Part shown: positions 1-64,000 of the stretch, piece after piece
Layout of the letters: every line of letters starts with the position of its first letter
Position numbering within the stretch: position 1 is the stretch's first letter
Position numbers and translations under genes: made by a program
From: Actinomycetota bacterium
GTDB taxonomy: Bacteria; Actinomycetota; Actinomycetes; Nanopelagicales; Nanopelagicaceae
Reading direction: 5' to 3'
Assembly (NCBI GenBank): GCA_009698615.1
Contig: WLPU01000006.1
Location: 1 to 64,000, forward strand
DNA: 64,000 nt
The notes under the pieces: model-generated
Seen by the model: the letters and a program-made list of their open reading frames with translations, nothing else
Database searches by the model: none
Told to the model about the DNA's origin: nothing

Positions 1-135
1 GGACAAGATGTATTCGTTCACTACTCAGCAATTCAAGGAAACGGTTACAAGTCCCTTGAAGAGGGTCAGTCAGTTTCATTCGAGGTCGTACAGGGTCCAA
101 AGGGTCCTCAGGCCGATGCAGTGAACGCTAACTAA
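1..135 (+). CDS. Cold-shock protein, 3' part (5' end outside window)
   Basis: The reading frame is open from the first base and ends at TAA 133-135, giving the last 44 residues of a cold-shock-domain protein. The visible part starts [19 protein letters not shown], which contains the RNP-2-like VFVHYSAI motif, followed by the usual [10 protein letters not shown] strand and a VQGPKGPQA tail. Proteins of this family are about 65-70 residues, so roughly the first third is missing. They bind single-stranded RNA or DNA through a five-stranded OB fold and act as RNA chaperones. A strong hairpin terminator follows 20 bp after the stop. Confidence 0.93.
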
Positions 136-154
136 TACTCACCACTTTTTGATG

Positions 155-193
155 GAAATGCCCCTCGAGAAATCGGGGGGCATTTCTTATTTT
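155..193 (+). terminator. Intrinsic terminator of the cold-shock gene (possibly shared)
   Basis: A 10-bp arm (155-164, GAAATGCCCC) pairs perfectly with 177-186, with a 12-nt loop, and is followed on the plus strand by TTATTTT. It lies between the cold-shock stop and the stop of the convergent M23 peptidase at 192, and A-richness on the left side could let it work in both directions. Confidence 0.85.
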
Positions 194-794
194 AGTACCC
201 GACCTGTTTAGGAACTGTTCCAACTTTCTTCTCTAGAGCAGCCACTGACTTTGCGGGCGAAAGGTCTTTTCCAGTTTTCCATGCATCTAAATATTTCCAT
301 GGAAATAATTCTCCGCGTCTCACCCACCAAATATCTGCTGGCGTTTGCCATGAAATTCCAAAATGAACATGCGGAGCAGTTCCCTTAGCATCTCCCGAAT
401 CCCCCAGTTTTCCAAGAACTTGCCCCACAGTTACTTGCACTCCTGGCTCAATTCCAACTTCCACTTGCATCAAATGCGATGCGTAGTACCTCACTCCATC
501 GGCGCCAACGATCGAAACAAAGAGTCCCCCTCGATCTGCGCCAAGATTTGTCTTATAACTATATTTATCTACTCGGTTAACCTCATCGACAACTCCGCTT
601 ACAACTGCAACATAAGAGCAACCTTTTTTCCCTAAGATATCTGTGGCTGGGTAATTATGGTGAGCGCGTGCGTATGTCACTGTGCACCCGGTAATAGGAA
701 AGGTGTAAAGCGGAGCGCCAGTTGCGCTTGGAACGGAAACGTTGGTCAATAAAAACAAACTTACAAACAGCGGGAGAAATAGTTTCTTTTGCAC
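192..794 (-). CDS. Secreted M23 (LytM-type) peptidase
   Basis: A 200-residue protein with an N-terminal signal peptide (lysine pair, then a hydrophobic run to about residue 22, with an ATGA cleavage region). The rest is one M23/LytM domain: the metal-binding HHNYPATD motif is at about 45-52 and the HVHFG motif at about 140. In this family these residues hold zinc, and the enzymes cut peptide crosslinks of peptidoglycan. No separate wall-binding domain is visible. The start is GTG at 794, only 6 nt after a TATGAT box (801-806), so the mRNA is probably leaderless. The homocysteine methyltransferase diverges from the same 20-bp gap. Confidence 0.88.
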   Translation of the reverse strand: MQKKLFLPLFVSLFLLTNVSVPSATGAPLYTFPITGCTVTYARAHHNYPATDILGKKGCSYVAVVSGVVDEVNRVDKYSYKTNLGADRGGLFVSIVGADGVRYYASHLMQVEVGIEPGVQVTVGQVLGKLGDSGDAKGTAPHVHFGISWQTPADIWWVRRGELFPWKYLDAWKTGKDLSPAKSVAALEKKVGTVPKQVGY

Positions 795-800
795 TTTTCG

Positions 801-808
801 ATCATACT
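801..808. promoter_or_regulatory. Overlapping back-to-back -10 elements
   Basis: On the minus strand TATGAT occupies 806-801 and is followed by six bases and the GTG start of the M23 gene. On the plus strand CATACT occupies 803-808 and is followed by six bases and the ATG of the methyltransferase gene. The two hexamers share four base pairs and give both genes the same -10 to start distance, as expected for two leaderless divergent transcripts. No clear -35 boxes were seen. Confidence 0.55.
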
Positions 809-814
809 GCTCTC

Positions 815-1672
815 ATGCGCAAATTAGATGGAGGTCTCTCCACCGCACTTGAATCTCGTGGCAATATTGTGGGCGGTGCACTCTGGACTGGCGAATTGTT
901 GCGAAGTGCCCCACATGAAATTGAAGCGGCGCACCAAGATTTCGTTGATGCTGGTGCACAGATCATTACTACATCTGCTTATCAACTCTCATTTTCTGGC
1001 TGCAGAAAACTAGGTTGGAATGAAGCCGAAATTACCGATGCCCTGGAGTTATCAACGCAACTAGCGCGAAAAGCTGCAGGCACACGTGCCGATGTAGCTG
1101 CAAGTGTGGGGCCCTATGGCGCCGCACTTGCTGATGGCTCTGAATACCGCGGCAACTACGGTGTGACTTCATCTGTTCTGCGCGATTTCCACAAACGGCG
1201 GCTGGAAGTACTGATAAGAAGTAAGCCAGACCTGCTTGCAATTGAGACTATGCCAGATATAGCTGAAGTTGAAGTAATTTTAGATTTGATTTCTCAAAAT
1301 GGCACAGAAATTCCTTTGTGGGTCTCATATTCGTGCAAAGAAGGGGCTCTCACAAATGCTAACCAAAGTTTTCATGATGCGGTCGCCTTAGTTAGTGCTC
1401 ATCCCAACGCAATTGCAGTGGGAATCAATTGCACTGCACCTGAATTCATTACGCCATTGCTTTCATCTACTTCAAGCACATTGCCCTTTGTTATCTACCC
1501 CAATGCCGGACGCCAGTGGGATGCAATTGCCAAAACGTGGGTGGGCGCGCCACGTGGCACATTTGATGCCACGAGAATTGGTGAGTGGATTGATTTAGGG
1601 GCAGAAATAATTGGAGGATGTTGTGGTGTTTCACCGCAGGATATCGCTCGGATGGATCTTTCTAGAAGTTAG
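815..1672 (+). CDS. mmuM: Homocysteine S-methyltransferase
   Basis: A 285-residue single-domain member of the Hcy-methyltransferase (TIM barrel) family. It transfers a methyl group from S-methylmethionine or a similar donor to homocysteine, making methionine. Seen: N-terminal KLDGGLSTALESRG, the GINCTAP motif with the first zinc cysteine, and the C-terminal GGCCG pair of zinc cysteines. ATG 815 is chosen over an in-frame ATG at 722 because family members begin shortly before the LDGG motif, the upstream stretch overlaps the divergent peptidase gene, and a -10-like CATACT lies 6 nt upstream. The actual methyl donor cannot be told from sequence. Confidence 0.9.
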   Translation: MRKLDGGLSTALESRGNIVGGALWTGELLRSAPHEIEAAHQDFVDAGAQIITTSAYQLSFSGCRKLGWNEAEITDALELSTQLARKAAGTRADVAASVGPYGAALADGSEYRGNYGVTSSVLRDFHKRRLEVLIRSKPDLLAIETMPDIAEVEVILDLISQNGTEIPLWVSYSCKEGALTNANQSFHDAVALVSAHPNAIAVGINCTAPEFITPLLSSTSSTLPFVIYPNAGRQWDAIAKTWVGAPRGTFDATRIGEWIDLGAEIIGGCCGVSPQDIARMDLSRS

Positions 1673-1728
1673 GAGCAGCTGGCAGACCGACCTGTCTGTT
1701 AGGTAGATCTAGGGGTCAGAGTTTGAAC

Positions 1729-2847
1729 TTACCCAGCGTGTGGATGAATCACTTGTCTAACAACTTGTGCGCCCTCTAGCGCATCCATCGCCTCATTGAC
1801 ATCCGACATTGGGCTTGTGGAGGTAAGCAATTTTTCTACGGGTAACTTGCCTGCTCTCCAAAATTCCACAAATTCTGGAATATCAATACGTGGGTTTGCA
1901 GAACCTAGATAAGAACCCTTTATGGTTTTGATATCGGAGACAAGAGAGAGCGCAGAGATTGACAACATCTCCTCTGCTCGAGGAAGTCCAACTGTGACGG
2001 TGATTCCGCCTCGTCCTGTTGCTTCATAGGCAGCTTTCAAAGTGTCGGCACGCCCCGCTGCTTCAATAGCCACTGCAACACCGCCTGGCAATTGATCGCG
2101 CAGGTTCTCACTGGGATCAAGGACAAAATCTGCACCGAGGGAGAGTGCAAGTTCGCGCTTGGAAGCAACTGGATCAATAGCAAATATTGGCGAGGCTTTA
2201 GAGATAACTGCACCCAATAGTGCTGATAGCCCCACGCCACCCAACCCCCAGACACCGAGTGATTGTCCGGGTTTCACTTGAGCTGAGTTTCGAACAGCAC
2301 CAATTCCGGTAAGGAGGGCGCATCCAAAAAGCGCTGCCACATCAAGTGGAATGTCATCGGGAAGTTTCACCAGTGATCGCTCATCAAGAACTGCAAATTG
2401 GCTATAACAAGAAACGCCGTTGTAGTGATTAACTGCTTTGCCGTTCAAACTAATGCGAGATCCCCCAGTAATCATCTCACCGCGTGCATTAGATGCCGCG
2501 CCAACTGAACAATAAGCAGGAATCCCCGATGTACATTCATGGCACGCACCGCAACTTGGTAAAAATACTGTGGTGACGTGATCACCAATTTTGAAATTTC
2601 GAACATCAGCTCCTAAACCAATTACAACTCCAGCTGATTCATGCCCACCGATAATCGGCAAAGGACGTTGACGAGTACCATTAACGACAGAAAGATCTGA
2701 ATGACAAATACCTGCTGCTTCGATTTTGACCAAAACTTCACCTGCCGCAGGAGGCGCCAGATCGATTTCTACAATTTCTAAGGGTCGAGACGTTGCATAG
2801 GGAAGAGTGGCGCCGCTTTCACGGATCAAGACTGCTTGAGATTTCAT
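1729..2847 (-). CDS. Zinc-dependent medium-chain alcohol dehydrogenase
   Basis: A 372-residue MDR-family dehydrogenase oxidising an alcohol with NAD(P)+. The catalytic zinc ligands are visible as GICHSD (Cys at about 48) and GGHE (His at about 68). The structural zinc loop has the four cysteines CGACHECTSGIPAYC, and the Rossmann motif is GLGGVG. The catalytic loop and zinc site look intact. It sits at the 3' side of a sugar ABC operon but has its own -10 box (TAGCGT, 2854-2859) six bases before ATG 2847. A truncated paralogue of its 5' end, promoter included, lies at 7329-7427. The substrate is unknown; a sugar or polyol role is suggested only by the neighbours. Confidence 0.88.
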   Translation of the reverse strand: MKSQAVLIRESGATLPYATSRPLEIVEIDLAPPAAGEVLVKIEAAGICHSDLSVVNGTRQRPLPIIGGHESAGVVIGLGADVRNFKIGDHVTTVFLPSCGACHECTSGIPAYCSVGAASNARGEMITGGSRISLNGKAVNHYNGVSCYSQFAVLDERSLVKLPDDIPLDVAALFGCALLTGIGAVRNSAQVKPGQSLGVWGLGGVGLSALLGAVISKASPIFAIDPVASKRELALSLGADFVLDPSENLRDQLPGGVAVAIEAAGRADTLKAAYEATGRGGITVTVGLPRAEEMLSISALSLVSDIKTIKGSYLGSANPRIDIPEFVEFWRAGKLPVEKLLTSTSPMSDVNEAMDALEGAQVVRQVIHPHAG

Positions 2848-2853
2848 TTCTCC

Positions 2854-2859
2854 ACGCTA
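2854..2859 (-). promoter_or_regulatory. -10 element of the alcohol dehydrogenase gene
   Basis: TAGCGT on the minus strand, then six bases (GGAGAA) and ATG 2847, giving a predicted leaderless or nearly leaderless mRNA. The same arrangement is conserved, with one change in the box, in front of the broken copy at 7415. Confidence 0.5.
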
Positions 2860-2892
2860 TCGTCAGAATGCTCTTTGTGTCTATCCAAATTC

Positions 2893-3636
2893 TTAGAATC
2901 GTGCGCTCATACCACCATCAACGCTCAGAGTCTGCCCCGTAACATACGTGTTGGAGTCACTTACCAACCATGCAATGGATTTCGCAATATCAATCGGTTG
3001 GGCGGCTCGCGCTATCGGCAAGCGCTTATTTTCAAGATAGATGCTCTTAAACCAATCGCTCTCGAGCTCATCTTCCCCGTCATAGATTGACATACGAGTA
3101 GATACAAATCCCGGCGCAACTGCATTCACCAAAATACCGAATTCTGCAAACTCGATAGCGGCAGTCCGCGTTGCCGATTCAAGTGCAGCCTTGCTTATTC
3201 CATAAGCAAGAGCCATTGGTTCAGTAGTTGAGCCTTGAACACTCGTTAGATTAACGATGCGACCGTAAGATTGTTTAGCCATGATCGCCCCTACCAAATG
3301 CATCAAATAAACAGGAGCATGCAAATTGACGGCAAGAGTGCGGTGATATTTGTTCTGATCTAAGTCAAGGATTAAATTTGGAATAGAAACACCAGCTATG
3401 TTGACCAAAATATCAACTTTGCCTAGGGTCTCTTGCGCGCTAGCCACAGATTCTTTGCAAGCACCCAGATCAGAGAGATCCATAACAATGTTCTTAATCT
3501 CTGACTTCTCTAGTGGTGCCTCTTGATCAAAAATAACTATCTGCGCACCTAGATTTGCTAGCAGCTCCGCTGTGGCTTTACCTATCCCATTGGCGCCACC
3601 CGTAATAATTGCGCTTTTTCCAGTGAAATCAATCAT
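2893..3636 (-). CDS. SDR-family oxidoreductase
   Basis: A 247-residue classical short-chain dehydrogenase. The NAD(P)-binding TGGANGIG is at about 12-19, the NIAG strand motif follows, the catalytic serine is in LTSVQGS, and Tyr and Lys are in YGISK. The C-terminus ends VDGGMSARF as in many sugar and acid dehydrogenases. The D at the end of the second beta strand (VIFDQE) favours NAD+. It overlaps the VOC gene by 4 bp and is the last gene of the operon led by the binding protein at 7250. Probably it oxidises a sugar or sugar acid brought in by that transporter; the substrate is not determinable. Confidence 0.88.
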   Translation of the reverse strand: MIDFTGKSAIITGGANGIGKATAELLANLGAQIVIFDQEAPLEKSEIKNIVMDLSDLGACKESVASAQETLGKVDILVNIAGVSIPNLILDLDQNKYHRTLAVNLHAPVYLMHLVGAIMAKQSYGRIVNLTSVQGSTTEPMALAYGISKAALESATRTAAIEFAEFGILVNAVAPGFVSTRMSIYDGEDELESDWFKSIYLENKRLPIARAAQPIDIAKSIAWLVSDSNTYVTGQTLSVDGGMSARF

Positions 3637-4118
3637 TTCTCACCACGAAGAAGTTTATATGCCGCTGTACCAATTGCAGGCTGAAAGATTTCCATCGTGA
3701 TTCCGTCTGGATCACGCAAGTACAGCCCCGCGCCACCAGCGTTAGCACCAGTGTCTACAGCAACAGGAGATGAAATGAAGTTAATGTTATGATTTTTCAT
3801 CTGGCGATAGACTGCATCTAAATCTTCGACCATAAAGCATAAATGTGCATTACCGATTTTCCTTGGCTCTAAATCAGCTGCCAATGCCGGCGGCGTAATA
3901 TATTCAAAAAGTTCAATCACGTGATGACCTGCAGGATCACTGAGGTGAGCCATCTTTACACTTGCATCTGGGTAGCCAACGATTTCTGCAAAATATCCTC
4001 CAGTTTTTTCTTGCCGCATAATTACTTTGCATCCCAAAATCTCAGTATAAAAATCAATAGATCTCTCTAAATTACTTACCGTCAGGCCAGTATGTTGGAT
4101 TGCGCCGCGAATTGTCAT
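3633..4118 (-). CDS. VOC-family (glyoxalase/dioxygenase fold) protein
   Basis: A 161-residue vicinal-oxygen-chelate protein with two beta-alpha-beta-beta-beta modules. Candidate metal ligands are His in QHTGLTV (about 9), Glu in VIELFEY, His in NAHLCFMVEDL and Glu in GITMEIFQP, the usual HEHE pattern. Such proteins include lactoylglutathione lyases, epimerases and ring-cleavage dioxygenases. It is translated just before the SDR, with stop and start overlapping, and 7 bp after a permease gene, so it probably acts on an intermediate of the imported sugar. The exact reaction is unknown. Confidence 0.8.
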   Translation of the reverse strand: MTIRGAIQHTGLTVSNLERSIDFYTEILGCKVIMRQEKTGGYFAEIVGYPDASVKMAHLSDPAGHHVIELFEYITPPALAADLEPRKIGNAHLCFMVEDLDAVYRQMKNHNINFISSPVAVDTGANAGGAGLYLRDPDGITMEIFQPAIGTAAYKLLRGEK

Positions 4119-4125
4119 CTCACTA

Positions 4126-4974
4126 TCACTCCCCTTTAACAGAGCCAGCAGTTAAACCTGCGATGAAAAACCTTTGTCCAAACAAATATGCCACAACAAG
4201 CGGGAGTGTAGCTATAGACATACCCGCCATCACTGTTGGAATATCCAGGCTATAGCGACTTTGAAAGCCTGTGATACCCACCATTAAGGTCCGTTTTTCA
4301 TTACTTTGCAAGAAAACAAGTGCCAATAAGAGTTCATTCCACGCCCAGAGTAAATTGACCACCCCTAAAGTAATCAATGGCGCTCCTGATAACGGGATAA
4401 CAATTGAGCTAAAGATCCGAAGCGGAGATGCGCCATCGACGCTGGCTGATTCAAGAATCGAATTAGGAATTGATTTGAAATAATTAGTCAACATGTAAAT
4501 GGAAAATGGCAGCATCAATCCAACGTAAATAATAATCACCAAACGCAGAGTTGAAATTAGGCCTAAGTGCACTCCCACTTGGAAAAGTGGAATTAAAAGC
4601 ACTACAGGTGGAACCACCATGAGCGAGACTGTAACGCCAAGGACTGTTTCTCTTCCCTTAAAAGGGAAATGAGCAAAACCCCATGCGGCAAGAGATGCGA
4701 TGAAAACTGAGACGACAACAGACCCGGTTGTAATAACAAATGAATTGATCAGCCATTGAGGAAACTTATCGGTCCACGCTGATCTGAATCCTCCAAAACT
4801 CAAACTGGCGGGAATTCCATAAGGTGAATTGAGGAAATCTGCTTGAGTTTTGAAGGCTCCAACAAACATAATGTAACCAGGAATTAGGGCAGTGGCTGCC
4901 ATGAAAGTTAGCAGTAAATAGCGACTTGCTCCACCAAGAAGTGAACCATGAATGCCGCTGCGAGTAATTGACAT
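4126..4974 (-). CDS. CUT1 carbohydrate ABC transporter permease (MalG type)
   Basis: A 282-residue inner-membrane permease with about six transmembrane helices and the MalG-type N-terminal segment (GAFKTQADF periplasmic loop). The EAA loop that contacts the ATPase is visible as ESASVDGASPLRIFSSIVIP. It pairs with the MalF-type permease that ends two bases upstream. No ATPase is encoded nearby, so the complex most likely uses a shared MsiK/MalK-type ATPase from elsewhere, as known in actinobacteria. Confidence 0.9.
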   Translation of the reverse strand: MSITRSGIHGSLLGGASRYLLLTFMAATALIPGYIMFVGAFKTQADFLNSPYGIPASLSFGGFRSAWTDKFPQWLINSFVITTGSVVVSVFIASLAAWGFAHFPFKGRETVLGVTVSLMVVPPVVLLIPLFQVGVHLGLISTLRLVIIIYVGLMLPFSIYMLTNYFKSIPNSILESASVDGASPLRIFSSIVIPLSGAPLITLGVVNLLWAWNELLLALVFLQSNEKRTLMVGITGFQSRYSLDIPTVMAGMSIATLPLVVAYLFGQRFFIAGLTAGSVKGE

Positions 4975-4976
4975 CG

Positions 4977-5894
4977 CTACCTACCAAATGTTCCTGAGAT
5001 AGAGCGGCGTTGAATTCTAAAGAATGCAACCACCAGCAATAAAGTGCAAAGAAATAGGCAGACCGCAGCAGCGGCAGCAAGCTCTGGCGCTTTATTGGAA
5101 AAAGCAGATCTATAAATATATAGTTCAGAAACTAGCGTGGAATCCCCGGGACCTCCAAGTCCATTGGACATCACGTAAACGTAATTGAAAACCCACGAGA
5201 CCATTGTGATGGCTTCAATCACAGAAAAAAATACAATTGTATTCATTATCTGTGGGCGAGTAATTGACCAATGAACTCTAAAGAATCCCGCGCCATCAAT
5301 TCTAGATGCTTCAAATACTTCACTAGGCAAAGAAATGATATGAGCAAGCAATAAAATGACCCCAAAACCTACCTCTTTCCAGAGGATCACTGAAGCCATG
5401 GTTCCTAAGGCGATTTTTGGCTCGCCAAGCCAATCCTGAGCAAAACCATCAAGCCCAATGGCGGTGAGAAAAATATTCAGTGCTCCACGCAATTGATAAA
5501 TCTGGCCAAAGACCACTGCAACAACAGGAATGGGTAAGACATAGGGCAGAAATACCGCAGCACGATAAAAACTCATACCACGTCTTGTCTCAAAGAGGGT
5601 TACTGCTAATAGAAAGGCAAGGAAAACCATGACAGGAACTGTGAAGAGTAAATAGAAGTTATGTTTTAACGCGGTTTGAAAAAGTGGGTCCGTTAAAACA
5701 AGGGTGAAGTTTTCAAAGGCGACCCATTTACCGTCATATCGAAATGATTGAGTAAAAAGCGAGATAAGCGAATATCCAAAAACGAAAATTAATACTATGC
5801 CAGCGGGTGAAATCCACTTAAGAGCCTGCTGACCCGCAGAAATAGTCCGTGGGCGCCCATTACGAGCGCCCACGGTTGATGCTTGCTTCAGCAT
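4977..5894 (-). CDS. CUT1 carbohydrate ABC transporter permease (MalF type)
   Basis: A 305-residue permease with an N-terminal cytoplasmic tail, a first helix at about 30-50 and further helices to the C-terminus. The EAA-like loop is EASRIDGAGFFRVHWSITRP. It lies between the binding protein gene (15 bp away) and the MalG-type permease, forming the membrane dimer of one importer. Lacks the large extra periplasmic loop of E. coli MalF, as most CUT1 permeases do. The sugar transported cannot be read from this sequence. Confidence 0.9.
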   Translation of the reverse strand: MLKQASTVGARNGRPRTISAGQQALKWISPAGIVLIFVFGYSLISLFTQSFRYDGKWVAFENFTLVLTDPLFQTALKHNFYLLFTVPVMVFLAFLLAVTLFETRRGMSFYRAAVFLPYVLPIPVVAVVFGQIYQLRGALNIFLTAIGLDGFAQDWLGEPKIALGTMASVILWKEVGFGVILLLAHIISLPSEVFEASRIDGAGFFRVHWSITRPQIMNTIVFFSVIEAITMVSWVFNYVYVMSNGLGGPGDSTLVSELYIYRSAFSNKAPELAAAAAVCLFLCTLLLVVAFFRIQRRSISGTFGR

Positions 5895-5909
5895 TGTTGG
5901 TTTATAAGA

Positions 5910-7250
5910 TTACTTAGACCAAGCAGTGAAGTTATCAACGAGTTTGCGATCTGTCTTTCGCAAACGTTCCATCTGTGCCTGCATATCTGCAGCCGCCGCT
6001 TCAGGAGTTACTGATCCCTTCAAGATCAGTTGCACGTTCTTAAAGACAGCTTCAGCATCTAGTTGTGCTGGTATGAAGTTCTCTAAGTATGGTGCACCAG
6101 ATATTGCGGATTCGAATAGCGCCTTTGTTGACTGGCTTTCAACCTGGGTCAAATCGAATCGGTCATCAGCAGGCATTGAGCCTGTGAGTTTGTACCAAGC
6201 ATTTAACCGTTCGGCGGTATGACCAAACTTGATGAAGTCTGCAGCCACCTGTGGATACTTGGACCATTTGGTAATTCCAAGAGTTTGTGATGTTGTTCCC
6301 ATCTTTCCTGCCATAGGACCATCTGACCATGCTGGCATTGCCATGATCGTTACATTTGAATCTCCGCCGGCCTTCTTAGCAAAGTTGGGAGCATCAGGGC
6401 CAGCAGTAATTGTCATCGCTGCTTTTCCGTCGACAAAGCGCTGTTGGGCCTGATATAACTCAAGAGAATTAATATCATCGTTCCAGCACTTGTGAGTCTT
6501 TGACTCAGCAAGCTTTACCCACCAGCCAGCGTGCTCTGGATCAGTGAAAGAAGTATTGCCAACAACGGCATTAATCACATCTTTCTGCGATTGGACTGAT
6601 TGGCCTCCAAGAATCGAATAAATCCATCCCCCAAACCAGCCATCTTTCACTCCACCCGCGATGGTTGTGATCTTTTTCTTTGATAACACATCGCACACCT
6701 TCATTAGCTCATCCCAGTTTGCTGGGGTGGTAAGTCCATTCTTTTCCAAAATATCTTTGCGGACAAGAAGTGGAAAAGAAGGATTTACATACCAAGGAGC
6801 CGTCCAGATCTTGCCTTGATAACCTTCTTCAACTCCTGCATTTATATAGTGAGAAAGTTCTTCTGCATCTAAATAATCTGAGATCGGCGCAATGTGTCCA
6901 TCCCAACCTGGTTGCTGGGCATAAATACCACCCCAGAAATATTGAATATCGGGACCCGCTCCAGCTGCTGCTGCTGCTTCAAATGCGGGCACTAAGCCTT
7001 CAGTTGTTTGAAGCACTTGCTTCATAGTGACATTTGGATGCTCTTTGTGATACAGAGCCATCGTTTCTTCCAACCATTTCGTCGCACCTGGCGCTTCTTG
7101 TTCACCCCACCATGAAATATTGAGTGTGAGATCCTCTGTTGGGAAAGTAATCTTTTTAGCTGTTGATACATCTTTACTCGATGATGAGCAAGCAGTAAGC
7201 AAAAGGGCCAGAACTGCTGTTCCTATAATAAAATTCTTGCGTGAATTCAT
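5910..7250 (-). CDS. ABC sugar-binding lipoprotein (CUT1)
   Basis: A 446-residue extracellular solute-binding protein of the MalE/UgpB type. A lipobox LLTACSSS near residue 20 follows a short hydrophobic signal, so it should be anchored to the outer face of the membrane. The mature part begins with the usual strand LTLNISWWGEQEAPG and carries the family's aromatic-rich ligand pocket (QYFWGG, IWTAPWY, GWFGGW). It is the first gene of the operon binding protein - MalF - MalG - VOC - SDR. A good ribosome site (GGGAGGAAG) precedes ATG 7250. Upstream lies the remnant of an alcohol dehydrogenase gene, whose old promoter may now serve this operon. Confidence 0.92.
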   Translation of the reverse strand: MNSRKNFIIGTAVLALLLTACSSSSKDVSTAKKITFPTEDLTLNISWWGEQEAPGATKWLEETMALYHKEHPNVTMKQVLQTTEGLVPAFEAAAAAGAGPDIQYFWGGIYAQQPGWDGHIAPISDYLDAEELSHYINAGVEEGYQGKIWTAPWYVNPSFPLLVRKDILEKNGLTTPANWDELMKVCDVLSKKKITTIAGGVKDGWFGGWIYSILGGQSVQSQKDVINAVVGNTSFTDPEHAGWWVKLAESKTHKCWNDDINSLELYQAQQRFVDGKAAMTITAGPDAPNFAKKAGGDSNVTIMAMPAWSDGPMAGKMGTTSQTLGITKWSKYPQVAADFIKFGHTAERLNAWYKLTGSMPADDRFDLTQVESQSTKALFESAISGAPYLENFIPAQLDAEAVFKNVQLILKGSVTPEAAAADMQAQMERLRKTDRKLVDNFTAWSK

Positions 7251-7508
7251 GCCTGTCTTCCTCCCTCAGGTGAGTTGACTCAGTCCGACCCCTTCAAAGA
7301 CTCAAGTGATCAACGTCAACGCTACGCCTTAAATAAGAGCAGTGTCTAGAGGTCGGGATATTGCATAACTAAGGTTTGCACCGCTTTCACGAATCAATAC
7401 CGCTTGAGATTTCACCTTTCCACGCTGTAGGTGAGATACCCTGCCTGTCTATGATGCGTCATTTTTGTTCCGCATAGCGAACTCAACTATCTTTACCTAG
7501 TAGGTCCA
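7251..7508. other. Intergenic stretch left of tRNA-Met
   Basis: This 258-bp part of the longest gene-free gap holds the untranslated leader of the binding-protein gene and the alcohol dehydrogenase remnant at 7329-7427. No further gene, integrase remnant or terminator was recognised. The remaining part, 7586-7678 between the tRNA and the end of the ABC ATPase gene, also shows nothing recognisable. Confidence 0.6.
7329..7415 (-). pseudogene. Truncated 5' end of a second alcohol dehydrogenase gene
   Basis: Reading from GTG 7415 to TAA 7329 gives 28 residues starting VKSQAVLIRESGANLSYAIS and then RPLD. This matches the first 23-24 residues of the zinc alcohol dehydrogenase at 1729-2847 (MKSQAVLIRESGATLPYATS) with only a few changes, then diverges and stops. 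Many DNA differences are at third codon positions, so this was once a functional paralogue. Similarity also continues into the promoter: GTGGA and a -10 box that is now CAGCGT instead of TAGCGT. The rest of the gene (about 345 codons) is gone, replaced by the transporter operon. Confidence 0.8.
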
Positions 7509-7582
7509 GGGGCGGTAGCTCAGTTGGTTAGAGCCCGGAACTCATAATTCCGTCGTCGTCGGTTCGAGCCCGACCCGCCCCA
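7509..7582 (+). tRNA. tRNA-Met (anticodon CAT)
   Basis: A complete cloverleaf: acceptor GGGGCGG (7509-7515) pairs with CCGCCCC (7575-7581), D stem GCTC/GAGC, anticodon stem CGGAA/TTCCG with loop CTCATAA (anticodon 7543-7545), and T arm GTCGG-TTCGAGC-CCGAC. The discriminator is A, and CCA follows directly at 7583-7585. The first acceptor pair is G-C and the anticodon stem lacks the GGG/CCC run of initiators, so this is elongator Met; a lysidine-modified Ile tRNA cannot be fully excluded. It lies in the middle of the catabolic region beside a broken gene. Confidence 0.93.
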
Positions 7583-7678
7583 CCACCAAGAAATAAGGGA
7601 TTTAGAGAAATAAATTATTGGAAGTGTGGTCAAAAGATGTGGCGCTAGAAGGCTCGAATGCGGCGAACCAGATGCCCG

Positions 7679-9187
7679 TTATGAACCAGAATGAATGGAA
7701 GACATAATCGATCGAGAAATTGATGGATAATCTTTTGTATTTTCAACTTCCCCAACTAACTCGTAATCGCGCATAACAAGAATGCGATCAGAGATTGCGA
7801 TAATTTCGGCTAAATCACTGGAAATCAAAATAATCGATAACCCTTCATCGGCAAGTTCGGTAATAAGTTCGTGGAACGATGCTTTAGTACGCACATCCAC
7901 GCCAACCGTGGGCTCATCAATGATCAAAATCTTGGTTTCAGCAGCAAGCCATTTAGAAACACTCACCTTTTGCTGGTTCCCACCAGAAAGGGTTCCAGCA
8001 AGCTGGTCATTATCTACAACTTTTATACCAAGGCGATCGACATATTTAGATGCAACAACATCTTCCTTGCCGACATGGATGATTCCCAGCTTCTGCAAAA
8101 TTTTAGACAAAATGGTTACGGAAACATTTTTGCGCACCGAGAAATCCAGAAAGAGTCCTTCTTCCTTACGGTTCTCAGTGACATACCCAATCCGATGAAC
8201 ATGCAGGGCATCTCGGAAACTCTTGATCTTGACGCTCTTTCCACCTAAAAGAATTTCTCCGCCAGTGATTTCGTGCAAACCTAGAATGCTTCGTGCCAAT
8301 TCACTGCGACCAGCACCAACTAATCCATACATACCAAGTACCTCACCTGGGTAAAGTGAGAGTGAAACAGATTCGTGGCCAAGGGATGTTTTAAGGTTTT
8401 TCAGTTCTAGAACTGCATTTACTTGTCTATCAACTTTACGAATCACTACTTTTCGGTCAGCTAAGTGACGGCCCACCATCAGATCAACAATCTCGCTCTG
8501 CTTGTAATTGGCAAGCGGCTTTGATTCAAGAACACTCACACCATCACGGAGCACGGTCACTGTGTCACAGATTTCATACACTTCCTCGAGCTTGTGGCTC
8601 ACAAATAAAATTGCCGTGCCTTGGCTCTTGAGGCGACTGATTACTTCAAATAACTTGACTGTCTCCCCAGCCGTGATCGAAGCAGTTGGTTCATCCAAAA
8701 GAATTATTTGGGCTTTGGTAACAAGTGCTTTGGCGATTTCCACCAATTGCATCTGGGCTACTGAAAGATTTTTGATCCGTTCGTTGAGGTCGATTTCAAA
8801 ACCTAAAGTAGTAAGTGCCTCATTCGCTAGGCGAGTGCGCTCAGTGCGATCAATGATGCCTAACCGTAAAGGAGGATTGTGAAGCGTGATGTTCTCCTCG
8901 ACCGAAAACTCAGCGATCAAGTTTCTTTCTTGGTGGACAACGGCGATACCCGCGTGAGTAGCTTCAATCGGTGAATCAAAGAATCGTTCTTCACCATTAG
9001 TTTTGAGATTTCCTGCATCTGCGCGGTAAACCCCGGTAATTATTTTGATCAAAGTAGATTTTCCTGCGCCATTTTCACCCAGTAACGCATGGACAGTCCC
9101 GCCGTGCAAGGCCAGATTTACTTTATCTAGCGCTTGAACACCGGGAAAAGCTTTTGAAACTGATTCGACAAGGAGTTCGGCGCTCAT
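7679..9187 (-). CDS. CUT2 sugar ABC transporter ATP-binding protein (RbsA/MglA type)
   Basis: A 502-residue protein with two fused ABC domains. The first has Walker A GENGAGKST (about residue 40), a divergent signature LSVAQ and Walker B IILLDEPTAS. The second has a degenerate Walker A (GLVGAGRSE), the signature LSGGNQQK and Walker B ILIIDEPTVG. A good first site and a degenerate second site is normal for the CUT2 class. ATG 9187 is preferred to a start 54 bp upstream because it overlaps the permease stop in the typical ATGA fashion and the family begins near this point. It energises the two permeases encoded just upstream. Confidence 0.93.
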   Translation of the reverse strand: MSAELLVESVSKAFPGVQALDKVNLALHGGTVHALLGENGAGKSTLIKIITGVYRADAGNLKTNGEERFFDSPIEATHAGIAVVHQERNLIAEFSVEENITLHNPPLRLGIIDRTERTRLANEALTTLGFEIDLNERIKNLSVAQMQLVEIAKALVTKAQIILLDEPTASITAGETVKLFEVISRLKSQGTAILFVSHKLEEVYEICDTVTVLRDGVSVLESKPLANYKQSEIVDLMVGRHLADRKVVIRKVDRQVNAVLELKNLKTSLGHESVSLSLYPGEVLGMYGLVGAGRSELARSILGLHEITGGEILLGGKSVKIKSFRDALHVHRIGYVTENRKEEGLFLDFSVRKNVSVTILSKILQKLGIIHVGKEDVVASKYVDRLGIKVVDNDQLAGTLSGGNQQKVSVSKWLAAETKILIIDEPTVGVDVRTKASFHELITELADEGLSIILISSDLAEIIAISDRILVMRDYELVGEVENTKDYPSISRSIMSSIHSGS

Positions 9188-10170
9188 GCTGGTAGCACCT
9201 TCCTGCCTTCGTTCTGGCGCACTGTGCGACGGCGACGCCATTCACTCAGCGCAACAGTGGAAAGCACGACTACACCAACAGTCAGGCTCACAATGCTGGG
9301 ATCTAATGAATATTGCGCCCGCGCAATATCAACTAATCGAATAACGCCAGCTGCAATGACCGTGCCATACACAGCAACGGTTCCACCTGCCATTAGTACG
9401 CCACCGATTATTGGTGCAGAGAAACTAGAGAGCATCCAGTCCCCACCGATAGAACGGTTGATACCAGGCAACGATGCGATTGTGATGATCGCTGCAACGC
9501 CTACAAGGGCGCCAGAAAGAGTGTGAGCGATAAAGACTGAGCGAGAATTTGAAACGCCAGAAAGGCGCGCTGCAAGTGCGTTGCCACCTGTCGCAAGGAC
9601 TCGCCGCCCACTGCCAGTCCTGCTGAAGTACATCGAAAGCACCACCGATGTTGCAATTGCAATGACAAGTATGAGAGGGAAACCAACAATGTTCTTCTTA
9701 CCGAAATCGGGCAAAGAAGTTGGATATTTGTCGATCGTAAAGGTGCGGACAAGTCGATATTGAACACCAAGAAGAATTGTCATAGTGCCCAACGTGATGA
9801 TGAAGCCATTGAGCTGGGTCAACACAACGAGAGCTCCATTAATTGCACCCATAGCCGTGGCGCCAAGGAAACCAACCAATAGGGCAACTGGAATAGAAAC
9901 CTTATGATCAGCCATCTGCGTGGCCATGATTGCAGTGGAGACTCCACCCATGGCCCCTACCGCTAAGTTCATCTGGCCGATACAGAGCACAACCATCTGT
10001 GCCATTCCGATAACAATAGGTACCGCTAAATATGTCAAGAAGCCTTGAAGCGATGCCCTACTCAAAAGTACACCTTGGGAAGTTGATACCAATGCAAGGA
10101 AGCCAACAATAAAGATTATCGTGAGTGAAAGCTCTGTCATTCGATTACGGAAGAAACTCTTAAAGGTCAC
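9184..10170 (-). CDS. CUT2 sugar ABC transporter permease (RbsC type)
   Basis: A 328-residue, very hydrophobic permease of the RbsC/BPD_transp_2 family, with about eight to ten membrane helices. Family signatures seen are GQMNLAVGAMGG near residue 70, GGNALAARLSGV and the C-terminal GGVLMAGG segment. It overlaps the neighbouring genes by 4 bp on both sides. Having two different permease genes side by side suggests a heterodimeric channel, as in some rhamnose and other aldose systems. Confidence 0.92.
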   Translation of the reverse strand: MTFKSFFRNRMTELSLTIIFIVGFLALVSTSQGVLLSRASLQGFLTYLAVPIVIGMAQMVVLCIGQMNLAVGAMGGVSTAIMATQMADHKVSIPVALLVGFLGATAMGAINGALVVLTQLNGFIITLGTMTILLGVQYRLVRTFTIDKYPTSLPDFGKKNIVGFPLILVIAIATSVVLSMYFSRTGSGRRVLATGGNALAARLSGVSNSRSVFIAHTLSGALVGVAAIITIASLPGINRSIGGDWMLSSFSAPIIGGVLMAGGTVAVYGTVIAAGVIRLVDIARAQYSLDPSIVSLTVGVVVLSTVALSEWRRRRTVRQNEGRKVLPA

Positions 10171-11195
10171 GTTCGGCCTCGCATCCTGATGGCAGTAAAC
10201 ATTTTCTGAATCTGCCCCAATGAAAGTGCAGTTAATAAGACGAGTCCAAGTGCGATATTGAGCGTTTCAAGCCCAATGCCTTGAACTGAAAGTCCTTGGC
10301 GAATAATGAGTGTTAGCAGCGTCCCAATGAAAGTACCCAGTACTGCTACAGAACCGCCCGCCAGAAGCGTTCCGCCTAAAACGGGTCCTAAAAATGATGG
10401 CAGCATAAACTGGCTCCCGATTGCAGCAGTAAATGAGCCGTTAGTGAAGGCCAACATGATCCCAGCCAAGCCCGCCAATAACCCAGACATCAGGTGAGCC
10501 GTAATGACGCGACGATCAACTGGAATGCCGGAAAGTTTTGCTGCCCGCAAGTTTGATCCAGTTGATAAAAGTTCGCGACCTAATCGAGTCTTTGAGAATA
10601 TAAAGCCGATAACAGCTATTGCGATGATTGCTGGCACTAACATCATCGGGAAAATCTTTGGTCCGCAGACCCCAGCGACGCAGTATTGATGCCAACTGGT
10701 GTTTCGCCAGAACTCCATACCAGCAGGCTTAGTTGTAAACGCGGTTGTTGCACCGGTAAAGGTGACATAGATGTATGTAACAAAACCTAAAAGTGCAAAA
10801 TCCATAGCAAGGGTGACAATAAATGCATTGACTTGGGATTTTACAATAATCCAACCCGTAAGCGCACCCAAAGATGCTCCTACGAATAAACCCATGAACA
10901 AACCTAAAAGTAGACTCACATGCAAATATTGATATGCGGCCCCTGCCGCAAGTGCTGAAACTGCAGCCATGCGTCCTACCGCGAGGTTGAGGTGGCCGAT
11001 TGAGAGTGCGCACAACTGCGCCAAGCCGATGACCGAAAGAGTCGCCGCATCTCGAATCAGTGGATAGATAACAAAGTCTGCATTGAAAAAAGCTGAGTTT
11101 TTCAATCCAAAGAATATAAATAGCGCAACTGTCAAAAGTGAGAGCACAAATCTCTGGTCAGAAACCAGTGATTTTATTTTGTGCGCTACGTTCAC
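10167..11195 (-). CDS. CUT2 sugar ABC transporter permease (RbsC type), second copy
   Basis: A 342-residue paralogue of the neighbouring permease, with matching landmarks: GHLNLAVGRMAA near residue 70, STGSNLRAAKLSGI in the cytoplasmic loop, and GPVLGGTLLAGGSVAVLGT toward the C-terminus. A loop at about 150-180 (KPAGMEFWRN...HQYCVAGVCGP) has two cysteines and is absent from the partner. Likely forms a heterodimer with the partner. It overlaps both flanking genes by 4 bp, so all are translationally coupled. Confidence 0.92.
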   Translation of the reverse strand: MNVAHKIKSLVSDQRFVLSLLTVALFIFFGLKNSAFFNADFVIYPLIRDAATLSVIGLAQLCALSIGHLNLAVGRMAAVSALAAGAAYQYLHVSLLLGLFMGLFVGASLGALTGWIIVKSQVNAFIVTLAMDFALLGFVTYIYVTFTGATTAFTTKPAGMEFWRNTSWHQYCVAGVCGPKIFPMMLVPAIIAIAVIGFIFSKTRLGRELLSTGSNLRAAKLSGIPVDRRVITAHLMSGLLAGLAGIMLAFTNGSFTAAIGSQFMLPSFLGPVLGGTLLAGGSVAVLGTFIGTLLTLIIRQGLSVQGIGLETLNIALGLVLLTALSLGQIQKMFTAIRMRGRT

Positions 11196-12280
11196 GAAAC
11201 CCTCAACTTGTCTATAGCGTCGAAATTCCAGTCTATGCCAATTCCTGGAGTAGTTGGAACAAGTGCGAAGCCATTTTCAATCTTAAGTTCAGTATGAGTG
11301 ATCCCTCGAAGTTGTGGAATGTGTTCGACATAGAGACCGTTCGGGACTGCAGCCGCCAACGAAACATGAATCTCCATCAAAAAGTGAGGGCAGACTTTGA
11401 CGTTATAAGACTCAGCTAAATGGGCTACTTTCAGCCATGGGGTAATCCCGCCGATTCGAGCGACATCTACTTGAATAATTCCGGCAGCTTGCTGGTGTAA
11501 ATACTGCTGGAATTGCATCACCGAATACATAGTCTCACCTACAGCAACGGGGATACTTGTCGATTTAGCGAGTGTGGCATGGCCGACAACATCATCTGCC
11601 GGTAGAGGTTCTTCAAACCAAAAAAGATCAAGAGGCTCAAAAGCTTTTGCACGTCGTTTGGCTTCGGCGACCGTAAGCGATGTATTTGCATCAACCATGA
11701 TGTGCATTTTCGGCCCAACAGTTTGTCGCACGGCACTCAGGCGCTCGACATCTTCATGGAGATTGGGTTTTCCTACCTTGAGTTTTACTCCGGGCCAGCC
11801 ACGCTTCTGTGATTGTGCAGCCCCCTTGACCAATTCATCCGTTGTCAGATGTAGCCATCCGCCTTCGGTGTCATAAAGCGGAACTCGATCGCGAAATCCT
11901 CCGGCAGCAATCGCTAGTGATTGATTCGCGCGCTTGCATTTGAGATCCCAAATAGCTGTATCAATTGCGGCAACGGCTAATGAAGTAATTGCTCCGGTGG
12001 CCGTCGCCCGAGTGGAGTTATAAATATCGCTCCAAACTTTCTCAACATACTGCGAATCCATCCCTGTAAGTTTCGGGACGAGATAGTCACGCAGGAGAGC
12101 AAGTACCGCTGTTCCACCTGTACCGATTGTGTAGCTGTATCCAACTCCAGTGTTTCCATCGGCTGTTGTGATTCGAACAAAAATAGTTTCTTGCTTAAGG
12201 AATGCCTGAACTGAGTCAGTGCGAACGGTTTCAACCGGAATATCTATCAGAAAGACTTCGGCTGATGTAATGATGCTCAT
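11192..12280 (-). CDS. Enolase-superfamily sugar-acid dehydratase or cycloisomerase (MR/MLE type)
   Basis: A 362-residue mandelate-racemase-subgroup enzyme. The active-site pattern is present: KLKVG (two lysines near 165), metal ligands Asp in MVDANTS, Glu in WFEEPLP and Glu in AVGETM, then the Asp-His dyad (QVDVARIGG and CPHF) and Glu in YVEHI. Such enzymes abstract the proton next to a carboxylate. Galactarate or talarate dehydratase, sugar-lactone cycloisomerase and related activities are possible. It is coupled to the CUT2 transporter, so it should act on that sugar or its acid. ATG 12280 is preferred to TTG 12295, with GGGAAAG upstream. Confidence 0.85.
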   Translation of the reverse strand: MSIITSAEVFLIDIPVETVRTDSVQAFLKQETIFVRITTADGNTGVGYSYTIGTGGTAVLALLRDYLVPKLTGMDSQYVEKVWSDIYNSTRATATGAITSLAVAAIDTAIWDLKCKRANQSLAIAAGGFRDRVPLYDTEGGWLHLTTDELVKGAAQSQKRGWPGVKLKVGKPNLHEDVERLSAVRQTVGPKMHIMVDANTSLTVAEAKRRAKAFEPLDLFWFEEPLPADDVVGHATLAKSTSIPVAVGETMYSVMQFQQYLHQQAAGIIQVDVARIGGITPWLKVAHLAESYNVKVCPHFLMEIHVSLAAAVPNGLYVEHIPQLRGITHTELKIENGFALVPTTPGIGIDWNFDAIDKLRVS

Positions 12281-12325
12281 GGACCACTTTCCCAAATTTC
12301 TCTATTTCTTACTTTACTTGATAGA

Positions 12326-12356
12326 GGGCGGGCGATCCATTACAGATCACCCGCCC
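12326..12356 (-). other. Intercistronic RNA hairpin after the CUT2 binding-protein gene
   Basis: Arms 12326-12337 and 12345-12356 form a 12-bp stem with a 7-nt loop. The single imperfect pair is G-U in minus-strand RNA but C-A in plus-strand RNA, which points to a role in the minus transcript. No U-tract follows, so it is not a canonical terminator. Placed just after the binding-protein gene, it may protect that part of the mRNA from decay or weaken read-through, raising binding protein over permeases. Confidence 0.65.
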
Positions 12357-12372
12357 CTTTATCTACTACTGC

Positions 12373-13413
12373 TTACTTACAGGTCATGTACTTCGTTTGG
12401 AAGTCCTTGAGGATCTTCTTTGAAGTAGCTTGACGTGTTGCGTCGTAGGTCGCAACTGTGGACTTTGTTACCAAGAATGAACCGGAATCTACATAGAGAC
12501 CAGCTGTCTTCATGGTGCAAGCCTTTGAACCTAGGGCTGCAAGAACCCATGATCCGACGTATCCCTGTCCCCAAGGATTCTGAACAACAGTTCCCGAGAT
12601 CAGACCTGACTTGATAGCAGCCAAAATCTTTGGGTCATCATCAATTGCGATGACCTTGATGGGCAACTTAGTGGTCTTCACTCCATCAGTTGCTGCTACT
12701 GCTGGGTTATAAGCAGTTGTAACGATTCCGTTAATCTGCTTTCCCTTAGCGGCAAGAAGATCTGTAACAGCCTTTGTAGCTGTCTGAAGATCTGTGTCGA
12801 TGTCTGTGATTGTTGTTAGAAGCTTAACTTTTCCAGCAGTTTCGCCGATTGCCTTCTTAACGCCTTCCATACGACGGATGGTGTTGGCATCTACTGCGTT
12901 ACCTGTGAGGTGAACAAGGTTTCCCTTGCCGCCCATTGCTGAGATAACTGCCTTAGCTGCAAGGTATGCAGCTGCACCAGTGTCAGTGCTGAGGCAGAAG
13001 TCAGCTGTGTTCTTCTGTGGTTCTTTAACGATGTCATAGCCACCTGGGCATGATGCTAATGAACCAACTGCAAAGCCCTTGGCCTTGAGGTTAGCGAAAG
13101 TTGTGTTGATGTCTGAAGGTGATACGCCGAAGATTCCAAATGCGTTATAACCTTGAGCAGCAAGTGAATCAATCGCAGCGTTTTGCTTTGTCTGATCCCA
13201 TTCACCGGTTTCGTTGAAAATGGTTCCGCCTGTTTTGAATTCAGTGTTGGCAGCCTTGCCACCAGTGATCCATGGCTGGAAGTATGGGTGAGCTCCGCCA
13301 GGTACTAGCGCAACTTTAATCTTTGAAAAATCTGTAGCACTCGCAGCATATGCAACTGAAGGCACTGTCATTAAGGCGGCGAGAACTCCCGCCACTAACA
13401 TCTTCTTCTTCAT
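12373..13413 (-). CDS. CUT2 sugar-binding protein (RbsB/periplasmic-binding type)
   Basis: A 346-residue secreted binding protein with a cleavable signal peptide (KKK, hydrophobic core, SVAYA-A near residue 24) and no lipobox. The mature part is a Peripla_BP_4 type I fold: VALVPGGAHPYFQPW, QKNAAIDSL-like helix, FGVSPSD, and VIAIDDDP before a C-terminal GTVVQNPWGQGY ligand loop. It delivers a sugar to the two permeases and ATPase downstream. The gene is preceded by a clear ribosome site (GGAAGGAAT) and by a long leader with a stable hairpin. Its position beside fucose genes makes L-fucose a plausible ligand, but this is inference. Confidence 0.92.
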   Translation of the reverse strand: MKKKMLVAGVLAALMTVPSVAYAASATDFSKIKVALVPGGAHPYFQPWITGGKAANTEFKTGGTIFNETGEWDQTKQNAAIDSLAAQGYNAFGIFGVSPSDINTTFANLKAKGFAVGSLASCPGGYDIVKEPQKNTADFCLSTDTGAAAYLAAKAVISAMGGKGNLVHLTGNAVDANTIRRMEGVKKAIGETAGKVKLLTTITDIDTDLQTATKAVTDLLAAKGKQINGIVTTAYNPAVAATDGVKTTKLPIKVIAIDDDPKILAAIKSGLISGTVVQNPWGQGYVGSWVLAALGSKACTMKTAGLYVDSGSFLVTKSTVATYDATRQATSKKILKDFQTKYMTCK

Positions 13414-13481
13414 TCATATTCCTTCCGAATAAGTTCTTGCACGATGTGATCGGGGTTGATCCTGTCCGACAGCCAAGGGAT

Positions 13482-13513
13482 GAAGAGGGCCAGGGGGGAC
13501 CTGGGTCCTCTTC
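13482..13513 (-). other. Stable hairpin in the leader of the CUT2 binding-protein gene
   Basis: Seven bp (13482-13488 with 13507-13513) plus five bp (13490-13494 with 13500-13504) are separated by a small internal loop and capped by 5 nt. It sits 69-100 nt before the start codon, after the GntR gene stop. No U-tract follows, so it is either an attenuator-like element or a stabiliser of the leader. Confidence 0.5.
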
Positions 13514-13573
13514 AGTTCCTATAGGATTCGGTTGAGCAAGAGTTATCGAAAACGGCCAAAACAGCAAGTACCG

Positions 13574-13593
13574 CGTATAACTTTCTTATAACG
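13574..13593. promoter_or_regulatory. Imperfect inverted repeat, candidate operator
   Basis: The core TATAA-CTTTC-TTATA forms 5-bp arms with a 5-bp spacer, just before the end of the GntR gene and upstream of the binding-protein gene. A GntR-type operator is possible, but AT-rich palindromes of this size arise by chance. Confidence 0.25.
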
Positions 13594-13601
13594 AAATATT
13601 C

Positions 13602-14276
13602 CTAGGGCATTTCCAATAGGAAAGGCAAAATGCGCTCTCTCGAATTGACCAGATGGGTTAACATGGCGGTTCGGGCTAGCTTTATATCCCGGGACGCCAT
13701 CGCTTTGACGATATCTCCGTGTTCTTTCAAGGCCAAATTTCGAACTTCAGAAGTGGTAGGACTCAAACGAAATAAATGAAGGTGACAGTGAGTTTTCAAG
13801 AAGGCCGACTCCATAAAACTATTGCCTGAGAGCTGAAAAATTAATTGATGGAACCGAGCATCATGCTCGCTAACAAACCGGTAGGCCTTGTACTTGCTGC
13901 CTGGTGGAATCTTTTTTACCGTGGCTAACTCAGCCTTGAGTTTCTTTTCGCCATCAATTGTGAGTTTCTTTGTCGCAAGCTCAATTGCCTTTTGTTCATT
14001 TAAGAAGCGAAATTCATAGAGATCGAGGAGTTCCTTGAAGGTTAACACTTGAGTTGCCGAGTACCCTGTTAATGGTTTACGGACAACTAGCTCATCAGCC
14101 TCAAGGCGCGCTAACGCCTCTCGAATGGGAGTCTGAGAAACTTTCAAATCGCGCGCTAAAGCATCGATAGAGACACGCTCTCCTGGCAAAATAACGTGAT
14201 CCATTAACAAACTCTTGATCGACTCATAAATATCATCAGTGAGTAATGGATGATTTTTCGAGAGCACCTTTGCCAT
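13602..14276 (-). CDS. GntR-family transcriptional regulator (FadR/FCD type)
   Basis: A 224-residue regulator. The N-terminal winged helix is seen as LLMDHVILPGERVSIDALARDLKVSQ and ends with the typical TPIREALARLEADELV helix (about 50-70). The C-terminal all-helical FCD ligand domain has Asp, His and His metal-ligand candidates (EHDARFH, KTHCHLHLF, KEHGDIVKA). Start and the stop of L-fuconate dehydratase are adjacent, so the two are co-transcribed. By location it most likely senses a sugar acid and controls the fucose and CUT2 genes on both sides. Confidence 0.9.
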   Translation of the reverse strand: MAKVLSKNHPLLTDDIYESIKSLLMDHVILPGERVSIDALARDLKVSQTPIREALARLEADELVVRKPLTGYSATQVLTFKELLDLYEFRFLNEQKAIELATKKLTIDGEKKLKAELATVKKIPPGSKYKAYRFVSEHDARFHQLIFQLSGNSFMESAFLKTHCHLHLFRLSPTTSEVRNLALKEHGDIVKAMASRDIKLARTAMLTHLVNSRERILPFLLEMP

Positions 14277-15575
14277 TTAATTATTTACCCATGCTGGCCC
14301 TGTAGGAAATGTATATTCAGCAATACTTTCGGCGAACATCTCTGCACCGGCTCCTGGTTGCGTTGGTGCCATGTAACGAGCGCGCTTAATTTGAGTGGGC
14401 ACCACAAAATGTTCATGAAGGTGGTCCACAAACTCCACCACCCGATCTGGATTTTCCCCGCCGACTGCTACGAAATCAAACATGGCAAGGTGCTGAACCA
14501 TTTCACAGAGCCCGACTCCGCCTGCATGTGGGCAAACCGGGATCCCAAATTTAGCTGCCATCAAGATCATTGCGATATTTTCATTGACTCCAGCTACCCG
14601 TGAGGCATCTATCTGCATGAAAGAAAGGGCTTTCGATTGCAGCATTTGCTTGAAAACAACTCGATTAGCTACATGCTCCCCCGTCGCAACTCGAACAGGG
14701 GCAATTGCCTTTGCGATTGCTGCATGACCGACAACATCATCTGGGTTTGTTGGCTCCTCTACCCAATGCAAGTTCACATCCCCCAGCGAATTAATCCAAT
14801 CAATCGCAGCAGGAACATCCCATACTTGGTTTGCATCAATAGCTAAACGAACATCAGGGCCAATCGCTTCGCGCGCCAAACGCAGGCGACGCTTATCGTC
14901 TTCAAGCGATACGCCACACTTTAATTTAATGAGGGTAAATCCGTCAGCGACGGCTTCTTTTGCAAGGCGAACCATCTTTTCGTCGGTATAACCTAACCAT
15001 CCAGGAGTTGTTGTATAGGCGGGCAAACCATCTTTTAGTAGCGCCGCTTCATTCTTGGCACGATTGCCTTCAGCTTTTTTGAGAATTTCTAGAGCTTCTA
15101 CGGGTGTGATCGCATCACTGAGGTATCTGAAGTCAACAAGGTCAACAATTTCTTTAGGTGACATCTCTGATAAAACTTTCCAGAGTGGTTTCCCTGCGCG
15201 CTTCGAAATTAAATCCCAGACGGCATTAATGACAGCACCGGCGGCCATATGGGTGACGCCCTTTTCTGGACCCAGCCACCGCATCTGAGAATCCCTAACT
15301 AAACTTCGGGCAAAATCTCCCATGGTGCGTGCAAGATCATCAACATCGCGGCCCACGGCATACCCAGCGAGTAAATCTATAGCTGCACATTCCAAATCGT
15401 TGCCGCGCCCAATGGTGAAGACGAGGCTATGACCTGCCAGTGCGTTGTCATCTGTTTCCAGAACTAGGTATGCAGCCGAATAATCTGGATCTTGATTCAT
15501 CGCATCTGAGCCATCTAGGCCTCGTGAGGTCGGAAAACGCACATCTACGGTATGAAATCCCGTGATCTTCGGCAT
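14277..15575 (-). CDS. L-fuconate dehydratase
   Basis: A 432-residue enolase-superfamily enzyme that removes water from L-fuconate to give 2-keto-3-deoxy-L-fuconate. The N-terminal specificity region [19 protein letters not shown] and [14 protein letters not shown] are characteristic of this subfamily, as are TTTPGWLGY and the KLKCG lysine pair. Metal ligands are Asp in AIDANQVW, Glu in VEEPTNPDD and Glu in ATGEH; the catalytic His is in CPHAGG. Length matches the known fuconate dehydratases (about 440). It is first in the operon with the GntR gene and diverges from the other fucose-pathway genes. Ribosome site AGAAGGA is present. Confidence 0.93.
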
Positions 15576-15633
15576 CTGTTTTCCTTCTACAACTGTCTCA
15601 TAATCGATGGCTTCGCTATTTACGAAAAATCCT

Positions 15634-15649
15634 ATACGATAAAACGTAT
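15634..15649. promoter_or_regulatory. Palindrome in the divergent fucose promoter region
   Basis: ATACG-ATAAAA-CGTAT sits midway between the divergent starts of fuconate dehydratase (15575) and the aldose dehydrogenase (15704). A perfect 5-bp inverted repeat at this point is a reasonable candidate binding site for the GntR regulator encoded at 13602, but this is position-based inference. Confidence 0.4.
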
Positions 15650-15703
15650 GTAATCTAGCCCCCTGTATTGGCCAACTGTTTCACCATTGATTAGGAGCAC
15701 CGA

Positions 15704-16678
15704 GTGGCACGTCATAGTGAGAAAGTAAAAATCAAGCGCACGGGATTAGAAATGACGCGGCTCGGGCTAGGCACAGCGCCCCTCGGCGGACTATTTAATT
15801 CCGTCAAGGAGAGCGACAGCGATGAACTTATTGCCACTGCGTTTGAGCAAGGTATCAATTTCTTTGACACCGCTCCCCTCTATGGCCACGGCCGAGCTGA
15901 AATTCGTTTAGGAAGAGGACTGCGCGCTGCCGGTAAACCGTTCGTTCTGTCTACCAAGGTTGGACGCGTTTTAAATGCAGCAAAAGATCCAGATATCGGT
16001 TGGTTTGCCGATGCCGATAAATCTCTCGAGCCGATTTATGACTATTCAGCCGACGGAATTAAGCGATCCATCGAAGAAAGCTTAAAGCGCCTCGGAGTCG
16101 ACCACATAGATATTGCTCTCATGCACGATGCTGATGACCATATTCCCGAAGCAATAAATAAAGTCTTCCCAGCCCTTGCAGAGCTTCGCTCGCAGGGTGT
16201 CATCAACGCTGTGGGAATGGGAATGAACTGGTGTGCTCCCTCCATTGCGATCATGAAAGATACAGACCTTGATATTGCACTTATTGCTGGAAGATTTTCA
16301 TTACTAGATCAAGATGCACAAAATGAACTATTCCCCCTTGCCATTGCTAGGAATGTGTCAATCATCATTGGTGGCGTTTATAACTCTGGCGTTTTAGCCA
16401 ACCCAAATCCTGGCGCAATGTATAACTACCTTCCAGCATCAGATGAAATCATTGCTCGCGCGCGAAAAATTGGAGCATTTCTGGCCGAACGAAATGTTTC
16501 ACTGACTGCTGCGGCGCTTCAATTCCCACTTCGCCACCCTGCAGTGACGACAGTCTTGACCGGGTCTCGAAGCAAAGCAGAACTCCTAGCAAACATTGCG
16601 GACTATGACTCCACTTTGCCTCCAAGTATTTGGAGTGAACTCGAAGCAGCCGGCCTAGTCCAGCCCCTTAAGGTTTAA
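15704..16678 (+). CDS. Aldo/keto reductase, probable L-fucose (D-threo-aldose) 1-dehydrogenase
   Basis: A 324-residue TIM-barrel AKR. The catalytic tetrad is visible: Asp and Tyr in FFDTAPLYGHG (about 52-58), Lys in LSTKVGR and His in ALMHDAD. The sequence style (LGLGTAPLGGLF, LGRGLR) matches D-threo-aldose/L-fucose 1-dehydrogenases, which oxidise L-fucose to the lactone with NAD(P)+. It starts at GTG 15704 after an AGGAG. It is followed by a mutarotase and a lactonase, the next and accompanying steps in that pathway. Confidence 0.85.
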   Translation: MARHSEKVKIKRTGLEMTRLGLGTAPLGGLFNSVKESDSDELIATAFEQGINFFDTAPLYGHGRAEIRLGRGLRAAGKPFVLSTKVGRVLNAAKDPDIGWFADADKSLEPIYDYSADGIKRSIEESLKRLGVDHIDIALMHDADDHIPEAINKVFPALAELRSQGVINAVGMGMNWCAPSIAIMKDTDLDIALIAGRFSLLDQDAQNELFPLAIARNVSIIIGGVYNSGVLANPNPGAMYNYLPASDEIIARARKIGAFLAERNVSLTAAALQFPLRHPAVTTVLTGSRSKAELLANIADYDSTLPPSIWSELEAAGLVQPLKV

Positions 16679-16685
16679 ACAGTCC

Positions 16686-17015
16686 ATGCCCATAAAGAGA
16701 ATTGCCTCAGTTATTGGCGTGAAACCTGCAGATATTGTTGAATACGAAAGAATTCATGCAGATGTTTGGCCAGATGTGTTAGCAGCAATCAAAAAAGCCA
16801 ATGTTCAAAATTATTCAATATTTCGCCACGGCAATTTACTTTTTTCATACATGGAGTACACGGGAAATAACTACGAAGCTGACATGGCTTCTATCGCAGC
16901 AGACCTAGTCACTCAAGAATGGTGGAAAGTAACAGCACCAATGCAGGAGCAGGTTGCTGAAGTCATCGGAGATGAATGGTGGCATGTAATCCCTGAGGCA
17001 TTTCACTTAGATTAG
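16686..17015 (+). CDS. L-rhamnose/L-fucose mutarotase (RhaM family)
   Basis: A 109-residue single-domain protein of the L-rhamnose mutarotase family, interconverting alpha and beta anomers of a 6-deoxyhexose. Typical features: EYERIHADVWPDVL near the N-terminus (His and Trp of the active site), NYSIFRHGN, LLFSYMEY, and the TQEWWKVT and EWWHVIPEAFHLD aromatic clusters. The length is normal. It starts 7 bp after the dehydrogenase. In this neighbourhood L-fucose is the likely substrate. Confidence 0.9.
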   Translation: MPIKRIASVIGVKPADIVEYERIHADVWPDVLAAIKKANVQNYSIFRHGNLLFSYMEYTGNNYEADMASIAADLVTQEWWKVTAPMQEQVAEVIGDEWWHVIPEAFHLD

Positions 17016-17075
17016 ATAAAAAGTTCCTGCCGGATAGATCAAACACAATCGAGCGAAATAGGAGAGAAATCGACC

Positions 17076-17921
17076 ATGAGAATCGATGCGCATCACCACA
17101 TCTGGAATCTTGAAGTTCGAGATCAAGAATGGATCAAAGGCGATCTCATGGCTCCCTTGCGGCGAAATTTTTCTATGACAGACCTTCGCGCGGCTGTTGC
17201 TGGAACAGGAATCGATAGAACAGTCTTGGTTCAAACAGTGACCAACTATGACGAGACCCCAGAACTCCTTGAAATTGCCGAATTGGATCCCATGGTCGCT
17301 GGCGTAGTCGGATGGTTGAAGATTGACGCACCTGATGCCCTTGATCACTTAGATCAATACTTGGAATTGCCCGGGGCAGATTTTCTCGTTGGGATCAGAG
17401 ATATTGCACACGACGAGCCAGACGCAAATTATCTTTCCAAGCCAAATGTCATCAACAATGTGAAAGAACTTGGTACCTATGGACTTGTCTATGACTTATT
17501 AACCAAGACTCCCCAACTAGCTGCCGGCATCGCACTAGTAAAAGCTGCCCCCGATACTCAATTTGTCATGGACCACATCTCGAAGCCTTACGTAACAAAG
17601 GGCGAGATGGAACCGTGGGCAACAATGATGCGTGAATTAGCTTCACTTCCAAATGTTGTCTGCAAAATTTCTGGGATGATCACAGAAGGAAATTGGAACT
17701 CTTGGAAATCTGCCGATTTTGAACCGTACACCGATCTCTTGTTGGAAATATTTGGACCACAGCGATTGATGTTCGGCTCTGATTGGCCAGTCGCAACACT
17801 TGCAGGTACTTACAAGGATGTGGTCACTTTGGCAGAATCGGTTACTCGATCTCTTTCTGCCAGCGAAGCAGATGCGTTTTGGAGTACAACCGCGATTCGG
17901 GCATATAGGTTGCCAATCTAG
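17076..17921 (+). CDS. Amidohydrolase, probable L-fuconolactonase
   Basis: A 281-residue metal-dependent hydrolase of the amidohydrolase-2 family. It opens the sugar lactone to L-fuconate. Seen: the N-terminal RIDAHHHIWN metal site, FVMDHISKP with a further His, and the C-terminal MFGSDWPV with the catalytic Asp. A ribosome site (AGGAGAG) precedes ATG 17076. It completes the set dehydrogenase - mutarotase - lactonase that feeds the fuconate dehydratase encoded divergently. A rhamnonolactone or galactonolactone specificity cannot be excluded. Confidence 0.88.
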   Translation: MRIDAHHHIWNLEVRDQEWIKGDLMAPLRRNFSMTDLRAAVAGTGIDRTVLVQTVTNYDETPELLEIAELDPMVAGVVGWLKIDAPDALDHLDQYLELPGADFLVGIRDIAHDEPDANYLSKPNVINNVKELGTYGLVYDLLTKTPQLAAGIALVKAAPDTQFVMDHISKPYVTKGEMEPWATMMRELASLPNVVCKISGMITEGNWNSWKSADFEPYTDLLLEIFGPQRLMFGSDWPVATLAGTYKDVVTLAESVTRSLSASEADAFWSTTAIRAYRLPI

Positions 17922-17994
17922 TAATGACTTCCGCTATCTGAAACAAAATCAAAGCTGAGTTGTTCTAATGCCTAACTCAGTGCCTCAATCGCAC

Positions 17995-18000
17995 TAAGGT
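17995..18000 (+). promoter_or_regulatory. -10 element of the first MFS gene
   Basis: TAAGGT followed by seven bases and ATG 18008; predicted leaderless start. The second MFS copy has the same hexamer at the same distance. Confidence 0.5.
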
Positions 18001-18007
18001 AGCTCTC

Positions 18008-19141
18008 ATGATGCGCAGGCCTACTACTTTTCAAGGCCTCATGGTTCAAGCAGCCTCCGGTTCTTACTTATTGTGGGCCGCCGGTGCAGCAATCCCACTT
18101 ATACGTATCGATTTTGGTATCAGCCGCACACTTGCAAGTATGCATAGCATCTCGACCGGAATCGGCGCCGTCATGGGCGCTCATTATGCGATCAGACTCT
18201 CACAGAAATTAACCAGAGAGATTCTGGTACGAGTCATGGTTTTCACAATGGTGATCGGAATCCTTGGCCTCATTAATGGCCCCAGCATTTGGATTACCGT
18301 ACCTAGTTGCGGGATTGCAGCATTTTCTCAAACAATCATCAACGCAATTAGCCTTTCTGAAATTTCACATGATGATAAACCTTCGCTGCGCAGAATATTC
18401 ATTCAAACCGGAATTCAGGCGGGAGTTGGGGCAAGTGCGATCTTTTTCATTAGCGCTTCCCTGCACGCAAATCTCGGGTGGCGCCTCCCAATTCTTATTG
18501 GAATTTTAACGCTCTCACCGATGGCACTTTTCATGATCTGGCGGGTGAAATTTTTAGAAGCCCCGAAGATGCAAACCCAGAAATTAGAACTAGGCACTAC
18601 GAGAAGTACTCACTATCGCATCTTTACATTGGGAGTACTTATGTCTTTTGTTGAAATGGGCGTCGGATTTTGGTCCATTGATCTACTCATCAGTCGCGGG
18701 GCTGGAGTCGCACTAGGAGCATTCGGTTCGGCCTTGCTGAGTATTGCCATATGTGGTTTTCGTCTTGCGTTGGCTTTCACTCACTTGGCTGTTGGGCAAA
18801 TCATGCGTATGGCAGTCACATTAATGTTCCTTGGCGTGGGAATTATTTGCATTACCAATTCTTCAACAGTAACTATGGTTGGTCTGGTCATTGCAGGCGC
18901 CGGTAGCGCGGCACTTTTCTCCGGAGGGATTTTCCAAATTTCTGAAGGATTTCAGGATGCTCAGATCAGAATTTCTCGATACATGATGGGAACTGCATTG
19001 TCTTACGGTCTCACTCCCTTTGTGCTAGCAATCGTTTTTGATAATGCAGGATTCATTGCTGGGTATTTATTATTGCTCCCAGTTTTAACTACCGCCTTCT
19101 TGATGTGGCGCAAAATGGGAGCCCCACAAAAGCATAACTAG
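18008..19141 (+). CDS. MFS-like transporter, copy 1
   Basis: A 377-residue, strongly hydrophobic protein with about 12 predicted membrane segments and no signal peptide. It looks like a major facilitator with two halves joined by a basic loop near residues 185-205. Recurrent features shared with the following gene are DFGISRTLAS in helix 1-2, EISHDDKPSLRR in the central loop, FVEMGVGFWSIDLLISRGAG, and YMMGTALSYGLTPF near the end. The substrate is unknown. It is placed right after the fucose catabolic genes, so a deoxysugar, sugar acid or lactate is conceivable. It is about the same length as the next gene and clearly a tandem duplicate. Confidence 0.75.
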   Translation: MMRRPTTFQGLMVQAASGSYLLWAAGAAIPLIRIDFGISRTLASMHSISTGIGAVMGAHYAIRLSQKLTREILVRVMVFTMVIGILGLINGPSIWITVPSCGIAAFSQTIINAISLSEISHDDKPSLRRIFIQTGIQAGVGASAIFFISASLHANLGWRLPILIGILTLSPMALFMIWRVKFLEAPKMQTQKLELGTTRSTHYRIFTLGVLMSFVEMGVGFWSIDLLISRGAGVALGAFGSALLSIAICGFRLALAFTHLAVGQIMRMAVTLMFLGVGIICITNSSTVTMVGLVIAGAGSAALFSGGIFQISEGFQDAQIRISRYMMGTALSYGLTPFVLAIVFDNAGFIAGYLLLLPVLTTAFLMWRKMGAPQKHN

Positions 19142-19291
19142 CGCTGAGTCGAAGCTAGCTTTATGGGTAATACTTTCAATGGCGCCAGGATCCTCGCTTG
19201 GTAAATCCCGTCACTCATTGAACCTATTCCATTAATTGATAAACTGAATTGAAACATGGTTAGAGACCACATCGATTCGTCCAGCTCGGAC

Positions 19292-19297
19292 TAAGGT
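19292..19297 (+). promoter_or_regulatory. -10 element of the second MFS gene
   Basis: TAAGGT, seven bases, then ATG 19305. The match with the box before the first copy suggests the promoter was duplicated together with the gene. Confidence 0.5.
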
Positions 19298-19304
19298 TCA
19301 TCCC

Positions 19305-20435
19305 ATGGCAAGAAAGCCGATCACCTTCAAAGCGATTATTTTCCTGCACTCTACGGCTATGTACCTCATGTGGGCAGCAGGTGCCGCCGTTCCCCTCGTG
19401 AGATTAGATTTTGGAATCAGTCGTACTTTGGCAAGTGTTCATGGAATCGCAAGTGGCTTAGGCGCTCTTCTAGGAGCGAGAATCGCAGTTACATCTTTGA
19501 AATATCTTTCCCGTGAAGCGCTAGTGAAGACAACAACTATCACCTTGTTTATCGGGATTTTTGGACTCGTACTGGGCCCCACCATTTGGATAACGGTACC
19601 TGGATGTGGTTTAGCGGCAATGTCACAATCAACTATTAGCGCCATAATAATGTCGCAGATTTCCCATGACGATAAACCATCAATGCGCAGGGTTCTCTTG
19701 CAGACTGGCATCGGAGCGGCCGTAGGGTCTAGTTCAATCCTCCTGATGAGTGCGGCACTTCATTCCGGGCATAACTGGCGATTGCCAATTTTTTTAGGAA
19801 TATTCATATTGGGTCCGCTGACACTATTGGTGATTAGGAATGTAGAGTTTTTAGATGCCCCTAGTTCAAAGATGCATGCTGGCACGAGAAGCTTTGCAGG
19901 AATTGAAAAGGCTCAAGTTTATGTAATTGCGGGCTTGCTCTTTTTTGTTGAAATGGGAGTTGGATTCTGGGCGATTGATCTATTGATTAGCCGTGGAGCC
20001 GGAGTCGCCCTAGGCGCCCTAGGTGCTGGACTCATGGGACTTTCATGCGCTCTCACTCGAATCATTCTCGGTGTCTTTAATGCATCCCCGAGAGCACTTT
20101 CAATCATCTCCGTTGGGTTTCCATTCGTAGGAGTCCCAATTATCTGTGCCACAAATAGCCCCTCTTTGACAATGATCGGCTTGATTATTGCTGCATGTGG
20201 CACTGGGCCACTTTTCAGTCTTGCAATAGTTCAAATCTCGGATGGGTATCGAGATTCTGCCGAGAGAATCTCTCACTACATGATGGGTTCTGCACTTTCC
20301 TACGGTGTTACGCCATTCTTCTTAGCATTGATATTTGATAATGCCGGATTCATTGCAGGATATTTAGCCCTGCTGCCAGCCCTGGCGATTGCATTATTGC
20401 TCTTGCGAAGGCTTGGGGCACATCAAGAGGCGTAA
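19305..20435 (+). CDS. MFS-like transporter, copy 2
   Basis: A 376-residue paralogue of the preceding gene; by eye more than half of the residues are identical. Conserved blocks include MWAAGAAVPLVRLDFGISRT, SQISHDDKPSMRR, FVEMGVGFWAIDLLISRGAG and HYMMGSALSYGVTPFF. The most divergent part is the central cytoplasmic loop (about 185-205). Its 3' end overlaps the convergent SDR gene by 13 bp. Both copies look intact, which argues for retained, perhaps slightly different, transport roles. Confidence 0.75.
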   Translation: MARKPITFKAIIFLHSTAMYLMWAAGAAVPLVRLDFGISRTLASVHGIASGLGALLGARIAVTSLKYLSREALVKTTTITLFIGIFGLVLGPTIWITVPGCGLAAMSQSTISAIIMSQISHDDKPSMRRVLLQTGIGAAVGSSSILLMSAALHSGHNWRLPIFLGIFILGPLTLLVIRNVEFLDAPSSKMHAGTRSFAGIEKAQVYVIAGLLFFVEMGVGFWAIDLLISRGAGVALGALGAGLMGLSCALTRIILGVFNASPRALSIISVGFPFVGVPIICATNSPSLTMIGLIIAACGTGPLFSLAIVQISDGYRDSAERISHYMMGSALSYGVTPFFLALIFDNAGFIAGYLALLPALAIALLLLRRLGAHQEA

Positions 20436-21184
20436 CGAGCGTGCAGCCCACCATCGACCATCAAATCAGCCCCATTGATGAATGATGCATCCTCGGAAAG
20501 GATAAATAAGACAACTTTCGCAATTTCATGTGGTTGTCCCACTCGCTTCATCGGTTGAACTTCAATGGCATTTGCCTTAGCAGCAGGGAAAAGTTCAAAG
20601 TAGGACTTCAGTAGCGGAGTGAGGGTATAGCCGGGCGAAACAGAATTCACGCGAATGCCATGCTTTGCCTCATCCAGCGCCAAGTTGCGACTCAACCCTA
20701 CGATTCCACCTTTGGCTGCCGAGTATGGGAAAAAGTTTGGAGAAGTCATGCGGCCATGGATCGAGGAAATATTAACAATTGATCCTTTCTTGGCTTTGCG
20801 CATTTCGGGCAAGCAAAGTTTTGCTACATACCAACTTGATTTGAGATCTAGGGCAAAGAAGGATTCCCACTCTTCATCGGCATATTCCACGGGATCTGCA
20901 TATGAATTTCTACCAGCGTTAGATACTGCAACCGTCACGGGACCGAAAGCCGCAGTCAACTTGTCGAAAGAGGCCTTGAACGTTTCAAACTTGGAGACAT
21001 CTCCATGCTGATACTGAACTTGAAAACCTTTTGTAGTTAATTGGGCCACGAGTGCCTGGCTATTTACATCGTCGATATCTACAAATGAAACCTTGGCACC
21101 TTCATGAGCGGCTTCTATCACTATTGCTTCGCCGATTCCTTGAGCTCCACCAGTAACAAGTAAATGTTCGCCTTTAAGTCTCAT
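20423..21184 (-). CDS. SDR-family sugar/sugar-acid dehydrogenase, copy 2
   Basis: A 253-residue classical SDR. Seen: TGGAQGIGEA, FVDIDD at the end of strand 2 (Asp favouring NAD+), NAGRNSYADPVE, serine in NISSIHGR, Tyr and Lys in YSAAKGG, and VDGGLHARY at the end. It is a close paralogue of the next upstream gene and starts 4 bp after that gene's stop. ATG 21184 is chosen over a start 72 bp upstream because the Rossmann motif then sits at the usual distance and there is no overlap. A role as 2-keto-3-deoxy-L-fuconate or aldose dehydrogenase is likely. Confidence 0.87.
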   Translation of the reverse strand: MRLKGEHLLVTGGAQGIGEAIVIEAAHEGAKVSFVDIDDVNSQALVAQLTTKGFQVQYQHGDVSKFETFKASFDKLTAAFGPVTVAVSNAGRNSYADPVEYADEEWESFFALDLKSSWYVAKLCLPEMRKAKKGSIVNISSIHGRMTSPNFFPYSAAKGGIVGLSRNLALDEAKHGIRVNSVSPGYTLTPLLKSYFELFPAAKANAIEVQPMKRVGQPHEIAKVVLFILSEDASFINGADLMVDGGLHARYAS

Positions 21185-21188
21185 GAAA

Positions 21189-21947
21189 TCACGCTGACCT
21201 TGCACTAAGTCCGCCATCAACAGCCCAGTCAGAGCCGTTAACGAAGGAGGAGTCATCGGAAAGTAAAAAGGTTACAACTTTTGCTATTTCATCAGGACGA
21301 CCCATGCGGCCCATCGGCTGAATTGCAAGTGATCTCTCTAGTCGCCCAGGTTCTGCATCCAGCCAACCTTGAGTCAGGGGGGTTAGCACATAGCCAGGTG
21401 CAACAGTGTTTGTGCGAATCTCATGATGGCCTTCATCGACTCCCAAGTTACGGGTTAAACCCATGACCGCTGATTTTGCAGCGCCGTATGGAAAGAAATT
21501 TGGAAATGTAAGGCGACCATGAATGGAGCCGATATTTACAATTGCTCCTTTGTGCGCTTTGCGCATTCCAGGAAGTGCCAACTTGGCGGTCAACCAAATA
21601 GCTTTCAGATCAATAGCAAAGAAGGCATCCCACTGTTCATCTGTCATCTCAACTGGGTCGGCGTAAGAATTAACTCCAGCGTTGTTAACGACTCCAGTGA
21701 CATCACCAAATTGAGCGACGAGAGATTTGTACGCGGCTTCTAGCTCGGGGAAATTTGCAACATCTGCCTTAGCAAATGCGACGCTATGGCCTGCCTTGCG
21801 CAGTTCTGCAACAAGTGCCTCACCGTTTAGTACATCAATATCCACAAATGAAACCTTCGCGCCTTGAGCCAAGCAGTCACGGACAATCGCTTCACCTATC
21901 CCTTTTGAACCGCCCGTGACGAATACATGCTGATGTGCGAGTTTCAT
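21189..21947 (-). CDS. SDR-family sugar/sugar-acid dehydrogenase, copy 1
   Basis: A 252-residue classical SDR with TGGSKGIGEA, FVDIDV, NNAGVNSYADPVEM, NIGSIHGRLTFP, YGAAKSA and VDGGLSARSA. It shares all landmark segments with the downstream SDR, so the pair arose by tandem duplication. In oxidative deoxyhexose pathways one SDR oxidises the aldose and another the 2-keto-3-deoxy acid; a pair like this could provide both. It is part of the operon that also encodes KDPG aldolase, KDG kinase, a lactonase and a CUT1 transporter. Confidence 0.87.
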   Translation of the reverse strand: MKLAHQHVFVTGGSKGIGEAIVRDCLAQGAKVSFVDIDVLNGEALVAELRKAGHSVAFAKADVANFPELEAAYKSLVAQFGDVTGVVNNAGVNSYADPVEMTDEQWDAFFAIDLKAIWLTAKLALPGMRKAHKGAIVNIGSIHGRLTFPNFFPYGAAKSAVMGLTRNLGVDEGHHEIRTNTVAPGYVLTPLTQGWLDAEPGRLERSLAIQPMGRMGRPDEIAKVVTFLLSDDSSFVNGSDWAVDGGLSARSA

Positions 21948-21952
21948 ATTTA

Positions 21953-22570
21953 TTACCTTATCTGCTTTGCAGCGCTAATGGCGTTGAGAAAACCTTGAAC
22001 ATTGTTTCCAATTTCACCGATGCCACCTTTAGTTAGTGGCCCACCAAGTCCCACTAGTGATGCGCCAGCGGCAAACCATTCGGCCACTGATGTCGTCGTC
22101 ATGCCACCAGTAGGGCACCAGATATTTCCCGGAAAAGGATCTCGCAAGGCTTTCAGGTGGCCAGGGCCATACGTGGAGGCGGGGAATAGTTTAAGAACAT
22201 CAGCGCCAGCCTTGAGTGCAACAGCGACATCAGTGGCAGATGCAATTCCCGGGATTGAAAGTAAGCCGGCAGATTTTGTCGCTGAAATTACTTCGGGGTC
22301 GGTATTAGGCGAGACAATAAATGAAGCCCCTGCATTCTTGGCGCGAAGAACATCAGCCGGATCCAATATTGTGCCAACTCCTACGCATACGCCATCGCGC
22401 TTTGCTAACGAGGTGATGATTTCGAATGCACCTGGGTTTGTCATTGTTACTTCAATACAAGAAAGCCCTGCACTCACTATTGCATCTGCAATTTGTTGCC
22501 CTGTTTTTTGATCCGGGCCTCGAACAATCGCGACGGCGCCACTGCTGATTAATCTATCAATGACGTTCAT
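21953..22570 (-). CDS. eda: 2-dehydro-3-deoxy-phosphogluconate (KDPG) aldolase family
   Basis: A 205-residue TIM-barrel aldolase. The Schiff-base lysine is in DVLKLFPAS (about residue 130), the catalytic Glu in IEVTMTNP (about 41), and the phosphate-binding loop is CPTGGMT. It splits KDPG into pyruvate and glyceraldehyde 3-phosphate; some relatives use KDPGal or unphosphorylated acids. Start and the stop of the kinase gene overlap (TAATG), so the two are coupled. It is the terminal step for the galacturonate route assembled from this window. Confidence 0.92.
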   Translation of the reverse strand: MNVIDRLISSGAVAIVRGPDQKTGQQIADAIVSAGLSCIEVTMTNPGAFEIITSLAKRDGVCVGVGTILDPADVLRAKNAGASFIVSPNTDPEVISATKSAGLLSIPGIASATDVAVALKAGADVLKLFPASTYGPGHLKALRDPFPGNIWCPTGGMTTTSVAEWFAAGASLVGLGGPLTKGGIGEIGNNVQGFLNAISAAKQIR

Positions 22571-23520
22571 TACGCTCCCTTTGTTAGTTCGGCAATTATT
22601 GCAGGATCGGTTAGACCATTTCGACCAGTGGGTAATCCGGCCCAGTCACCAAATTGGCTAGCAACTCGTGCCCCAGAAATTGCGCCTTGCTTGATTGCAT
22701 CCAATGTTCCAAGGCCACCAAGTAGTCCCGCGATCACACCACCGGTGAAAGCATCTCCTGATCCCACAGGATCAACGGCATTTACTTTCGGTGGAGAAAT
22801 CTCTCCGTGCTGACCGTTAATCGAGTAACGAATTGGTTGGTCTCCTTTTGTCATTATGACATTTATGCACCCGCGTGAGTGAGCCAGGGCAATTGCCTTT
22901 CCTGGATCACTCTCACCGAAAACTGCAGCATATTCATCTTCGCCTCCAATGAGTAAATCAATATCTTGCGCAAGAGGCTCCAAAACAAGTCGGGCTTGTC
23001 GCTCTGTCCATAACTTGCGGCGGATATTGAGATCAAAACTTCGGGGTACCCCAAGTTCACGGGATTTATCCAGTGCAAACTTCACAGCTGCAGATGCTGT
23101 CGTAGAAATTGCGCAGGTAATGCCAGTGGTGTGCAACCACTTCGAATTCTTTAATACTTCAAGGTCAATGTCAGATGGTGAAATTGTTGATGCTGCTGCC
23201 CCTTTTCGAAGGTAGGTCGCCTCTACGGGGCGTGTTGACCCAGGATTACGAATCATCGTTCCAGTAAATTCTGGAACTCGCTTGACCGCTGAGACATCGA
23301 CTCCCTCTGCAAGAAAATCATTGAGTAACGCTGTACCCAATTCATCTTGCCCAAAATGTGTATAGAAGTGAGCCTTCAGCCCCAATCGTGAAACCGCTAC
23401 GGCAACATTCCCTTCAGCCCCGGCTGTACTTCGACTAAAGGATTTAGCGTCGACAACATTGTCGGTATCGCCGGCAAGGAAAAGTGCCATCGCCTCGCCA
23501 AAGGTGTAGAGATCAGGCAT
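22570..23520 (-). CDS. 2-keto-3-deoxygluconate kinase (PfkB family)
   Basis: A 316-residue ribokinase-fold kinase. The N-terminal substrate region is TFGEAMALFLAGD, followed by FSRSTAGAEGNVAVAVSRLG. The C-terminal catalytic motif is VDPVGSGDAFTGG, with Asp as the base. This arrangement is typical of KDG kinases, which make KDPG for the aldolase encoded immediately downstream. TAATG overlaps couple it to both neighbours. A fructokinase-like alternative is less likely given the aldolase partner. Confidence 0.9.
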   Translation of the reverse strand: MPDLYTFGEAMALFLAGDTDNVVDAKSFSRSTAGAEGNVAVAVSRLGLKAHFYTHFGQDELGTALLNDFLAEGVDVSAVKRVPEFTGTMIRNPGSTRPVEATYLRKGAAASTISPSDIDLEVLKNSKWLHTTGITCAISTTASAAVKFALDKSRELGVPRSFDLNIRRKLWTERQARLVLEPLAQDIDLLIGGEDEYAAVFGESDPGKAIALAHSRGCINVIMTKGDQPIRYSINGQHGEISPPKVNAVDPVGSGDAFTGGVIAGLLGGLGTLDAIKQGAISGARVASQFGDWAGLPTGRNGLTDPAIIAELTKGA

Positions 23521-24395
23521 TAAGCACCAAAAAGGTTAGTCTTTTGGCCGCGCACGCCTGGGGTTGCTATATAAACAAAACCTGCCTCTGGATATTCTTT
23601 CAAGTCCGTATCTTCACTTGCGCTGGTAATAATAAGTTGATCAAGGTTTTCTCCACCAAATACACAGGAAGTAATTCGTGGCGCGGGACAGGATATTTGC
23701 TCGAGCAAGGCGCCAGTTTTTCCATCAAAGCAACGCACAGCATGGCCCATCCAAAATGCCACCCATAAATTGCCGTCAGCATCTGCCGACATTCCATCTG
23801 GCATTCCCATGCTTTCTGGAAACTCCACTAACGTGCGACGGTTTCTGATCTCACGCTCTTCTACATCGAAAATGTCTACACGACGCAATGGTGTGTCGAT
23901 ATAAAACATAGTTTTCCCATCGACAGTCCAATCCAATCCATTGCTGATAGTGACGTCTCCAAAGAGTCGGCGCATGTGCTTTCCATCTGCCCGCATCTGA
24001 TAAAACGCGCCAGCATTAGTCTTAAAGTCATAGGCCATGGAGCCCAGAAAAAGATCGCCCTGCGGGGAAACTTTTGCATCATTCCAACGGACAATTTGTT
24101 TAGAGGTGTAACCATCTACATCAATCCGCGTTGGAAGTGAATGTAGGGTGCCATCCGGATCACGAAGTTGGGGGCCATTTGCTGTCCCAATTATTTCTCC
24201 GCCGGATGTTCGAGGAATTGCAAAACCAACATCTTCGGTAGTTTCATATTCAGATACTGCCCCACTTGTTAGGTGACGTCCACGCACCTTTTTGCCGTAG
24301 AGATCAACCCACTTAATGGTTTCGTTTGTAGGGCCCGAAGCAGTTGGACCTTCACCTAAAACATTGCGCCGCTCGTCAAAGACTAAAGCTTTCAT
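23520..24395 (-). CDS. SMP-30/gluconolactonase family protein (sugar lactonase)
   Basis: A 291-residue six-bladed beta-propeller lactonase of the SMP-30/regucalcin family. Metal-binding candidates are Glu in VLGEGPTAS (about 15), Asn in VTISNGLDW, and Asp in MPDGMSADADGNLWVA. It would open an aldonolactone made by a sugar dehydrogenase, such as the SDRs of the same operon, before dehydration to a 2-keto-3-deoxy acid. The usual tryptophan after GEGP is replaced. Substrate is unknown. Confidence 0.87.
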   Translation of the reverse strand: MKALVFDERRNVLGEGPTASGPTNETIKWVDLYGKKVRGRHLTSGAVSEYETTEDVGFAIPRTSGGEIIGTANGPQLRDPDGTLHSLPTRIDVDGYTSKQIVRWNDAKVSPQGDLFLGSMAYDFKTNAGAFYQMRADGKHMRRLFGDVTISNGLDWTVDGKTMFYIDTPLRRVDIFDVEEREIRNRRTLVEFPESMGMPDGMSADADGNLWVAFWMGHAVRCFDGKTGALLEQISCPAPRITSCVFGGENLDQLIITSASEDTDLKEYPEAGFVYIATPGVRGQKTNLFGA

Positions 24396-24405
24396 GAGTG
24401 TGAGC

Positions 24406-25299
24406 CTAACCTTTGAGTGCGCCGCCTAGCAATCCCCGCAAGAAATAGCGGCCTAAGAACATATATACCAAAAGTGTTGGGATCGAAACGATCAGAGATG
24501 CCGTCATATTGTTTCCGTAATAGACCTGATTACCTGATCCGGTAATGAAGTTCAGCGCAGTTGTGGCTACAGCCAACTTTGGCGCTCCACCCGTGAGGAA
24601 GATTGCAAAAAGGAAATCGTTCCATGCGGAGGTGAATTGCCAAATCAACACTACGACAAAGCCTGGAATTGAAAGTGGTAAGAAAATAGTACGGAAAATG
24701 CGAACCATGCCAGCACCATCGACTCGACCAGCCTCGATTAATTCATTAGGGATCGCAGCGTAATAGTTTCGGAAGATTAAGGTACAGATCGGAATACCAT
24801 AAATAACGTGAGCAACTACCAGTACGTAAATCGTGCCGCCGATTCCAGCCCAGTGATTGAATTGAGTCAAAGGAATCATGATCGCCTGATATGGAATAAA
24901 CATTCCGAATAGGAATGCAGTGAAGATCGCAGATGAGCCTTTGAAGCGCCATTTAGCAAAAACGTAACCGTTGATCGAACCGATAATCGCCGAGATAATC
25001 GAGGATTGGACGACGAAAAATAAAGTACGCCCCATAGGCACCTTGAGAATTGCCCAGGTAGGACCCCACGCCGCAAAGTTCAGATGAGTGGGTATCGTAA
25101 ATGCCGCACTCTGGCTCACCCCAGTGATTCCCTTTACGGAGTTAACCACCATGATGTAGATAGGCAAGATCGCAATAACAAAGAGAATTGAAAGCGAGAT
25201 ATAGCGAAAGACCAGAGCAAACTGACCTTTGCCGGTGAGTTTGCGGCTATTGGAAACATTCTTATGCTGGGTGATGCGGTCGACGAGATCGGTTGTCAT
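24406..25299 (-). CDS. CUT1 carbohydrate ABC transporter permease (MalG type), second system
   Basis: A 297-residue permease with an N-terminal cytoplasmic segment of about 30 residues and six membrane helices. The EAA loop is EAGRVDGAGMVRIFRTIFLP and the C-terminus RYFLRGLLGGALKG is typical for the CUT1 MalG side. Its start overlaps the MalF-type stop (TAATG). Together with the MalF-type and binding protein it makes an importer; again no ATPase is present nearby. Confidence 0.92.
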   Translation of the reverse strand: MTTDLVDRITQHKNVSNSRKLTGKGQFALVFRYISLSILFVIAILPIYIMVVNSVKGITGVSQSAAFTIPTHLNFAAWGPTWAILKVPMGRTLFFVVQSSIISAIIGSINGYVFAKWRFKGSSAIFTAFLFGMFIPYQAIMIPLTQFNHWAGIGGTIYVLVVAHVIYGIPICTLIFRNYYAAIPNELIEAGRVDGAGMVRIFRTIFLPLSIPGFVVVLIWQFTSAWNDFLFAIFLTGGAPKLAVATTALNFITGSGNQVYYGNNMTASLIVSIPTLLVYMFLGRYFLRGLLGGALKG

Positions 25300-26195
25300 T
25301 ACTTCATCTCCTCTGACTTATTAACATATCGAAGATAAGGAATAACGACGACCGCAATAATCACCAAGATGACCATCGCGATAGCTGAGCCTTTGGCGAA
25401 ATTCTGGAAATCGAAAATAACCTGCCACAAATAGATCGCAAGTACCTTTGTAACATAACTCTTAGAAGCAATACCGTAAATAAGATCAAAGACTTTCATT
25501 GAGATATGCCCCAGAATAATAAGCACGGTCAAAAAAGTTGGCTTGAGCTGTGGGAAAAGAATATGGCGGTAAATCTTTGTCTCACTCGCGCCATCCACTC
25601 GTGCAGCCTCGCGTAGGTCGTCAGGAATGCCACGAAAACCTGCGAGAAAGAGCGCCATAACATAGCCAGACATCTGCCAAATTGCTGGCAGTGCCATCGC
25701 ATACATCGATCCCTTCTCTGATGAATACCAGTCGTTTTGCAAGATGCCCAAGTGAGCTGCTCGCAAAACCATATTCAGGCCAGTTGCCTTGTCGTCATGT
25801 GCCGAATCCATCAACCATCGCCATGAGGTACCCATTGCAATAAACGAGATCGCCATGGGATAGAGATAAATAGACCGGAACAAGCCTTCGCCCTTGATTC
25901 CCTTTTCCAGCAAGAGGGACATGATCAATCCCGAAATCAGAGTTCCGATCATGAATACAACGGTAAATTTCATGAGGTTGCCAAAGGCGTGCGTGAACTC
26001 TGGGTCTTCAAGCAAACCCGTGTAATTCGAAAGGCCAGCAAAGCTATTGTCTTTAGACCACGCATTTGTGCGATGGCTAAAGGAAAGTTTAAGAGTCCAA
26101 CCAATCATTCCGTAAACGAAAACTGCTATCGCCAAAATCGAGGGCAGTACAAAAAAGAATCCCCCCCAAGGGTTATGTACATGCTTTCGCTTCAT
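25299..26195 (-). CDS. CUT1 carbohydrate ABC transporter permease (MalF type), second system
   Basis: A 298-residue permease. The first helix begins after a basic, proline-containing stretch (KRKHVHNPWGG). The EAA loop is EAARVDGASETKIYRHILFP. ATG 26195 is favoured because the basic tail before helix 1 fits the family; an alternative GTG at 26216 would add seven residues but has its purine-rich ribosome site directly against it. A stable hairpin separates this gene from the binding-protein gene upstream. Confidence 0.9.
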   Translation of the reverse strand: MKRKHVHNPWGGFFFVLPSILAIAVFVYGMIGWTLKLSFSHRTNAWSKDNSFAGLSNYTGLLEDPEFTHAFGNLMKFTVVFMIGTLISGLIMSLLLEKGIKGEGLFRSIYLYPMAISFIAMGTSWRWLMDSAHDDKATGLNMVLRAAHLGILQNDWYSSEKGSMYAMALPAIWQMSGYVMALFLAGFRGIPDDLREAARVDGASETKIYRHILFPQLKPTFLTVLIILGHISMKVFDLIYGIASKSYVTKVLAIYLWQVIFDFQNFAKGSAIAMVILVIIAVVVIPYLRYVNKSEEMK

Positions 26196-26289
26196 CAACG
26201 CCACTACGGTGCACACCCTTCAAAATTTCTAAAATTAAGTTCGGATTAGTCACGAACTGTATTCGTATTATCTGAATCTTCAAAGTGCA

Positions 26290-26323
26290 AGTTCTGGCGG
26301 AGTCTTTCGACTCCGCCAGAACT
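26290..26323 (-). other. GNRA-capped hairpin between binding-protein and permease genes
   Basis: Arms 26290-26304 and 26309-26323 are perfectly complementary (15 bp). In the minus-strand RNA the loop is GAAA, a GNRA tetraloop; on the plus strand it would be UUUC. There is no U-tract after it. It follows the binding-protein gene by 36 bp and precedes the permease gene. The likely role is to shield the 3' end of the binding-protein message from exonucleases, or to dampen read-through, so that more binding protein than permease is made. Confidence 0.8.
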
Positions 26324-26358
26324 CTTAGTGCAATTTATTACAAGTTGATCAGGGTTAC

Positions 26359-27633
26359 TTATGCCTTGCTTGCAGCTAGGGCAGCAACGAGGCTCGCGAT
26401 GAGACCTGTCTTGTCCTTAGCTCCGCCGGTGTAGAACTTACCGACAGCAGAGTCATATGCAGCCATTCCAGCGTTGTTGTAGTTAACGCCGTGAACTGTT
26501 GATCCAACAAGTACGTCAGTCTTCCATTCCTTCATTGCGGCCTGGAGGTATGAGTCGTACTTCTTTGCATCAGAGTCAGTGCGAACTGCAATTGAACCCT
26601 TCAATGGGTTGAATGAGTCTTGTCCAGCCAAAGATCCACAGACCTTCAACCAGGCAATACCTGCATCGCGGTTAACTGCACCCTTTGGAAGTGTGAACGA
26701 GTCAGATAGCCACATGTAAACAGGGCCAGCATCAACGTTATTTGGAGCTGGTGCCCATGTGTAGTCAGTCTCTAGCTTGAGACCGTCTGATTGCCACTGA
26801 GATGAAGCCCAGTCACCCATGATAAAGAATCCAGCTTTTCCGCCAGTTACAAGCTTGCCAGCATCTGGCCAGTCAAGTGACTTGCTTGAGTTACCGTAAG
26901 CAAGAATCTTTGCCATGTAGTCAACGGCCTTCTTAACATCTGGTCCGCGCCATGATGTCTTTCCGGTCCATAGACCGTTGTACTTAGCAGATCCCATGGA
27001 TCCAAGAAGAACAACATCGAATAGGTGAGCAATTGCCCAGTCGCCGTTACCAGCTAGTGCAATACCGTCGATACCGACAGCCTTGAACTTTGCCATATCG
27101 ACAAGCATTTCATCAAGAGTCTTTGGAGCAGCTGTAATTCCAGCCTTCTTGGCTGCAGCTGGATTCCACCAGAGAACGTTTGCACGGTGGATGTTTACTG
27201 GAACAGAATAAATCTTTCCGCCAGTTGTAAGTTGCTTAACAAGACCAGCTGGGAAAATCTTGTTCCAGCCCTCTGACTTGTAAAGGAATGTAAGGTCTTC
27301 TACTTGGCCAGCCTTGACGTAGCCAGAAAGTTCTTGACCAGCATGTGCCTGGAAAGTATCAGGTGGGTTACCTGCGGCCATACGTGAAACAAGAACACCC
27401 TTTGCGTTAACGCCAGCTGCACCAGCAACTGTTGCGTTGACGAATGGTGTATTTGGGTTGGCTTTTACGAAAACATCTGTCATGCCCTTAAGACCTGCAG
27501 CTTCTCCGCCTGATGCCCACCATGTGAAGATTTCTAGTTGCTTATTTGTTGCTGCTTGGCTTGCTGGCATCACTGTTGCAACAACTGCAACAGCGGTAAC
27601 CACAGCGGCCATGCGTAGTTTGTTTAAACGCAT
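26359..27633 (-). CDS. ABC sugar-binding protein (CUT1), second system
   Basis: A 424-residue extracellular solute-binding protein with an N-terminal signal (MRLNKLRMAAVVTAVAVV, MPASQAA) and no convincing lipobox. The mature part has the usual first strand KQLEIFTWWASGGE, the hinge region and many tryptophans in the ligand cleft (FIMGDWASSQWQ, YTWAPAP, YMWLSDS). It is the first gene of the eight-gene operon reaching to 20423. The codon choice is strongly GTT/GCA/CTT-like and even, as expected for a highly expressed binding protein. Confidence 0.92.
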   Translation of the reverse strand: MRLNKLRMAAVVTAVAVVATVMPASQAATNKQLEIFTWWASGGEAAGLKGMTDVFVKANPNTPFVNATVAGAAGVNAKGVLVSRMAAGNPPDTFQAHAGQELSGYVKAGQVEDLTFLYKSEGWNKIFPAGLVKQLTTGGKIYSVPVNIHRANVLWWNPAAAKKAGITAAPKTLDEMLVDMAKFKAVGIDGIALAGNGDWAIAHLFDVVLLGSMGSAKYNGLWTGKTSWRGPDVKKAVDYMAKILAYGNSSKSLDWPDAGKLVTGGKAGFFIMGDWASSQWQSDGLKLETDYTWAPAPNNVDAGPVYMWLSDSFTLPKGAVNRDAGIAWLKVCGSLAGQDSFNPLKGSIAVRTDSDAKKYDSYLQAAMKEWKTDVLVGSTVHGVNYNNAGMAAYDSAVGKFYTGGAKDKTGLIASLVAALAASKA

Positions 27634-27664
27634 TCGTAGTCCGTTTCTCTGCGAGGGTAATGTG

Positions 27665-27681
27665 GTGTAGCGGTACTACAC
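27665..27681. promoter_or_regulatory. Inverted repeat upstream of the second CUT1 operon
   Basis: GTGTAG-CGGTA-CTACAC, perfect 6-bp arms with a 5-bp spacer, 32-48 bp before the binding-protein start. It could be a repressor site or a small leader hairpin. No regulator gene for it is identified in this operon. Confidence 0.4.
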
Positions 27682-27739
27682 GGAGGGAATCCTCGTCTGA
27701 GCCCTATGCGGTGTCAACAAATGGCACGCTCAACGCGCA

Positions 27740-27754
27740 TAACGATCTCCGTTA
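27740..27754. promoter_or_regulatory. Inverted repeat in the divergent promoter region
   Basis: TAACG-ATCTC-CGTTA, 5-bp arms, 5-bp spacer, in the intergenic region shared by the second CUT1 operon (minus) and the uronate operon (plus). It resembles the size of GntR/LacI-type operators only in general form. Confidence 0.3.
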
Positions 27755-27786
27755 CATTCGATATGCATCTGGCACGATTTATGGTC

Positions 27787-27832
27787 GATTTTGGGCCATA
27801 TTGGGGCCCATATTGGGCCCATATTGGGCTTT
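27787..27832 (+). repeat. Tandem GGGCCC-containing repeats before the uronate operon
   Basis: About four imperfect direct copies of an 11-base unit (TTGGGCCCATA), some with an extra or missing base. Each full unit has a self-complementary GGGCCC core. The array lies about 34-79 bp upstream of the predicted leaderless start at 27866, where a regulator would bind. It has no coding role that can be supported. Confidence 0.75.
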
Positions 27833-27853
27833 GAGAATGGTGGCTCATGCCCC

Positions 27854-27859
27854 TAGCGT
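27854..27859 (+). promoter_or_regulatory. -10 element of the uronate operon
   Basis: TAGCGT, then six bases and ATG 27866; predicted leaderless mRNA starting the operon of four genes. The repeats just upstream are well placed to control it. Confidence 0.5.
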
Positions 27860-27865
27860 GAGCCT

Positions 27866-28516
27866 ATGAATCTTGACCTGCCGCACCTTCGAGAAATCTT
27901 CTCCTCCGCCCTAGCCTCAGATTGCCTTGACCACTTGGGATATAGAAATCAAGTATTAGGCGCAGATATAGAGATGGTCTCTGGTGATGGCCTCATGATG
28001 GGGTACGCGTTTCCAGTTGAACTCCAAGTGGTTGAAGTGGCACCCGAAGTTCCATATATCGGTCTATTAGCAGCACTGGATGCTGTTGGAAAAGACCAGG
28101 TGTACATCTCCCCTACCAAACGCCACGGTGTTGGCTCATTGTGGGGCGAACTCCTTTCCACTGCCTGTGCATTTAAGGGTGTTGCTGGAACGCTGACCGA
28201 TGGCCCAGTGCGCGATATCACTCGTACGCGCGCTATGGGATTTAAAGTATTTAGTACGGGAACAAGTCCGTTAGATATAAATAGTAGATACGAAGTAATT
28301 GCTCACAATGTTCCTGGCGTCATTGACGGTGTCACTATTAATCCCGGAGACCTCATTGTCGCTGACATCGACGGAGTAGTGGTTGTACCGGTCAAGGCAA
28401 TCAGTGATGTCGTCACTCGCGTTGAAGAAAAAGATGCCGGTGAAAATTTATTCAGGAAGGCTGTTAAGGAAGGTATGAGCCCAAGCGCCGCTTTTGCAAA
28501 GTACGGAGTGCTTTGA
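27866..28516 (+). CDS. RraA-like / HMG-aldolase family protein
   Basis: A 216-residue protein of the RraA-like fold (HMG/CHA aldolase and relatives). Seen: DCLDHLG near the N-terminus, the substrate/metal region KRHGVGSLWGELL and GTLTDGPVRD, with the Arg-Asp pair typical of pyruvate-forming aldolases, then PLDINSRYEV and IVADIDGVVVVP. Members cleave 4-hydroxy-4-methyl-2-oxo acids or act in sugar-acid pathways. It opens the operon RraA-like - hydrolase - uronate isomerase - reductase. The last step of the fucose route, or decarboxylation of an oxo acid, are possible roles but unproven. Confidence 0.82.
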   Translation: MNLDLPHLREIFSSALASDCLDHLGYRNQVLGADIEMVSGDGLMMGYAFPVELQVVEVAPEVPYIGLLAALDAVGKDQVYISPTKRHGVGSLWGELLSTACAFKGVAGTLTDGPVRDITRTRAMGFKVFSTGTSPLDINSRYEVIAHNVPGVIDGVTINPGDLIVADIDGVVVVPVKAISDVVTRVEEKDAGENLFRKAVKEGMSPSAAFAKYGVL

Positions 28517-29559
28517 TGGATTTAGGTCCATTTAAAGATCTGCCATCAGTCCTTAATTTTGCTCCGCCTCCACTTCCACAAATTGATGGCGCAGGACTCA
28601 TTAGACTTTTTGGGAGCCTTCCGCAATTTCCAAGCGACTTCGAAATTTCACGTGGGAAAAGTTGGAACTATGACGGAGTAACAATTTCTGAAATTAGTTG
28701 GTCAACTGGATGGGGACCACGCACCGAAGCACTGCTCTTGATACCCGAAGGCGTTGCAACCCCACTGCCTGGTGTGCTATTCCTGCACAGCCACGATGAC
28801 GTAAAAGAATTTGGAAAGGAAAAAGTTGTTGAAGGTGCGACACCTATGCCTGATCACCTGCAATGGCTCAGGCGTGACCACTACGGAAATCGCGCTCCAG
28901 CAAATGAATTAGCGAAAAAAGGTTTTGCAGTCCTTGCCTTTGATTGCTTCATGTGGGGATCTCGCCGCTTTCCTATGGAAAACATGCCGGATCGGCTGAG
29001 TGAAATTCTTGAAGGAATGGATTACGAAAGATTAGCCGTCATGCACGAATCCATGGCTCTTTCTAAATATCTCAGTCTCTTTGGCGCCACCCTTGCTGGT
29101 CTACTTAACTTTGATGACAGAGTTGCGCTAGCCGTGGCACAAAGCCTGCCAGAAATGTCTGCCTCGATTAGTGCGATTGGACTTTCGGGAGGCGGTTGCC
29201 GAGCCATTTATTTACATGCAACTTCTGCATCATTGCAAGCGACGGTTTCGATTGGCGCAATGGCCACTTTTGATTCAATGGTGGCCTCTCATGTAGCACC
29301 GCATTCATGGATGTTTTTCCCGCACGGAATTGCATCGCAAACCGATTGGCCAGGGGTTGCAATGATCGGAGCACCCAAGCCGCTCTACATACAATATTGC
29401 GGAAATGATCAACTCTTCACGCAAGCAGGGATGAACAAAGCGCACGATCACCTACTTGCGAACCACGCAAATTATCGTGGAGATTCATACCCTGTTAAAC
29501 ATTCCTTTACGGAGCAAATGCAAGAGGATGCGTTTAAGTGGATGAGCACTCATGCATAA
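28516..29559 (+). CDS. Alpha/beta hydrolase (dienelactone-hydrolase / abhydrolase-7 type)
   Basis: A 347-residue hydrolase. The nucleophile elbow is GLSGGG (about 210), the acid is probably the Asp in YCGNDQLF (about 295), and the His lies in PVKHSFTEQ near the C-terminus. LFLHSHDDVKEFGKE gives the oxyanion region. No signal peptide, so it is cytoplasmic. ATG 28516 shares one base with the stop of the preceding gene. In this operon it may remove an ester (acetyl or methyl) from a uronate before isomerisation; that is inference. Its own stop overlaps the isomerase start by 8 bp. Confidence 0.8.
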   Translation: MDLGPFKDLPSVLNFAPPPLPQIDGAGLIRLFGSLPQFPSDFEISRGKSWNYDGVTISEISWSTGWGPRTEALLLIPEGVATPLPGVLFLHSHDDVKEFGKEKVVEGATPMPDHLQWLRRDHYGNRAPANELAKKGFAVLAFDCFMWGSRRFPMENMPDRLSEILEGMDYERLAVMHESMALSKYLSLFGATLAGLLNFDDRVALAVAQSLPEMSASISAIGLSGGGCRAIYLHATSASLQATVSIGAMATFDSMVASHVAPHSWMFFPHGIASQTDWPGVAMIGAPKPLYIQYCGNDQLFTQAGMNKAHDHLLANHANYRGDSYPVKHSFTEQMQEDAFKWMSTHA

Positions 29560-30919
29560 GGATCGATATCTCGGCACCGATCCTCAATCTCTTCCACTTG
29601 CTCGCGAGCTTTATGACACCATGCGTGCATACCCAATTATTTCACCACATGGGCATGTAGACCCGCTGCTACTTCTCGAAAATAAACCGTTTACGAACCC
29701 GGTAGAACTATTGATCACTCCAGATCATTACCTCACGCGCATGCTGATGAGCCAAGGAATTGGCCTGGAACAACTTCAGGGCGATCCATTAGAGGCCTGG
29801 AAACTTTTTGCTGAAAACTGGAAGCTCTTTCGATCTACTCCTTCTCGGATCTGGATGCATGAAATCTTCTCCTCTCTTTTTGATATTTACGAACTCCTTA
29901 CTCCAGAAAGTGCAGAGCACATTTATCAGCGCATTAATGAACGTTTAACTGAGCCTGATTTCACGCCCCAAGCACTCTTTAAGAGATTTGATATTGAGGT
30001 ACTTGCAACCACTGATGCCACATCCCAGCCACTTGATACACATGCACAATTGGCGACGTTAGATCTTGGTGGTCGAGTGATTCCTACATTCAGACCAGAT
30101 GATGTGAGCGATCCTGAGAGAGCAGATTGGCGTAATTCCATCGATTCCCTCGCAGCTGCGACCGGTGAATCTTGCGATAGTTTCGCAGGGTTCCTAGAAG
30201 CTCTGCGGATTCGGCGAAAGTATTTTAAAGATCACGGCGCTACCGCAACTGATCACGGAGTGCTCAATCCGCAAACTCTCAATTTGGCGAAAAATGATAA
30301 GGAAAAACTCTTTAAACAACTTCTTAGCGGGCAAATAGCGCCGGAGGCAAGTGCGACATTTCGTGCTGTCATGCTCTTGGAACACGCACGCATGGCTTCC
30401 GATGATGGTTTGGTGATGCAACTGCATCCGGGTTCTTTACGAGATTATTCCTCAGGTATCGCAAGCCTCTACGGTAAAGATAAGGGATTTGATATTCCTG
30501 TCACCACAACATATGTACGCGAACTCCGAGCGCTGTTGGAGGAAGTTGGTTTTCATCCAAATTTCAGAATGGTTATTTTTACACTCGATGAAAGCGTTTA
30601 CTCTCGCGAATTGGCACCTCTTGCAGGTGCTTACCCGTCAATCAGACTTGGTCCACCGTGGTGGTTCCACGACAGCCTCAACGGGATGGAGCGCTGGCGA
30701 GATGCAATTACCGAAACAGCGGGTTTCTACAATACTGTCGGTTTCATCGACGACACACGTGCTTTTTGTTCTATTCCCGTTCGCCACGATGTCGCACGTA
30801 GGTTTGATGCTGGATATCTATCTCGCGAAGTTTCGCGCCATCGTCTCACTAAGGAAGAAGCCCTCGAAGTTGCAGGAGATATTGCATACAAACTCTCCAA
30901 AGATTTCTTCAACCTCTAA
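29552..30919 (+). CDS. uxaC: Uronate (glucuronate/galacturonate) isomerase
   Basis: A 455-residue amidohydrolase-superfamily isomerase. The metal site PHGHVDP is at about 33-39; other family features are FKRFDIEVLATTDATSQPL, LQLHPGSLRDYS-like MQLHPGSLRDYS, GPPWWFHDS, and DDTRAFCSIPVRHD near the end. It converts D-galacturonate to D-tagaturonate or D-glucuronate to D-fructuronate. Its stop overlaps the reductase start (TAATG), so the product is handed on. Length is close to the usual 465-475. Confidence 0.93.
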   Translation: MHKDRYLGTDPQSLPLARELYDTMRAYPIISPHGHVDPLLLLENKPFTNPVELLITPDHYLTRMLMSQGIGLEQLQGDPLEAWKLFAENWKLFRSTPSRIWMHEIFSSLFDIYELLTPESAEHIYQRINERLTEPDFTPQALFKRFDIEVLATTDATSQPLDTHAQLATLDLGGRVIPTFRPDDVSDPERADWRNSIDSLAAATGESCDSFAGFLEALRIRRKYFKDHGATATDHGVLNPQTLNLAKNDKEKLFKQLLSGQIAPEASATFRAVMLLEHARMASDDGLVMQLHPGSLRDYSSGIASLYGKDKGFDIPVTTTYVRELRALLEEVGFHPNFRMVIFTLDESVYSRELAPLAGAYPSIRLGPPWWFHDSLNGMERWRDAITETAGFYNTVGFIDDTRAFCSIPVRHDVARRFDAGYLSREVSRHRLTKEEALEVAGDIAYKLSKDFFNL

Positions 30920-32298
30920 TGTCAAAACTCGCTCGCGCAAACTATTTGAACTACAGCGCTGTAAACCCTCCTCAGTACTCCATGGATCAGGTAAAAATTG
31001 GCGTGTTACACATGGGATTAGGAGCATTTCATCGTGCTCACCAAGCGGTTTTCTTTGACCGCCTTTTGCGCAGCGGCAATCTCAATTACGGAATTTGTGG
31101 GGTGTCGCAAAGGAGTAGCACGGTTGCAGATTCAATGAACGCCCAGGATTGTCTTTACACGGTGAACGCCCAGGACGGGCAAGCAAACACGCCAACGATA
31201 ATCGGTGCGCTGCGTGAAGCACGATATTTTCCGCGAGATCTCGAACGGATATTAGAAATCGCGCGATCCCCTGATTTGAAAATGATTACCCTCACCGTGA
31301 GCGAGAAGGCCTATCGCAGCGATGATGCTTCTCAACTTCCGCAGCGCCTAGTTACTATCTTGCGGGCTCGTTATGAATCGGGACTACCAGGGATCGCCGT
31401 GATCTCTTGTGACAATCTCCCTAGTAACGGCGCTTTCACTCGCAAAATAATTCTGGATGTAATAACTGAAAAGAGCAGTGGCTTCTTTGAGTGGGTAAAT
31501 ACTCAGATTCGTTTTCCAAACTCTATGGTCGACCGCATCGTTCCTGCCATCACTTCCAAATCTATTGATGACTTTGAGCAACGTTATGGCTATAGGGATG
31601 ACTCGCTTATTTCAACTGAGCCTTACAACGAATGGGTGATTGAAGATGATGCACTCTCTCAAGATCTGACCCCTGCCGGAATTAGATTTGTCCCCCGCGT
31701 GGCACCATATGAATTAACTAAGATCAGATTATTTAATGGAAATCATTCAACTCTTGCCTACATCAGCCAACTGTGCGGCATCGAGTATGTCCATGAGGCA
31801 ATCATCGATTCAGCGATTGCGCCCTTCGTTAGTCGTTTGCAAGAAGAAGAACTTGGACTTTCGTTCAAGCCCCCGCACGATATTGCCCTCAAGGAATACG
31901 CCCGCACTGTGCGAAAACGTGTAAGCAATCCGACTCTTCTGCACCGAGCTGAGCAAATTGCTATGGATGGATCACAAAAATTGCCACAAAGGCTTTTTTC
32001 TCCAGCAAACGACTTGTTGCAACTAGGACTTCCCACTCAGCGGATTTCCATGGCGATTGCTGCCTGGGTGCACTTTCTTGCAACCAAGGATCAAGTAAAT
32101 GATCCATTAGCTGACCAATTGCAACCCCTTGCTCGACTGAGCGAGCCAATGAGTGCGGTCAGCCAGACGTTGGGATTTGCTCAACTTGCAACGAAAGTTA
32201 ATCCGGCGCTTTTCCCAATGATTGCTGCATGGCTTGAAAAACTACGCTCGACGCCGATCAAAGAAGTCTTAATAGAACTAGAGCGTGGATCCGTATAA
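30919..32298 (+). CDS. Tagaturonate/fructuronate reductase (long-chain mannitol dehydrogenase family)
   Basis: A 459-residue long-chain polyol dehydrogenase. The N-terminal nucleotide-binding region is HMGLGAFHRAHQAV, and the catalytic set KIRLFNGNHS has Lys, Asn and His in the spacing known for this family. It reduces a keto-uronate to an aldonate with NADH. UxuB (to mannonate) and UxaB (to altronate) both belong here and the exact product cannot be assigned from motifs. Because an altronate-dehydratase-like set follows and no mannonate dehydratase is seen, altronate is the better guess. The 3' end overlaps the convergent gene by 21 bp. Confidence 0.87.
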   Translation: MSKLARANYLNYSAVNPPQYSMDQVKIGVLHMGLGAFHRAHQAVFFDRLLRSGNLNYGICGVSQRSSTVADSMNAQDCLYTVNAQDGQANTPTIIGALREARYFPRDLERILEIARSPDLKMITLTVSEKAYRSDDASQLPQRLVTILRARYESGLPGIAVISCDNLPSNGAFTRKIILDVITEKSSGFFEWVNTQIRFPNSMVDRIVPAITSKSIDDFEQRYGYRDDSLISTEPYNEWVIEDDALSQDLTPAGIRFVPRVAPYELTKIRLFNGNHSTLAYISQLCGIEYVHEAIIDSAIAPFVSRLQEEELGLSFKPPHDIALKEYARTVRKRVSNPTLLHRAEQIAMDGSQKLPQRLFSPANDLLQLGLPTQRISMAIAAWVHFLATKDQVNDPLADQLQPLARLSEPMSAVSQTLGFAQLATKVNPALFPMIAAWLEKLRSTPIKEVLIELERGSV

Positions 32299-33435
32299 AC
32301 GCGAGAGATTGAATTCGTGCTGCCCATTGATCTCGGCTTTTGTTAGCTCGCCATTTGCCACTCTAATGATTTCATCATAAATCAAAGCCCCCACTTCCTC
32401 TAACGTTTGGAGCCCATCAGCAATTGTTCCGGCGTTGAGATCAATGAGATCGGTTAATACATTTCCCATTTCGCTATTGGTCGCGACTTTAATTGTGGGA
32501 ATAACTGCAGATCCCGTTGGTGTTCCGCGCCCTGTTGTAAAAACTGTGATGTTTACACCGGCTGCTGCAAATCCCGAAAGTTGTTCTATGTCGTGCCCGG
32601 GCGTATCCATAAAGTAAAGGCCCGGAGTGGGAGCAACATCAGCAAATTCAAGAACTCCAGTAAATTGCGCGCTGCCGGCTTTTTTAGCCGCGCCTAAGGA
32701 TTTTTCCTCTAACGTAGAAAGTCCGCCCTCAATATTGCCTCGAGAAGGTTGCGCTCCACGAATGTCAATACCTTCGTAAGAGATTGACTTCTCATAGCGT
32801 GCAACCACATCAATGATTTGCTGTGCAACAGTGGGATTAATTGCTCGAGCTGCCAATAAATGTTCAGAGCCTAATATCTCCATGGTTTCCGCCAAAATTG
32901 ATGTTGCTCCCTGGGCTACCAGTTGATCACTGGCAATACCCAGCGCTGGATTGGCGGTGATGCCTGAATATGCATCAGATCCCCCACATTCAAGACCTAA
33001 AACAATCGCACTCATCGGCGCAATATCGCGTTTCTCTTTCACTGACTGTCCAACAAGCTTGGTGGCAATTTCGATAGCTCGGCTTCGTAAATTGCTCATG
33101 GAACCTTCGTGCTTCAGGGAAAGCACATGTAGTGGCACCGAACCTTGCGTGCGAGACCTCTCAACAATCTCATTTTCAATCTGCGTGCCAATCATCAACA
33201 CAATTGTTGCAAAATTATTAGGGTTATTTCCTATTCCAGATAAAACTTTAGAGATACGTTCAAAATCTGAATCCACTTCTCCAGCCCAGTCATGACTTAC
33301 CGCAACTGCGCCAGTGACAAGATCCTCGACTTCACGTGAAACATTGCTGAGGACTTGGTGGAGGGGCAGGAGCAAAACATGATTTCGAAACCCCCATCGC
33401 CCATCCGCGCGAGCAAATGCCCTCAGTTCTTTCAT
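32278..33435 (-). CDS. UxaA-family dehydratase large subunit, second-half motifs kept
   Basis: A 385-residue protein of the altronate/galactarate dehydratase C-terminal family, similar in length to stand-alone large subunits such as SuyB. It starts with RADGRWGFRNHVLLLP as usual. The first-half motifs are lost: where the family has HQxGC it has SHDWAGE (about 47-53), GxGCE is MIGTQIE (about 81-87), and QExGG is LKHEGS. The second half is normal: GLECGGSDAYSG (147-158), then TANPALG, MDTPGHD, FTTGRGTPTGSA and PTIKVATNSE. The start codon overlaps the stop of the 251-residue gene. The two together carry a complete motif set. Predicted role: dehydration of altronate to KDG as part of a heteromer. 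Confidence 0.82.
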   Translation of the reverse strand: MKELRAFARADGRWGFRNHVLLLPLHQVLSNVSREVEDLVTGAVAVSHDWAGEVDSDFERISKVLSGIGNNPNNFATIVLMIGTQIENEIVERSRTQGSVPLHVLSLKHEGSMSNLRSRAIEIATKLVGQSVKEKRDIAPMSAIVLGLECGGSDAYSGITANPALGIASDQLVAQGATSILAETMEILGSEHLLAARAINPTVAQQIIDVVARYEKSISYEGIDIRGAQPSRGNIEGGLSTLEEKSLGAAKKAGSAQFTGVLEFADVAPTPGLYFMDTPGHDIEQLSGFAAAGVNITVFTTGRGTPTGSAVIPTIKVATNSEMGNVLTDLIDLNAGTIADGLQTLEEVGALIYDEIIRVANGELTKAEINGQHEFNLSRLYGSTL

Positions 33436-34190
33436 TAGACGCTTCGAACCAGTCGAGGGGCAACAATCTCGCCAGAGGAATTCGCCTCACTTTTGGTTTG
33501 CTCACCGCGAGCAACTGTGGAGATCTTTGCTGCTATCTCTTGATGTGATGCGTCATGTGATAGGTCAAACTCTTGCGAAAATGCTAAGTGAAGTTCGCTG
33601 TCACTGGCGATGTTGATGACGGGAATCAGTGGAAAGCCAGTGGGTGGTTGCATGGAATCTGTAAATGAAACTATGAGGTGAACCTTCGCTGACATCAGAG
33701 CCGAGAAACCTTCTGAAGATTCGACAGTATGGAGGCCTTCGGCTTGCAAAAAAGCTACAAGTTCACCTGCATTACCTTGACTGGAAATTCCCACAACAAT
33801 TGGATCCTCAGCATGGCGAGGCTCTGGGAACCTACTTGCAAGTGAATTTGCCGCGACCACTCCTTTCGAAACCGCATCATCGACGCCTGCGCTTTCTTGA
33901 ATCACAAGGTATTTTGTTGCTGGATTTCTAGTAACAATCTTTTCAGCGAGTTCGTTTCCTTGGATGGTTTCACACCCAAGCGCGACCACTAACACTGAGG
34001 CAACATTGGGATGAGATGCCAAGTCAATAAAGAAATTATCAATCCCAGCTACATCGACCCCGATAATTGCGCAACCATGCTGGTGAGCAAAGGTGACTCC
34101 TCCAACTTCTTGTGCAATGCGACGAGAGACATGAGTCGAGCAAACGACGGATGGCAATATCAATTGATGGCTTCGAATGCCTGCTTTCAT
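33435..34190 (-). CDS. UxaA-family short paralogue, first-half motifs kept
   Basis: A 251-residue protein related to the same large-subunit domain but internally shortened. It begins GIRSHQLILPSVVCSTHVSR and keeps HQHGC (36-40), ALGCE (70-74) and QESAG (98-102), which the 385-residue partner has lost. It lacks the GLECGGSD...TANPA block of about 100 residues, and then resumes with a region matching the end of the family (FTDSMQPPTGFPLIPVINIA). It overlaps the SAF-domain gene by 4 bp and the large gene by 1 bp, so all three are coupled. It looks like a maintained subunit rather than a decaying gene: no frameshifts or stops, and conserved residues are exactly the missing ones. Confidence 0.8.
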   Translation of the reverse strand: MKAGIRSHQLILPSVVCSTHVSRRIAQEVGGVTFAHQHGCAIIGVDVAGIDNFFIDLASHPNVASVLVVALGCETIQGNELAEKIVTRNPATKYLVIQESAGVDDAVSKGVVAANSLASRFPEPRHAEDPIVVGISSQGNAGELVAFLQAEGLHTVESSEGFSALMSAKVHLIVSFTDSMQPPTGFPLIPVINIASDSELHLAFSQEFDLSHDASHQEIAAKISTVARGEQTKSEANSSGEIVAPRLVRSV

Positions 34191-34462
34191 GCCTGTTCCG
34201 TCGAGAGCCGATCGCCTAAAACATTATGTGTGTGAACGTGAGCGCCTTTGGCAATATCCGTCGTGGCATGACCCATCCGTTCGCCATATTTAATAATGCC
34301 GGCACCTTTTTCTATAAAGCGCGTCGCGATTTTATGTCCGCGAGGGATTGCACCAACGGCAATAATTTCGTGGTCATCTTGTGAAATAACGTGTCCCACA
34401 ACTACATCGCCCAAACACACTGCGATGTTGTCATCTGCATGGAGAAAAAGAACTTCTCTCAT
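34187..34462 (-). CDS. UxaA-family small subunit (SAF domain)
   Basis: A 91-residue stand-alone SAF domain equal to the N-terminal domain of E. coli-type altronate dehydratase. Features: LHADDNIAVCLGDV, IPRGHKIATRFIEKG, GIIKYGERMGHAT and KGAHVHTHNVLGD, with the HVHTHN histidines typical of this domain. It starts one base after the stop of the IlvD/Edd gene. Known two-gene relatives (small SAF plus large subunit) exist; here a third gene is interposed. Confidence 0.92.
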   Translation of the reverse strand: MREVLFLHADDNIAVCLGDVVVGHVISQDDHEIIAVGAIPRGHKIATRFIEKGAGIIKYGERMGHATTDIAKGAHVHTHNVLGDRLSTEQA

Positions 34463-36196
34463 CTAGTGGGAGTGGCGAGGAACTGCACTGCCTGAGCCGC
34501 CTACCAAGAAATCAAGATCAGCACCGTTGTTAGCTTGCATCACGTGATCCACATAAATCTTGGCCCATCCACGGGTTGGTCCGCCAGTTGGCGCCTTCCA
34601 CTTTGCTTTGCGCTGCGCTAAGACTTCTGGTGAAACAAGTAGGTCGAGGCGGCGATTTTCAACGTCGAGTTCAATCTCGTCACCCGTCTCAACAAGTGCC
34701 AGTGGGCCACCGATTGCAGATTCGGGGGCCACGTGCAAGACAACAGTTCCGAATGCCGTACCACTCATGCGAGCATCTGAAATACGAATCATGTCAAATA
34801 CGCCTTGTGCTAACAATTTAGTTGGCATAGATACGTTGCCGACTTCAGGAAACCCTGGATACCCCTTAGGGCCAGAATGTTGCAACACGATAATGTCATC
34901 TTTTTCGACTTTCATATTCATGTCATCGGCTGCAATGTTGTATTCCTCAACGGTGCTAAATACGAGCGCTTTCCCACGATGCTTAAGAAGGTGTGGTGAA
35001 GCTGCCGAAATCTTCAAGACGGCTCCATCTGGAGCTAGAGATCCACGTAAGACAACAGTTCCGGATCCAGCACTTTGAAACGGTTCGGCAACAGTGGTGA
35101 TGACATCTTCATTCCAATTTTTCGCCTTAGCAATATTCTCAGCCACAGTTTTTCCAGTAACGGTGATGTGGTCGCGATGGATCAAATTACCGAGTTCTGC
35201 CATCACAACTGGAATTCCACCAGCGTAGAAGAAATCCTCCATCAAGTACTTGCCCGATGGCATCAAATTAACAACTACTGGTACGTCACGTGCCAGGGAA
35301 TCGAAATCAGCTAGGTCAAGTTTTACGCCTACACGGCCTGCCAGTGCTAATAAGTGGACTACGGCGTTGGTGGATCCACCCACTGCCGCGTTCACTCTGA
35401 TCGCATTTTCAAATGCATGACGGTTAAGAATTTTGGAAAGTTTTAGATCTTCCTTCACCATCTCGACAATCCGACGTCCAGCTATTTGAGCCATTGCATA
35501 GCGACGAGAATCAACTGCAGGGATTGCCGCACTTCCAGGCAATTGCATACCAAGTGCCTCTGTCACAGATGCCATGGTTGATGCCGTACCCATGGTCATA
35601 CAGTGTCCAGCACTTCTTGCCATGCAAGTTTCGGCTTCAGTAAATTCTTCCTCTGTCATCGTGCCAGCACGAACTTCATCTGCAAACTTCCACACATCTG
35701 TTCCGGAACCAATATCTTTACCACGGAATTTTCCGTTGAGCATTGGTCCACCAGTCATCATGAGCGTTGGAATATCAACACTCGCGGCACCCATCAACAT
35801 ACCTGGCGTTGTCTTATCGCAACCTGCCAACAAAATCACACCATCCATAGGATTTGCGCGAATTGATTCTTCAACTTCCATGGCCAGCAAGTTGCGATAC
35901 AGCATTGTTGTTGGGCGCATGATTGGTTCGCCCAGTGACATGGCAGGGAATGCCAGTGGGAACCCGCCCGCTTCCCAGACTCCACGCTTTATTGATTCTG
36001 CAACTTTATTGAGGTGTGCATTGCATGGCGTGAACTCAGACCAAGTAGAACCAATACCAATAACTGGCCGACCATCAAAGAGATCGGGAGCAAAACCTTG
36101 ATTGCGCATCCACGAACGGTGAATAAATCCATTTTTGCCCGTGTCTGCAAACCACTCAGAACTACGACGCTTACCCTTGTTCTTATCTTCGCTCAT
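34463..36196 (-). CDS. IlvD/Edd-family sugar-acid dehydratase (L-arabinonate type)
   Basis: A 577-residue dehydratase. Fe-S ligand cysteines are seen in TPCNAHL (about 58), AGCDKTTP (about 126) and GHCMTMGTAS (about 198). The N-terminal region (SSEWFADTG, IHRSWMRNQG) and MSLGEPIMRPTTMLYRNLLA are like L-arabinonate/D-xylonate dehydratases rather than dihydroxy-acid dehydratase. It would turn a pentonate or similar aldonate into the 2-keto-3-deoxy acid. A -10 box (TAGGAT, 36203-36208) six bases before ATG 36196 gives this and the following UxaA-like genes their own leaderless transcript. Confidence 0.9.
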   Translation of the reverse strand: MSEDKNKGKRRSSEWFADTGKNGFIHRSWMRNQGFAPDLFDGRPVIGIGSTWSEFTPCNAHLNKVAESIKRGVWEAGGFPLAFPAMSLGEPIMRPTTMLYRNLLAMEVEESIRANPMDGVILLAGCDKTTPGMLMGAASVDIPTLMMTGGPMLNGKFRGKDIGSGTDVWKFADEVRAGTMTEEEFTEAETCMARSAGHCMTMGTASTMASVTEALGMQLPGSAAIPAVDSRRYAMAQIAGRRIVEMVKEDLKLSKILNRHAFENAIRVNAAVGGSTNAVVHLLALAGRVGVKLDLADFDSLARDVPVVVNLMPSGKYLMEDFFYAGGIPVVMAELGNLIHRDHITVTGKTVAENIAKAKNWNEDVITTVAEPFQSAGSGTVVLRGSLAPDGAVLKISAASPHLLKHRGKALVFSTVEEYNIAADDMNMKVEKDDIIVLQHSGPKGYPGFPEVGNVSMPTKLLAQGVFDMIRISDARMSGTAFGTVVLHVAPESAIGGPLALVETGDEIELDVENRRLDLLVSPEVLAQRKAKWKAPTGGPTRGWAKIYVDHVMQANNGADLDFLVGGSGSAVPRHSH

Positions 36197-36202
36197 GTTG
36201 GG

Positions 36203-36208
36203 ATCCTA
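36203..36208 (-). promoter_or_regulatory. -10 element of the IlvD/UxaA-like operon
   Basis: TAGGAT on the minus strand, six bases, ATG 36196. The identical hexamer and spacing occur before the FAH-family gene at 38049, so the two promoters may be co-regulated. Confidence 0.5.
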
Positions 36209-36253
36209 CTTTCTGGTCGTCTGATTTCCTAGTGTTTTCTGGTGGCCTTCTAT

Positions 36254-37165
36254 TTACTTCCCTTGAGATCCGTCCACGATAATATTCTTTAGCGTTTTTC
36301 CGGATGCTAAGAGTTCTAGTTGAGATTGGATCAATTTTCGCGCTCGGGGCTCAAATGCTGATGTATTTCCGCCAACATGAGGGGCGATCAAGACCCCTTT
36401 TGCGCTCCACAATGGATGCCCAGCTGGCAGGGGTTCAGGATCTGTCACATCAAGGGCGGCCATAATCCGTCCAGAATTCAATTCGGCAACAAGGGCATCT
36501 GTATTCACGATTGGGCCGCGGGCAACGTTTACTAAAAGGGCGCCGTCTTTCATGAGTGCCAAACGCTTTGCATCAAAGAGATTACGACTTTCATCATTGA
36601 GCGGCAAAATTAAAATAACGACATCCAGTGTTGGAAGGTAAGAATCGAACTTGTCCATTGTGATCGAACCATCGCGGCCAGATTTAGAAAATCCAATTAC
36701 TTCAACATCAAAGCCAGAAAGATTGCGAGCCACCGTTTGCCCAATGGAGCCAAAGCCAACTACCCCGATGCGCTTGTCGTTGATGGATTCATAACGCGCA
36801 TGGGTCCATTCGCCCTTATCTTGCGAGCGCACAAAGGTTGGAAATCCCCGCAATGATGCAATCGTTAAGCCCACAGCTAACTCAGCCGTTGAGGCATCGT
36901 GGATTCCACGACCATTGCACAGAGTCATTCCAGGTCGCAAAAATTCCATTGCATCGTCATAACCAGCATTGGGCATATGCAGGTACCTAAGATTTGGCAT
37001 CGCCCGACTGTGCTCAAGGGCGGGGCGACCTCCCATATAAGAAGGTACATAGAAAGTTATCGATGAAAGGTCCGCACTCTCAATGGGAGTATTGGCGGGT
37101 GAAAGCTTGGTTAATCCGGCAGGAACTTTTAAATCATCCCACTGAGTCCATACAACCTCGGTCAT
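36254..37165 (-). CDS. D-2-hydroxyacid dehydrogenase family protein
   Basis: A 303-residue NAD(P)-dependent reductase. The nucleotide-binding GFGSIG is at about 138-143. Catalytic residues are Arg in NVARGPIV, Glu in DVTDPEPLP and His in APHVGGNT. This family reduces 2-keto acids such as glyoxylate, hydroxypyruvate or pyruvate, and also some 2-keto sugar acids. It is coupled to the FAH-family gene upstream (overlapping stop/start) and so probably acts in the same sugar-acid route. The substrate is not determinable. Confidence 0.88.
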   Translation of the reverse strand: MTEVVWTQWDDLKVPAGLTKLSPANTPIESADLSSITFYVPSYMGGRPALEHSRAMPNLRYLHMPNAGYDDAMEFLRPGMTLCNGRGIHDASTAELAVGLTIASLRGFPTFVRSQDKGEWTHARYESINDKRIGVVGFGSIGQTVARNLSGFDVEVIGFSKSGRDGSITMDKFDSYLPTLDVVILILPLNDESRNLFDAKRLALMKDGALLVNVARGPIVNTDALVAELNSGRIMAALDVTDPEPLPAGHPLWSAKGVLIAPHVGGNTSAFEPRARKLIQSQLELLASGKTLKNIIVDGSQGK

Positions 37166-38049
37166 TACTTCGCTCCGGTTCCTAAGGTTCGGGTATGTAT
37201 ATCTAAGGCAATAACGCTGACTCTATTGGAGAGCGTGCCAACCTTATCGACGGTAATCGAAACTACATCATTTGCCTCGAGGGAAATATCCAATGGCGGA
37301 ACAATTCCCGTCCCAGTCGAGAGGATGACTCCATCTGGAAAGATTTGACACCTAAATAGATAAGAAACCAAGTCGGCAAATGTGCGATGCAGGGCAGCCA
37401 AAGAAGTCTCTGCCTGCCAAATGATTTGAGTACCCCGCTCAATCTTTGCCTTGATTGCAAGGGCCTGAAGATCATCTATCTCCCAAATTGGAGTAATTGT
37501 GGGCCCAAGGGAGGCGGAGCCAACATAGATTTTTGCTTGCGATAAGTAGAGTGGATTTTCGCCTTCGATGGTGCGAGCTGTCACATCATTGCAAATAGTT
37601 AAGCCCACTACTTCTTGGAATCGATTGATCACAATTGCAACTTCTGGTTCTGGAACTGAAGCATGAGAATCTTCACGTATTCCAATGTCTACTCCTGTGC
37701 CGAGTGTTCGTCCCGCAGTGCCCTTAAAAAATAATTCTGGGCGATCTGCTTCATACACTCGCTGATACACATCTGGAACTCCGCTTTCTTCTTTGCGGGC
37801 ATCTCGAGATCGCAAGTAAGTAACGCCCGCACCCCACACTTCAGTTTCGGGAGCAACTGGTGCGACAAGTTTTCCTTGAACGCTTGGACCTTGTTTTCCA
37901 TCAATAAGTCCTTGAAGCTGAGAAACTGAAAGATGAAGCGCGTCGGTCAATGTTGTTATGCCGGGAATCGAAAAATAGCCAGCCTCGCCAGCAATCACTA
38001 AATGATGTGAACTCTCCGAGGACTCAATGACTGCCAGTGCTTTGCTCAT
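37165..38049 (-). CDS. FAH-family protein, probable 2-keto-3-deoxy-pentonate dehydratase
   Basis: A 294-residue fumarylacetoacetate-hydrolase-fold protein. Seen: VWGAGVTYLRSRDARKEES, RPELFFKGTAGRTLGTG, metal-site acidic PEPEVAIVIN, and LSTGTGIVPP. The closest style is the 2-keto-3-deoxy-D-arabinonate dehydratase group, which makes 2-oxoglutarate semialdehyde, not the diketo-deoxyfuconate hydrolase group, which has a different N-terminal signature. Together with the IlvD/Edd dehydratase it would form the non-phosphorylating pentose route. First gene of its operon, with a leaderless-type promoter. Confidence 0.8.
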   Translation of the reverse strand: MSKALAVIESSESSHHLVIAGEAGYFSIPGITTLTDALHLSVSQLQGLIDGKQGPSVQGKLVAPVAPETEVWGAGVTYLRSRDARKEESGVPDVYQRVYEADRPELFFKGTAGRTLGTGVDIGIREDSHASVPEPEVAIVINRFQEVVGLTICNDVTARTIEGENPLYLSQAKIYVGSASLGPTITPIWEIDDLQALAIKAKIERGTQIIWQAETSLAALHRTFADLVSYLFRCQIFPDGVILSTGTGIVPPLDISLEANDVVSITVDKVGTLSNRVSVIALDIHTRTLGTGAK

Positions 38050-38055
38050 TCGGGC

Positions 38056-38061
38056 ATCCTA
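38056..38061 (-). promoter_or_regulatory. -10 element of the FAH-family gene
   Basis: TAGGAT, six bases (GCCCGA), then ATG 38049. Predicted leaderless transcript covering the FAH and 2-hydroxyacid dehydrogenase genes. Confidence 0.5.
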
Positions 38062-38106
38062 ACTCTGGTCATGCCAAAAAGGAAAAGATAGACTTTCAAG
38101 ACGATC

Positions 38107-38940
38107 ATGGCCACCGAAAAATGGAAGATCTGGACCGCCAGAGATGCACGCCAATCCATCGTCATGCCCTCCGTTGATGACGATAAATACTCACGTGGAG
38201 TTCTAGGAATAATAGCGGGATCAGAAAAATATCCAGGAGCAGCCGTCCTCACATGCCAAGCAGCGATGCGCACTGGGATTGGCATGGTGCGCTATTGCGG
38301 TCCAAGTAGTGTGAAAGATCTTGTCCTTGCCTCGCGCCCAGAAGTTGTTACTGCGCAAGGCCAGGTCAATGCATGGCTTTTGGGATCAGGTATTGATAGC
38401 AATGATCTTGGATATTTTCGATCTCGCAAATTACGTAGTGCCATCGGAGAAGGCTTGCCAGTCATACTCGATGCGGGTGCAATCATTCGCGCTAGGAAAA
38501 TCAATGGCCCTACGCTCATCACTCCTCATTACCGCGAATTACAACGATTGCTCTCTGAGCGTGGAATCAGCGTCACTGCAAGCGCAATCGAAGGCGCTCC
38601 AAAGAAATGGGCTTCCTATGCTGCTGAGGAGTTCGGTGTTACAGTCCTATTGAAAGGCAACGTCAGTGTTGTCTCATCTAAAGAGCGCCAGATTCAACTT
38701 CCTGCTTCAACTTCGTGGTTAGCAACAGCAGGAACCGGAGATGTTCTATCTGGAATCATCGGAGCACTTGTCGCAACACAAACTGTTGAGATAGAAAAGA
38801 ATTCAGAAAAATTAGTGGCTATTGCAGCTACAGGTGCGTACATACATTCGCGAGCAGCAGCTATCGCAACTAAGTCAGGACCAATTGTCGCAATGGATGT
38901 TGTGCGTTTTATTTCGAAAGCAATTTCAGAAATTTTGTAA
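38107..38940 (+). CDS. nnrD: ADP-dependent NAD(P)H-hydrate dehydratase
   Basis: A 277-residue ribokinase-like repair enzyme that converts hydrated NAD(P)H back to the active cofactor, using ADP. Seen: GVLGIIAGSEKYPGAAVL, MRTGIGMVRY, VILDAGA, and the signature GTGDVLSGIIGAL with the catalytic Asp. The epimerase domain often fused in front (NnrE) is missing and must be elsewhere or absent. This marks the return to housekeeping genes after the catabolic block. Confidence 0.92.
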   Translation: MATEKWKIWTARDARQSIVMPSVDDDKYSRGVLGIIAGSEKYPGAAVLTCQAAMRTGIGMVRYCGPSSVKDLVLASRPEVVTAQGQVNAWLLGSGIDSNDLGYFRSRKLRSAIGEGLPVILDAGAIIRARKINGPTLITPHYRELQRLLSERGISVTASAIEGAPKKWASYAAEEFGVTVLLKGNVSVVSSKERQIQLPASTSWLATAGTGDVLSGIIGALVATQTVEIEKNSEKLVAIAATGAYIHSRAAAIATKSGPIVAMDVVRFISKAISEIL

Positions 38941-38990
38941 GCTCTAAATTTAAATATGGGGTATCCCTAGGTTATTCATTAGTTCTATTC

Positions 38991-38996
38991 TATACT
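38991..38996 (+). promoter_or_regulatory. -10 element of the response regulator gene
   Basis: TATACT, a good match to the -10 consensus, 11 nt before ATG 39008; the leader would be only a few bases. Confidence 0.5.
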
Positions 38997-39007
38997 AATT
39001 CTCTATC

Positions 39008-39688
39008 ATGTGGAATGTGCCTAACTCAAGAGTTCTGCTCATCAACGATGACGCATTTGAACTTGCAACCCTGGCTTCTGCAATGCGATTGCACGGTGTC
39101 AACGTAGTTGGTGAAGCAAATAACTATTTGCTCGCCGAAAATTTATTCAAAACTCTTAAGCCCGATGTCGTGGTCATTGATGTTCAATTTAATACTCATG
39201 GCGGAGTTCCATTCGCGATCAAGCTTCGCAAAGTTAACCCACTCGTCGGATTAGTTTTGACTACCGCGTGCCCAGACCTTCGCCTCCTTGGCCTCGAAGA
39301 AAAAGACATTCCGATGGGAACCCAGATTGTGCTCAAGCGCTCAGTAGGAGACATTGACATCATTCGCGATGCCATTCCAGATTCGATTAAGGCAATCAAG
39401 GCAAAAGAGAAAATGGCTTGGATGAACGAGCACTCGTCGTTGCACGAGAATTCTTTTATCTCTATTTTGCATGACCTGACTGATATTCAAATCGAAACTC
39501 TCAGACTTTTATCTTTAGGCCTGAGCAATGGTGAAATTGGTCGGACGCGATTTGTCAGTGAAAAATCTGTAGAGCAGATCGTGGCCCGAATTGCTCAACA
39601 TCTGGGAATTACTCCCGACCGCAAACATAACTTGCGCGTTTTAATCGCTGGGCAATACTTTAAATGGATAGGCGCGCCCCGTCACTAG
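39008..39688 (+). CDS. LuxR-type response regulator
   Basis: A 226-residue protein with an N-terminal receiver domain (acidic pair NDD at about 14-16, phosphorylatable Asp in VVVIDVQF near 57) and a C-terminal HTH_LuxR domain (about 155-215: LTDIQIETLRLLSLGLSNGE, VSEKSVEQIVARIAQHLGI). The lysine expected near the end of the receiver is in IVLKRS. No partner histidine kinase is encoded in the window, so it is an orphan here. Its target genes are unknown. Confidence 0.87.
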   Translation: MWNVPNSRVLLINDDAFELATLASAMRLHGVNVVGEANNYLLAENLFKTLKPDVVVIDVQFNTHGGVPFAIKLRKVNPLVGLVLTTACPDLRLLGLEEKDIPMGTQIVLKRSVGDIDIIRDAIPDSIKAIKAKEKMAWMNEHSSLHENSFISILHDLTDIQIETLRLLSLGLSNGEIGRTRFVSEKSVEQIVARIAQHLGITPDRKHNLRVLIAGQYFKWIGAPRH

Positions 39689-39720
39689 CTCTTAGCAACT
39701 TCTTTCTCAATCTCATCAGG

Positions 39721-39726
39721 TATCTT
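39721..39726 (+). promoter_or_regulatory. -10 element of the small gene at 39734
   Basis: TATCTT, seven bases, then ATG 39734; predicted leaderless start of the two-gene unit with the lysozyme. Confidence 0.45.
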
Positions 39727-39733
39727 CACCACC

Positions 39734-39994
39734 ATGGATATTGTGGCCATTCGCAGTCAATGGGTTTCTATTCTTGATCGACTCGAGCGGAAAGATCACA
39801 TTGCTTGGCTGGCATTTTTTGATGCCCGGCTTGTCAGCATCGATCGAAATACGCTCTCCTTGGATTATTCTGATTCACAAAAGTTTGCGACGAGCCATCA
39901 ATTCACTGCCTCTCGACAAAAGCACACTGCGCTCCTTGAGGAAGCAATCTTCGAAGTACTGGGGACCAAACTAACGATTGCGCAAGATTCATGA
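39734..39994 (+). CDS. Small protein resembling the DnaX C-terminal domain
   Basis: An 86-residue protein beginning MDIVAIRSQWVSILDRLE and continuing with a strand-rich part ARLVSIDRNTLSLDY and a helical segment ending VLGTKLTI. The pattern of a Trp near the start, an LxxL helix, and a hydrophobic-basic end resembles the C-terminal tail of DNA polymerase III tau/gamma subunits seen in actinobacteria. It may be a stand-alone relative. The stop overlaps the lysozyme start by 4 bp, so the two are co-translated. The identification rests on pattern only, and the function is unknown. Confidence 0.6.
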   Translation: MDIVAIRSQWVSILDRLERKDHIAWLAFFDARLVSIDRNTLSLDYSDSQKFATSHQFTASRQKHTALLEEAIFEVLGTKLTIAQDS

Positions 39995-41619
39995 AAAGAA
40001 TTCTCCTTCTAATTTCTATTGCATCCCTCGCGCTGACCTGCGTAGATTTTCTCCCTGCGCAAGCTGCAGCCACATCTATCACGCTCTCTGTCAAACAAAC
40101 ACCGAGCACCGGCGAACCAATAGTTTCTCTCTATGGGCAAATTAAGCCTGCCAAAGGCCTGGTAAAAATATCGATACAGGTGGAGTTGGACGGCAAGTGG
40201 CAGAACACTTCATTGACTGCAAAAACTGCCTCCAGCGGAACTTGGCGGATAGAAAGTATCGCCACTGCCCTAGATTCAACTGTGAAGTACCGCGCGAGAA
40301 TGCGCAATGGAAGCGCAACCATCTATTCAACGCCAAGCACCATTACTGTGCAGCAATCTCCGGAAATTAGCAGCGCTGATCCCGCGACGCTCATCGAGCT
40401 CTCTGGGCCTGGCGGTCGAATACATGGAGTAGATATCAGTCGTTGGCAACATCCCAACGGTGCGGCAATAGATTTCACAAAGATGTACTCCGCGGGAGTG
40501 CGCTTTGTAATGATCAAAGCATCCGATACGAGAGATCTCTCAGATGCACAGGCACTTACCTACGTGATTGCAGATCACAATGCTGCGCAAGCTGCTGGTA
40601 TTTACACTGGGTTTTATCATTACGCCACTTTGCCAGATTCCACTGATGCCGCCGTGATAGTGAAAGATGCACAGGCACAGGCGCAAAAAGTAATTTGGAG
40701 ATTAGCTAGCTTGGGCGGATATACCAATCGGGACCTCTCCTACGCCCTGGACCTAGAGAATAATTGTGTTCGACCCTCTTCAAATGGTGGCTGTAGTAAG
40801 AGCGCTTCACGTAATGCGGTCACCTTATGGGCAACGACTTGGCTTGCAGCAGTTGCAGAAAAAACGGGACGACTCCCAATCTTGTATTCGTATCCCAGAT
40901 TTCTTGAAAGCTCGATGATTCGAAGTGCAGAACTCTTAAAGTATCCACTGTGGCTCGCTCACTACGCCATCAACCCCGCTGACCCGTTGGCTCAACCTGG
41001 TCAGAAAAATGGTGGTTGCTTTGTACATTCATGGACAACTGCCAATTGTTCTTCCCTGTGGATGATGTGGCAATACTCATCGTGCGGCATCGCTAAAAAG
41101 TATGGCGTGCCAGGTTCTCGACTCGATCTCAATGTTTTCCGAGGCACACCAAACATGTTCCTCGATTTAGTTAAGGGCACTTGGACTCCTGAGATTGCCG
41201 ATCAGATGCCCACGCAAGAAGCAAGTGCAATCGTAATTAATTCAATGGTGGCAACGACAACGCTGAAGCCTGTCATTTTTAATGTGAGCGTTACTCGCCC
41301 TACCGGTAATCCGGTTGTAACTGGCACAGTGAAATATGTTGCAGACAAAGAATCACAACTGCCATTAACTCCAGTGCAAACTGCAGTACGTGCATCTAGC
41401 GGCAATTGGGTGCTCACAGTTCGCGGGATTCCTGCCGGCAGTTGGCCTGGCAAAGTTAACTTCATCGATATTTCCGGAACTCACGCGCCAACCTCAATTC
41501 CAGTGGTTATAACAGTAACTCAAGGAGCAACACCAACACCTACCGCTACTCCAACTTCCAAACCTTCGGTAACTCCAGCGCCAGCGGTGGATACTTGTAA
41601 AAATCAAATAATCAACTAA
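39991..41619 (+). CDS. Secreted GH25-type lysozyme
   Basis: A 542-residue secreted protein. Signal peptide to about residue 26 (LPAQAAA), then an Ig-like/FN3-like module (about 30-125), then a GH25 muramidase domain (about 145-360). The active-site pattern is seen as GVDISRWQHPNG, FVMIKASDTRD, GFYHYA and YALDLENN, with the Asp-x-Glu pair. A second beta-rich domain follows (about 410-510), then a short Thr/Pro-rich linker and a final CKNQIIN. The enzyme cuts peptidoglycan. It may remodel the wall or act on other cells. Confidence 0.88.
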   Translation: MKRILLLISIASLALTCVDFLPAQAAATSITLSVKQTPSTGEPIVSLYGQIKPAKGLVKISIQVELDGKWQNTSLTAKTASSGTWRIESIATALDSTVKYRARMRNGSATIYSTPSTITVQQSPEISSADPATLIELSGPGGRIHGVDISRWQHPNGAAIDFTKMYSAGVRFVMIKASDTRDLSDAQALTYVIADHNAAQAAGIYTGFYHYATLPDSTDAAVIVKDAQAQAQKVIWRLASLGGYTNRDLSYALDLENNCVRPSSNGGCSKSASRNAVTLWATTWLAAVAEKTGRLPILYSYPRFLESSMIRSAELLKYPLWLAHYAINPADPLAQPGQKNGGCFVHSWTTANCSSLWMMWQYSSCGIAKKYGVPGSRLDLNVFRGTPNMFLDLVKGTWTPEIADQMPTQEASAIVINSMVATTTLKPVIFNVSVTRPTGNPVVTGTVKYVADKESQLPLTPVQTAVRASSGNWVLTVRGIPAGSWPGKVNFIDISGTHAPTSIPVVITVTQGATPTPTATPTSKPSVTPAPAVDTCKNQIIN

Positions 41620-41692
41620 CGCCGAGACTTCTCCTCACGCGCAACCAGCTATTACTCCGCTACTACAATGGTGTTGGGGGAAGGAGTTAACC

Positions 41693-43177
41693 GTGTCATA
41701 CATAGGGGCTCTAGACCAAGGTACAAGTAGTACTCGCTTTATGATTTTTGATCACTCTGGAAACCTGGTTGGGCAACATCAACGTGAACACCGCCAAATC
41801 CTTCCCTCTCCTGGTTGGGTCGAGCATGATCCTCAAGAGATTTGGGAGCGAACGCAAGAAGTAATTACCCAAGCACTTGAAGACGCGGGTATTTCGGGGT
41901 CAGATCTTTTAGCAATCGGAATCACAAACCAAAGGGAAACAGTTGTCGCTTGGGATATCAGCACTGGTAAGCCCCTGGCTAATGCAATCGTATGGCAAGA
42001 TGTCAGAACGGCTGGATACCTATCCAGCCTTTCACCGGATTCAGTCAAGATTGTTGAAGATCACACGGGTCTTCGTGTTGCTCCCTACTTCTCGGCCAGC
42101 AAGATGAACTGGCTAATAAAAAATAGCACTGACGTTCAGAAGGCAATAGCCGCTGGCAGCGCCCGTTTTGGAACCATTGATTCGTGGCTGTTGTGGAATC
42201 TCACTGGCAAGCACTTCACTGACGTGTCTAATGCGAGCAGAACGCTTTTGATGAATCTGGAGACTCTTGAGTGGGATGAAGAACTCCTCACACTCTTTGA
42301 GATTCCACGATTCATGCTTCCAGAGATTCGATCATCATCGGAAGTTTATGCAACCACTTTCTTGCATGGTCCATTTTTAGGCGCTGTTCGCGTTTGCGCA
42401 CTGTTAGGAGATCAGCAAGCTGCGATGGTGGGGCAAACTTGCTTTGAGCGAGGTGAATTTAAAACCACCTACGGAACTGGCAACTTTGCATTACTTAATA
42501 CCGGAAACGACATTGTGCGATCCCGAACTGGCTTGCTTACAACCGTCTTATATAAATTTGGAGACCAGCCCGTGAAATACGCACTCGAAGGTTCTGTAGC
42601 TGTAACGGGTTCTGCGATCCAATGGCTCCGTGACCAATTGGGCATCATCTCCGCAGCTAGCGAAATTGAAGCACTGGCATCGAACGTGAGTGATACTGGC
42701 GGAGTTTATTTCGTTCCAGCATTTTCTGGCTTATTTGCGCCTCACTGGAGGAGTGATGCACGCGGGGCGATCGTCGGTCTTACCCGTGCAACTACCAAGG
42801 CACATCTTGCACGTGCAGCACTTGAGGCGATTTGTTATCAAACCAAGGAAATCATCGATGCGATGTTAGGTGAAAGTTTGATCTCACCGAAAGAAATGCG
42901 AGTCGATGGAGCAATTACTGGCAACGAACTCTGCATGCAAATTCAATCTGACATTATGGGAATAACAATTACTCGTCCACACTTCGTTGAAACTACCGCC
43001 CTAGGTGCTGCCTACGCGGCTGGATTAGCAGTCGGATTTTGGTCATCTACTGATGAACTACGAAAAATGTGGCAGGTCTCTCGCCAATGGACGCCAGCAA
43101 CATCTGCGCAATCGCGTGAACTCGGCTTTTCGCAATGGAGGAAAGCAGTAGATCGCACACTCGGCTGGGTAGAGTAA
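41693..43177 (+). CDS. glpK: Glycerol kinase
   Basis: A 494-residue FGGY-family kinase that makes glycerol 3-phosphate. The first nucleotide-binding loop ALDQGTSSTRF is at about 5-15; GITNQRE, GTGNFALL, ALEGSVAVTGSAIQWL, FSGLFAPHW and RVDGAITGN all match glycerol kinase. The start is GTG 41693, 5 nt after a strong ribosome site (GGGGGAAGGAG). A TACAAT box at 41664-41669 is a possible -10. No glycerol facilitator or dehydrogenase is next to it; galT follows 7 bp after the stop. Confidence 0.95.
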   Translation: MSYIGALDQGTSSTRFMIFDHSGNLVGQHQREHRQILPSPGWVEHDPQEIWERTQEVITQALEDAGISGSDLLAIGITNQRETVVAWDISTGKPLANAIVWQDVRTAGYLSSLSPDSVKIVEDHTGLRVAPYFSASKMNWLIKNSTDVQKAIAAGSARFGTIDSWLLWNLTGKHFTDVSNASRTLLMNLETLEWDEELLTLFEIPRFMLPEIRSSSEVYATTFLHGPFLGAVRVCALLGDQQAAMVGQTCFERGEFKTTYGTGNFALLNTGNDIVRSRTGLLTTVLYKFGDQPVKYALEGSVAVTGSAIQWLRDQLGIISAASEIEALASNVSDTGGVYFVPAFSGLFAPHWRSDARGAIVGLTRATTKAHLARAALEAICYQTKEIIDAMLGESLISPKEMRVDGAITGNELCMQIQSDIMGITITRPHFVETTALGAAYAAGLAVGFWSSTDELRKMWQVSRQWTPATSAQSRELGFSQWRKAVDRTLGWVE

Positions 43178-43184
43178 GCACACT

Positions 43185-44312
43185 ATGTCGCATGGACCTG
43201 CAAGAAAGACTCTTCAAGCTGGAGTTACTCGAAACGATCGTCTCATGTCAGATGGTCGGACGATTCGCTACTACGACACAGAAGTTATTCCTCGTACTGC
43301 ACAAGATCAGCGACCACAGGAAGATCAGCCGGAGATCGGTGAGCTCCGTCTAGATTCATTGCTCAATGAATGGGTTGCTATGGCCCCTCACCGCCAATCT
43401 CGAATCTTCTTGCCGCCCAAGGAATTATGTCCATTGTGTCCCACGGTAGGAGATTTACTTACCGAAGTTCCTGAGAGGACATATAACGTTGTAGTTTTCG
43501 ATAACCGCTCCCCTTCGTTGCGACCGCCTGATCAAGACTGGGTTTTGCCCAAACTCCTAGGTCCTTCAACAGCAACCGCCACCGCAGCTGGAAAATGTGA
43601 AGTCGTGTGCTTCACGCAAGAACATGGTAAATCTTTTGCAGATCTCTCCCCTGCACAAGTACGCACTGTTTTGGAAGCTTGGCGCGATCGAACGAGTGAA
43701 TTGTCACAATTGCCATACATCGAACATATTTTTCCCTTTGAAAATCGCGGTGAAGAAATTGGTGTCACCCTGGCTCATCCCCATGGACAAATTTATGCCT
43801 ATTCGTTTCTACCTCCTCGCGTTGCACGAATGCTGGAAGCTGCACGCAACCATAAAGAGTTAACTGGTCGAGTACTTTATGATGATGTTGTCGCCCGTGA
43901 GATCAACGAAAAAGTTCGCATAGTTGCCCAAAATCAACATTGGATTGCATTTGTGCCATTTGCCTCTCGCTACCCCTTCGAGATCCATGTGGCACCGCGT
44001 ACAGCAGTTGCCGATCTCAGCGAGCTTTCCTTAGAAGCATGCGATGCGTTTCCAGAAATTGCTCTAGAAGTCCTCAAACGTTTGGATGGCGTTTTCGCTA
44101 TTCCTATGGCGTATATCGCTGCATGGCACCAAGCACCTATTCGTGAAGATCGTGATCTGCTGCGACTTCATTGGCAAATTACCAGTGTCCGACGTGCCCC
44201 TGGAAAATTGAAATACCTTGCCGGTTCTGAATCTGCAATGGGTGCATTCATCATGGACATGTATCCCGAGCAATCTGCCCAGCAGCTTCGAAACGTAGTC
44301 CTAGGAAAATAA
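43185..44312 (+). CDS. galT: Galactose-1-phosphate uridylyltransferase
   Basis: A 375-residue HIT-superfamily enzyme exchanging UMP between UDP-glucose and galactose 1-phosphate. The catalytic HPHGQ is in LAHPHGQIYAY (about 205), zinc-type cysteines are in ELCPLC (about 82-87), and ENRGEEIGVTLAH is characteristic. The first 40 residues are a less conserved tail. Stop and galE start overlap (TAATG), so the Leloir genes are one unit. Confidence 0.94.
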   Translation: MSHGPARKTLQAGVTRNDRLMSDGRTIRYYDTEVIPRTAQDQRPQEDQPEIGELRLDSLLNEWVAMAPHRQSRIFLPPKELCPLCPTVGDLLTEVPERTYNVVVFDNRSPSLRPPDQDWVLPKLLGPSTATATAAGKCEVVCFTQEHGKSFADLSPAQVRTVLEAWRDRTSELSQLPYIEHIFPFENRGEEIGVTLAHPHGQIYAYSFLPPRVARMLEAARNHKELTGRVLYDDVVAREINEKVRIVAQNQHWIAFVPFASRYPFEIHVAPRTAVADLSELSLEACDAFPEIALEVLKRLDGVFAIPMAYIAAWHQAPIREDRDLLRLHWQITSVRRAPGKLKYLAGSESAMGAFIMDMYPEQSAQQLRNVVLGK

Positions 44313-45271
44313 TGCGAATTCTTGTAACAGGTGGCGCAGGCTACATCGGCGCGACTGCAGTAGACATACTTCTCACCCAAGGATTCGACGTTACCGTCTT
44401 AGATGACTGCAGTACAGGGCATGCTGATTCAGTTCCATCGCAAGCACGATTTATCGAAGGTTCGCTCCTAGATGCTCACACTGTGCGTGAGGCGCTGACC
44501 GGAGCATCGGCAGTTTTGCATTTTGCCGGAAAGTCGTTGGTAGGCGAATCAGTAGTCAAGCCAGATCTTTACCATGAAGTAAACGTCCATGGCACACGAA
44601 TTTTGTTAGAGGAGATGCGCACTGCCGCAATTCAAAGGATTGTTTTTTCATCCTCGGCTGCCACCTATGGTGAGCCAGTCACAACTCCCATTCTTGAAAG
44701 CGCTGCGACTTCGCCTACTAATCCCTACGGTGAGACAAAACTCGCAGTCGATAACATTCTTACCCAAGAGGGGCAATTGCATGGACTTGGTGCGATTAGC
44801 TTGAGATATTTCAACGTTGCGGGTGCCCATAAATCGCAACGAGGCTGGTTACCCGAACGGCACGATACCGAGACGCATCTCATCCCCAACGTTCTACGCA
44901 GTACCCCTGATAAGCCAGTAAAGATTTTTGGGACAGATTGGTCCACTGTAGATGGGACCTGCATTCGCGATTATGTCCATGTGGTGGATTTGATTGATGC
45001 CCACATCAGCGCACTGCAAAAGATTCAGTTGGGTAGTCACGAAGTAATAAACCTCGGAAGTGGACGCGGATATTCAGTCAGAGAAGTCTTATCAGCTGCA
45101 AGCTCGGCCTTGGGTCATCAGATCCCTGCTCAGGATTCATCTCGTCGTAGTGGTGATCCCGCGGTCCTTCTTGCAGATATTAAGAAGGCATCAACTTATT
45201 TAGGTTGGACGCCGACTCGGGATCTCTTGGCGATGGTGACTGACACAGCAGCAAGTTTTCAGCTCTCATGA
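44312..45271 (+). CDS. galE: UDP-glucose 4-epimerase
   Basis: A 319-residue SDR-extended enzyme interconverting UDP-galactose and UDP-glucose. The NAD motif GGAGYIGA is at residues 7-14; catalytic Ser-Ser-Ala is in VFSSSAATYGE, and Tyr-Lys in NPYGETK. DGTCIRDYVHVVDL and LGSGRGYSVREV are typical. The length is normal. Coupled to galT and galK by overlaps. Confidence 0.95.
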   Translation: MRILVTGGAGYIGATAVDILLTQGFDVTVLDDCSTGHADSVPSQARFIEGSLLDAHTVREALTGASAVLHFAGKSLVGESVVKPDLYHEVNVHGTRILLEEMRTAAIQRIVFSSSAATYGEPVTTPILESAATSPTNPYGETKLAVDNILTQEGQLHGLGAISLRYFNVAGAHKSQRGWLPERHDTETHLIPNVLRSTPDKPVKIFGTDWSTVDGTCIRDYVHVVDLIDAHISALQKIQLGSHEVINLGSGRGYSVREVLSAASSALGHQIPAQDSSRRSGDPAVLLADIKKASTYLGWTPTRDLLAMVTDTAASFQLS

Positions 45272-46401
45272 CAATCAGCGCCAAATTCCACGAACTTTTT
45301 GGCGCTGCACCTGAAGTCATCGCAGCAGCACCGGGTCGCGTCAACCTTATTGGCGAACACGTAGATTTCAGTGATGGGTTTGTTTTGCCTTTTGCGATTG
45401 CAGATCGCACAACTGCAGCGATCAGCAAGCGCAGCGATCGCATTATTCGCGTTGCTTCAATTCAAAGGCGGTGCGAGATTTTCACAAGCACCTTGGATGA
45501 GTTTGCGCCAATGAAAAAAGGTAAGTGGGAGCGCTACCTCCTTGGTGTGCTCTGGGCGATGGAAATAACTCAAGGCGTTGATCTTCTTATAGACGGACAT
45601 GTACCAGTGGGCGCAGGGCTTTCATCCTCTGCAGCGCTTGAATGCAGCATTGCTGTTGCAATTAATGACCTTTTTGATTGTGGGCACTCCATCGAGCAAC
45701 TGGCACGCATTGCACAACGTGCAGAAAATGCTTACGTTGGAATGCCATGCGGAATCATGGATCAATCAGTCTCACTGATGGCTCGTGAAGGTTCTGCGCT
45801 TCTCCTGGACTGTCGCGATTTATCTACTCGACACATCCCATTTGATGTAGCCAGCCACGGCCTAGAACTTTTAATTATTGATACTCAAGTCCACCATGCC
45901 CTGGTAGATGGAGGCTATGCCGAACGGCGAGGCGATTGCGAGAAAGTCTCTGCAATTATGGGCGTTAAAGCGCTGCGCGATCTCACCATGTCCGAACTCC
46001 AGTCACGCAAAAGTGAAATCACACCAACACAATTCCTGCGAGCTCGACATGGAGTCAGCGAAATGGAGAGAGTGCGTGCTGGCGTAGATGCGCTAGAGCG
46101 CAACGATTTCGATACATTCGGCGAGCTGATTAACCAAACTCATACATCTTTGCGCGATGACTACACCGTTTCTTGTCCAGAGTTAGACCTTAGCGTTGAA
46201 ACAGCGCAAAGCTTGGGCGCACTCGGTGCGCGAATGATTGGTGGTGGATTTGGGGGAAGCGCAATTGCCATAGTGAAAGCTGATCATTCAAAAACTATTT
46301 CCGAAGCTATCGCTCAAGGGTTTGCAAATAAGAACTATAAAAAGCCACGATTTTTTACTTCCCTGCCCAGCACTGGGGCAAGAGTTATACGACAGGGATA
46401 A
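45268..46401 (+). CDS. galK: Galactokinase
   Basis: A 377-residue GHMP kinase phosphorylating galactose at O1. The galactokinase signature APGRVNLIGEHVDFSDGF is at about 22-40, the ATP loop PVGAGLSSSAALEC at about 115-128, and the third motif GARMIGGGFGGSAIA near the C-terminus. It overlaps galE by 4 bp. Its 3' end overlaps the convergent ACT gene by 17 bp, so no terminator separates the two. Confidence 0.95.
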   Translation: MTISAKFHELFGAAPEVIAAAPGRVNLIGEHVDFSDGFVLPFAIADRTTAAISKRSDRIIRVASIQRRCEIFTSTLDEFAPMKKGKWERYLLGVLWAMEITQGVDLLIDGHVPVGAGLSSSAALECSIAVAINDLFDCGHSIEQLARIAQRAENAYVGMPCGIMDQSVSLMAREGSALLLDCRDLSTRHIPFDVASHGLELLIIDTQVHHALVDGGYAERRGDCEKVSAIMGVKALRDLTMSELQSRKSEITPTQFLRARHGVSEMERVRAGVDALERNDFDTFGELINQTHTSLRDDYTVSCPELDLSVETAQSLGALGARMIGGGFGGSAIAIVKADHSKTISEAIAQGFANKNYKKPRFFTSLPSTGARVIRQG

Positions 46402-46624
46402 CTTTAAGAACCTCTACTCCACCAATATCCCCCAGAATTGTTAACAAGTCGGTAGGGTCATTTCCAGGAATGGCCACGGTCACATCATCAAAGCCGCGTC
46501 CATCTTCACTTTTCATTACAACTAACCCTCTAATATCGCCACCAGCAAATCCAATTGCCGAAGCGACCGCTCCGAGTGAGCCAGGTCGGTCAGGAAGTGA
46601 GATTTGCAATCTAAAAAGCGCCAT
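46385..46624 (-). CDS. Small ACT-domain protein
   Basis: A 79-residue protein with one ACT domain: LFRLQISLPDRPGSLGAVASA gives strand 1 and helix 1 with the conserved DRPG, then DIRGLVVMK and DDVTVAIPG. Stand-alone ACT proteins bind amino acids or other small ligands. No enzyme partner is apparent. A TAAGGT box lies 5 nt upstream of ATG 46624, suggesting a leaderless start. Confidence 0.8.
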   Translation of the reverse strand: MALFRLQISLPDRPGSLGAVASAIGFAGGDIRGLVVMKSEDGRGFDDVTVAIPGNDPTDLLTILGDIGGVEVLKVIPVV

Positions 46625-46657
46625 ACCTCACCTTACCCTGACCGCGTGAACTTTCCC

Positions 46658-47782
46658 TTAAGACGTAGGGGCTGAACCGAGAGTTACTTTGAATGATTTT
46701 GAAGTTCCAGATGGAAGATCAACGACAACCGTAACGATCGCACCTGGAACGTAGGATCGAATTCGCACGATCGCCGAAATTTGATCTGGGATTTTAAATC
46801 CGTCTATGGAGCGGATGACAGATCCGGCTGGAATCCCAGCTTTATCTGCACCTTCACCTGGGCTCAATCGTGCAATCATCGCACCGGTCCCGGTGTAAGC
46901 GGTATCGAAAAAGACACCAAGTACAGGTCTTGTCGATGTATGTGTTGGAGTATCGATAATGTCAGTTGCAATTCTTTTGGCTTGATTTATAGGAATAGAA
47001 AATCCAAGTCCAATACTTCCGCTAGCGCCCCCCGAAGTCAGAGTTGCGATCGCGGAATTGACTCCGATGATGCGACCTTGTGAATCAAGTAACGCTCCGC
47101 CGGAATTTCCTGGGTTAATTGCAGCATCAGTTTGAATTGCGTCAATGTAGGACTCCGAGCCTGCATTGCCAGTTGTGACGGGACGATTGAGCGCAGAAAT
47201 AATTCCACTTGTAACAGTACTTGCCAGCCCAAGAGGTGAGCCAATTGCAACAACTGGATCGCCAATGCTTATCTTTGATGAATCACCAAATGCGATGACC
47301 GGTAAGTTTCCTTTTTGTATTTGTACAACAGCCAAATCATAAACGGAATCGCGGCCAACAATTGTGGCAGGTGTGGTCTCACCATTTGCAAACTCGACCG
47401 TAATTGTTCCGCTGGTTGCTACGGATTCAACTACGTGATTATTAGTCAAGATATAACTTGAAGTCGCATTTGTGCGAATGATTGAACCAGATCCAGTTCC
47501 ACTTCCGGTGGATGCAACTACATTAATAGAAACCACACTCGGAGTGACCGCCGCAGCGATGGATTTAACGCTCATAGTTCCGGAGCCAAGATCAATGAGG
47601 GTGCGCGTTTTGGCACACGTACCATCGGATGAGAGATACATCGCTTGAGTGCGATTATCGACGCAGGCTTTAACCGCTCCAGTTGTCGGGGAGAGGGCGG
47701 TGGCAATACCGCCCACCACTGATGCTCCAAGAATAAAACCAACGGCAAGTTTTGCTGTTGTCGATCTCATTGTCATCGTCAT
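46658..47782 (-). CDS. Membrane-anchored trypsin-like serine protease with PDZ domain (HtrA/DegP type)
   Basis: A 374-residue S1C protease. An N-terminal membrane anchor (AVGFILGASVVGG) is followed by a small cysteine-pair motif (KACVDNRT to GTCAKTRTLIDLG) found on some actinobacterial surface proteins. The protease part has the His in TNNHVVES, Asp in SVYDLAV and Ser in NPGNSGGALL. A C-terminal PDZ domain (about 285-370) has GVFFDTAY and SIDGFKIP. It probably degrades misfolded proteins outside the membrane. Several in-frame starts are possible within the first nine residues (GTG 47794, ATG 47782, 47776, 47770); 47782 is the best compromise. Confidence 0.9.
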   Translation of the reverse strand: MTMTMRSTTAKLAVGFILGASVVGGIATALSPTTGAVKACVDNRTQAMYLSSDGTCAKTRTLIDLGSGTMSVKSIAAAVTPSVVSINVVASTGSGTGSGSIIRTNATSSYILTNNHVVESVATSGTITVEFANGETTPATIVGRDSVYDLAVVQIQKGNLPVIAFGDSSKISIGDPVVAIGSPLGLASTVTSGIISALNRPVTTGNAGSESYIDAIQTDAAINPGNSGGALLDSQGRIIGVNSAIATLTSGGASGSIGLGFSIPINQAKRIATDIIDTPTHTSTRPVLGVFFDTAYTGTGAMIARLSPGEGADKAGIPAGSVIRSIDGFKIPDQISAIVRIRSYVPGAIVTVVVDLPSGTSKSFKVTLGSAPTS

Positions 47783-47878
47783 TAATCTCAACACCCTTCA
47801 AATAGAACACGTTAGAAGTGGAGCATCCATCTGTAATCTGAGCAACTCCTCAGAAATTTCCTAAATTCGAGTGAAAAC

Positions 47879-48760
47879 TTAGGCCTGAACTACCCAATCC
47901 CCGTTAATTGCCACTTTGACCGTGGACAGTGGCGTGTTGGATGGTCCGCCTAAAACAGCTGCAGCGTTAAATGGATCGTATGCTGCGCCGTGGCATGGAC
48001 AGACCAAGGCTTTATCAGAGGCTGAATATGACACCGTGCATCCTTGATGTGTACAAATTTCAGAATAAGCAAAAACTCCATTTTTGGTACGGAAAACAAT
48101 CGCTGGGCCACCATCGCTGGAAGTAAATTCAAAGGTCTTACCCACAGGCAAATCAACCAACTTCACAATCTGATTGCCACCTGATGCCGTAGCGCTCACC
48201 TTTTTCTTCTGCAAGCCACGCCCAAGCACAGAAGCCAACGCCCCAGCTACGGCAAGAGTGCCGATACGAATTGCTCCGCGCCGATCGAAGGAAACATCAA
48301 CGCTTCTGCGTTTACCAAGCAAAGTTAAGAAGTATGAAAGCCAGAGCACTGCATAGGCGGTATCGCTGCCTAAGAAGTATGGCTTTACATGCCATGTTGC
48401 AGTAATCCATAAGCCCAAAGACATCGTGAAACCAACGAAGGCAATGAAAGTCGGAGCGACCCAGAATAGAGTCGCAAAACCAATCGCAAATTCAGCGATC
48501 ATCACAATAATCCCAACGGCGGTTGAGCGTTCAATCATGTGGCGAAAGAGAAACCCTAATGGTGATGAGGTTGAGTACCCAGTAAGTTGCTTGCTGATTG
48601 AGGTAGCGCCAATTTTCCCTAAGAAATCAGGATCGGTCGCCTTATCCCATCCGCCATAAATCCATGTGATTCCCAGCCAAAAACGAATAACTCGAACGGC
48701 CGGGGACTGATTTTTCCACGAAGAAACAATTGAACGAATTGTTGTGCGCATTTTTGACAT
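47879..48760 (-). CDS. DoxX-Rieske fusion protein
   Basis: A 293-residue protein. The first 150 residues carry about four membrane helices with a DoxX-like arrangement (RFWLGITWIYGGWDKATDP near the N-terminus). A positively charged stretch then leads to a further hydrophobic segment (RIGTLAVAGALASVLG). The C-terminal part is a Rieske [2Fe-2S] domain: CTHQGC and CPCHGAAYD. ATG 48760 is chosen because earlier starts run into tRNA-Asn and a TAGAAT box lies 7 nt upstream. Likely takes part in membrane electron transfer or thiol/oxidant handling. Confidence 0.85.
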   Translation of the reverse strand: MSKMRTTIRSIVSSWKNQSPAVRVIRFWLGITWIYGGWDKATDPDFLGKIGATSISKQLTGYSTSSPLGFLFRHMIERSTAVGIIVMIAEFAIGFATLFWVAPTFIAFVGFTMSLGLWITATWHVKPYFLGSDTAYAVLWLSYFLTLLGKRRSVDVSFDRRGAIRIGTLAVAGALASVLGRGLQKKKVSATASGGNQIVKLVDLPVGKTFEFTSSDGGPAIVFRTKNGVFAYSEICTHQGCTVSYSASDKALVCPCHGAAYDPFNAAAVLGGPSNTPLSTVKVAINGDWVVQA

Positions 48761-48767
48761 AGGTAAA

Positions 48768-48773
48768 ATTCTA
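48768..48773 (-). promoter_or_regulatory. -10 element of the DoxX-Rieske gene
   Basis: TAGAAT followed by seven bases and ATG 48760; it supports this start and a leaderless transcript that begins just beyond the tRNA-Asn gene. Confidence 0.5.
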
Positions 48774-48793
48774 AAGTACGAACCTGAGAATTG

Positions 48794-48866
48794 CTCCCTG
48801 ACTTGGACTCGAACCAAGAACCTGCCGGTTAACAGCCGGCTGCTCTGCCAATTGAGCTATCAGGGA
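48794..48866 (-). tRNA. tRNA-Asn (anticodon GTT)
   Basis: Minus-strand cloverleaf: acceptor TCCCTGA (48866-48860) pairs with TCAGGGA (48801-48795); the anticodon stem GCCGG/CCGGC encloses the loop CTGTTAA; T loop TTCGAGT. The discriminator is G, as usual for tRNA-Asn. CCA is not encoded. It stands alone between the DoxX-Rieske and primase genes. Confidence 0.95.
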
Positions 48867-48928
48867 CTACTGCAGTGAGGCAGGCGCAAACTCTAGCGCA
48901 ATCTCGGTATAGCTCTTGCACTCAGGCT

Positions 48929-50764
48929 TTAGATCTCGCCTATCGCCAGATCGTGAAGCGTTCGGCGGGCACTTTCTAAGGTCACTAAATCGGTAAAAAG
49001 GGCGATGTATTCCGCATCATTTGTGATGGGATTGAGTCGCTGAAGCGTTGATTTTAATTCTGCGATCGCACGGCTCATGGTCACTTCTCGCAATCGGGCG
49101 ATAATACTTTCGACATATCGCGCCGATATTTCACCATCTTCACGAATTGGCTCTGCAGATAATTCGGCAATCAAGGAAGCCATATGTACATCTTCTATCT
49201 GGTCCATCCGAAGAGTCGAATCACCATGTGCATCTATGACTTCGCGCAACTGCTTGTACGCAGGATGGGTAAATGCCTCACTTTCAATTTCAATCCAACC
49301 TTGTGCGAGTTCTGGCATTTGTAGACGCGCTTTAAGTACCTCTCTTTCAAGAGCTAGGCGTGGTTCATTGGGGTTTGGTCGCCATTGAACATCGCCAGCG
49401 GGTTGGGTGAATTCTGTTGCAGCAACCGTGCGGACCCCTCGACCAACTACTGCAGAAACAATTTCGACTTCAACGCCCAACCATCCTGCTAGCAACCGTG
49501 TGTACTCGGGACGCAAGGACTTATCTCGAATTTGTGAAACGAGTGGAGCCGCTGCATTCAGTGCGTTTACGCGCCCCTCCGCTGAATCTAAATTGTGGAG
49601 ATTAAGTTCTGTCCGAATTGCGAATTCAAATAAAGGCACGCGTCTGGCAATCAGGTCGCGAAGTGCGAGGTCGCCTTTTTGCTGGCGCAGGTCGCATGGG
49701 TCAAGGCCGTCGGGCTCTACGGCAACAAAAGTTTGAGTGACAAATTTCTGATCATCCGTGAAAGCACGAAGTGCTGCCTTCTGCCCTGCTGCATCTCCAT
49801 CAAAAGTGAATATAACTTCTCCGCGAAAAGAGTCATCATCCATGAGGAGCCGTCGCAGAATCCGAATGTGATCTGCGCCGAAGGCAGTACCGCATGTTGC
49901 AACTGCCGTCGGAATTCCAGCCAGATGCGCAGCCATGACATCTGTGTAGCCCTCAACGATTACCGCTTGGCGCTTCTTTGCAATGTCTTTCTTTGCAAGA
50001 TCTAAACCATAGAGAACTTGGCTTTTCTTATAAATCGGTGTCTCTGGGGTATTCAAGTATTTAGGTCCGTTATCAACTTCATCACTTGCTAATTTACGCG
50101 CACCGAATCCCACAACATCTCCAGAAATATCTCTAATAGGCCAGGTGAGGCGATTACGGAAACGATCAATGGGACCACGTTGGCCCATTTTTGAAAGTCC
50201 TGCGATTTCTAATTCTTCAATGCTAAAGCCCTGTGCACGCAAATGTTTCGTGAGTGCATCCCAGTCATCTGGCGCGTACCCCACACCAAAAACATGGCAG
50301 GCAGCTTTATCGAACCCACGTTTAGACAGTAGATCTCTACCAAATTGAGCACCAGCTGATTCGTTGAGCTGGCTCTGATAAAAGGTTGCAGCAGCAGCAT
50401 TTGCTGCGATCAGTCGGGAGCGTTGACCCGGCGGTGTTGCCGTGCCGCCACTACCGCCTTCCTCGTAACGCAACGTATATCCAATGCGATCGGCAAGCCG
50501 TTCTACAGTTTCAGTAAAAGATAAGTGGTCCATCTTCATGACAAATGAAATTACATCCCCGCCTGTTTGGCAGCCAAAGCAATGAAAATATCCCTTGCTC
50601 GGTGTTACGTGGAATGATGGAGATTTTTCATCATGAAATGGGCATAAACCTTTTTTCTGTCCCCCACCTGCGTTCTTGAGTTGAACATAGTCGCCCACAA
50701 TTTCATCGATAGGAGCGCGCTCTCGAATGTATGCAACGTCCTCATCCTTAATGCGCCCGCTCAT
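48929..50764 (-). CDS. dnaG: DNA primase
   Basis: A 611-residue bacterial primase that makes RNA primers for replication. The N-terminal zinc-binding domain has CPFHDEKSPSFHVTPSKG and FHCFGC (about 42-67). The catalytic core begins at about 130; TOPRIM motifs are VEGYTDVMAAH and FTFDGDAAG with the two Asp. The C-terminal helicase-interacting part is less conserved. It overlaps the dGTPase stop by 4 bp (ATGA), an arrangement frequent in actinobacteria. Confidence 0.96.
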   Translation of the reverse strand: MSGRIKDEDVAYIRERAPIDEIVGDYVQLKNAGGGQKKGLCPFHDEKSPSFHVTPSKGYFHCFGCQTGGDVISFVMKMDHLSFTETVERLADRIGYTLRYEEGGSGGTATPPGQRSRLIAANAAAATFYQSQLNESAGAQFGRDLLSKRGFDKAACHVFGVGYAPDDWDALTKHLRAQGFSIEELEIAGLSKMGQRGPIDRFRNRLTWPIRDISGDVVGFGARKLASDEVDNGPKYLNTPETPIYKKSQVLYGLDLAKKDIAKKRQAVIVEGYTDVMAAHLAGIPTAVATCGTAFGADHIRILRRLLMDDDSFRGEVIFTFDGDAAGQKAALRAFTDDQKFVTQTFVAVEPDGLDPCDLRQQKGDLALRDLIARRVPLFEFAIRTELNLHNLDSAEGRVNALNAAAPLVSQIRDKSLRPEYTRLLAGWLGVEVEIVSAVVGRGVRTVAATEFTQPAGDVQWRPNPNEPRLALEREVLKARLQMPELAQGWIEIESEAFTHPAYKQLREVIDAHGDSTLRMDQIEDVHMASLIAELSAEPIREDGEISARYVESIIARLREVTMSRAIAELKSTLQRLNPITNDAEYIALFTDLVTLESARRTLHDLAIGEI

Positions 50765-51993
50765 ACGCCCGAGTGTATCTGTGCGGTCAGACGCTCATGA
50801 AGCGCGTAGGCGCCAGGGTCAGTCAAGCTCGCAACTTGGTCGATCACAACACGCAGACGTTCTGCATTGGTGGTGGCGTAGTTCCAGTCCTCGAGAAAAA
50901 TGGAATCCAAATTCTTAGGAGCCCTTGCAAGAATCATTTCTACAAGGTCAATGATGATCACACGCTGTTTTGCATAACGCTCTTGTGCATCCGGTGCGTT
51001 GATTAAATAGTGGCCCGCAATAGATTTCAGAAGCCCTACTTCGACTTTTTGGTCTCTGGGTACCTCAAGGTTTGCGCTGTATCGAACAAGTGGCTGGTCA
51101 CCATGAACTCTGCGAGTTTCAACTTCAGCTGATAACACAAAGCGGCCAATCAATTGACTTGTCAGATCTTTCAAGCGGGCAAGGGCGCTATGGGTTCCGT
51201 CGTAATGTTGAGGCCAACAAGACAATTGCTGTAAACGCTTGAGCGCATCCTGTGCTTCAAGTTCGCTCACCGTCATTCCATAATCATTAATCATGACTGA
51301 ATGTAAGACTGGCAAATCCCTCGAAAAGTTATTGACATCGATTTGATCAGCGACAAGACCATCTTCTAAATCGTGGACTGAGTACGAAACATCATCAGAC
51401 CAATCCATGATTTGGGCTTCAATACAACGACGCCCATCTGGTGCACCAGTGCGCATCCAAGTAAAAATTTCGAGGTCATCGGCATAGACGCCGTATTTTC
51501 GTGGATTAATTGAATTGGACCACGGATACTTTGTTACCGCATCCAATGAAGCGCGCGAAAGGTTTAGCCCTACAGATTTTCCTTCCAAAGATATAGTTTT
51601 GGCCTCAAGACGAGTCAGCAGCCTAAAACTCTGAGCATTACCTTCAAATCCCCCGGCATCTCCAGAAATAGATGCAAGAGCATCCTCACCATTGTGACCA
51701 AAGGGAGGATGGCCAAGATCGTGAGCCAAACACGATGTATCAAGAAGATCTGGATCTGCCCCGAGCGAATCTCCAAGCTCGCGACCAATCTGCGCAACTT
51801 CTAGAGAATGAGCTAAGCGAGTGCGTTGAAAATCATTTTCCCACGGGACTGCAACTTGAGTTTTAGCACCGAGTCGACGTAGTGATGCAGAATGAATAAC
51901 TCGCGCTCGATCTCGCATGAATTCCGTGCGCCCCGCGCGTTTTGCTGGCTCAAACACGAATCGTTCGAGATCGCTCTGGCTGTAATTACTCAC
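50761..51993 (-). CDS. dgt: Deoxyguanosinetriphosphate triphosphohydrolase-like protein
   Basis: A 410-residue HD-domain dNTPase. The metal site His and His-Asp motifs are HSLEVAQIG (about 66) and CLAHDLGHPPFGHNGE (about 90). DRARVIHSASLRRL is the usual N-terminal block. GTG 51993 is chosen because it gives the standard start (SNYSQSDLERF), lies 13 bp after the upstream stop, and has a TAGGGT box 7 nt before it; longer forms from 52032 or 52065 would overlap the DUF218 gene. Confidence 0.92.
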   Translation of the reverse strand: MSNYSQSDLERFVFEPAKRAGRTEFMRDRARVIHSASLRRLGAKTQVAVPWENDFQRTRLAHSLEVAQIGRELGDSLGADPDLLDTSCLAHDLGHPPFGHNGEDALASISGDAGGFEGNAQSFRLLTRLEAKTISLEGKSVGLNLSRASLDAVTKYPWSNSINPRKYGVYADDLEIFTWMRTGAPDGRRCIEAQIMDWSDDVSYSVHDLEDGLVADQIDVNNFSRDLPVLHSVMINDYGMTVSELEAQDALKRLQQLSCWPQHYDGTHSALARLKDLTSQLIGRFVLSAEVETRRVHGDQPLVRYSANLEVPRDQKVEVGLLKSIAGHYLINAPDAQERYAKQRVIIIDLVEMILARAPKNLDSIFLEDWNYATTNAERLRVVIDQVASLTDPGAYALHERLTAQIHSGV

Positions 51994-52000
51994 GTCGCTA

Positions 52001-52006
52001 ACCCTA
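52001..52006 (-). promoter_or_regulatory. -10 element of the dgt-dnaG unit
   Basis: TAGGGT, seven bases, then GTG 51993. Supports a leaderless transcript for dgt and dnaG. Confidence 0.4.
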
Positions 52007-52633
52007 TTACTGGTTGAGATGATCGCTGACATGGATGCCACGGCGACCAAGGGTGATGTAGGCAAGGTAGGCGCCTGTCTCGCGAACTAAGTAATGAAGG
52101 CTTGGGTGAGCATTCGAGTTTGGTCCCGTAGTTACGGGTGAGCAAAAGGCAATAGTTCCAAGATCTTTAGCCATAGTTGTAGCACGAAGGCAATGGTATG
52201 GATCGGTAACGATGATCACTGTTTTCATACTTCGTTTTCGCATCTGTGCAACATAACTTTGTGTACTGACAAGAGTGTCGCGACCTTGGGAAATCGCAAT
52301 AATCTTTGCCGCTGCAATCCCGTGGGCAATCAACCACTTCTTACTGGCTGCAGCCTCTGTAGTGCGATCTCCAGGAGCGCCGCCGCCAACAGTAAATATC
52401 ATTGGTGCAAGTCCGATTGTAAAAATCCTTTTCGCTTCAACCAGCCGGGCCTCCAGCACTTCGCTGGGTCGACCATCGAACTGAGCAGCTCCCAGGACAA
52501 CAATGACACCGGCAGTTGCTCTGTTTGGGCTATTTCCTGCTTTCCATGTCGAACCCAATAGAAAAAGTGAAATGACTACCACGATGAGAACAATGGAGCT
52601 AATAATTTTTCGAATTGCTTTTAATAAAAACAT
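52007..52633 (-). CDS. YdcF/ElyC-like (DUF218) membrane protein
   Basis: A 208-residue protein with one N-terminal membrane anchor (ISSIVLIVVVISLFLLGST) and a DUF218 domain. Conserved stretches: VIVVLGAAQFDGRPSEVLEA, FTVGGGAPGDRTTEA, ISQGRDTLVST and IIVTDPYHCLRATTMA. This family (SanA, YdcF, ElyC) affects envelope integrity; a nucleotide or lipid intermediate may bind. It begins one base after the dusB stop. Confidence 0.85.
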   Translation of the reverse strand: MFLLKAIRKIISSIVLIVVVISLFLLGSTWKAGNSPNRATAGVIVVLGAAQFDGRPSEVLEARLVEAKRIFTIGLAPMIFTVGGGAPGDRTTEAAASKKWLIAHGIAAAKIIAISQGRDTLVSTQSYVAQMRKRSMKTVIIVTDPYHCLRATTMAKDLGTIAFCSPVTTGPNSNAHPSLHYLVRETGAYLAYITLGRRGIHVSDHLNQ

Positions 52634-52634
52634 G

Positions 52635-53714
52635 TTATCCGCCTGAGAATGCGTCTTCTAGTTCGATGGTAGCCATTTCATCTGGATCTCGAAGCCAACC
52701 ATCTGGAAGCGTTACTGGTCGACCGTGGCTCGTGCGTCCGCGGGGAGTATCACCAACGGCGATCGGATAAGGCTGATCTGATAACTGATTGAGAAATCCC
52801 CTAAATTCCTTCAGCGATGAGACCATCCCGAACTGCCTTCGCAATTCACTCGGAACACGAAATCCCTTGAGATACCAAGCCATGTGTTTGCGAAGATCTC
52901 GACATCCCCGTTCTTCGGATTCAAAATACTCCACCATTAATTCACCGTGGCGGTACATGATTTCTCGCACCTCAAAGAGCGTTGGAAGATGGCGAGAAGT
53001 ATCGCCAGCAAAAGCCGCAACTAAATCAGTAAATAACCAAGGGCGCCCAAGGCACCCTCTTCCAACGACAACTCCTGCACAGCCCGTTTCTGCAACCATG
53101 CGAACTCCATCGTTACCACTCCAGATATCGCCATTTCCTAATACCGGAACTCCAGTTGGCTTGAGGTGATCTACTAAACGCGTTATTGCATTCCAATCAG
53201 ATTTACCCTCATACATCTGCGCAGCAGTGCGTGCATGTAGAGCCACCCATGAAGCACCAAGATTTGCTGCAGACATCGCTGCTTCCAAATAAGTTTCGTG
53301 GTCGCTATCAATCCCGATTCGCATTTTAACGGTAACTGGCATCCGAAAAGGTTTTGCTGCCTCAATTGCTGCTGCGACAATTGAAGAGAAGAGTTTGCGC
53401 TTAAAAGGCAAAGCTGCTCCCCCGCCTTTTCGAGTCACTTTCGGAACTGGGCAGCCAAAATTCATATCAATATGATCCGCTAGGTTTTCTTTTCCAATCA
53501 TCGTAACTGCAGCTTTCATCGCAGCGGCATCAACGCTGTAAAGCTGTACCGATCGAGGCCACTCACCTTTACCGGGCATCAACATCCGAAGGGTCTCTGG
53601 ACGACGCTCTATTAGCGCTCTTGCAGTTACCATTTCCGAAACAAAGAGTCCGGCACCTTGTTCGCGGCAGAGCAAGCGAAATGGGGCATTAGTTATTCCG
53701 GCCATTGGTGCCAA
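52635..53714 (-). CDS. dusB: tRNA-dihydrouridine synthase (DusB type)
   Basis: A flavoenzyme reducing specific uridines in tRNA. Seen: APMAGITNAPFR, DINFGCPVPKVTRKGGG-like MNFGCPVPKV with the catalytic Cys, the FMN-phosphate region GNGDIW and GVVVGRG. From TTG 53714 the protein has 359 residues but begins directly at the first beta strand. The frame stays open for about 20 codons upstream (PLASGDHFIDPPVV), matching the missing N-terminus, yet contains no ATG, GTG or TTG. Either TTG is used and strand 1 is short, or a rare start (ATT, CTG or ATA) is used. Confidence 0.9.
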   Translation of the reverse strand: MAPMAGITNAPFRLLCREQGAGLFVSEMVTARALIERRPETLRMLMPGKGEWPRSVQLYSVDAAAMKAAVTMIGKENLADHIDMNFGCPVPKVTRKGGGAALPFKRKLFSSIVAAAIEAAKPFRMPVTVKMRIGIDSDHETYLEAAMSAANLGASWVALHARTAAQMYEGKSDWNAITRLVDHLKPTGVPVLGNGDIWSGNDGVRMVAETGCAGVVVGRGCLGRPWLFTDLVAAFAGDTSRHLPTLFEVREIMYRHGELMVEYFESEERGCRDLRKHMAWYLKGFRVPSELRRQFGMVSSLKEFRGFLNQLSDQPYPIAVGDTPRGRTSHGRPVTLPDGWLRDPDEMATIELEDAFSGG

Positions 53715-53770
53715 AACAACTGGCGGATCAATGAAATGGTCGCCGCTTGCTAGCGGCAGAGTGAGGGCGT

Positions 53771-55150
53771 TTATGAGCCCAGAAGGCGCGGTGCGAGCCA
53801 GCCTTCAACCTGATCAAGTGCAATGCGCTCTTGTTGCATGGTGTCACGATCGCGAATCGTTACTGCGTGATCTTCTAAGGTGTCAAAATCAACTGTGATG
53901 CAAAAAGGCGTACCAATTTCATCTTGGCGACGGTAGCGACGGCCAATCGCACCAGCATCATCGAAATCGATATTCCAATTCTTGCGCAGTTGGATCGCAA
54001 GATCGCGTGCTTTAGGAGATAAATCAGCATTGCGTGATAGAGGCAGAACTGCTGCTTTTACTGGAGCAAGGCGATGATCCAACTTGAGCACTGCGCGCTT
54101 TTCCATCTCCCCCTTCGAATTAGGGGCTTCATCTTCGCTAAATGCATCCATCAAAAATGTAAGCGTGCAGCGATCAACACCGGCTGCTGGCTCAATGACA
54201 TATGGTGTCCAACGTTCATTCTTTTCTTGATCAAACCAGGATAAATCTTTTCCCGATGCAGCAGAGTGCGCCTTGAGATCGAAATCTGTGCGGTTAGCGA
54301 TGCCTTCGAGCTCTCCCCACTCGGTGCCAGCAAACTCAAATTTATATTCGATATCTGCGGTGCGCTTTGAATAGTGAGAAAGTTTTTCTTTGGGGTGATC
54401 GAAAATGCGAAGACGCTCAGGATTGATGCCTAGGTCTTTATACCAAGCAAGGCGCGTATCGATCCAGTATTGGTGCCAGTCTTCATCTGTCCCAGGGACA
54501 ACGAAAAACTCCATCTCCATCTGCTCGAACTCGCGAGTGCGGAAAATAAAGTTTCCAGGGGTAATTTCATTTCGGAATGATTTACCAATCTGACCGATAC
54601 CAAATGGTGGTTTTTTACGTGAAGTAGTCGCTACGTTGTCAAAGTTAATAAAAATCCCTTGAGCAGTTTCTGGTCGCAAATATGCAAGTCCAGATTCATC
54701 TTCCACTGGTCCTAGGTATGTCTTGAGTAAACCAGAGAATTGTTTTGGGGTGGTGAATTGACCTTTGTTGCCACATGCGGGGCAATTGACTTCAGATAAA
54801 GATTCTGGCTTGCGCTTATTCTTAGTTTCAAACGCTTCTTCTAAATGATCTGCGCGATAGCGCTTATGACAAGCGGTGCACTCGGTTAACGGGTCAGAAA
54901 AAGTGGCAACGTGCCCTGATGCTTCCCATACTTCCCGCGCCAAAATGACACATGAATCGATGCCGACAATGTCATCGCGCCCAGTAACCATGGACTTCCA
55001 CCATTGGCGCTTCACATTATTTTTTAGCTCAACACCCAATGGACCGTAATCCCATGAAGCACGAAGGCCGCCATAAATATCACTGGAGGGATAGACAAAG
55101 CCACGGCGTTTAGCCAAGCTGACAATATTTTCTAGGCGATCAGTGGCCAC
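53771..55150 (-). CDS. glyS: Glycyl-tRNA synthetase (single-chain class II)
   Basis: A 459-residue class II synthetase of the homodimeric type used by actinobacteria. Motif 1 lies near [19 protein letters not shown], the zinc-like cysteines are in CTACHKR and CPACG, motif 2 in [21 protein letters not shown], and PSAGVDR-like EPAAGVDRC is motif 3. The anticodon-binding domain occupies the last 100 residues. GTG 55150 is preceded by GGAG at a good distance. Confidence 0.96.
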
Positions 55151-55223
55151 TTAATTCTCCATCCGGCTGGCTGTCGGCGGTAGGCAACCTGTGTTGCAAC
55201 CATTGCTAACTTTACCCTTGTCT

Positions 55224-55508
55224 TTACTCGTTACTGTCGCTTTCATAAGCACCTGGCTCATCAATTGCTTGCGCCAAAACTGGGATTGCCTCCATCTTGA
55301 CCCTGGTTGAACTCAGCGCTCGGCGATAAGAACCAACATTGCGCCATTTGGTCATCAATACCCAAAGTGTGGGGTCGTCGAGATTGCGTCCAACTTCTCC
55401 ATCTATATAGCCCTCACAATCGGCCAAGGCGCCATGGGCTTGCTCGATCTGCCCAGCAAATTGATCAGCTGTTGCTAAAGAAATAGTGAAACGGGCGATT
55501 GCAAGCAT
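55224..55508 (-). CDS. Antibiotic biosynthesis monooxygenase (ABM)-like small protein
   Basis: A 94-residue dimeric alpha-beta barrel protein. It has the ABM pattern LAIARFTI, GALADCEGYIDGEVG and TLWVLMTKWRNVGSYRRALSS with a Trp at the usual place. Members oxidise small substrates or bind heme. A TAGGCT box six bases before ATG 55508 predicts a leaderless mRNA. It diverges from the zinc-transporter gene, so a Zur box in the shared region might affect it as well. Confidence 0.75.
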   Translation of the reverse strand: MLAIARFTISLATADQFAGQIEQAHGALADCEGYIDGEVGRNLDDPTLWVLMTKWRNVGSYRRALSSTRVKMEAIPVLAQAIDEPGAYESDSNE

Positions 55509-55514
55509 GAGGTG

Positions 55515-55520
55515 AGCCTA
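55515..55520 (-). promoter_or_regulatory. -10 element of the ABM-like gene
   Basis: TAGGCT on the minus strand, six bases, then ATG 55508. Confidence 0.45.
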
Positions 55521-55536
55521 GTGCGCGCTGGGCCAT

Positions 55537-55555
55537 AATGATAATGACAATCATT
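55537..55555. promoter_or_regulatory. Probable Zur/Fur box
   Basis: AATGAT-AATGACA-ATCATT, a 19-bp inverted repeat of the zinc-uptake-repressor type, just upstream of the -10 box of the ZIP gene. In the known mechanism zinc-loaded Zur binds such a site and blocks transcription; the likely Zur is encoded immediately after the transporter gene. Confidence 0.75.
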
Positions 55556-55566
55556 TTCAAAGTAGA

Positions 55567-55572
55567 TAGAGT
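55567..55572 (+). promoter_or_regulatory. -10 element of the zinc transporter gene
   Basis: TAGAGT, six bases (GCGGAA), then ATG 55579. The Zur-like box lies 11 bp upstream, where it would cover the promoter. Confidence 0.5.
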
Positions 55573-55578
55573 GCGGAA

Positions 55579-56316
55579 ATGAACATCGCGATCGCTCTAG
55601 CCGCCATCACCGCTATTGCAACAACTGCCGGTGGCTACTTAGCAATTCGTTCACGTGACCGGCTCCACCTAGTTCTTGGTTTATCAGCCGGACTATTACT
55701 GGGATTGGTGGGATTCGATCTCCTTCCAGAAGTTTTTGCACTCAATACCAATACTTTCGCAAGTGTTCGCGTTGTATCGATCGCATTTGTTCTTGGGTTT
55801 TTATCTTTGCACGTTGCAGAACAGATTTTTGGTTCGCACGAACCAGCAGAATCTGATTTCGGCCACGACCACGACCATCACGTAAATGTTGCCGGAACCC
55901 TGGGCGCCATCGCCATGGGAGGCCATGTTTTTCTCGACGGCGTTGCACTAGGGCTAGCTTTTAAGGTAAGCCATGCGCTGGGATTCGCAGTCTTTGTCGC
56001 AATACTTTCTCACGCATTTAGCGATGGCCTCAATACTGTTTCACTTTTAATTAAGAGCGGTCATTGGACCAAAAGTGGCACAGCATTGTTAGGACTCGAC
56101 GCTGCGATGCGCATCGGTGGTGCGGCAATTGGAACGTACATTGTTATTAGCAATCCAATTGTGGGTATTTATCTAGCAACTTTTTCTGGCTTCCTCATCT
56201 ATCTTGCTACCTCACACATTTTGCCTGAAGCCCATTCGCGCCATCCATCGCGGTTAACGCTAATGGCAACCATTGTCGGTGTGCTTGCAATGTGGCTGAT
56301 AGTTGCCAATATATGA
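55579..56316 (+). CDS. ZIP-family metal (zinc) transporter
   Basis: A 245-residue membrane protein with about eight helices. A histidine-rich loop (HDHDHH) lies at about 95-100 between helices 3 and 4. Helix 4-5 motifs are GHVFLDGVALGLAF (HxxxDG) and ILSHAFSDGLNT, which form the metal path. The C-terminal helices carry TSHILPEAHSRH. It brings zinc (possibly manganese or iron) into the cytoplasm. The start of the Fur-family gene overlaps its stop, so uptake and control are one unit. Confidence 0.9.
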   Translation: MNIAIALAAITAIATTAGGYLAIRSRDRLHLVLGLSAGLLLGLVGFDLLPEVFALNTNTFASVRVVSIAFVLGFLSLHVAEQIFGSHEPAESDFGHDHDHHVNVAGTLGAIAMGGHVFLDGVALGLAFKVSHALGFAVFVAILSHAFSDGLNTVSLLIKSGHWTKSGTALLGLDAAMRIGGAAIGTYIVISNPIVGIYLATFSGFLIYLATSHILPEAHSRHPSRLTLMATIVGVLAMWLIVANI

Positions 56317-56678
56317 GCAGATCTAATCCAAGAGTCCTGAGCACTCTAGAGCGCGTTGGCGGTTTTGCTAGCGCCCAAGAAGTTCATAAACTCATGCAAC
56401 GTGAAGGTGAACGCATTGGACTAACGACTGTTTATCGCTCATTGCAAAGCTTGTTGGGCGAAAAGATCGTCGATGTACTGCGGCGCGAAGATGGAGAAGC
56501 CATTTATCGCCTCTGCGGAGATACCCATCATCATCACTTAGTCTGCAAAAACTGCGGCATCACGGTGGAGATCGAAGGTGGTGCGATTGAGAAGTGGGCT
56601 AAGAGCGTGGCTCAAGAGCAAGGTTTTCGCGATGTCGGCCACACCGCTGAACTATTTGGTACCTGCGCTGACTGCTAA
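56313..56678 (+). CDS. zur: Fur-family metal regulator (probable Zur)
   Basis: A 121-residue regulator with an N-terminal winged helix ([31 protein letters not shown]) and a metal-binding C-terminal part. The ligands are visible in [14 protein letters not shown] and the final GTCADC: two CxxC pairs of the structural zinc plus the His cluster. It ends close to CADC, shorter than many. ATG 56313 overlaps the transporter stop (ATGA). A matching palindrome lies in front of the transporter, so feedback control is likely. Confidence 0.87.
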
Positions 56679-57406
56679 GCCTTGCCAAATCGGCGATCGC
56701 GGTGTGAATATTCTTCGATAGCTTTCCAGAGCGTTGTTCGATCAACATCTGGCCACAAAACATCCATAAAAACAAATTCTGCATAAACACTCTGCCACGG
56801 AAGAAAATTACTGGTGCGAAGCTCCCCGGATGAGCGCAGAAATAAGTCCACATCGCGCATCTGCGGCTGATCGAGATATTTAGCAAATATTTTTTCTGTA
56901 ACCTTCTCAGCGCTCACCTTTCCGCGCTTCACATCTTTTGCCAATGCAGTTGCCGCATCCACAATCTCAGATCGGCCTCCGTAGTTGACGCACATGTTGA
57001 GTGTGAGAACTTTATTTTTAGCCGTAAGGGTTTCAGCTTCTTCGAGTTCATTGATGACGCTACTCCACAGTCGCTTAGGTCTGCCTACCCAACGGACACG
57101 CACGCCCATCGCGTGCATCTCGTCTCTGCGGCGGCGAATCACGTCACGATTAAAACCCATCAAGAATTTCACTTCATCAGGTGACCTTCGCCAATTTTCA
57201 GTAGAAAATGCGTAGGCACTTATTTCTTTCACGCCAATTTGAATAGCACCTTCGATGACATCAAATAGTGCAGCCTCGCCTGCTTCATGGCCGGCAGTTC
57301 GGGGCAATCCACGTTCTTTTGCCCAACGTCCATTGCCATCCATCACAATGGCAACGTGCGCAGGAATTTTTTCTGCCGCAATCTTGGGCATCTTCATCGA
57401 TTTCAT
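56675..57406 (-). CDS. uppS: Isoprenyl (undecaprenyl) diphosphate synthase
   Basis: A 243-residue cis-prenyltransferase that extends farnesyl diphosphate to the lipid carrier for cell-wall building. Region I is [19 protein letters not shown] (Asp, Asn, Arg near 22-32), then [25 protein letters not shown], and the C-terminal [20 protein letters not shown]. Its stop overlaps the convergent zur gene by 4 bp, and its start overlaps the recO stop (ATGA). Confidence 0.95.
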
Positions 57407-58134
57407 CGCCGCTCCACAAGAGGAAGGCTACGAAGTCCGCGCTCTAAATGCCACTGTAGGTAGGCAGCGATGAGCCCACTCGCCTCACGTTGATGCTTTC
57501 CTTCGCTCGAATTGGCAACTTCCCAATCCATTTTCAATAGCGCCGACATCAAGTTCAATGTTTCGGGAGCAGGTGTTGCCGAAGCCGATGGGCGGCAATC
57601 GATACATACGCTTCCACCACCCACGAGCGAAAAATATCTATGAGGGCCAGGTTTTTCGCAGCGAGAACACGTTGTCATAGATGGTTCATAGCCTCCAATA
57701 GCCAAAGAGCGCAATAAGAATGCATCCAGGATGAGTGATGAATCGTAACGATTTTCAGCCAACGCCTTGAGGCCCCCGACAACAAGCAAGAATTCTTGAA
57801 GGGCTGGTTCATGTTCTTGTGATGTGAAACGCTCTGCGGTTTCCAAAATCGCAGATGCGATAGTCCAGCGTTGATAATCATGAGAAATGTTTTCGCCGTA
57901 GTTCATGATTGCTTCAACCTGCGTCACAGTGTCAAAAGTTTTCCCGACGTAGAGCTGAATATCCACATGGCTTCCAGGTTCTAGCCGTGCACCAAATTTA
58001 GATTTAGTTCGGCGAACACCTTTGGCGACGCCACGGATTCGCCCGTGATCGCGGGTGAGCATCGTGACGATACGGTCTGCCTCGCCCAATTTTTGCGTGC
58101 GAAGCACAATTGCTTCATCACGATAAAGGCTCAT
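57403..58134 (-). CDS. recO: DNA repair protein RecO
   Basis: A 243-residue RecO with an N-terminal OB fold ([42 protein letters not shown]) and a helical C-terminal domain with a zinc-like [12 protein letters not shown] set at about 152-177. It loads RecA on single-stranded gaps with RecR. A TACGGT box lies six bases before ATG 58134, giving recO-uppS its own leaderless promoter. Confidence 0.94.
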
Positions 58135-58140
58135 GGCCCA

Positions 58141-58146
58141 ACCGTA
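58141..58146 (-). promoter_or_regulatory. -10 element of the recO-uppS unit
   Basis: TACGGT, six bases, then ATG 58134; it falls between the leuA stop and recO. Confidence 0.4.
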
Positions 58147-58155
58147 ATGGCAGTA

Positions 58156-59874
<1,719 letters not shown>

Positions 59875-59892
59875 TTACTGCTCCTTTTAATT

Positions 59893-59933
59893 CGCGGGGT
59901 TTAAGGGTTTTACCGGTATGCCAAAACCCCGCG
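59893..59933 (-). promoter_or_regulatory. leuA attenuator-type hairpin
   Basis: Arms 59893-59902 and 59924-59933 are perfectly complementary (10 bp, CGCGGGGTTT type). A second, inner pairing between GGGTTTT and AAAACCC (minus strand) competes for the same bases. The self-complementary ACCGGT occurs at 59912-59917 and again at 59942-59947, the latter touching the leader-peptide stop, so a longer-range alternative is possible. No clear U-tract follows; the mechanism may act on translation or on Rho-type termination. Confidence 0.7.
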
Positions 59934-59946
59934 ACGAGGGGACCGG

Positions 59947-59994
59947 TTAGAGGGCCCCGCCACGGCAGCGAAGGAGGAGGCTGCCTAACTTCAT
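59947..59994 (-). CDS. Leucine-rich leader peptide upstream of leuA
   Basis: Fifteen codons on the minus strand from ATG 59994 encode MKLGSLLLRCRGGAL, then TAA. Five of the fifteen residues are Leu (TTA, CTC, CTC, CTT, CTC), three of them in a row. A ribosome slowed here in low leucine would change which hairpin forms downstream. A TACCCT box lies six bases before the ATG, so the leader itself looks leaderless. Too short for a normal gene call, but order, spacing and content fit a leu attenuator. Confidence 0.82.
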   Translation of the reverse strand: MKLGSLLLRCRGGAL

Positions 59995-60000
59995 AGTGCA

Positions 60001-60006
60001 AGGGTA
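60001..60006 (-). promoter_or_regulatory. -10 element of the leu leader transcript
   Basis: TACCCT, six bases (TGCACT), then ATG 59994 of the leader peptide. Confidence 0.5.
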
Positions 60007-60010
60007 ACCG

Positions 60011-60994
60011 CTACTCGCCGGGGAAAACAACCCCGGTTTGAGCGCGAATTGCATCCATCACTTTCATTATCTCCACAGATTCGTTGAGCGGCATCACGGG
60101 ACTAGAGAGCAGGCCTTCTCTCACGCACTTTTCAACGTGTAAGCCTTGATATTGCATTCCGCGCCCTTGGACTTTCTCTTCATAGCGTTGGACAACTTTG
60201 CCATCATTATCAAAGACAGTAAAAGAGGTCTGTTCATAAAAATTCTTATCCAGCTCTATGCGACCGAGCGTGCCAACTATCGAGCCAATTACAGTTCCGG
60301 CCATCGTCATACAAGTTTGCAAGACTGCATGGCTGCCATTTTTGTATTCGAAGAGCATTGAAGTGATCTCATCAAGACCGCGATCATTGACAAGCCCGCG
60401 CGCATTGATGACATCTGGAATTCCAAGGACTCGTACAGCAAATGAAATTGGGTAAATACCAAGATCAAGTAGCGCTCCACCACCCAGAGATGGTTCCCAT
60501 AGACGTGGCACCTTTGTAATAGGGAGGAATTGGCTGTGGTCGGCGTGCACATAATGTGGGACACCAATCTTGCCTGATTTGATCACTTCAAAAACAGCAT
60601 CCATCGTAGGAAGGAATCGGGTCCACATCGCTTCCATAACAAAAACGCCTTTGCGCTTTGCTGCCTCGGCAATGGCACTGGCTTGCTTTGCATTAATAGT
60701 GAAGGGTTTTTCAAGAAGTACATGCTTACCAGCTTCAATAGCAAGCAAAGCATCGCGCATATGCATCGACTGCGGCGTGGAAACATAGACGATGTCTACT
60801 TCTGGGTCTGCCACTAGCGCTGCGTAGCCATCGTGGCGATTTGGGATATTGAACTTGTCGGCAAATGCGTTGGCGCTAGCTAAATCTCGTGCACCTACTG
60901 CCTGAATCTTCATCCCTGCAATCTGAAAATCTCTGGCAATTGTCAGTGCAATTTTTCCAGCAGATAACAATCCCCAACGAAGTTCAGTAGCCAT
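60011..60994 (-). CDS. Gfo/Idh/MocA-family oxidoreductase
   Basis: A 327-residue NAD(P)-dependent dehydrogenase. The Rossmann start is WGLLSAGKIALTIARD; the conserved EKPF motif (LLEKPFTINA) with the catalytic Lys is at about 92-101; the C-terminal part has LGGGALLDLGIYPISF-like GGGALLDLGIYPISFA with the active-site Asp and Tyr-type residues. The family oxidises inositols, sugars or dihydrodiols. A ribosome site (GAGAGGCG) precedes ATG 60994. Neighbours give no hint; it could relate to the sugar pathways in the left half. Confidence 0.88.
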   Translation of the reverse strand: MATELRWGLLSAGKIALTIARDFQIAGMKIQAVGARDLASANAFADKFNIPNRHDGYAALVADPEVDIVYVSTPQSMHMRDALLAIEAGKHVLLEKPFTINAKQASAIAEAAKRKGVFVMEAMWTRFLPTMDAVFEVIKSGKIGVPHYVHADHSQFLPITKVPRLWEPSLGGGALLDLGIYPISFAVRVLGIPDVINARGLVNDRGLDEITSMLFEYKNGSHAVLQTCMTMAGTVIGSIVGTLGRIELDKNFYEQTSFTVFDNDGKVVQRYEEKVQGRGMQYQGLHVEKCVREGLLSSPVMPLNESVEIMKVMDAIRAQTGVVFPGE

Positions 60995-61027
60995 TTTTAC
61001 GCCTCTCGATAGAAAACCTGGGTAAGA

Positions 61028-62344
61028 CTAAAGGATAGGTAGGTAGCGATCCAATTCATAGGCACTGACTTGGCGGCGATAGTCATCCCACTCGGCGCGC
61101 TTATTTCGCAAGACATACTCGAAAACGTGTTCTCCCAAGGTCTCGCGCACTAGCTCACTTTTTTCCATCGCCAAGATGGCCTCATTGAGGTTGTTAGGTA
61201 GACCAATCACCTCTGGAGAATCCGAAAGCTCGTACTTTTGCGCCACACCCTTAAGTCCTGCCGCCAACATCACGGCATAGGCCAAATATGGATTGCAAGC
61301 GGAATCCGGAGAACGAAATTCAATACGGGTGGAGTTTTCCTTATTTGGTTTATACATCGGCACCCGCACTAAAGCGCTGCGGTTGTTATGACCCCAATTA
61401 GCAAAAGCTGGTGCCTCTCCTCCGCCATGCAGACGCTTATAAGAATTGACCCACTGATTTGTGATGGCAGTTATTTCTGGAGCATGGCGCAGAAGTCCGG
61501 CAATAAAAGAGCGACCGACCTTAGACAGGTTGTACTGGGCGGTGGCATCGTAGAAAGCATTTCTTTCACCTTCAAATAATGAAACGTGGGTATGCATTCC
61601 AGAGCCAGGGTGGTCAGTAAAAGGTTTAGGAATAAAAGATGCGTGGAAATCTTGTTCCAGAGCGACTTCTTTCACAACATGGCGGAAAGTCATGATGTTA
61701 TCTGCAGTGCTCAGGGCATCGGCATATCGAAGATCGATCTCTTGTTGACCAGGTGCTCCTTCATGATGGCTAAATTCAACGCTAATTCCCATAGCCTCCA
61801 GCATGGTGATTGCCTGGCGACGAAAATCGTGGCCTACAACCGCTGGAGTGTGATCGAAATATCCACCCGAATCAACAGGGACCGGACTTTTACCTGGTTC
61901 TGGCCGATCTTTAAATAAAAAGAATTCGATCTCTGGATGCGTGTAACAGGTATATCCCATCGCAGTTGCTTTTTCTAAAGTACGACGCAATACATGGCGT
62001 GGGTCAGCAGGAGATGGATTCCCGTCAGGCATCACAATGTCGCAGTACATGCGGGCAGACCCTGGAGATTCAGTGCGCCAGGGCAAGATAGAAAAAGTAG
62101 CTGGATCTGGCTTTACCAACATGTCAGATTCGCTCACTCGAGCAAATCCTTCAATAGCAGAACCATCAAAACCAATTCCTTCTTCAAAGGCATTTGCTAA
62201 CTCTGCGGGTGCGATCGCTACTGACTTGAGAAAACCAAGTACGTCGGTAAACCATAAACGCACAAAACGAATATTGCGCTCCTCAAGAGTGCGAAGAACG
62301 AACTCTTGTTGTTTGCGCAGTTGGGAATCTGCAGATGTGCTCAT
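61028..62344 (-). CDS. Glutamine synthetase, GlnA2 type
   Basis: A 438-residue glutamine synthetase I. The N-terminal beta-grasp is FVLRTLEERNIRFVRLWFTDVLG, followed by GIGFDGSAIEGFARV, metal-binding Glu in FEFGHHEG-like EFSHHEGAPGQQEID and GMHTHVSLF, and the glutamate-binding SGGEAPAFANWGHNNRSA-like NWGHNNRSALVRVP. The C-terminus is short and lacks the Tyr adenylylation loop, so activity is not controlled by adenylylation. This style matches actinobacterial GlnA2, some of which act on other amines. A weak CACGAT box lies six bases before ATG 62344. Confidence 0.92.
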   Translation of the reverse strand: MSTSADSQLRKQQEFVLRTLEERNIRFVRLWFTDVLGFLKSVAIAPAELANAFEEGIGFDGSAIEGFARVSESDMLVKPDPATFSILPWRTESPGSARMYCDIVMPDGNPSPADPRHVLRRTLEKATAMGYTCYTHPEIEFFLFKDRPEPGKSPVPVDSGGYFDHTPAVVGHDFRRQAITMLEAMGISVEFSHHEGAPGQQEIDLRYADALSTADNIMTFRHVVKEVALEQDFHASFIPKPFTDHPGSGMHTHVSLFEGERNAFYDATAQYNLSKVGRSFIAGLLRHAPEITAITNQWVNSYKRLHGGGEAPAFANWGHNNRSALVRVPMYKPNKENSTRIEFRSPDSACNPYLAYAVMLAAGLKGVAQKYELSDSPEVIGLPNNLNEAILAMEKSELVRETLGEHVFEYVLRNKRAEWDDYRRQVSAYELDRYLPIL

Positions 62345-62388
62345 GGGTACATCGTGCCAAGGCCGCGTTACGGCCGTGTTAACTGCCC

Positions 62389-62895
62389 TTAGATCGTAAA
62401 AAACTCCGACAGATCAAGGTTTGCACGCTCAGCGACATCCTGGGTAATCAATGTATTGGCGCCGATCACCGCATTGTTTCCGATGGTGACATCGCCGATG
62501 ATGCGAGCACCTGCTCCAATCACAACGCCATTTCCCACTGTGGGATGGCGCTTGCCTTTCTTATAGGAGCGGGCACCAAGTGTGACATCGTGATACATCA
62601 TGACATCATCACCGATGACCGATGTCTCGCCAATCACTACTCCCATGCCGTGATCGATAAAGAATCTACGACCAATGGTTGCTCCAGGGTGAATCTCAAT
62701 TCCTGTTGCAGTTCGCGTTAAATTTGACCAGATACGCGCAACTAATTTGAACTTATGGTTCCAGAGCCAGTGCGCCATTCGATGTCCCCACACAGCATGT
62801 GGCCCAGGATAGGCAAGCAAAATCTCTAGACGATTTCTCGCAGCAGGATCGCGAGTGAGAGCGTTAGTGAGATCTTCGAAAATACGCAGTGACAT
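62389..62895 (-). CDS. cysE: Serine O-acetyltransferase (short type)
   Basis: A 168-residue left-handed beta-helix acyltransferase. Hexapeptide repeats run from [13 protein letters not shown] through to [22 protein letters not shown]. The catalytic His-Asp region is [12 protein letters not shown], and the C-terminal tail is short. The long N-terminal helical domain of E. coli CysE is missing, as in many actinobacterial and EpsC-like forms. It makes O-acetylserine for the cysteine synthase encoded directly upstream, starting one base after that stop. Confidence 0.94.
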
Positions 62896-63825
62896 TTATT
62901 CCACCAAGTCCTTATACAAGATTGTTGAAAGATAACGCTCACCAAAAGAGGGAATGATGACGACAATATTCTTGCCTGCAAACTCGGGACGCTTTGCTAC
63001 TTGGGATGCTGCCCAGAGTGCAGCACCTGACGAAATGCCCGCGAGGATTCCTTCTTCTGCACCAGCGCGACGGGCGTATGCAATGGCGTCATCATTGGCA
63101 ACATCGAATACCTCGTCATAAACCTTCGTATCCAAAATGTTTGGGATGAAGTTAGCGCCAATTCCTTGCAATGGATGTCCAGCCGGAGTTCCGCCAGTAA
63201 GCAATGGCGATGCCGCTGGCTCGACTGCAAATATCTTCACCTTGGGATTGCGCTCTTTTAATACTTGCCCAACGCCAGTGATAGTTCCACCTGTACCGAT
63301 GCCAGCAACAACGGCAGCAACTGTGCCCTCGGTATCTCGCCAAATTTCCTCAGCCGTTGTCTGGCGGTGAATTTCGGGGTTTGCGCCATTTTCAAATTGG
63401 CGCACCAATACTGCTCCATCACTTGTACCAATTTCTTCAGCTTTTGCTACCGCCCCGCGCATACCTTCGGCAGCGGGGGTTAAGACAAGCTCTGCTCCAA
63501 AGGCACGCAGGAGCATTCGGCGTTCTTTCGACATGGAATCAGGCATCGTCAAAATAACTTTATATCCGCGAGCAGCTCCCACCATGGCAAGTGCAATGCC
63601 CGTATTACCTGATGTTGCCTCAACAATTGTGCCACCGGGTTTGAGCTCGCCGCTTTTCTCTGCAGCATCCACCATTGCCACGCCAATTCGGTCCTTGATA
63701 GTGCTGGTGGGGTTGTAGAACTCCAACTTTGCATAAACATTGGCACTAGCGCCATCCATGATGCGATTGAGGCGAACAAGCGGTGTATTTCCTACAACTT
63801 CTGTGATGTTGTTATAAACCTTCAT
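62896..63825 (-). CDS. cysK: Cysteine synthase (O-acetylserine sulfhydrylase)
   Basis: A 309-residue PLP enzyme that makes cysteine from O-acetylserine and sulfide. The PLP lysine is in [11 protein letters not shown] (about residue 43), the substrate loop is [11 protein letters not shown], and the phosphate-binding GTGGTITG lies near 177. Length and motifs are those of CysK A. A strong AAGGAG ribosome site precedes ATG 63825. Upstream lies a Cys-x-Cys-x-Cys leader peptide and a hairpin, suggesting control by cysteine supply. Confidence 0.96.
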
Positions 63826-63872
63826 GACTGCTCCTTGGTATTTCGGTTATTGATTCTGCGGATGGGTTAGAA

Positions 63873-63900
63873 ACTAAAACTTTTGTGAAGCAGTTTTAGT
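63873..63900 (-). promoter_or_regulatory. Hairpin overlapping the leader-peptide stop before cysK
   Basis: ACTAAAACT (63873-63881) pairs with AGTTTTAGT (63892-63900), giving 9 bp with a 10-nt loop. In the minus transcript the first arm contains the leader's TAA stop (63896-63898) and the second arm is followed by TTTC. A ribosome at the stop would open it, one stalled at the Cys codons would sit close. Well placed to link cysteine supply to cysK expression. Confidence 0.65.
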
Positions 63901-63979
63901 CACTGCATGCGCAGGTGCAAGCGCGGCCGAAATCAATCACACGTCGACGTGTGAAATACCAATCATTGATTTCCAACAT
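63896..63979 (-). CDS. Cysteine-rich leader peptide upstream of cysK
   Basis: Twenty-seven codons from ATG 63979 to TAA 63896. The peptide begins MLEINDWYFTRRRVIDFGR and continues ACTCACSD. Three Cys in five residues lie just before the stop, and the preceding WYxTRRRVxDxxR style resembles the leader peptides known before sulfur genes in other actinobacteria, where scarcity of charged tRNA-Cys controls the downstream genes. A TAAAAT box lies six bases before the ATG. Evidence for function is position and content; expression was not tested. Confidence 0.82.
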   Translation of the reverse strand: MLEINDWYFTRRRVIDFGRACTCACSD

Positions 63980-63985
63980 GAGTAA

Positions 63986-63991
63986 ATTTTA
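63986..63991 (-). promoter_or_regulatory. -10 element of the cys leader transcript
   Basis: TAAAAT, six bases (TTACTC), then ATG 63979; a good consensus box indicating a leaderless leader peptide. Confidence 0.55.
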
Positions 63992-64000
63992 GCGGGTAAT

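Follow-up and report, generated by a model that had tools for sequence, protein, structure and literature searches.

A three-gene UxaA/GarD-superfamily locus of Nanopelagicales with the four family cysteines divided between two large chains

Four cysteines (residues 134, 173, 208 and 276 in D-arabinonate dehydratase) are conserved throughout the UxaA/GarD superfamily, SuyAB excepted (Watanabe and colleagues, PMC6336799), and have been proposed as ligands of a ferric ion (PMC6336799). SuyB works in a two-subunit enzyme with SuyA, and the heteromeric L-fuconate dehydratase represents a two-gene type of the family (PMC6336799). UxaA itself produces 2-keto-3-deoxygluconate (KDG) in the isomerase pathway (PMC6353982). 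When we aligned 20 ordinary family members, 59 columns proved invariant, and the only cysteines among them were C132, C166, C199 and C264 of UxaA. These were mapped to the published residues by spacing; at 34, 33 and 65 against the published 39, 35 and 68, the spacings are close, so the mapping is safe. In ordinary members, whether encoded by one gene or two, all four cysteines lie in one chain without exception.

The window analysed here, a stretch of 64,000 nucleotides from contig WLPU01000006.1 of a Nanopelagicaceae assembly, carries a different arrangement, in which one SAF gene is followed by genes for two large chains, called here short and long:

34187..34462, minus strand: SAF subunit, 91 aa (Pfam PF08666, 23.4 bits, cut-off 21)
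33435..34190, minus strand: short subunit, 251 aa (full Pfam GD_AH_second)
32278..33435, minus strand: long subunit, 385 aa (full Pfam GD_AH_C, weak GD_AH_second)

Among the open reading frames of the window, the SAF and short genes overlap by 4 bp and the short and long genes by 1 bp. All three frames, with the sizes and overlaps claimed for them in the original prediction, were thus found again. Across the trio proteins the SAF, GD_AH_second and GD_AH_C domains, the domain content of UxaA and GarD, all score above their Pfam cut-offs; the short chain has in addition a GD_AH_C remnant below threshold (21.1 versus 26.8 bits). The two large-chain genes are the sole two PF04295 genes of the host genome (1.50 Mb in 28 contigs, 99.98% complete). 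A canonical four-cysteine UxaA was sought elsewhere among the contigs of this genome, and none was present.

The motifs of both large chains lie where they had been placed from the sequence. In domain 2 the short chain keeps C17, C40, C73 and Q98, and its domain 3 is reduced and lacks the CGGSD block. The long chain has an intact domain 3, with C150 within GLECGGSD, and a degenerate domain 2 in which SHDW and GTQIE are found and the other three cysteines are missing. The short chain of the window contains exactly three cysteines, the long chain exactly one. The first-half motifs listed in the original prediction hold, although its inventory had overlooked a third retained cysteine of the short chain (C17, in VVCST) and the corresponding loss in the long chain. 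Neither gene contains a frameshift.

The losses of the two chains are complementary. The short chain retains 12 of the 16 domain-2 invariants and 6 of the 43 in domain 3, and the long chain 7 of 16 and 43 of 43. Jointly they hold all 59, with none missing from both. If the 9 losses of the long chain are taken as independent of the 41 of the short chain, the hypergeometric probability of no shared loss is 4e-6. The invariant residues cluster by domain, as expected from a site divided by domain. In every trio tested the cysteines are split 3+1, the first three in the short chain and the fourth in the long one; neither chain alone bears the four cysteines that superfamily members other than SuyAB carry in a single large chain (PMC6336799), and the two together do. 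Alignment of both large chains to family members thus places the key residues in two proteins rather than in one, and the proposed complementarity of motif loss between the paralogues is upheld by the 59 of 59 invariants covered jointly and by the 3+1 split in 41 of 41 orthologues. The complementary cysteine pattern is far beyond chance.

The original prediction would have been refuted if related genomes lacked the trio, but the trio recurs in them. A genome-contig scan yielded 34 relatives of the short chain, all in actinobacterial MAGs; the named carriers include Candidatus Nanopelagicaceae and Planktophila MAGs. Among 201 genomes searched in the host order, strong matches place the trio in 36, and in all 66 loci fetched SAF, short and long stand unbroken on one strand, SAF adjoining short in each (with the 4-bp overlap in 57). 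LPSVVC, HQxGC and LGCET each occur in 41 of 41 distinct short chains and CGGSD in none, while ECGGSD occurs in 41 of 41 distinct long chains and HxxGC in none. Even the replacement motif HDW of the long chain is conserved in all 41. The only other large chains detected in the order are SuyB-like. Because the short and long chains each miss family motifs, they might be thought to be independent enzymes, or one of them a decaying pseudogene. In every close pair tested, however, dN lies far below dS for both genes, with dN/dS of roughly 0.02-0.1, so that both are under strong purifying selection; in addition, neither is frameshifted, and their adjacency and overlap are invariant. These conservation data largely refute that reading, to which we give almost no weight.

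The same division of cysteines is found outside the host order. Three genomes of another actinobacterial family carry SAF, short and long with the same split, at 37% identity for the short chain and 47% for the long; a wider search of the class to which this family belongs returned the trio in the same three genomes of the one family only. All seven haloarchaeal plasmids examined carry two large chains, L1 and L2, in the order L1-SAF-L2. When the four family positions are compared, L1 retains a cysteine solely at the last and L2 solely at the first three; domain 3 of L2 is full-length but degenerate. One of the seven L2 chains (Hada_L2) has a stray cysteine at the aligned fourth position, without the CGGSD motif. 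The haloarchaeal pair, too, jointly holds 59 of 59 invariants (P 0.03). These genes are annotated only as 'UxaA family hydrolase'.

In trees of domain 2 the long chain groups with L1 (support 95/83, or 85/84 when long branches are left out) and the short chain with L2 (84/76, or 67/73 when they are left out), which is moderate support for this pairing. Long and L1 are not neighbours in the tree of domain 3, although their grouping is not rejected (AU p 0.24). On these trees, one ancient split followed by transfer appears to be favoured over two independent splits. A single or a double origin would alike strengthen the functional reading. A search of the literature on split UxaA, haloarchaeal altronate dehydratase and uronate use in Nanopelagicales found nothing relevant, and none of the papers covered describes the haloarchaeal gene trios.

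Both large chains are predicted to have the GarD fold. We modelled them as single chains with AlphaFold2, drawing on sequences from the window and related loci, and obtained mean pLDDT values of 82.7 for short and 79.9 for long. With VIA-align, the long model matches GarD (6u7l) at Z 37.7 over 335 residues; for the short model Z is 16.1, and the 217 aligned residues come from both domains. The match of the short chain came from VIA-align run on Foldseek's list; Foldseek alone gave no significant match for this model, and phmmer gave none against PDB sequences. In the long model, the low-confidence stretches 153-158 and 219-241 lie among the most conserved loops. This fits a need for a partner or a metal and is weak evidence for it.

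A fold of this kind could also be read in another way. The short chain models as a GarD fold and has lost the domain-3 active-site block from a reduced domain, and might thus be a catalytically irrelevant paralogue that forms the structural half of a pseudo-dimer, like other dead-paralogue partners. Yet the retention of three metal-type cysteines and Gln98 in 41 of 41 orthologues is not what one would expect of a partner with a structural role alone, and the same set is kept at only 37% identity in the second lineage and again in haloarchaea. We regard this explanation as improbable.

The genes around the trio point to its substrate:

21953..22570, minus strand: KDPG/KHG aldolase (Pfam PF01081)
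22570..23520, minus strand: PfkB-family kinase, probable KDG kinase (Pfam PfkB)
29552..30919, plus strand: UxaC uronate isomerase (NCBIfam NF002794 glucuronate isomerase, 499.8 bits, cut-off 387)
30919..32298, plus strand, convergent to the trio: mannitol-dehydrogenase-type uronate reductase, UxaB/UxuB-like (Pfam Mannitol_dh)
34463..36196, minus strand: ILVD/EDD-type sugar-acid dehydratase (NCBIfam NF004784, 889.5 bits, cut-off 539)
36254..38049, minus strand, same gene run: 2-hydroxyacid dehydrogenase and FAH-family hydrolase (Pfam 2-Hacid_dh_C, FAA_hydrolase)

The reductase matches the NCBIfam fructuronate and tagaturonate reductase subfamilies below their cut-offs, and the top NCBIfam matches of the kinase, also below cut-off, are KDG/KDGal kinases. 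The ILVD/EDD-type gene lies directly upstream of the trio on the same strand; its next NCBIfam match, just under cut-off, is L-arabinonate dehydratase. UxaC, a uronate reductase, a probable KDG kinase and a KDPG aldolase, which belong to the isomerase pathway, thus all occur in the window with the trio. Within the host order the trio is present in 22 of 23 genomes with UxaC versus 14 of 178 without it (Fisher P 6e-19). The host genome also encodes UxuA, which covers the mannonate branch and so makes altronate the likelier substrate of the trio. Judged by these genes, the trio in the host of the window most likely turns D-altronate into KDG in the breakdown of galacturonate. UxaC is absent from fourteen of the genomes with the trio, and some loci adjoin genes for rhamnulokinase-like or xylulokinase-like kinases, Zn-dependent alcohol dehydrogenases, glycerate kinase or FAH proteins, labels that were read off the ORF sequences. 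Since many genomes offer such other contexts, the neighbourhood does not fix the substrate of the trio, and more than one substrate is probable across the family. The altronate label that the original prediction gave to the set fits the genes of the window, but trio loci elsewhere have other sugar-acid surroundings.

SuyB calls for particular caution. In Paracoccus, Rhodococcus and Nanopelagicales (the Paracoccus gene adjoins a sulfate exporter) SuyB has only the fourth cysteine, having lost the same three cysteines and the glutamine as the long chain, and no short partner compensates for the loss. As SuyB managed without a partner, the loss of cysteines does not by itself force dependence of the long chain on the short one. 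SAF and long could accordingly form a complete two-subunit lyase resembling SuyAB, with the short chain an accessory, regulatory iron-binding or assembly subunit. We consider this unlikely, though the most serious of the alternatives. The domain-2 replacements of the long chain differ from those of SuyB. The SuyB signature of PHAYGR, IEPx and KCGESD is absent, and SHDW, GTQIE and ECGGSD stand in its place. SuyB lacks 11 of the 43 domain-3 invariants, whereas the long chain has all 43, ECGGSD included, and in domain trees SuyB stands apart in a group of its own. The short chain holds exactly the four domain-2 invariants gone from both long and SuyB, namely the three cysteines and the glutamine, and is never missing beside long in the host order. 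Moreover, the context of the trio is one of uronate and not sulfonate genes; the window does not show the SuyAB-type arrangement of two genes by a sulfonate/sulfate exporter or sulfolactate dehydrogenases. Expulsion of sulfite, unlike that of hydroxide, may dispense with an iron Lewis acid, and a route that needs no iron would explain why SuyB could lose its cysteines whereas a dehydratase would keep them on a second chain.

We therefore favour, at a probability of roughly three in four, the reading that the trio encodes a single UxaA/GarD-superfamily dehydratase of sugar acids that depends on iron, an obligate hetero-oligomer in which short and long share a composite iron site. The analysis itself establishes which genes are present, how their retained residues complement each other, how they are conserved and selected, and the fold of each chain; the short-long complex, the shared metal site and the substrate are inferred. 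An ancestral large chain of domains 2 and 3 would have been duplicated. The copy that became short or haloarchaeal L2 would have preserved the active-site residues of domain 2, namely cysteines 1-3 and the conserved glutamine. Its counterpart, now long or L1, would have preserved those of domain 3, comprising ECGGSD with its cysteine, the fourth of the set, and the motifs EEKSLG, GNxEGG and TGRG; what one copy preserved, the other would have lost. The short and long chains would associate in the way that the identical chains of a GarD-type dimer do, with the iron held by three cysteines of short and one of long, and closure of the site would fall to SAF, just as it does in SuyAB and GarD. In an undistorted dimer, this model requires contact between domain 2 of a chain and domain 3 of its partner, and the split thus predicts that ordinary homodimeric members have such contacts between their chains. 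The broader proposal, that a single ancient duplication gave rise to an obligate hetero-oligomer with a 3+1 cysteine metal site, that this spread to actinobacteria and haloarchaea, and that the sites of the superfamily are inter-chain, is tentative, and we put it at slightly worse than even odds.

The trio is a clean natural case of complementary active-site degeneration in two domains of life. It makes a natural cut through a little-understood family of iron enzymes, separating the residues of the metal half from those of the substrate half, and renders directly testable whether the GarD/UxaA site is contained in a single chain or formed where two chains meet. Automated annotation would give each of the two large chains the name 'UxaA family hydrolase' or treat it as broken. 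In the freshwater actinobacteria sampled, no UxaA-type large chain other than those of the trio and SuyB was detected, so that uronate use would be missed or misassigned if the trio went unrecognised.

Set against known systems, the trio is a variant of an established superfamily and not a new kind of enzyme. Its SAF subunit is the counterpart of the N-terminal domain of UxaA and GarD and of SuyA. The D-altronate dehydratase UxaA (E. coli b3091) has the same SAF, GD_AH_second and GD_AH_C content, the same four cysteine positions and the same pathway neighbours (UxaC, the reductase and the KDG route), but unites in one chain of 495 aa what the trio spreads over three, with the cysteines 3+1. 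The galactarate dehydratase GarD (E. coli b3128, PDB 6u7l) shares its fold with both large chains of the trio and bears its four cysteines on one chain; the long chain scores under the NCBIfam galactarate dehydratase cut-off (218.9 versus 730.85 bits). Two-gene UxaA-family dehydratases of other bacteria (for example Priestia megaterium and Escherichia albertii) likewise have a split SAF gene beside a large chain of ~390 aa, but, unlike in the trio, that single chain bears all four cysteines. In the sulfolactate sulfo-lyase SuyAB, as in the trio, the SAF and large genes are separate and the large chain is without the first three cysteines; SuyAB differs in having no third gene, in its KCGESD and PHAYGR motifs and in its sulfonate context. 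Finally, the haloarchaeal UxaA-SAF-UxaA trios show the same 3+1 split between two large chains, and differ in their order (long-SAF-second chain) and in a second chain that keeps a full-length, degenerate domain 3.

Directly upstream of the SAF-short-long trio, and on the same strand, lies an ILVD/EDD gene, so that a single gene run carries two unrelated dehydratase types. With two enolase-superfamily dehydratase-like genes, sugar-acid dehydratases of three unrelated classes thus lie inside the window within about 25 kb of one another:

34463-36196, strand of the trio (minus), sugar-acid dehydratase of the ILVD/EDD type, closely similar to L-arabinonate dehydratase
11192-12295, enolase-superfamily dehydratase-like gene
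14277-15575, enolase-superfamily dehydratase-like gene

Orphan short-like proteins of 343-374 aa were found in three genomes of the order Nanopelagicales:

L135:2034-3158, first and third Cys kept
L136:2789-3820, first and third Cys kept
L137:1520-2623, none of the three Cys kept

No SAF or long partner stood alongside these genes at any of the three loci, and probable ABC-transporter solute-binding genes adjoined all three.

UxaA-SAF-UxaA trios on haloarchaeal plasmids (loci L118, L119, L121-L125) display the same 3+1 cysteine split as the window trio. They are annotated solely as UxaA family hydrolases, and four-carbon acid sugar kinase, PdxA, DHDPS-family and FAH genes are among those nearby.

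Large chains of a second class occur in about 53 of 201 Nanopelagicales genomes. All four examined representatives (L131-L134) were SuyB-like with the KCGESD motif, and at the three loci checked a SuyA-like SAF gene accompanied the SuyB-like gene, with hydroxyacid-dehydrogenase-like and Ldh-family-like ORFs adjoining. These loci suggest that freshwater actinobacteria use sulfolactate.
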